DNA of 10,637 bases from Acetobacteraceae bacterium (GTDB taxonomy: Bacteria > Pseudomonadota > Alphaproteobacteria > Acetobacterales > Acetobacteraceae): assembly GCA_947478535.1 (NCBI GenBank), contig CANJXD010000163.1, positions 1 to 10,637 of the forward strand, written 5' to 3'. The notes under the pieces are model-generated. The model had not been told where the DNA came from. It worked only from the letters and a program-made list of their open reading frames with translations, and searched no databases. Below, one piece after another: positions 1-10,637 of the stretch (positions are counted from its first letter, which is position 1; each line of letters begins with the position of its first letter). Made by a program: the position numbers and the translations under genes.

Positions 1-802
1 CCAGATCCTCAACCTGGAGCAGGAACTCGGCACGGCGCTGTTCGACCGGCTGCCGGCTGGCATGCGGCTGACGGCGGCGGGCGAGATGCTGTTGCAGCAC
101 GTCGTCGGCACGCTGCTGGATTTCGACCGGGTGCGGACGCGGATCGATGACCTGAAGGCGGCGCGCAGCGGGCATGTTTCGATTGTCGCGGTGGACAGCC
201 TGCTGGTGGATTTCCTGCCTCGCGCCGTCGATCGCTTCCGCGCCGATTTCCCCGCCGTCACCCATGCGCTGGATGCCGCCAACCCGGCGGAGGTCCCGCG
301 CCTCGTGGCGGAGGGCACGGCTGATCTCGGCTTCACCTTCGTCGGCCCGACCGGCCCGTCGCTCCGCTTCGAGCATGAGGTACCGGCGCCGATCGGGGTT
401 GTCATGCCGTCGGACCATCCACTGCGGGCGAAGCGGGAAGTGAGTTTCGAGGATGCGGCGGGGTACCCCTTCCTCGCCCAGGCTGGCCCGCTGCCGCGTT
501 CGGCGGATGTGGATGCGGGCTTCGCGCGCTTCCGGTCTGGACTGAAACCGCGGCTGATTTCCAATTCCATCCAGGCGCTGAAGACCGCGATACGCCTCAA
601 CCTGGGCATCGCCTTCTTCACCCGCCTCGGCTTCCTGGAGGAGATCGAGCGCGGCGAAGTGGCCTGGCGCCCCTTCGACAGCCCGGCCATCAACACATTG
701 CGGATCGGCCTGCTGGTGCCCCTCGCCCGCCCCGCCACCGCCCCGGCGCGGGAGATGACGGCGCGACTGGTCGAGGAAATGGCACGACTCGAAACCGCCT
801 GA
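1..802 (+). CDS. LysR-family transcriptional regulator, 5' end missing
   Basis: The reading frame is open from base 2, and 266 codons are visible before the TGA at 800-802. The first visible residues (QILNLEQELGTALFDR, then a G-x-RLTAAGE stretch) are the end of the LysR winged helix-turn-helix: recognition helix, 'ELG-LF-R' and 'LT-AGE' signatures. The start codon and most of the DNA-binding domain therefore lie left of the window. The rest is a typical type-2 periplasmic-binding-protein effector domain, with a core opening at 'GHVSIVAVDSLLVDFLP' and a late 'LNLGIAFFTRLG' segment like the family's 'G-GIA-LP' region. LysR proteins are tetrameric activators or repressors that bind small-molecule co-inducers. 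The gene lies upstream of, and parallel to, the transporter operon rather than divergent from it, so its target may lie off the left edge. The effector is unknown. Family call firm; role in this cluster uncertain. Confidence 0.93.
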   Translation, partial: QILNLEQELGTALFDRLPAGMRLTAAGEMLLQHVVGTLLDFDRVRTRIDDLKAARSGHVSIVAVDSLLVDFLPRAVDRFRADFPAVTHALDAANPAEVPRLVAEGTADLGFTFVGPTGPSLRFEHEVPAPIGVVMPSDHPLRAKREVSFEDAAGYPFLAQAGPLPRSADVDAGFARFRSGLKPRLISNSIQALKTAIRLNLGIAFFTRLGFLEEIERGEVAWRPFDSPAINTLRIGLLVPLARPATAPAREMTARLVEEMARLETA

Positions 803-806
803 CCCG

Positions 807-877
807 GGGCGAGGCAGCGCCCGCGCCGCCTGCCGCTTTGCCCCCCCGAATCCCGGTTGGCGAGGCGCGAATGCGCC
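807..877 (+). terminator. Possible weak terminator region after the LysR gene
   Basis: Two short GC-rich inverted repeats follow the LysR stop codon: GGGCG (807-811) with CGCCC (818-822), and GGCGC (864-868) with GCGCC (873-877) around a GAAT loop. Neither is followed by a proper T tract; the best is CTTTG at 836-840 and ATTT at 884-887. They could help end LysR transcription, but in DNA this GC-rich such hairpins also arise by chance. No gene is visible between 803 and 1037; besides this, the gap holds an operator palindrome and leader hairpins. Confidence 0.2.
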
Positions 878-885
878 GCCATCAT

Positions 886-897
886 TTGTCCGGACAC
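886..897. promoter_or_regulatory. Operator site 1: TTGTCCGGACA palindrome upstream of the TRAP operon
   Basis: The sequence carries the perfect 10-bp palindrome TGTCCGGACA at 887-896, preceded by T. The same 11-mer recurs in the three other multi-gene gaps of the window. Its form (GT and AC separated by 4 bases, dyad symmetric) fits operators of GntR-family HutC-type repressors, and such a regulator is encoded at 4898-5665. This copy sits 84 bp after the LysR stop and 141 bp before the dctP ATG, farther from its gene than the other three. Binding by the local GntR protein is inference. Confidence 0.72.
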
Positions 898-899
898 CT

Positions 900-960
900 T
901 TCGCCGGGAGGCGAATTGCCCGAAGCTGCCCCACCCACGACCCGGCCGTGCAGCGGGTGG
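900..960 (+). other. Possible structured 5' leader of the TRAP operon
   Basis: Directly after operator 1 lies a 6-bp inverted repeat, TTCGCC (900-905) and GGCGAA (910-915), with a GGGA loop that fits the GNRA tetraloop pattern. Further on, CCACC (931-935) pairs with GGTGG (956-960) around an inner CACG (936-939)/CGTG (947-950) stem. If transcription starts near operator 1, the dctP mRNA would have a leader of roughly 100-140 nt containing these hairpins. No known riboswitch is recognised, and the remainder up to 1037 shows only a ribosome binding site. Confidence 0.25.
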
Positions 961-1037
961 AGGGCTTCCGCGACAGGCGCCCCTGGCGTCCTGCCGTGCA
1001 CTACCATCCGCCAAGGACAGGGAGAGACAGGAGAACC

Positions 1038-2126
1038 ATGATGAAATTCACGACATTCGGGCGCGCCGCCATGGGCGCGTTCCTTGCCACGGGTCTTGCC
1101 TCCGGGCTGATGGCGGGCACGGCCAGCGCCCAGGGGCCGCAGGTCAACATCCAGGCGGTGACGCAGCCGACACCGGCCATCCCGCAATATACCCGCGTCG
1201 ACATCCCCCTGCTGCGCGATGGCCTCGCGGCGCAGAGCAATGGCCGCATCCGCGTCAACCTCTCCGCCTGGCCGGAGCGGAACCTGAATGGGCCGGAGAT
1301 CATCCGCCTCGTCCGTTCGGGCCAGGTGGAAATCGGCGGCGTGCCGCTGAATACTGTCGCCGGCGACGTGCCGCTGCTGGACATGGTGGACCTCGCCGGC
1401 CTGAACCCGACCATCGGCCAGGCCCGCCAGGTCGCCGATGCGCTGCTGCCGGAAGTGAACCGGGGGCTGGAGCGTTTCGGCGTCCGGATCATCGCCATGG
1501 CGCCCTATCCCGCGCAGGTGCTGTTCTGCCGCGAACGCGCGAATTCGCTGGCCGATCTGCGTGGCCGCCGGATCCGCACGGGTGGCGGCAGCATCAATGA
1601 TTTCGTCGCCGCCGTCGGCGGGCAGGCCGTCGGCATCGGCTTCCCCGAGGTCTATGCGGCGCTGGAACGCGGCGTGGCCGATTGCGCCATCACCGGCACC
1701 GGTTCGGGCAACGGCGCCCGCTGGTACGAAGTCACGACGCACATGTATGCGCTGCCCGTGGCGTGGTCGACCTATGGCTACTTCATCAACCTCGCCTGGT
1801 GGAACCGCCTCGACGCCCAGGCGAAGGAGATGATCACCGCAACCTTCGCCCAGGTGCAGGACGAACAGTGGAAGCTGGGTGACGCAGCCTCCGAGGACGG
1901 CATCGCCTGCAACATCGGCGACCGCGCGAATTGCTCCATCGGCCGTGTGGTGGAAACTCGCCCGATGACCGTCACCCGCCCGACCCCGGCGGATCTGGAC
2001 ACGCTGCGCGGCATTCTCACGAACAGCGTGCTGCCTGCCTTCGTCCGCCGATGCGGCGCCGCCTGTGGGGAGACCTACAACCGCGTCGTCGCCCCGATCT
2101 CCGGCGTTCGCTACGAGGCACGCTGA
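1038..2126 (+). CDS. TRAP transporter substrate-binding protein (DctP family)
   Basis: This 362-residue periplasmic solute receptor captures an organic acid and delivers it to the DctQ-DctM membrane pair. Residues 1-31 are a signal peptide: a basic start (MMKFTTFGRA), a hydrophobic core, and an Ala-Ser-Ala cleavage site before Q32. The DctP fold follows. Its key motif is 'LADLRGRRIRT' (171-181), in which R180 aligns with the family's conserved carboxylate-binding arginine; 'PEVYAALERGVADCAIT' (203-219) is the usual hinge/helix signature. I chose ATG 1038 because GGAG lies just upstream (around 1029-1034) and it begins the signal peptide; an ATG at 948 would add a non-signal extension. The mature protein has six cysteines (164, 216, 291, 299, 339, 343), four in a C-terminal region. 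The substrate is probably a carboxylate but is unknown. The dctQ start follows 2 nt after the stop. Confidence 0.93.
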   Translation: MMKFTTFGRAAMGAFLATGLASGLMAGTASAQGPQVNIQAVTQPTPAIPQYTRVDIPLLRDGLAAQSNGRIRVNLSAWPERNLNGPEIIRLVRSGQVEIGGVPLNTVAGDVPLLDMVDLAGLNPTIGQARQVADALLPEVNRGLERFGVRIIAMAPYPAQVLFCRERANSLADLRGRRIRTGGGSINDFVAAVGGQAVGIGFPEVYAALERGVADCAITGTGSGNGARWYEVTTHMYALPVAWSTYGYFINLAWWNRLDAQAKEMITATFAQVQDEQWKLGDAASEDGIACNIGDRANCSIGRVVETRPMTVTRPTPADLDTLRGILTNSVLPAFVRRCGAACGETYNRVVAPISGVRYEAR

Positions 2127-2128
2127 GC

Positions 2129-2767
2129 GTGCAACGGCCCGCAAACCTCGCATTGCGGGCCGCCACCGGCCTGCGGCGCGCCATCGGCCTGCTCGCCACC
2201 GTCATGGGATACGTGGCGGGCTGGGGCTTCGTGCTCTGCGCCTTTTTCATCACCTTCGATGTGCTGGCGCGCGCCATCCTGCGCGTCAGCACGCAATCCA
2301 CCACCGAGATCACAGGCTACATGCTGGCCTTCGGGCTTTCCTGGGGGCTCGCCCATGCCTTGGCCACGCGGTCCCATGTGCGGATCGACATGCTGGTGAA
2401 CCGGCTGCCGCAACCGCTGCGCATCCCGCTGCATCTGGCCTCGCTCACGCTGCTTGGCGTCTTCGTGGGCTTTGTGGCCAATGGGGCGTGGGACCTGGTG
2501 GATGAATCGCTGCTGTTCAACGCCACCGACATCAGCCTGCTGCGCACACCGCTCGCCATCCCGCAGGGGCTCTGGGCAGCGGGGCTCATCGTGTTTCTTC
2601 TGCTGATCGTGCTGATGCTGGTGGAGAACGTATTGCTGGCACTCACCGGGGATGCGCGGGAGGTGGAGCGCAACCTGTCGTCCCGCGGCTATGACGAGGA
2701 AGCGCGGGAGGCTCTGGAAGCCCTCGGCGCCCTGCCACCTGCCACGGGCGGGGAGGCCGGCCGATGA
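2129..2767 (+). CDS. TRAP transporter small permease (DctQ family)
   Basis: This 212-residue inner-membrane protein is the small subunit of the TRAP permease; it pairs with DctM for Na+-driven uptake of the ligand bound by DctP. Four hydrophobic segments lie near residues 28-47, 62-80, 100-122 and 147-171. Family signatures are 'FDVLARAI' (43-50), the Glu-containing start of the second segment (E60 onward) and 'RSHVRIDMLVNRLP' (81-94). No good ATG exists at the right place. The GTG at 2129 starts 2 nt after the dctP stop and has GAGG at 2115-2118 about 10 nt upstream; a later ATG at 2204 would remove residues preceding the first membrane segment. After the last segment there is a roughly 38-residue charged, Glu/Arg/Ala-rich cytoplasmic tail, longer than in many DctQ proteins. 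The stop codon overlaps the dctM start (ATGA). Confidence 0.9.
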   Translation: MQRPANLALRAATGLRRAIGLLATVMGYVAGWGFVLCAFFITFDVLARAILRVSTQSTTEITGYMLAFGLSWGLAHALATRSHVRIDMLVNRLPQPLRIPLHLASLTLLGVFVGFVANGAWDLVDESLLFNATDISLLRTPLAIPQGLWAAGLIVFLLLIVLMLVENVLLALTGDAREVERNLSSRGYDEEAREALEALGALPPATGGEAGR

Positions 2768-4137
2768 TCGCCGTCGTCTTCATTCTCGTCATGCTGATCG
2801 TGCTGCTGGGCCTGTCGCTGACCGGCGCGGGGGGCGGCGTGGATGTGCCGATCGCCGGCGTGCTGCTGATGCTGGGCATCTTCGGCAGCTTCTTCGCGGC
2901 CGGCATCTATGTCGGCGCGGCGCTCGGCGTGCTCGGCCTCATCGCCGGGTTCATGTATTCGGACCGGCCGTTCTGGCTGTTCCTCGGACAGACCGCCTGG
3001 GGGCCATCATCGTCCTTCGTGCTCGTCGCCGTGCCGCTGTTCCTGCTGATGGGGGAAATCCTGCTGCGGGCCGGCTTGTCGGAACGGCTGTATCGCGCGC
3101 TGAACCTGTGGCTGAACCGCATGCCGGGCGGGCTGCTGCACACGAATATCGTCGCCTCCGGCGTCTTTTCCGCCATCTCCGGCTCCTCCGTCGCCACCGC
3201 GGCGACGATGGGCTCCGTCGCCATGCCTTTCTTCCAGGGGCGCGGCTATGACCCGAAGATGGTGATGGGCAGCCTTGCCGCCGGTGGCGCGCTCGGCAAC
3301 CTGATCCCGCCGGGCATCACCTTCATCATCTACGCGCTGATCACCGAGACCTCCGTCGGCGCGCTGTATCTGGCGGCGGTGGGGCCTTCGCTGCTGGTCA
3401 TGGCCTTCTTCATCCTGGTGATCCTGATGAAGAAGGGCGCGGCGCCGCCGCCCGGCCCGGTGATTCCGCTGGGGGAGAAAATCCGCGGCCTGGTCGGACT
3501 GATCCCGACGCTGCTGCTCATCTTCATCGTGCTCGGCACCATCTATGCAGGGCTGGCGACACCCACGGAATCGGCGGCCCTTGGCGTGGTGGCGGCACTG
3601 GGTATCGCGGTGGTGGAACGGCGCTTTTCCTTCCGCATGCTGCATGCCTGCGCCGAGGCGACGGCGCGCAACACGGCGATGATCGGGCTGATCCTGCTCG
3701 GCGCCTATGTGCTGAACTACGTCATCACGATGCTCGGCATTCCGCAGGTGATGGCGGGCTTCGTCGCCGGCCTGCCGCTGCCGCCCTGGGTCATCATGGC
3801 GCTGATCATCGGCTTCTACCTCGCACTCGGTACCTTCATGGAAGGTTTTTCCATGATCATCACCACCATCCCCGTGATCTTCCCGGTGGTGACGGCGCTG
3901 GGGTATGATCCGATCTGGTTCGGCGTCATCGTCACCATGCTGGTGGAAATCGCGTTGATCAGCCCGCCGGACGGCACGGTGCTGTATGTGCTGCAGGGGT
4001 TGCGGAAGGATGGCGGGGCCATCGGCGATGTCTTCGCCGGCGTGCTGCCCTTCTGCGCCGTCTACATCCTGGCCATCGCGCTGATGATGGTCTTCCCCGA
4101 CATCGCGCTGTGGCTGCCGCGCGTCTCCGGCCCCTGA
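2764..4137 (+). CDS. TRAP transporter large permease (DctM family)
   Basis: This 457-residue polytopic inner-membrane protein is the transport subunit of the TRAP system. Characteristic stretches are 'VPLFLLMGEIL' (90-100), 'GVFSAISGSSVATAATMGSV' (133-152), 'GGALGNLIPPGITFIIYAL' (174-192), 'GLATPTESAALGVVAA' (263-278) and 'GTFMEGFSMIITTIPVIFP' (356-374). The last conserved block, 'LISPPDGTVLYVLQG' (398-412), replaces the commoner 'PPVG' form. The protein is somewhat longer than the usual DctM of about 425-430 residues; much of the extra length lies at the N-terminus, where a hydrophobic segment (1-20) precedes a GAGGG linker. ATG 2764 overlaps the dctQ stop by 4 nt, has GGGAGG 7 nt upstream, and implies translational coupling. 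The following DUF2848 gene starts 11 nt after the stop. Confidence 0.96.
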   Translation: MIAVVFILVMLIVLLGLSLTGAGGGVDVPIAGVLLMLGIFGSFFAAGIYVGAALGVLGLIAGFMYSDRPFWLFLGQTAWGPSSSFVLVAVPLFLLMGEILLRAGLSERLYRALNLWLNRMPGGLLHTNIVASGVFSAISGSSVATAATMGSVAMPFFQGRGYDPKMVMGSLAAGGALGNLIPPGITFIIYALITETSVGALYLAAVGPSLLVMAFFILVILMKKGAAPPPGPVIPLGEKIRGLVGLIPTLLLIFIVLGTIYAGLATPTESAALGVVAALGIAVVERRFSFRMLHACAEATARNTAMIGLILLGAYVLNYVITMLGIPQVMAGFVAGLPLPPWVIMALIIGFYLALGTFMEGFSMIITTIPVIFPVVTALGYDPIWFGVIVTMLVEIALISPPDGTVLYVLQGLRKDGGAIGDVFAGVLPFCAVYILAIALMMVFPDIALWLPRVSGP

Positions 4138-4148
4138 GGACCGTGGGG

Positions 4149-4829
4149 ATGCTGCATTTCGACCGGATCACCACCGCCGGCGCGGACCGCATCGGCATCA
4201 CGCCGACCGCGCTGGTCATCGCCGGCTGGACCGGGCGGGATGAGGCGGCGCTGCGCCACCATATCGAGGAGCTCGCCGCCATCGGCGTCGCACCGCCTTC
4301 CGCCGTGCCGCTGTACTACCGTGCGGCGGCGGCGAATGTGACGCAGGCGGCGGTGCTGGAAGTGCTCGGCCCCGACAGTTCGGGGGAGGTGGAGCCGGTG
4401 ATCGTCTCGCTGGCCGATGGGCTCTGGGTTGGCGTGGGGTCAGACCATACGGACCGCAAGGCGGAAGCGGCAGGGATCGCGCTGTCAAAGCAGCTATGCG
4501 GCAAGCCGATCGGCACGGCGCTGTGGCCGCTGGCGGAGGTGGAGGGGCATTGGGACAGCCTGGTGCTGCGCGCCCGCGCGACGATCGGGACGAAGGAAAT
4601 GCTGTATCAGGACGGCGGCATCGCCACGCTGCGCCACCCGCGGGACCTGCTGGCGCGCCGTCCCGGCGGGCCGGGACTGCCACCGGGGACGGTGATGTTC
4701 TGCGGCACGATCGGCGCCATAGGCGGCATCCGCCCGGCGACGCGCTTTGCCGTGGAACTGCACGACCCCGTGCTCGGGCGAACGCTGCGCCACGCCTATG
4801 ATGTGCGGGAACTGCCCGTGGTGAGTTGA
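4149..4829 (+). CDS. DUF2848 family protein, FAH-like C-terminal half
   Basis: This 226-residue soluble protein, with no signal peptide, matches my memory of the DUF2848 family, for which I know no proven function. Visible conserved blocks are 'SDHTDR' (98-103), 'SKQLCGKP' (113-120), 'GHWDSLVLRA' (133-142), 'PPGTVMFCGTIGAIGG' (178-193) and 'FAVELHDPVLGRTLRHAYDV' (200-219). The last two resemble the C-terminal core of fumarylacetoacetate hydrolase/hydratase proteins, where 'GD-I-TGTP-GVG' is followed by a beta strand carrying 'V-I-G-L-N-V'-type residues. That suggests, but does not prove, a metal-dependent hydrolase or lyase acting on the imported acid. The ATG at 4149 has TGAGGA (4135-4140) 8 nt upstream, overlapping the dctM stop; an ATG at 4110 would overlap dctM deeply. 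It is the last gene of the TRAP operon. Confidence 0.82.
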   Translation: MLHFDRITTAGADRIGITPTALVIAGWTGRDEAALRHHIEELAAIGVAPPSAVPLYYRAAAANVTQAAVLEVLGPDSSGEVEPVIVSLADGLWVGVGSDHTDRKAEAAGIALSKQLCGKPIGTALWPLAEVEGHWDSLVLRARATIGTKEMLYQDGGIATLRHPRDLLARRPGGPGLPPGTVMFCGTIGAIGGIRPATRFAVELHDPVLGRTLRHAYDVRELPVVS

Positions 4830-4868
4830 GGCCGCCCCCCACCGGCGCAGTTGTCCGGACAGGCGGCC
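4830..4868. repeat. Inverted repeat GGCCGCC/GGCGGCC flanking operator 2
   Basis: GGCCGCC at 4830-4836, starting one base after the DUF2848 stop, is exactly complementary to GGCGGCC at 4862-4868. The 25 nt between them hold almost all of operator 2. The two dyads are not concentric, so this is not simply a longer operator. As RNA it would give a 7-bp GC stem with a large loop and no T tract after it, so a terminator is possible but weak. Confidence 0.3.
4851..4862. promoter_or_regulatory. Operator site 2: TTGTCCGGACA palindrome upstream of the GntR gene
   Basis: The perfect palindrome TGTCCGGACA at 4852-4861, preceded by T, ends 36 bp before the GntR gene ATG at 4898. The position fits negative autoregulation, common for HutC-type repressors. 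TTGTCC (4851-4856) matches four of six bases of a -35 box, and TAGCCT at 4874-4879, 17 bp further, is a poor -10. If these are used, the repressor would cover the -35 element; this promoter reading is speculative. Confidence 0.74.
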
Positions 4869-4897
4869 GCGAGTAGCCTCAAGGACAAGATACGGGG

Positions 4898-5665
4898 ATG
4901 GGGGCGATGAAGGCGGGCCAGGGTCGGCAATTGGCGATGAATGTGCCGCGGCCACCGCTTTATGCCCGGATCGAAACGCTGCTGCGCGATGCCATCGCGG
5001 ATGGTCGCTACGGCATCGGCACGCTGCTGCCGACGGAAGCTGAATTGTGCGAGACGCTGCGCGTGTCCCGCCACACGATCCGGGAGGCGCTGCGTCGCCT
5101 CGTCGAATCCGGGCTGGTGGAACGCCGCCAAGGCGCGGGCACGATGGTGGTGGCCCGCGAATCGCCGCGCGGCACGGTGCAATCGCTCCGCAGTATCGAA
5201 TCGCTGTTCCAGTACGCCGCCGATACGCGCCTTGATATCCACACCCGCCGCATGGTGCCGCTGAGTGTCGAGGATGCGGCAGAAATCCCCGCCACGGCCG
5301 GGGAACGCTGGCTGTGGCTGGACGGCATGCGGATCGGCCAGGATGGCGTGCCGATCGCGACGGCGGAGGTGCTGATCGACCCGCGCTTCGCCGCCATCGG
5401 CAATGCGCTGCCCGAACGCGGCGCCATCTACGCCATGATCGAAAGCCGCTTCGGGGTGGAGGTGTCGGAAGTGGTGCAGGAAATCACCGCGGCACCGATG
5501 CCCGCGCCGGTCGCCCACGCACTCGGCCGAAAGCCGCGCACGGTGGGGATGCGCTTCCTGCGCCGCTACCTCGGCACGGATGGCGCGACGGTGCTGCTGT
5601 CCCGGTCCTGGCACCCGGCGGAACGCTTCACCTATGCGATGCGGTTGCGGCGTGGTGAAGGCTGA
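4898..5665 (+). CDS. GntR-family transcriptional regulator, HutC subfamily (UTRA domain)
   Basis: This is a 255-residue ligand-responsive repressor. Residues about 19-85 form a GntR winged helix-turn-helix, with 'PLYARIETLLRDAI' (20-33), 'LLPTEAELCETLRVSRHTI' (43-61), 'REALRRLVESGLV' (62-74) and the wing 'RRQGAGTMVV' (76-85). Residues about 95-250 form a UTRA effector domain: the paired strands near 137-160 ('RWLWLDGMRIGQDG', 'VPIATAEVLID') and the closing 'LLSRSWHPAERFTYAMRLRR' are typical. In this family the effector is usually the substrate or an early intermediate of the controlled pathway. The start is ambiguous: ATG 4898 (AAGGA at 4881-4885), ATG 4907 or ATG 4937; all precede the HTH. 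It lies centrally between transporter and enzyme genes, and its predicted operator occurs in front of itself and the three other units. Family firm; operator assignment inferred. Confidence 0.94.
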   Translation: MGAMKAGQGRQLAMNVPRPPLYARIETLLRDAIADGRYGIGTLLPTEAELCETLRVSRHTIREALRRLVESGLVERRQGAGTMVVARESPRGTVQSLRSIESLFQYAADTRLDIHTRRMVPLSVEDAAEIPATAGERWLWLDGMRIGQDGVPIATAEVLIDPRFAAIGNALPERGAIYAMIESRFGVEVSEVVQEITAAPMPAPVAHALGRKPRTVGMRFLRRYLGTDGATVLLSRSWHPAERFTYAMRLRRGEG

Positions 5666-5672
5666 GGGGCAC

Positions 5673-5701
5673 TTTCCGAAGCCAACGCAGGGCGCTAGCA
5701 T
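5673..5701 (+). promoter_or_regulatory. Candidate promoter for the deacetylase-prpD unit
   Basis: TTTCCG (5673-5678) and TAGCAT (5696-5701, four of six matches to TATAAT) are separated by 17 bp. The expected transcription start, near 5708, would fall at the centre of operator 3, a position that would allow direct repression. The -35 match is poor (three of six), so this remains a weak prediction. Confidence 0.25.
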
Positions 5702-5713
5702 TTGTCCGGACAA
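5702..5713. promoter_or_regulatory. Operator site 3: TTGTCCGGACAA palindrome upstream of the deacetylase gene
   Basis: This is one of the two copies symmetric over 12 bp (TTGTCCGGACAA). Partial symmetry extends outward: GCA on the left and TAGC on the right give 8 of 10 matching half-site bases. It ends 15 bp before the ATG at 5729, so a bound repressor would sit over or just downstream of the transcription start. It is the same 11-mer as the three other sites. Confidence 0.74.
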
Positions 5714-5728
5714 TAGCAGGTGACCCGG

Positions 5729-6613
5729 ATGCCCACCCCTCCCTGGCCGCGGGATGCCCGCCTCGCCCTTTCCGTCGTCGTCAATGTCGAGGAAGGCGCC
5801 GAAATGTCGGTCGCCGATGGCGACAAGGGGCCGGAACCGGTCGATGAGCTGGGCGTGCATCTGAAGGCGCCGATTCGCAATTTCGCCAATGAATCCAACT
5901 ACCTCTACGGCATCCGCGCGGGCTGGCCACGGGTGGCGGCGCTGCTGTCGAAGCACGAGATCAAGGCCACCTTCACCGCCGCCGCCGTGGCGCTGGAACG
6001 CGCGCCGGAGATTGGCGCCGCCATCGCGGCAGGGGGCCATGAGGCGTGCAGCCATGGCTGGCGCTGGGTCCACCAATTCTCCTACGACGAGACGCGGGAG
6101 CGGGACTTCGTGAAGAAGGCGGTGGACAGCATCGCGCGGACGGCGGGCCACCGCCCAGTCGGCTGGCTGTCCCGCTACCTGCATTCGCCACGGCTGCGGA
6201 CCACGTTGGCGGAGGAAGGCTTCCTCTACCACATGGACGACTTTTCCGACGATGAGCCGCGTTGGGATGTGGTGGAGACGAAGGACGGGCCGCGCGCCAT
6301 CGTCATCATGCCCTATGCCCTCGACAGCAACGACATGAAGTTCTGGCTCGCCCCGGGCTACACGCCGCAGCAATGGCTGGACTACGCCATCGAGACCTTC
6401 GAGGTGCTGCATGAGGAAGGCGGCAGCGCCACGCGCATGATGTCGCTGGGCGTGCATCTGCGGATCATCGGCCGGCCCGGGCGCATCGGCGCCTTCGGGA
6501 AATTCCTGCAGCACGCGCGCAGCAGGCCCGGCGTCTGGATCACGACGCGGGCCGAGATCGCCCGCGCCTTCGCCGCCAACACCCCTGCCCCCGCGGAGCA
6601 AGCCGGCCGATGA
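5729..6613 (+). CDS. Polysaccharide deacetylase family protein, PuuE allantoinase-like amidohydrolase
   Basis: This 294-residue cytoplasmic protein (no signal peptide) has a NodB/CE4 fold. It resembles the PuuE branch (allantoinase, cyclic-imide-type hydrolases) more than sugar deacetylases. The first CE4 motif, usually TFDDG, is 'VNVEEG' (18-23). The second, usually H-T-x-x-H, is 'SHGWRW' (108-113), so H109 is kept but the second metal-binding His is replaced by W113. Further landmarks are 'GHEACSHGW' (103-111), 'GWLSRYLHSP' (145-154), 'HMDDFSDDEP' (168-177) and 'LDSNDMKFW' (198-206), the last two PuuE-like. The likely role is hydrolytic ring opening or cleavage of a C-N amide bond in a small molecule; substrate unknown. 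ATG 5729 has AGCAGG about 8 nt upstream and is preferred over the in-frame GTG at 5720. Its stop overlaps the prpD-like start (ATGA). Confidence 0.87.
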   Translation: MPTPPWPRDARLALSVVVNVEEGAEMSVADGDKGPEPVDELGVHLKAPIRNFANESNYLYGIRAGWPRVAALLSKHEIKATFTAAAVALERAPEIGAAIAAGGHEACSHGWRWVHQFSYDETRERDFVKKAVDSIARTAGHRPVGWLSRYLHSPRLRTTLAEEGFLYHMDDFSDDEPRWDVVETKDGPRAIVIMPYALDSNDMKFWLAPGYTPQQWLDYAIETFEVLHEEGGSATRMMSLGVHLRIIGRPGRIGAFGKFLQHARSRPGVWITTRAEIARAFAANTPAPAEQAGR

Positions 6614-7995
6614 GCACGCCATACGACATCGCCGCCGCCTTCGCGGACCATGCGGTGAGGACGCGCTACGAGCATCTCTCGCCCGGCGCCGTTGCCGCGG
6701 CGAAGACCTTTCTGCTCGACACGCTCGGCGTCGGCATCGCCGGCAGCAGTGGCGCGAATGTGGAGACGGTGCGCGAACTCGCGCGGCAATGGGGCACGGG
6801 GGACGAGGCGACGTCCTGGCTCGGCGGCACGCGGATGAGCGCGGGCTCCGCCGCGATCGTCAACGCCTACCTCATCCATTGCCTCGAATTCGACTGCGTG
6901 CATGAAGGCGCCGTCGTGCATCCCATGGCGACGCTGCTCTCCGCCCTGCTCGCCTGGTGCGAGCGGGAGGCGGCGCAGGGCAGGCCGGTCGAGGGCAAGC
7001 GCTTCATCGCGGCGATGGCCGTGGGCGTGGATATCGCGGGGCTGCTCGGTGTCGCGACAGACAGCCCGCTGCGCTTCTTCCGGCCCGCCACGGCCGGTGG
7101 CTTTGGTGCCACCGCCGCCATCGCCAACCTCGCGGGTTTCGATGCCGCGACAACGCGCAGCGCCTTCGGGCACATGTATGGCCAGACCTGCGGCACCTTG
7201 CAGCCGCATCTGGAAGGCTCGCCGCTGCTCGGGCTGCAGATCGGCTTCAACGCGCGCGGCGCCATCGCGGCGTGTGACCTGGCGACGGCGGGGATGCAGG
7301 GGCCGCTCGACATCTTCACCGGGCGCTACGGCTACTTCACGCTGATCGAGGAGAATGTGCACCCCGATCGCATCGAGGCCGCCCTGGGCCGCGAATGGCA
7401 GATTGAGAAACTGTCCCACAAGCCGTTCCCGTCCGGCCGGCTGACGCATGGCGTGGTGCATGCGCTGCGGGATCTGATGGCGCGGGAAGGCTTCGCGGCG
7501 AGCGATGTCGCCAGCATCACCTGCCGCGTGCCGCCGCTGGTGCGGCGCCTGGTAGGGCGGCCAGATATCCCGGACCCGCAATCCAACTACGCGAAGCTGT
7601 GCCTCGCCTTCGTCGCGGGCGTCTATCTCGCCAAGGGGCGCTGCGACGTGCCGGATTTCCGCGGCGAGGCGCTGCGCGATCCGCGGGTGCACGAATTCGC
7701 GGCAATGGTCCAGATCGAGCCCGATGACAACACGGACGAGAACGCGCTCGACCCGCAATTCCACAGCGTGACGCTCACCTCCGGCGTGACGCATGAGATC
7801 CACCTGAAGCACACCTACGGCCACCCCGCCGTGCCGCTGACCGCGGCGGAGAACGAGGAAAAATTCTTCCGCTGCTGCAGCCATGCCGTGCCGCCCGTGC
7901 CGCCCAGCCGCGCCACCCGCATCCGTGATCTCGTCGCGGGGGTGGAGGGGCTGGCGGATATCGCGGTGCTCTCAGCCTTGACCGGCGCGGATTGA
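6610..7995 (+). CDS. MmgE/PrpD family protein
   Basis: This 461-residue cytoplasmic enzyme belongs to the family that includes 2-methylcitrate dehydratase, cis-aconitate decarboxylase and iminodisuccinate epimerase, so chemistry on a di- or tricarboxylate-like molecule is likely. The N-terminal helical domain carries the conserved 'NAYLIHCLEFDCVHEGAVVHP' region (85-105), with H90, D95, H98 and H104 as likely active-site or structural residues. 'KPFPSGRLTHGVVHAL' (271-286) is the counterpart of the family 'K-YP-C-R-TH' block, with Gly (276) where many members have Cys. 'FHSVTLTSG' (384-392) begins the C-terminal beta region. Length is normal for the family. ATG 6610 shares four bases with the deacetylase stop and has GGAG 11 nt upstream, so the two are probably translationally coupled and act in the same step series. 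The exact reaction cannot be deduced. Confidence 0.93.
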   Translation: MSTPYDIAAAFADHAVRTRYEHLSPGAVAAAKTFLLDTLGVGIAGSSGANVETVRELARQWGTGDEATSWLGGTRMSAGSAAIVNAYLIHCLEFDCVHEGAVVHPMATLLSALLAWCEREAAQGRPVEGKRFIAAMAVGVDIAGLLGVATDSPLRFFRPATAGGFGATAAIANLAGFDAATTRSAFGHMYGQTCGTLQPHLEGSPLLGLQIGFNARGAIAACDLATAGMQGPLDIFTGRYGYFTLIEENVHPDRIEAALGREWQIEKLSHKPFPSGRLTHGVVHALRDLMAREGFAASDVASITCRVPPLVRRLVGRPDIPDPQSNYAKLCLAFVAGVYLAKGRCDVPDFRGEALRDPRVHEFAAMVQIEPDDNTDENALDPQFHSVTLTSGVTHEIHLKHTYGHPAVPLTAAENEEKFFRCCSHAVPPVPPSRATRIRDLVAGVEGLADIAVLSALTGAD

Positions 7996-7998
7996 CGC

Positions 7999-8014
7999 GG
8001 GGGGCCTTGCCCCC
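7999..8014 (+). terminator. GC hairpin after the prpD-like gene
   Basis: Four bases after the stop codon, GGGGGC (8000-8005) can pair with GCCCCC (8009-8014) around a CTT loop, a strong 6-bp stem. Only ACATT follows, not a T tract, so efficient intrinsic termination is uncertain. Its place, between one unit's stop and the operator of the next, supports a transcription boundary. Confidence 0.4.
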
Positions 8015-8017
8015 ACA

Positions 8018-8029
8018 TTGTCCGGACAA
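8018..8029. promoter_or_regulatory. Operator site 4: TTGTCCGGACAA palindrome upstream of the acyl-CoA dehydrogenase gene
   Basis: The palindrome is symmetric over 12 bp, with core TGTCCGGACA at 8019-8028, and ends 21 bp before the ATG at 8051. It follows directly on the GC hairpin. No convincing -35/-10 pair fits in the 55-bp gap, so the promoter may lie within the end of the upstream gene or overlap the operator. Confidence 0.74.
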
Positions 8030-8050
8030 ATTCCCACGGGAGATCCCGCC

Positions 8051-9217
8051 ATGTCCAGCAACGCACGCAACGAAGCCGCGGAGGAGGAAGCCCAGCTCCT
8101 CGACGCCATCGACAAATGGCTGACGCGCGATGTCCGCCCGCATGTCCTGCGGCTGGAACATGCGGATGAGTACCCGATCGAGATGGTCGAGCAGATGAAG
8201 GCGCTCGGCCTGTTCGGCGCCACCATCGCGCCGGAATATGGCGGGCTCGGCCTGTCCGCAACGACCTATGCGAAGATCGTGGAGCGTATCGCTGAAGTGT
8301 GGATGTCGCTGTCCGGCATCTTCAACAGCCACCTCATCATGGCCGCCTGCGTCAGCCGCATGGGGACGGAGGCGCAGAAGGCGGAATGGCTGCCGAAATT
8401 CGCCAGCGGCGAAATCCGCGGCGGCCTCGCGCTGACGGAGCCGGATTGCGGCACCGACCTGCAGGCCATCCGCACGCGGGCGCGGCGGGATGGCGACAGC
8501 TACGTCATCAACGGCACCAAGACCTGGATCAGCAACGGCATCTTCGGCACCTGCTTCGCCTTGCTGGTGAAGACGGACAGCGAGATCACGCCCCGCCACA
8601 AGGGCATGTCGATGGTGCTGGCCTCGAAGGGGCCGGGCTTCACCGTCTCGAAGAAGCTGGAGAAGCTGGGCTACAAGGGCATCGATAGCGCCGAGCTCGT
8701 CTTCGATGACTATCGCATCCCCGCGGACCAGCTGATCGGCGGCGTCGAGGGCAAGGGCTTGCAGACAGCCCTTGGCGGGCTGGAACTGGGCCGCATCAAC
8801 GTCGCGGCGCGGGGCGTGGGGCTTGCCTCCGCCGCGCTGAAGGACAGCGTGAAATACAGCCAGATCCGCAAGACCATGGGCAAGCCGATCTGCGAGCACC
8901 AGGCCATCCAGCTCAAGCTCGGCGAGATGGCGACGCGCACCCAGGCGGCGCGGCTGCTGACCTATGACGCCGCCCGCGCCTATGACGCCGGGGAGCGCTG
9001 CGACATGGAAGCCGGCATGGCGAAATACTTCGCCAGCGAGGCCGCCGTGGCGAACAGCCTGGAGGCGCTGCGCATCCATGGCGGCTATGGGTATTCGAAG
9101 GAATACCACGTGGAACGCTACTACCGCGACGCGCCCCTGATGTGCATCGGCGAAGGCACGAACGAGATCCAGCGTATCATCATCGCCAAGCAGATGGTGG
9201 AACGGAACCCGGCGTGA
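8051..9217 (+). CDS. Acyl-CoA dehydrogenase family protein
   Basis: This 388-residue FAD enzyme should introduce a double bond into an acyl-CoA thioester, passing electrons to ETF. The three-part fold is visible: a helical N-terminus, the FAD/substrate signature 'LALTEPDCGTD' (126-136) with 'NGTKTWISNG' (154-163), and the C-terminal bundle with 'RIHGGYGYSKEYHVERYYRD' (341-360). The catalytic base is kept: E368 in 'IGEGTNEIQR' corresponds to the Glu of short/medium-chain enzymes. Length is normal. ATG 8051 has GGAG at 8039-8042, 8 nt upstream; an upstream TTG frame would translate the operator and is rejected. It is followed with a one-base stop/start overlap by a CaiB transferase, an arrangement like the succinyl-CoA transferase plus dehydrogenase pairs for aryl- or alkylsuccinates, so a dicarboxyl-CoA substrate is plausible. 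Specificity is not readable. Confidence 0.95.
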   Translation: MSSNARNEAAEEEAQLLDAIDKWLTRDVRPHVLRLEHADEYPIEMVEQMKALGLFGATIAPEYGGLGLSATTYAKIVERIAEVWMSLSGIFNSHLIMAACVSRMGTEAQKAEWLPKFASGEIRGGLALTEPDCGTDLQAIRTRARRDGDSYVINGTKTWISNGIFGTCFALLVKTDSEITPRHKGMSMVLASKGPGFTVSKKLEKLGYKGIDSAELVFDDYRIPADQLIGGVEGKGLQTALGGLELGRINVAARGVGLASAALKDSVKYSQIRKTMGKPICEHQAIQLKLGEMATRTQAARLLTYDAARAYDAGERCDMEAGMAKYFASEAAVANSLEALRIHGGYGYSKEYHVERYYRDAPLMCIGEGTNEIQRIIIAKQMVERNPA

Positions 9218-10416
9218 TGCTGCCCCTCGCCGGCCTGCGGATCCTGTCCTTCGAGCAGTTCGGCGCGGGGCCCTTCGCGACGATGAACCTCGCCGATCTC
9301 GGCGCCTCCGTCATCAAGGTGGAGCCACCGCCGGCGGGGGATGATCCGCCGGGCGACATCGCGCGCCATACCGGCGGCTTCGCGCTCGGCGAGAATGACA
9401 GCCAGTACTTTCAATCGTTCAACCGCAACAAGCGCAGCATCACGCTCGATCTGCGCAAGCCCGGCGCGAAGGAGGCGCTGCACCGGCTGGTGCGGGATGC
9501 CGATGCGGTGCTGAACAATCTGCGCGGTGATTTGCCGGCGCGGCTCGGGCTGGACTACGCGGCGCTGTCGGCGGTGAAGCCGGAGATCGTCTGCGTGCAT
9601 CTGTCCGGCTATGGGCGCGATGGCGAACGGGCGACCTGGCCCGCCTATGACTACCTCGCCCAGGCCGAGGCCGGCTTCTGCGCGTTGACCGGGGAGCCGG
9701 GGACGAATCCCGCGCGGGCGGGGCTTTCCCTCGTCGATTTCATGTCGGGGCTGACGGCGGCGATGGCGTTGCTCTCCGGCGTGATGGGCGCGCGGGCCAC
9801 GGGGCGCGGCAGCGACCTCGATGTGTCGCTGTATGACGTGGCGATGCAGACGCTGACCTATGTCGGCACCTGGTACCTGAATGACGACTTCGCGGTGGAT
9901 CGCCGCCCGCGCGGCGGGCATCCCTTCGTCGTACCGTGCGAGATGTTCCCGACATCGGACGGCTACGTCTTTGTCATGTGCATCAAGCCGAATTTCTGGC
10001 GCGCCTTCTGCCGTGCGGCAGGCGTGCCCGAGTTGCTGGATGACCCGCGCTTTTCCGGCTTTGACGAACGCCTCGCCAATCGCGATGCGCTGATGGCGGC
10101 GCTTGATCCGGTGATGCGTGCCAAGCCCTCGGACGAATGGGTCGCGCTGCTCGCGGGCAAGGTGCCGGTGGCGCCGGTGCTGGGTCTTGGCGAGGCGCTG
10201 GACAATCCGTATTTCCGCGATCGTGGTGGTGTGCTGGACCTGCCGCATCCCGCGCGGCCGGATCTCAAGGTGCTGGCCAACGCCATCCGCATCGACGGCC
10301 AGCGCCTGCCGGGGCGCGCCGGGCCTGGCTATGGCGCGGATACGGCCGCTGTGCTGGGCGCTGCCGGCTATACGGCGGATGAAATCGCGCAATTGCGTGC
10401 GCTGGGGGCGGTGTGA
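9217..10416 (+). CDS. CaiB/BaiF family CoA-transferase (class III), first of a tandem pair
   Basis: This 399-residue enzyme moves CoA between carboxylic acids through a covalent aspartyl-CoA anhydride/thioester route. Family marks are the N-terminal 'LAGLRILSFEQFGAGPFATM' (4-23), 'ADLGASVIKVEPP' (26-38), 'FNRNKRSITLDLRKP' (68-82), the catalytic Asp D174 in 'SLVDFMSGLTAAMALL' (171-186), and 'GRGSDLDVSLYDVAM', the usual segment after it. The C-terminal part continues through 'NPYFRDRGGVLDLPHP', also typical. Full length is normal for the family. The ATG at 9217 overlaps the dehydrogenase stop (TGATG); a GTG one codon earlier is also possible. A divergent homologue follows with the same overlap, so the two may form a heteromer. 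The acceptor acid is unknown; the N-terminal catalytic machinery appears intact. Confidence 0.95.
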   Translation: MLPLAGLRILSFEQFGAGPFATMNLADLGASVIKVEPPPAGDDPPGDIARHTGGFALGENDSQYFQSFNRNKRSITLDLRKPGAKEALHRLVRDADAVLNNLRGDLPARLGLDYAALSAVKPEIVCVHLSGYGRDGERATWPAYDYLAQAEAGFCALTGEPGTNPARAGLSLVDFMSGLTAAMALLSGVMGARATGRGSDLDVSLYDVAMQTLTYVGTWYLNDDFAVDRRPRGGHPFVVPCEMFPTSDGYVFVMCIKPNFWRAFCRAAGVPELLDDPRFSGFDERLANRDALMAALDPVMRAKPSDEWVALLAGKVPVAPVLGLGEALDNPYFRDRGGVLDLPHPARPDLKVLANAIRIDGQRLPGRAGPGYGADTAAVLGAAGYTADEIAQLRALGAV

Positions 10417-10637
10417 TGAAGCTCGATGGGATTCGCGTTCTCGATCTCTCGCTGTTCCTGCCCGGTCCCTACATGACGACGGTGATGGCCGATCACGGCG
10501 CCGAGGTCATCAAGCTCGAACCTCCCTCCGGCGAGCCCGTGCGGAACATCGGCGAACGCGCGGGCGGGGAGAGCGTGTGGTTCCGCAACACGCATCGCGG
10601 CAAGAAATCCATCGTGCTGGACCTCAAGAAGCCGGAG
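10416..10637 (+). CDS. CaiB/BaiF family CoA-transferase, second of the pair, 3' end missing
   Basis: Seventy-four codons are visible before the right edge. 'MKLDGIRVLDLSLFLPGPYM' opens the protein, 'ADHGAEVIKLEPP' matches the Rossmann-like 'ADLGA-VIK-E-P' block, and 'THRGKKSIVLDLKKPE' matches the 'RGK-S--LDLK' block of class III CoA-transferases. The catalytic Asp lies beyond the window. It is clearly related to, but divergent from, the preceding gene, with a different N-terminal loop (LSLFLPGPYM against FEQFGAGPFATM). The start overlaps the preceding stop by one base (TGATG), with GGGGG about 7 nt upstream; a GTG directly before the ATG is an alternative. Homodimer or heteromer with its neighbour cannot be decided. 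Confidence 0.9.
   Translation, partial: MKLDGIRVLDLSLFLPGPYMTTVMADHGAEVIKLEPPSGEPVRNIGERAGGESVWFRNTHRGKKSIVLDLKKPE

Follow-up and report, generated by a model that had tools for sequence, protein, structure and literature searches.

The window analysed here is a stretch of 10,637 bp from the genome of an Acetobacteraceae bacterium. Its genes were assigned with Pfam and NCBIfam. At the start of the window lies the end of a LysR gene, which adjoins the first of four copies of a short palindrome (position 886). The genes downstream of it are all on the plus strand. Three encode a TRAP transporter, namely the solute-binding protein DctP (1038..2126), the small permease DctQ (2129..2767) and the large permease DctM (2764..4137), and they are followed by a gene for a DUF2848 protein (4149..4829). 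The gene at 4898..5665 encodes a GntR/UTRA (HutC-type) protein, the regulator proposed to bind all four sites. Next are a PuuE-like hydrolase of the polysaccharide-deacetylase fold (5729..6613) and an MmgE/PrpD protein (6610..7995), whose nearest solved relatives are cis-aconitate decarboxylases. An acyl-CoA dehydrogenase (8051..9217) and a family III CoA-transferase (9214..10416) complete the series. Only the start of a further gene is included at the window end (10416..10637), and it is homologous to a full-length second CoA-transferase-like gene of the relatives.

The regulator has an N-terminal winged helix-turn-helix of the GntR family (PF00392, E 7e-22, above cut-off) and a C-terminal UTRA domain (PF07702, 48.7 bits against a cut-off of 23.8). 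It scores below the cut-offs of both the HutC equivalog TIGR02018 (83.4 bits, cut-off 220) and the PhnF equivalog TIGR02325 (79.3 bits, cut-off 156.8). DasR and YvoA are among its nearest relatives of solved structure. Among the matches listed, it is 82-86% identical to the closest named Falsiroseomonas homologues and 62-67% identical to other homologues from Falsiroseomonas, so that the window's probable origin is this genus or a close neighbour.

The palindrome and its setting

A scan of the window found the 11-mer TTGTCCGGACA on the plus strand at 886-896, 4851-4861, 5702-5712 and 8018-8028. Minus-strand matches at 5703 and 8019 bring the total over both strands to six. The initial annotation had described four exact copies at these positions and had judged them improbable by chance. 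Both statements hold: the 11-mer occurs nowhere else in the window, and a count of six was reached by none of 200 dinucleotide shuffles (shuffle mean 0.00). Allowing up to two mismatches gave eight matches in the window at the same four places and none at a new one (shuffle mean 1.92).

The copies differ slightly at their edges. Copies 3 (5702..5713) and 4 (8018..8029) are full 12-base palindromes, TTGTCCGGACAA. Copies 1 (TTGTCCGGACAC, 886..897) and 2 (TTGTCCGGACAG, 4851..4862) have one outer base changed and end in C and G, respectively. The perfect core common to all four is TGTCCGGACA. Copy 1 lies upstream of the TRAP genes, copy 2 upstream of gntR and copy 4 upstream of the acyl-CoA dehydrogenase gene, while the ATG of the PuuE-like gene follows copy 3 by 15 bp. 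Each of the gaps longer than 50 bp (803-1037, 4830-4897, 5666-5728 and 7996-8050) contains one site, as had been proposed. These gap borders depend on the chosen starts (ATG 1038, GntR 4898, ATG 5729 and ATG 8051); in a mechanical list of open reading frames, three genes start further upstream (948, 5720 and 8018), and one of these starts falls on a site itself.

The palindrome in related loci and genomes

Related loci were sought with an alignment of 38 GntR proteins, chosen from at least 120 homologues; the search gave at least 80 loci, of which 80 were used. Seven are close relatives titled Falsiroseomonas or Roseomonas (L001-L007) and 73 are distant. The seven close relatives carry the same cluster as the window. 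The initial annotation had named orthologous clusters as a place to look for the sites, and there the core palindrome is found upstream of the gntR unit in 7/7, upstream of the acyl-CoA dehydrogenase gene in 7/7 and upstream of the PuuE-like gene in 6/7, being absent in L004. An extra copy is present at a second PrpD gene in L001-L003. For the transporter site at 886, the 900 bp upstream of DctP contain no exact match in any of the seven; the best matches are one with a single mismatch, 334 bp upstream of DctP in L003, and matches with 3-4 mismatches in the other six. Of the four proposed units, three are thus conserved and the transporter unit varies. The proposal that one repressor controls all four is thereby supported for the gntR, hydrolase/PrpD and CoA units, but not for the transporter, whose site is not conserved in the seven relatives.

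In an unbiased scan, all palindromes of 10 and 12 bases were ranked relative to a first-order model. In the window with L001-L007, as in the 73 distant loci listed, TGTCCGGACA and TTGTCCGGACAA rank first. The core was seen 27 times against 0.10 expected in the first set (eight loci) and 50 times against 1.15 expected in the second, where it is present in 31 loci. For the 12-mer the counts are 20 against 0.00 and 31 against 0.04, with 23 of the distant loci listed containing it. Second among the 12-mers of the distant loci listed is TTGTACGTACAA. A relaxed form, TTGTnCGnACAA, was found in 39/73 of these loci, and 26/73 have neither the relaxed form nor the core. Neighbourhoods totalling 395,702 bp, from 20 of the 27 other UTRA regulators found in five genomes (four of which are covered), contain no site.

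The sites avoid genes. Because gene calls missed or over-extended some genes, coding content was assessed on genes trimmed by 200 bp. One of 21 sites in the close set lies inside a trimmed gene, where 66% of the sequence is coding, and one of 50 in the distant set (51% coding). When the core is counted instead, the close set gives 3/27. Around the scattered sites described below it is 4/17 sites, with 68% coding.

The 11-mer was present in 23 of 25 genomes counted. Seven close genomes have 7-21 strand matches, compared with 0-2 for a reversed control; in distant genomes there is often little or no excess (7 vs 4 in G011, 0 vs 3 in G021, 1 vs 1 in G025). The full 12-mer was counted in 163 genomes, made up of 150 of the family and 15 of the genus with two common to both. 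All 12 genomes with a GntR protein of at least 62% identity (11 genus genomes at 64% or more, and G112 at 62%) hold between three and nine full 12-mers (8, 9, 4, 3, 6, 3, 7, 5, 8, 7, 8 and 5). Among the other 151 genomes, 140 have none, ten have one and G031 has four, although the GntR homologues of G031 reach only 37%. Single 12-mers without a close GntR protein thus occur at about 0.07 per genome (10/151).

More than one site is present in 12/12 genomes with the regulator and in 1/151 without it. The associated p-value of 3e-17 is far too strong because the genomes are related. Within the genus the comparison is 11/11 with the regulator against 0/4 without (p 7e-4). The acyl-CoA dehydrogenase gene is also absent from three of these four, so the co-occurrence partly mirrors the cluster itself. 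The motif does not track every homologue, since 22 of 24 family genomes with remote GntR homologues only (34-43%) have no 12-mer. Many unrelated copies across the genome had been named as evidence against a regulon; the copies are instead few and track the regulator.

Scattered sites and a possibly decayed site

The palindrome also precedes genes outside the cluster. A MaoC hydratase gene has an exact site upstream in 11/11 genomes with the regulator and lies 12-17 kb from gntR where both share a contig. A second TRAP pair (DctP and a fused DctQM) stands behind a site in five genomes and an amidohydrolase in four. A flavin monooxygenase does so in three, and four others show a site with a single mismatch in the corresponding position. 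A gene for a GAF-domain protein is found in the same 11 genomes as the regulator and not in four others (G175 and G178-G180); its stretch has an exact site in 7/11, and in five of these the site is that of the nearby TRAP pair. The proposal of a regulon over the cluster therefore stands in its HutC-type GntR reading and is too narrow in extent, as sites also lie before MaoC, TRAP and monooxygenase genes elsewhere.

These targets were also examined for signs of decay. For the MaoC gene, G178-G180 have no match and G175 has one of 54%; the seven genomes searched for the fused TRAP gene gave no match. The amidohydrolase is uninformative on decay since it has no site in G001-G003 either. Of the 15 genus genomes, 14 entered the comparison of the region upstream of the monooxygenase; G178, whose best match is 47%, was left out. 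G001, G002 and G003 have CATTGTCCGGACAACA, which contains TTGTCCGGACAA. G179, which has no GntR match, encodes a monooxygenase 90% identical to that of G003. Upstream of it is CATTGTCCCGCCGACA, at the same distance to the start as in G002, with TTGTCCCGCCGA in the position of TTGTCCGGACAA: one half-site is kept and the other is gone. No site is present upstream of the monooxygenase in the remaining six (G004-G007, G175 and G180), which confines this target to a subclade. As a single case, the half-broken site of G179 points at the regulator rather than the cluster as the partner of the palindrome, although it could instead be a site that was never completed.

The sites, the synteny, the co-occurrence with the regulator and the one decayed site were computed directly. 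On this basis it is very probable that the GntR protein encoded between the four palindromes docks on them. With a probability of roughly 85%, we read the palindrome as the operator of the GntR protein at 4898-5665, which would repress the cluster, its own gene and the remote operons.

The alternative with most in its favour is that this GntR protein shares the sites with at least one HutC paralogue whose specificity overlaps its own, which would give several overlapping regulons. A GntR homologue of 40-41% identity lies about 0.8 kb from one site in G174, G176, G177 and G181, remote loci with GntR proteins of 34-52% also hold the motif or close variants (39/73 listed), and in G175, where the GntR homologue reaches only 40%, the locus of the diverged MaoC gene carries ATGTCCGGACAT. 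Against this, no GntR winged helix-turn-helix is encoded in 31 regions of 7 kb around non-core sites in G001, G002, G003, G005 and G006, and the only match among the 32 regions scanned is the cluster itself. The paralogue has SRAT in place of SRHT, and the 20 neighbourhoods of UTRA paralogues are devoid of sites. We regard shared ownership as unlikely, though deserving some weight.

Ownership of the operator by a different regulator, for instance the LysR protein whose gene adjoins the first site, with GntR a bystander, is very improbable. LysR sites are longer and of the T-N11-A type. The 80 related loci listed have no LysR relative at E 1e-20, yet the sites persist there, and across the 163 genomes the sites track GntR. 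The 12-base dyad moreover has the GT-N4-AC form given for HutC-type regulators in the accessible part of PMC4494728. LysR ownership was dropped on these grounds. An RNA hairpin, chance or a mobile repeat without a protein partner has next to no likelihood: the palindrome is a perfect inverted repeat and occurs singly in 10/151 genomes without a close GntR protein, but the shuffles and the palindrome scan argue against chance, the flanks vary from copy to copy, which those of a mobile repeat would not, and in predicted RNA folds the palindrome pairs with itself into a stem at only 1/4 sites, and all three were rejected.

Predicted promoter layout, possible pathway and known relatives

The positions of the sites relative to predicted promoter boxes and start points suggest how the GntR operator would work. 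Upstream of gntR a likely -10 box, TAGCCT (4874..4879, plus strand), lies 17 bp downstream of the TTGTCC of copy 2, and TTGTCC-N17-TA(G/C)C(C/T)T is found at this site in 8/8 clusters (the window and L001-L007). The TTGTCC of the operator before gntR is thus its likely -35 box. A possible -10 box, TAGCAT (5696..5701, plus strand), abuts copy 3, and a TAG box is present 7 bases upstream of the core at the PuuE-like gene in 5/7 clusters. For the acyl-CoA dehydrogenase operon a possible -35 box, TTGACG, is at 7992..7997 (plus strand), and TTGAC occurs 27-29 bases upstream of the core in 8/8 clusters. This layout suggests a repressor that covers core promoters and limits its own synthesis.

We infer binding and repression by GntR, a ligand and a substrate, the last perhaps a substituted dicarboxylate. 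A GntR dimer would sit on each site with one winged helix-turn-helix per TTGTCC half. At the structural operons the site would be at or just downstream of the likely -10 box, and at gntR the operator itself would serve as the likely -35 box. The bound protein would block the access of RNA polymerase to the catabolic operons and the gntR promoter until an inducer in the UTRA domain released it from the operator. The regulon would serve organic acid uptake and CoA-dependent breakdown, including operons elsewhere in the genome.

Several gene matches bear on the pathway. The MaoC gene matches mesaconyl-CoA hydratase, and in G112 an HpcH/HpaI lyase gene lies 5 bp downstream of a site. Together with PrpD these matches are compatible with CoA-dependent degradation of a substituted dicarboxylate, without proving it. 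A close relative of the acyl-CoA dehydrogenase (61-83% identity) is present on 42/73 distant loci listed, and 41 of those 42 also have a CoA-transferase relative at 45% or more; this pairing suggests a widespread pathway.

The broadest reading, on which we are evenly divided, extends these features across the alpha-, beta- and gammaproteobacteria. TTGTnCGnACAA, mostly with a CCGG centre, would be an undescribed operator class whose HutC-type clade accompanies a well-conserved acyl-CoA dehydrogenase/family III CoA-transferase/PrpD/TRAP catabolon for substituted dicarboxylates. The Falsiroseomonas regulon would reach scattered operons, and loss of the regulator would be followed by decay of the scattered operators.

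The regulator resembles the HutC subfamily (HutC, PhnF, NagR/YvoA and DasR) in combining a GntR winged helix-turn-helix with a UTRA sensor. According to the available text of PMC4494728, most HutC-type sites have the GT-N4-AC form, in agreement with the remark on such dyads in the initial annotation, and a dyad of this form adjoins the window's gntR at the level of sequence presence. The window's site differs in its central CCGG, and the regulator in the conserved company of acyl-CoA, CoA-transferase, PrpD and TRAP genes. In the same text, a His at helix-turn-helix position 39 contacts G in the AraR-DNA complex and goes with G/C in the YtrA set. By alignment this His is shared between the DNA-binding domain of Bacillus subtilis AraR and the window's GntR (SRHT). 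The AraR sensor is of the LacI/GalR type with another ligand class, in contrast to the UTRA domain here.

Of the 37 His-39 loci that contain a relaxed-form 12-mer, 26 have a CCGG centre; the window and its close relatives account for eight of these. The 4/4 loci with Ser or Ala at this position lack CCGG and have ACGA, TCGT or ACGT centres; five Azospirillum loci have His at position 39 yet an ACGT centre. The link between His 39 and CCGG is only suggestive, being confounded by ancestry.

The regulons of PMC4494728 and RegPrecise (16 HutC groups), as far as that partial text goes, rest on the same type of inference, an autoregulated factor with palindromes before clustered operons. The regulon is a new example of a well-known type of switch, and may be identical with one of the 16 catalogued groups. 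It joins an uncharacterised regulator, operator and set of enzymes into one testable unit, and a search for its operator in other genomes can flag additional genes of this pathway. Literature searches by sequence and by topic, whose scope lay outside RegPrecise and the supplements of PMC4494728, turned up no bacterial operator with this sequence in print. Elsewhere in print, as far as the accessible portions of the sources go, TTGTCCGGACAA appears in a Drosophila paper, TGTCCGGACA in p53 and other eukaryotic work, judging by the titles, and TTGTACGTACAA once in a paper on a Geobacillus expression toolbox.

Genes accompanying the regulator

A gene for a GAF-domain protein (L115:3506-4129) is present in all 11 genomes of the genus with the regulator and was found in none of the four without it. 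The GAF-domain protein is a possible functional partner.

Variable genes at the operator

Relatives of the DUF2848 gene (window 4149-4829) are confined to L001-L004; none was found in the other close-relative loci (L005-L007) or in the distant loci. According to Pfam, a gene of the arylmalonate decarboxylase (Amdase) family separates the operator from gntR in L004 (7195-7998) and L005 (9228-9977). An ORF of similar size occupies the same place in L007. Another operator is followed by a flavin monooxygenase gene and then an isochorismatase-family hydrolase gene (L118:3511-5372), a pair that resembles nicotinate/picolinate-type ring breakdown.

Other loci

A cluster of PrpD, acyl-CoA dehydrogenase (72%), CoA-transferase, DctM and GntR genes lies on a contig whose title names the cyanobacterium Phormidium willei (L025:1719-10139). 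The gene order is proteobacterial, and the contig is possibly a contaminant.

In genome G175, where the best GntR homologue reaches only 40%, the locus of a diverged MaoC gene carries ATGTCCGGACAT (L254:2027-2038), with a core identical to that of the operator but altered flanks. Five Azospirillum loci (L058, L061, L070, L072 and L080) have a pair of GntR relatives, one at 34-35% and the other at 37-38%; a TTGTACGTACAA palindrome lies close to one end.
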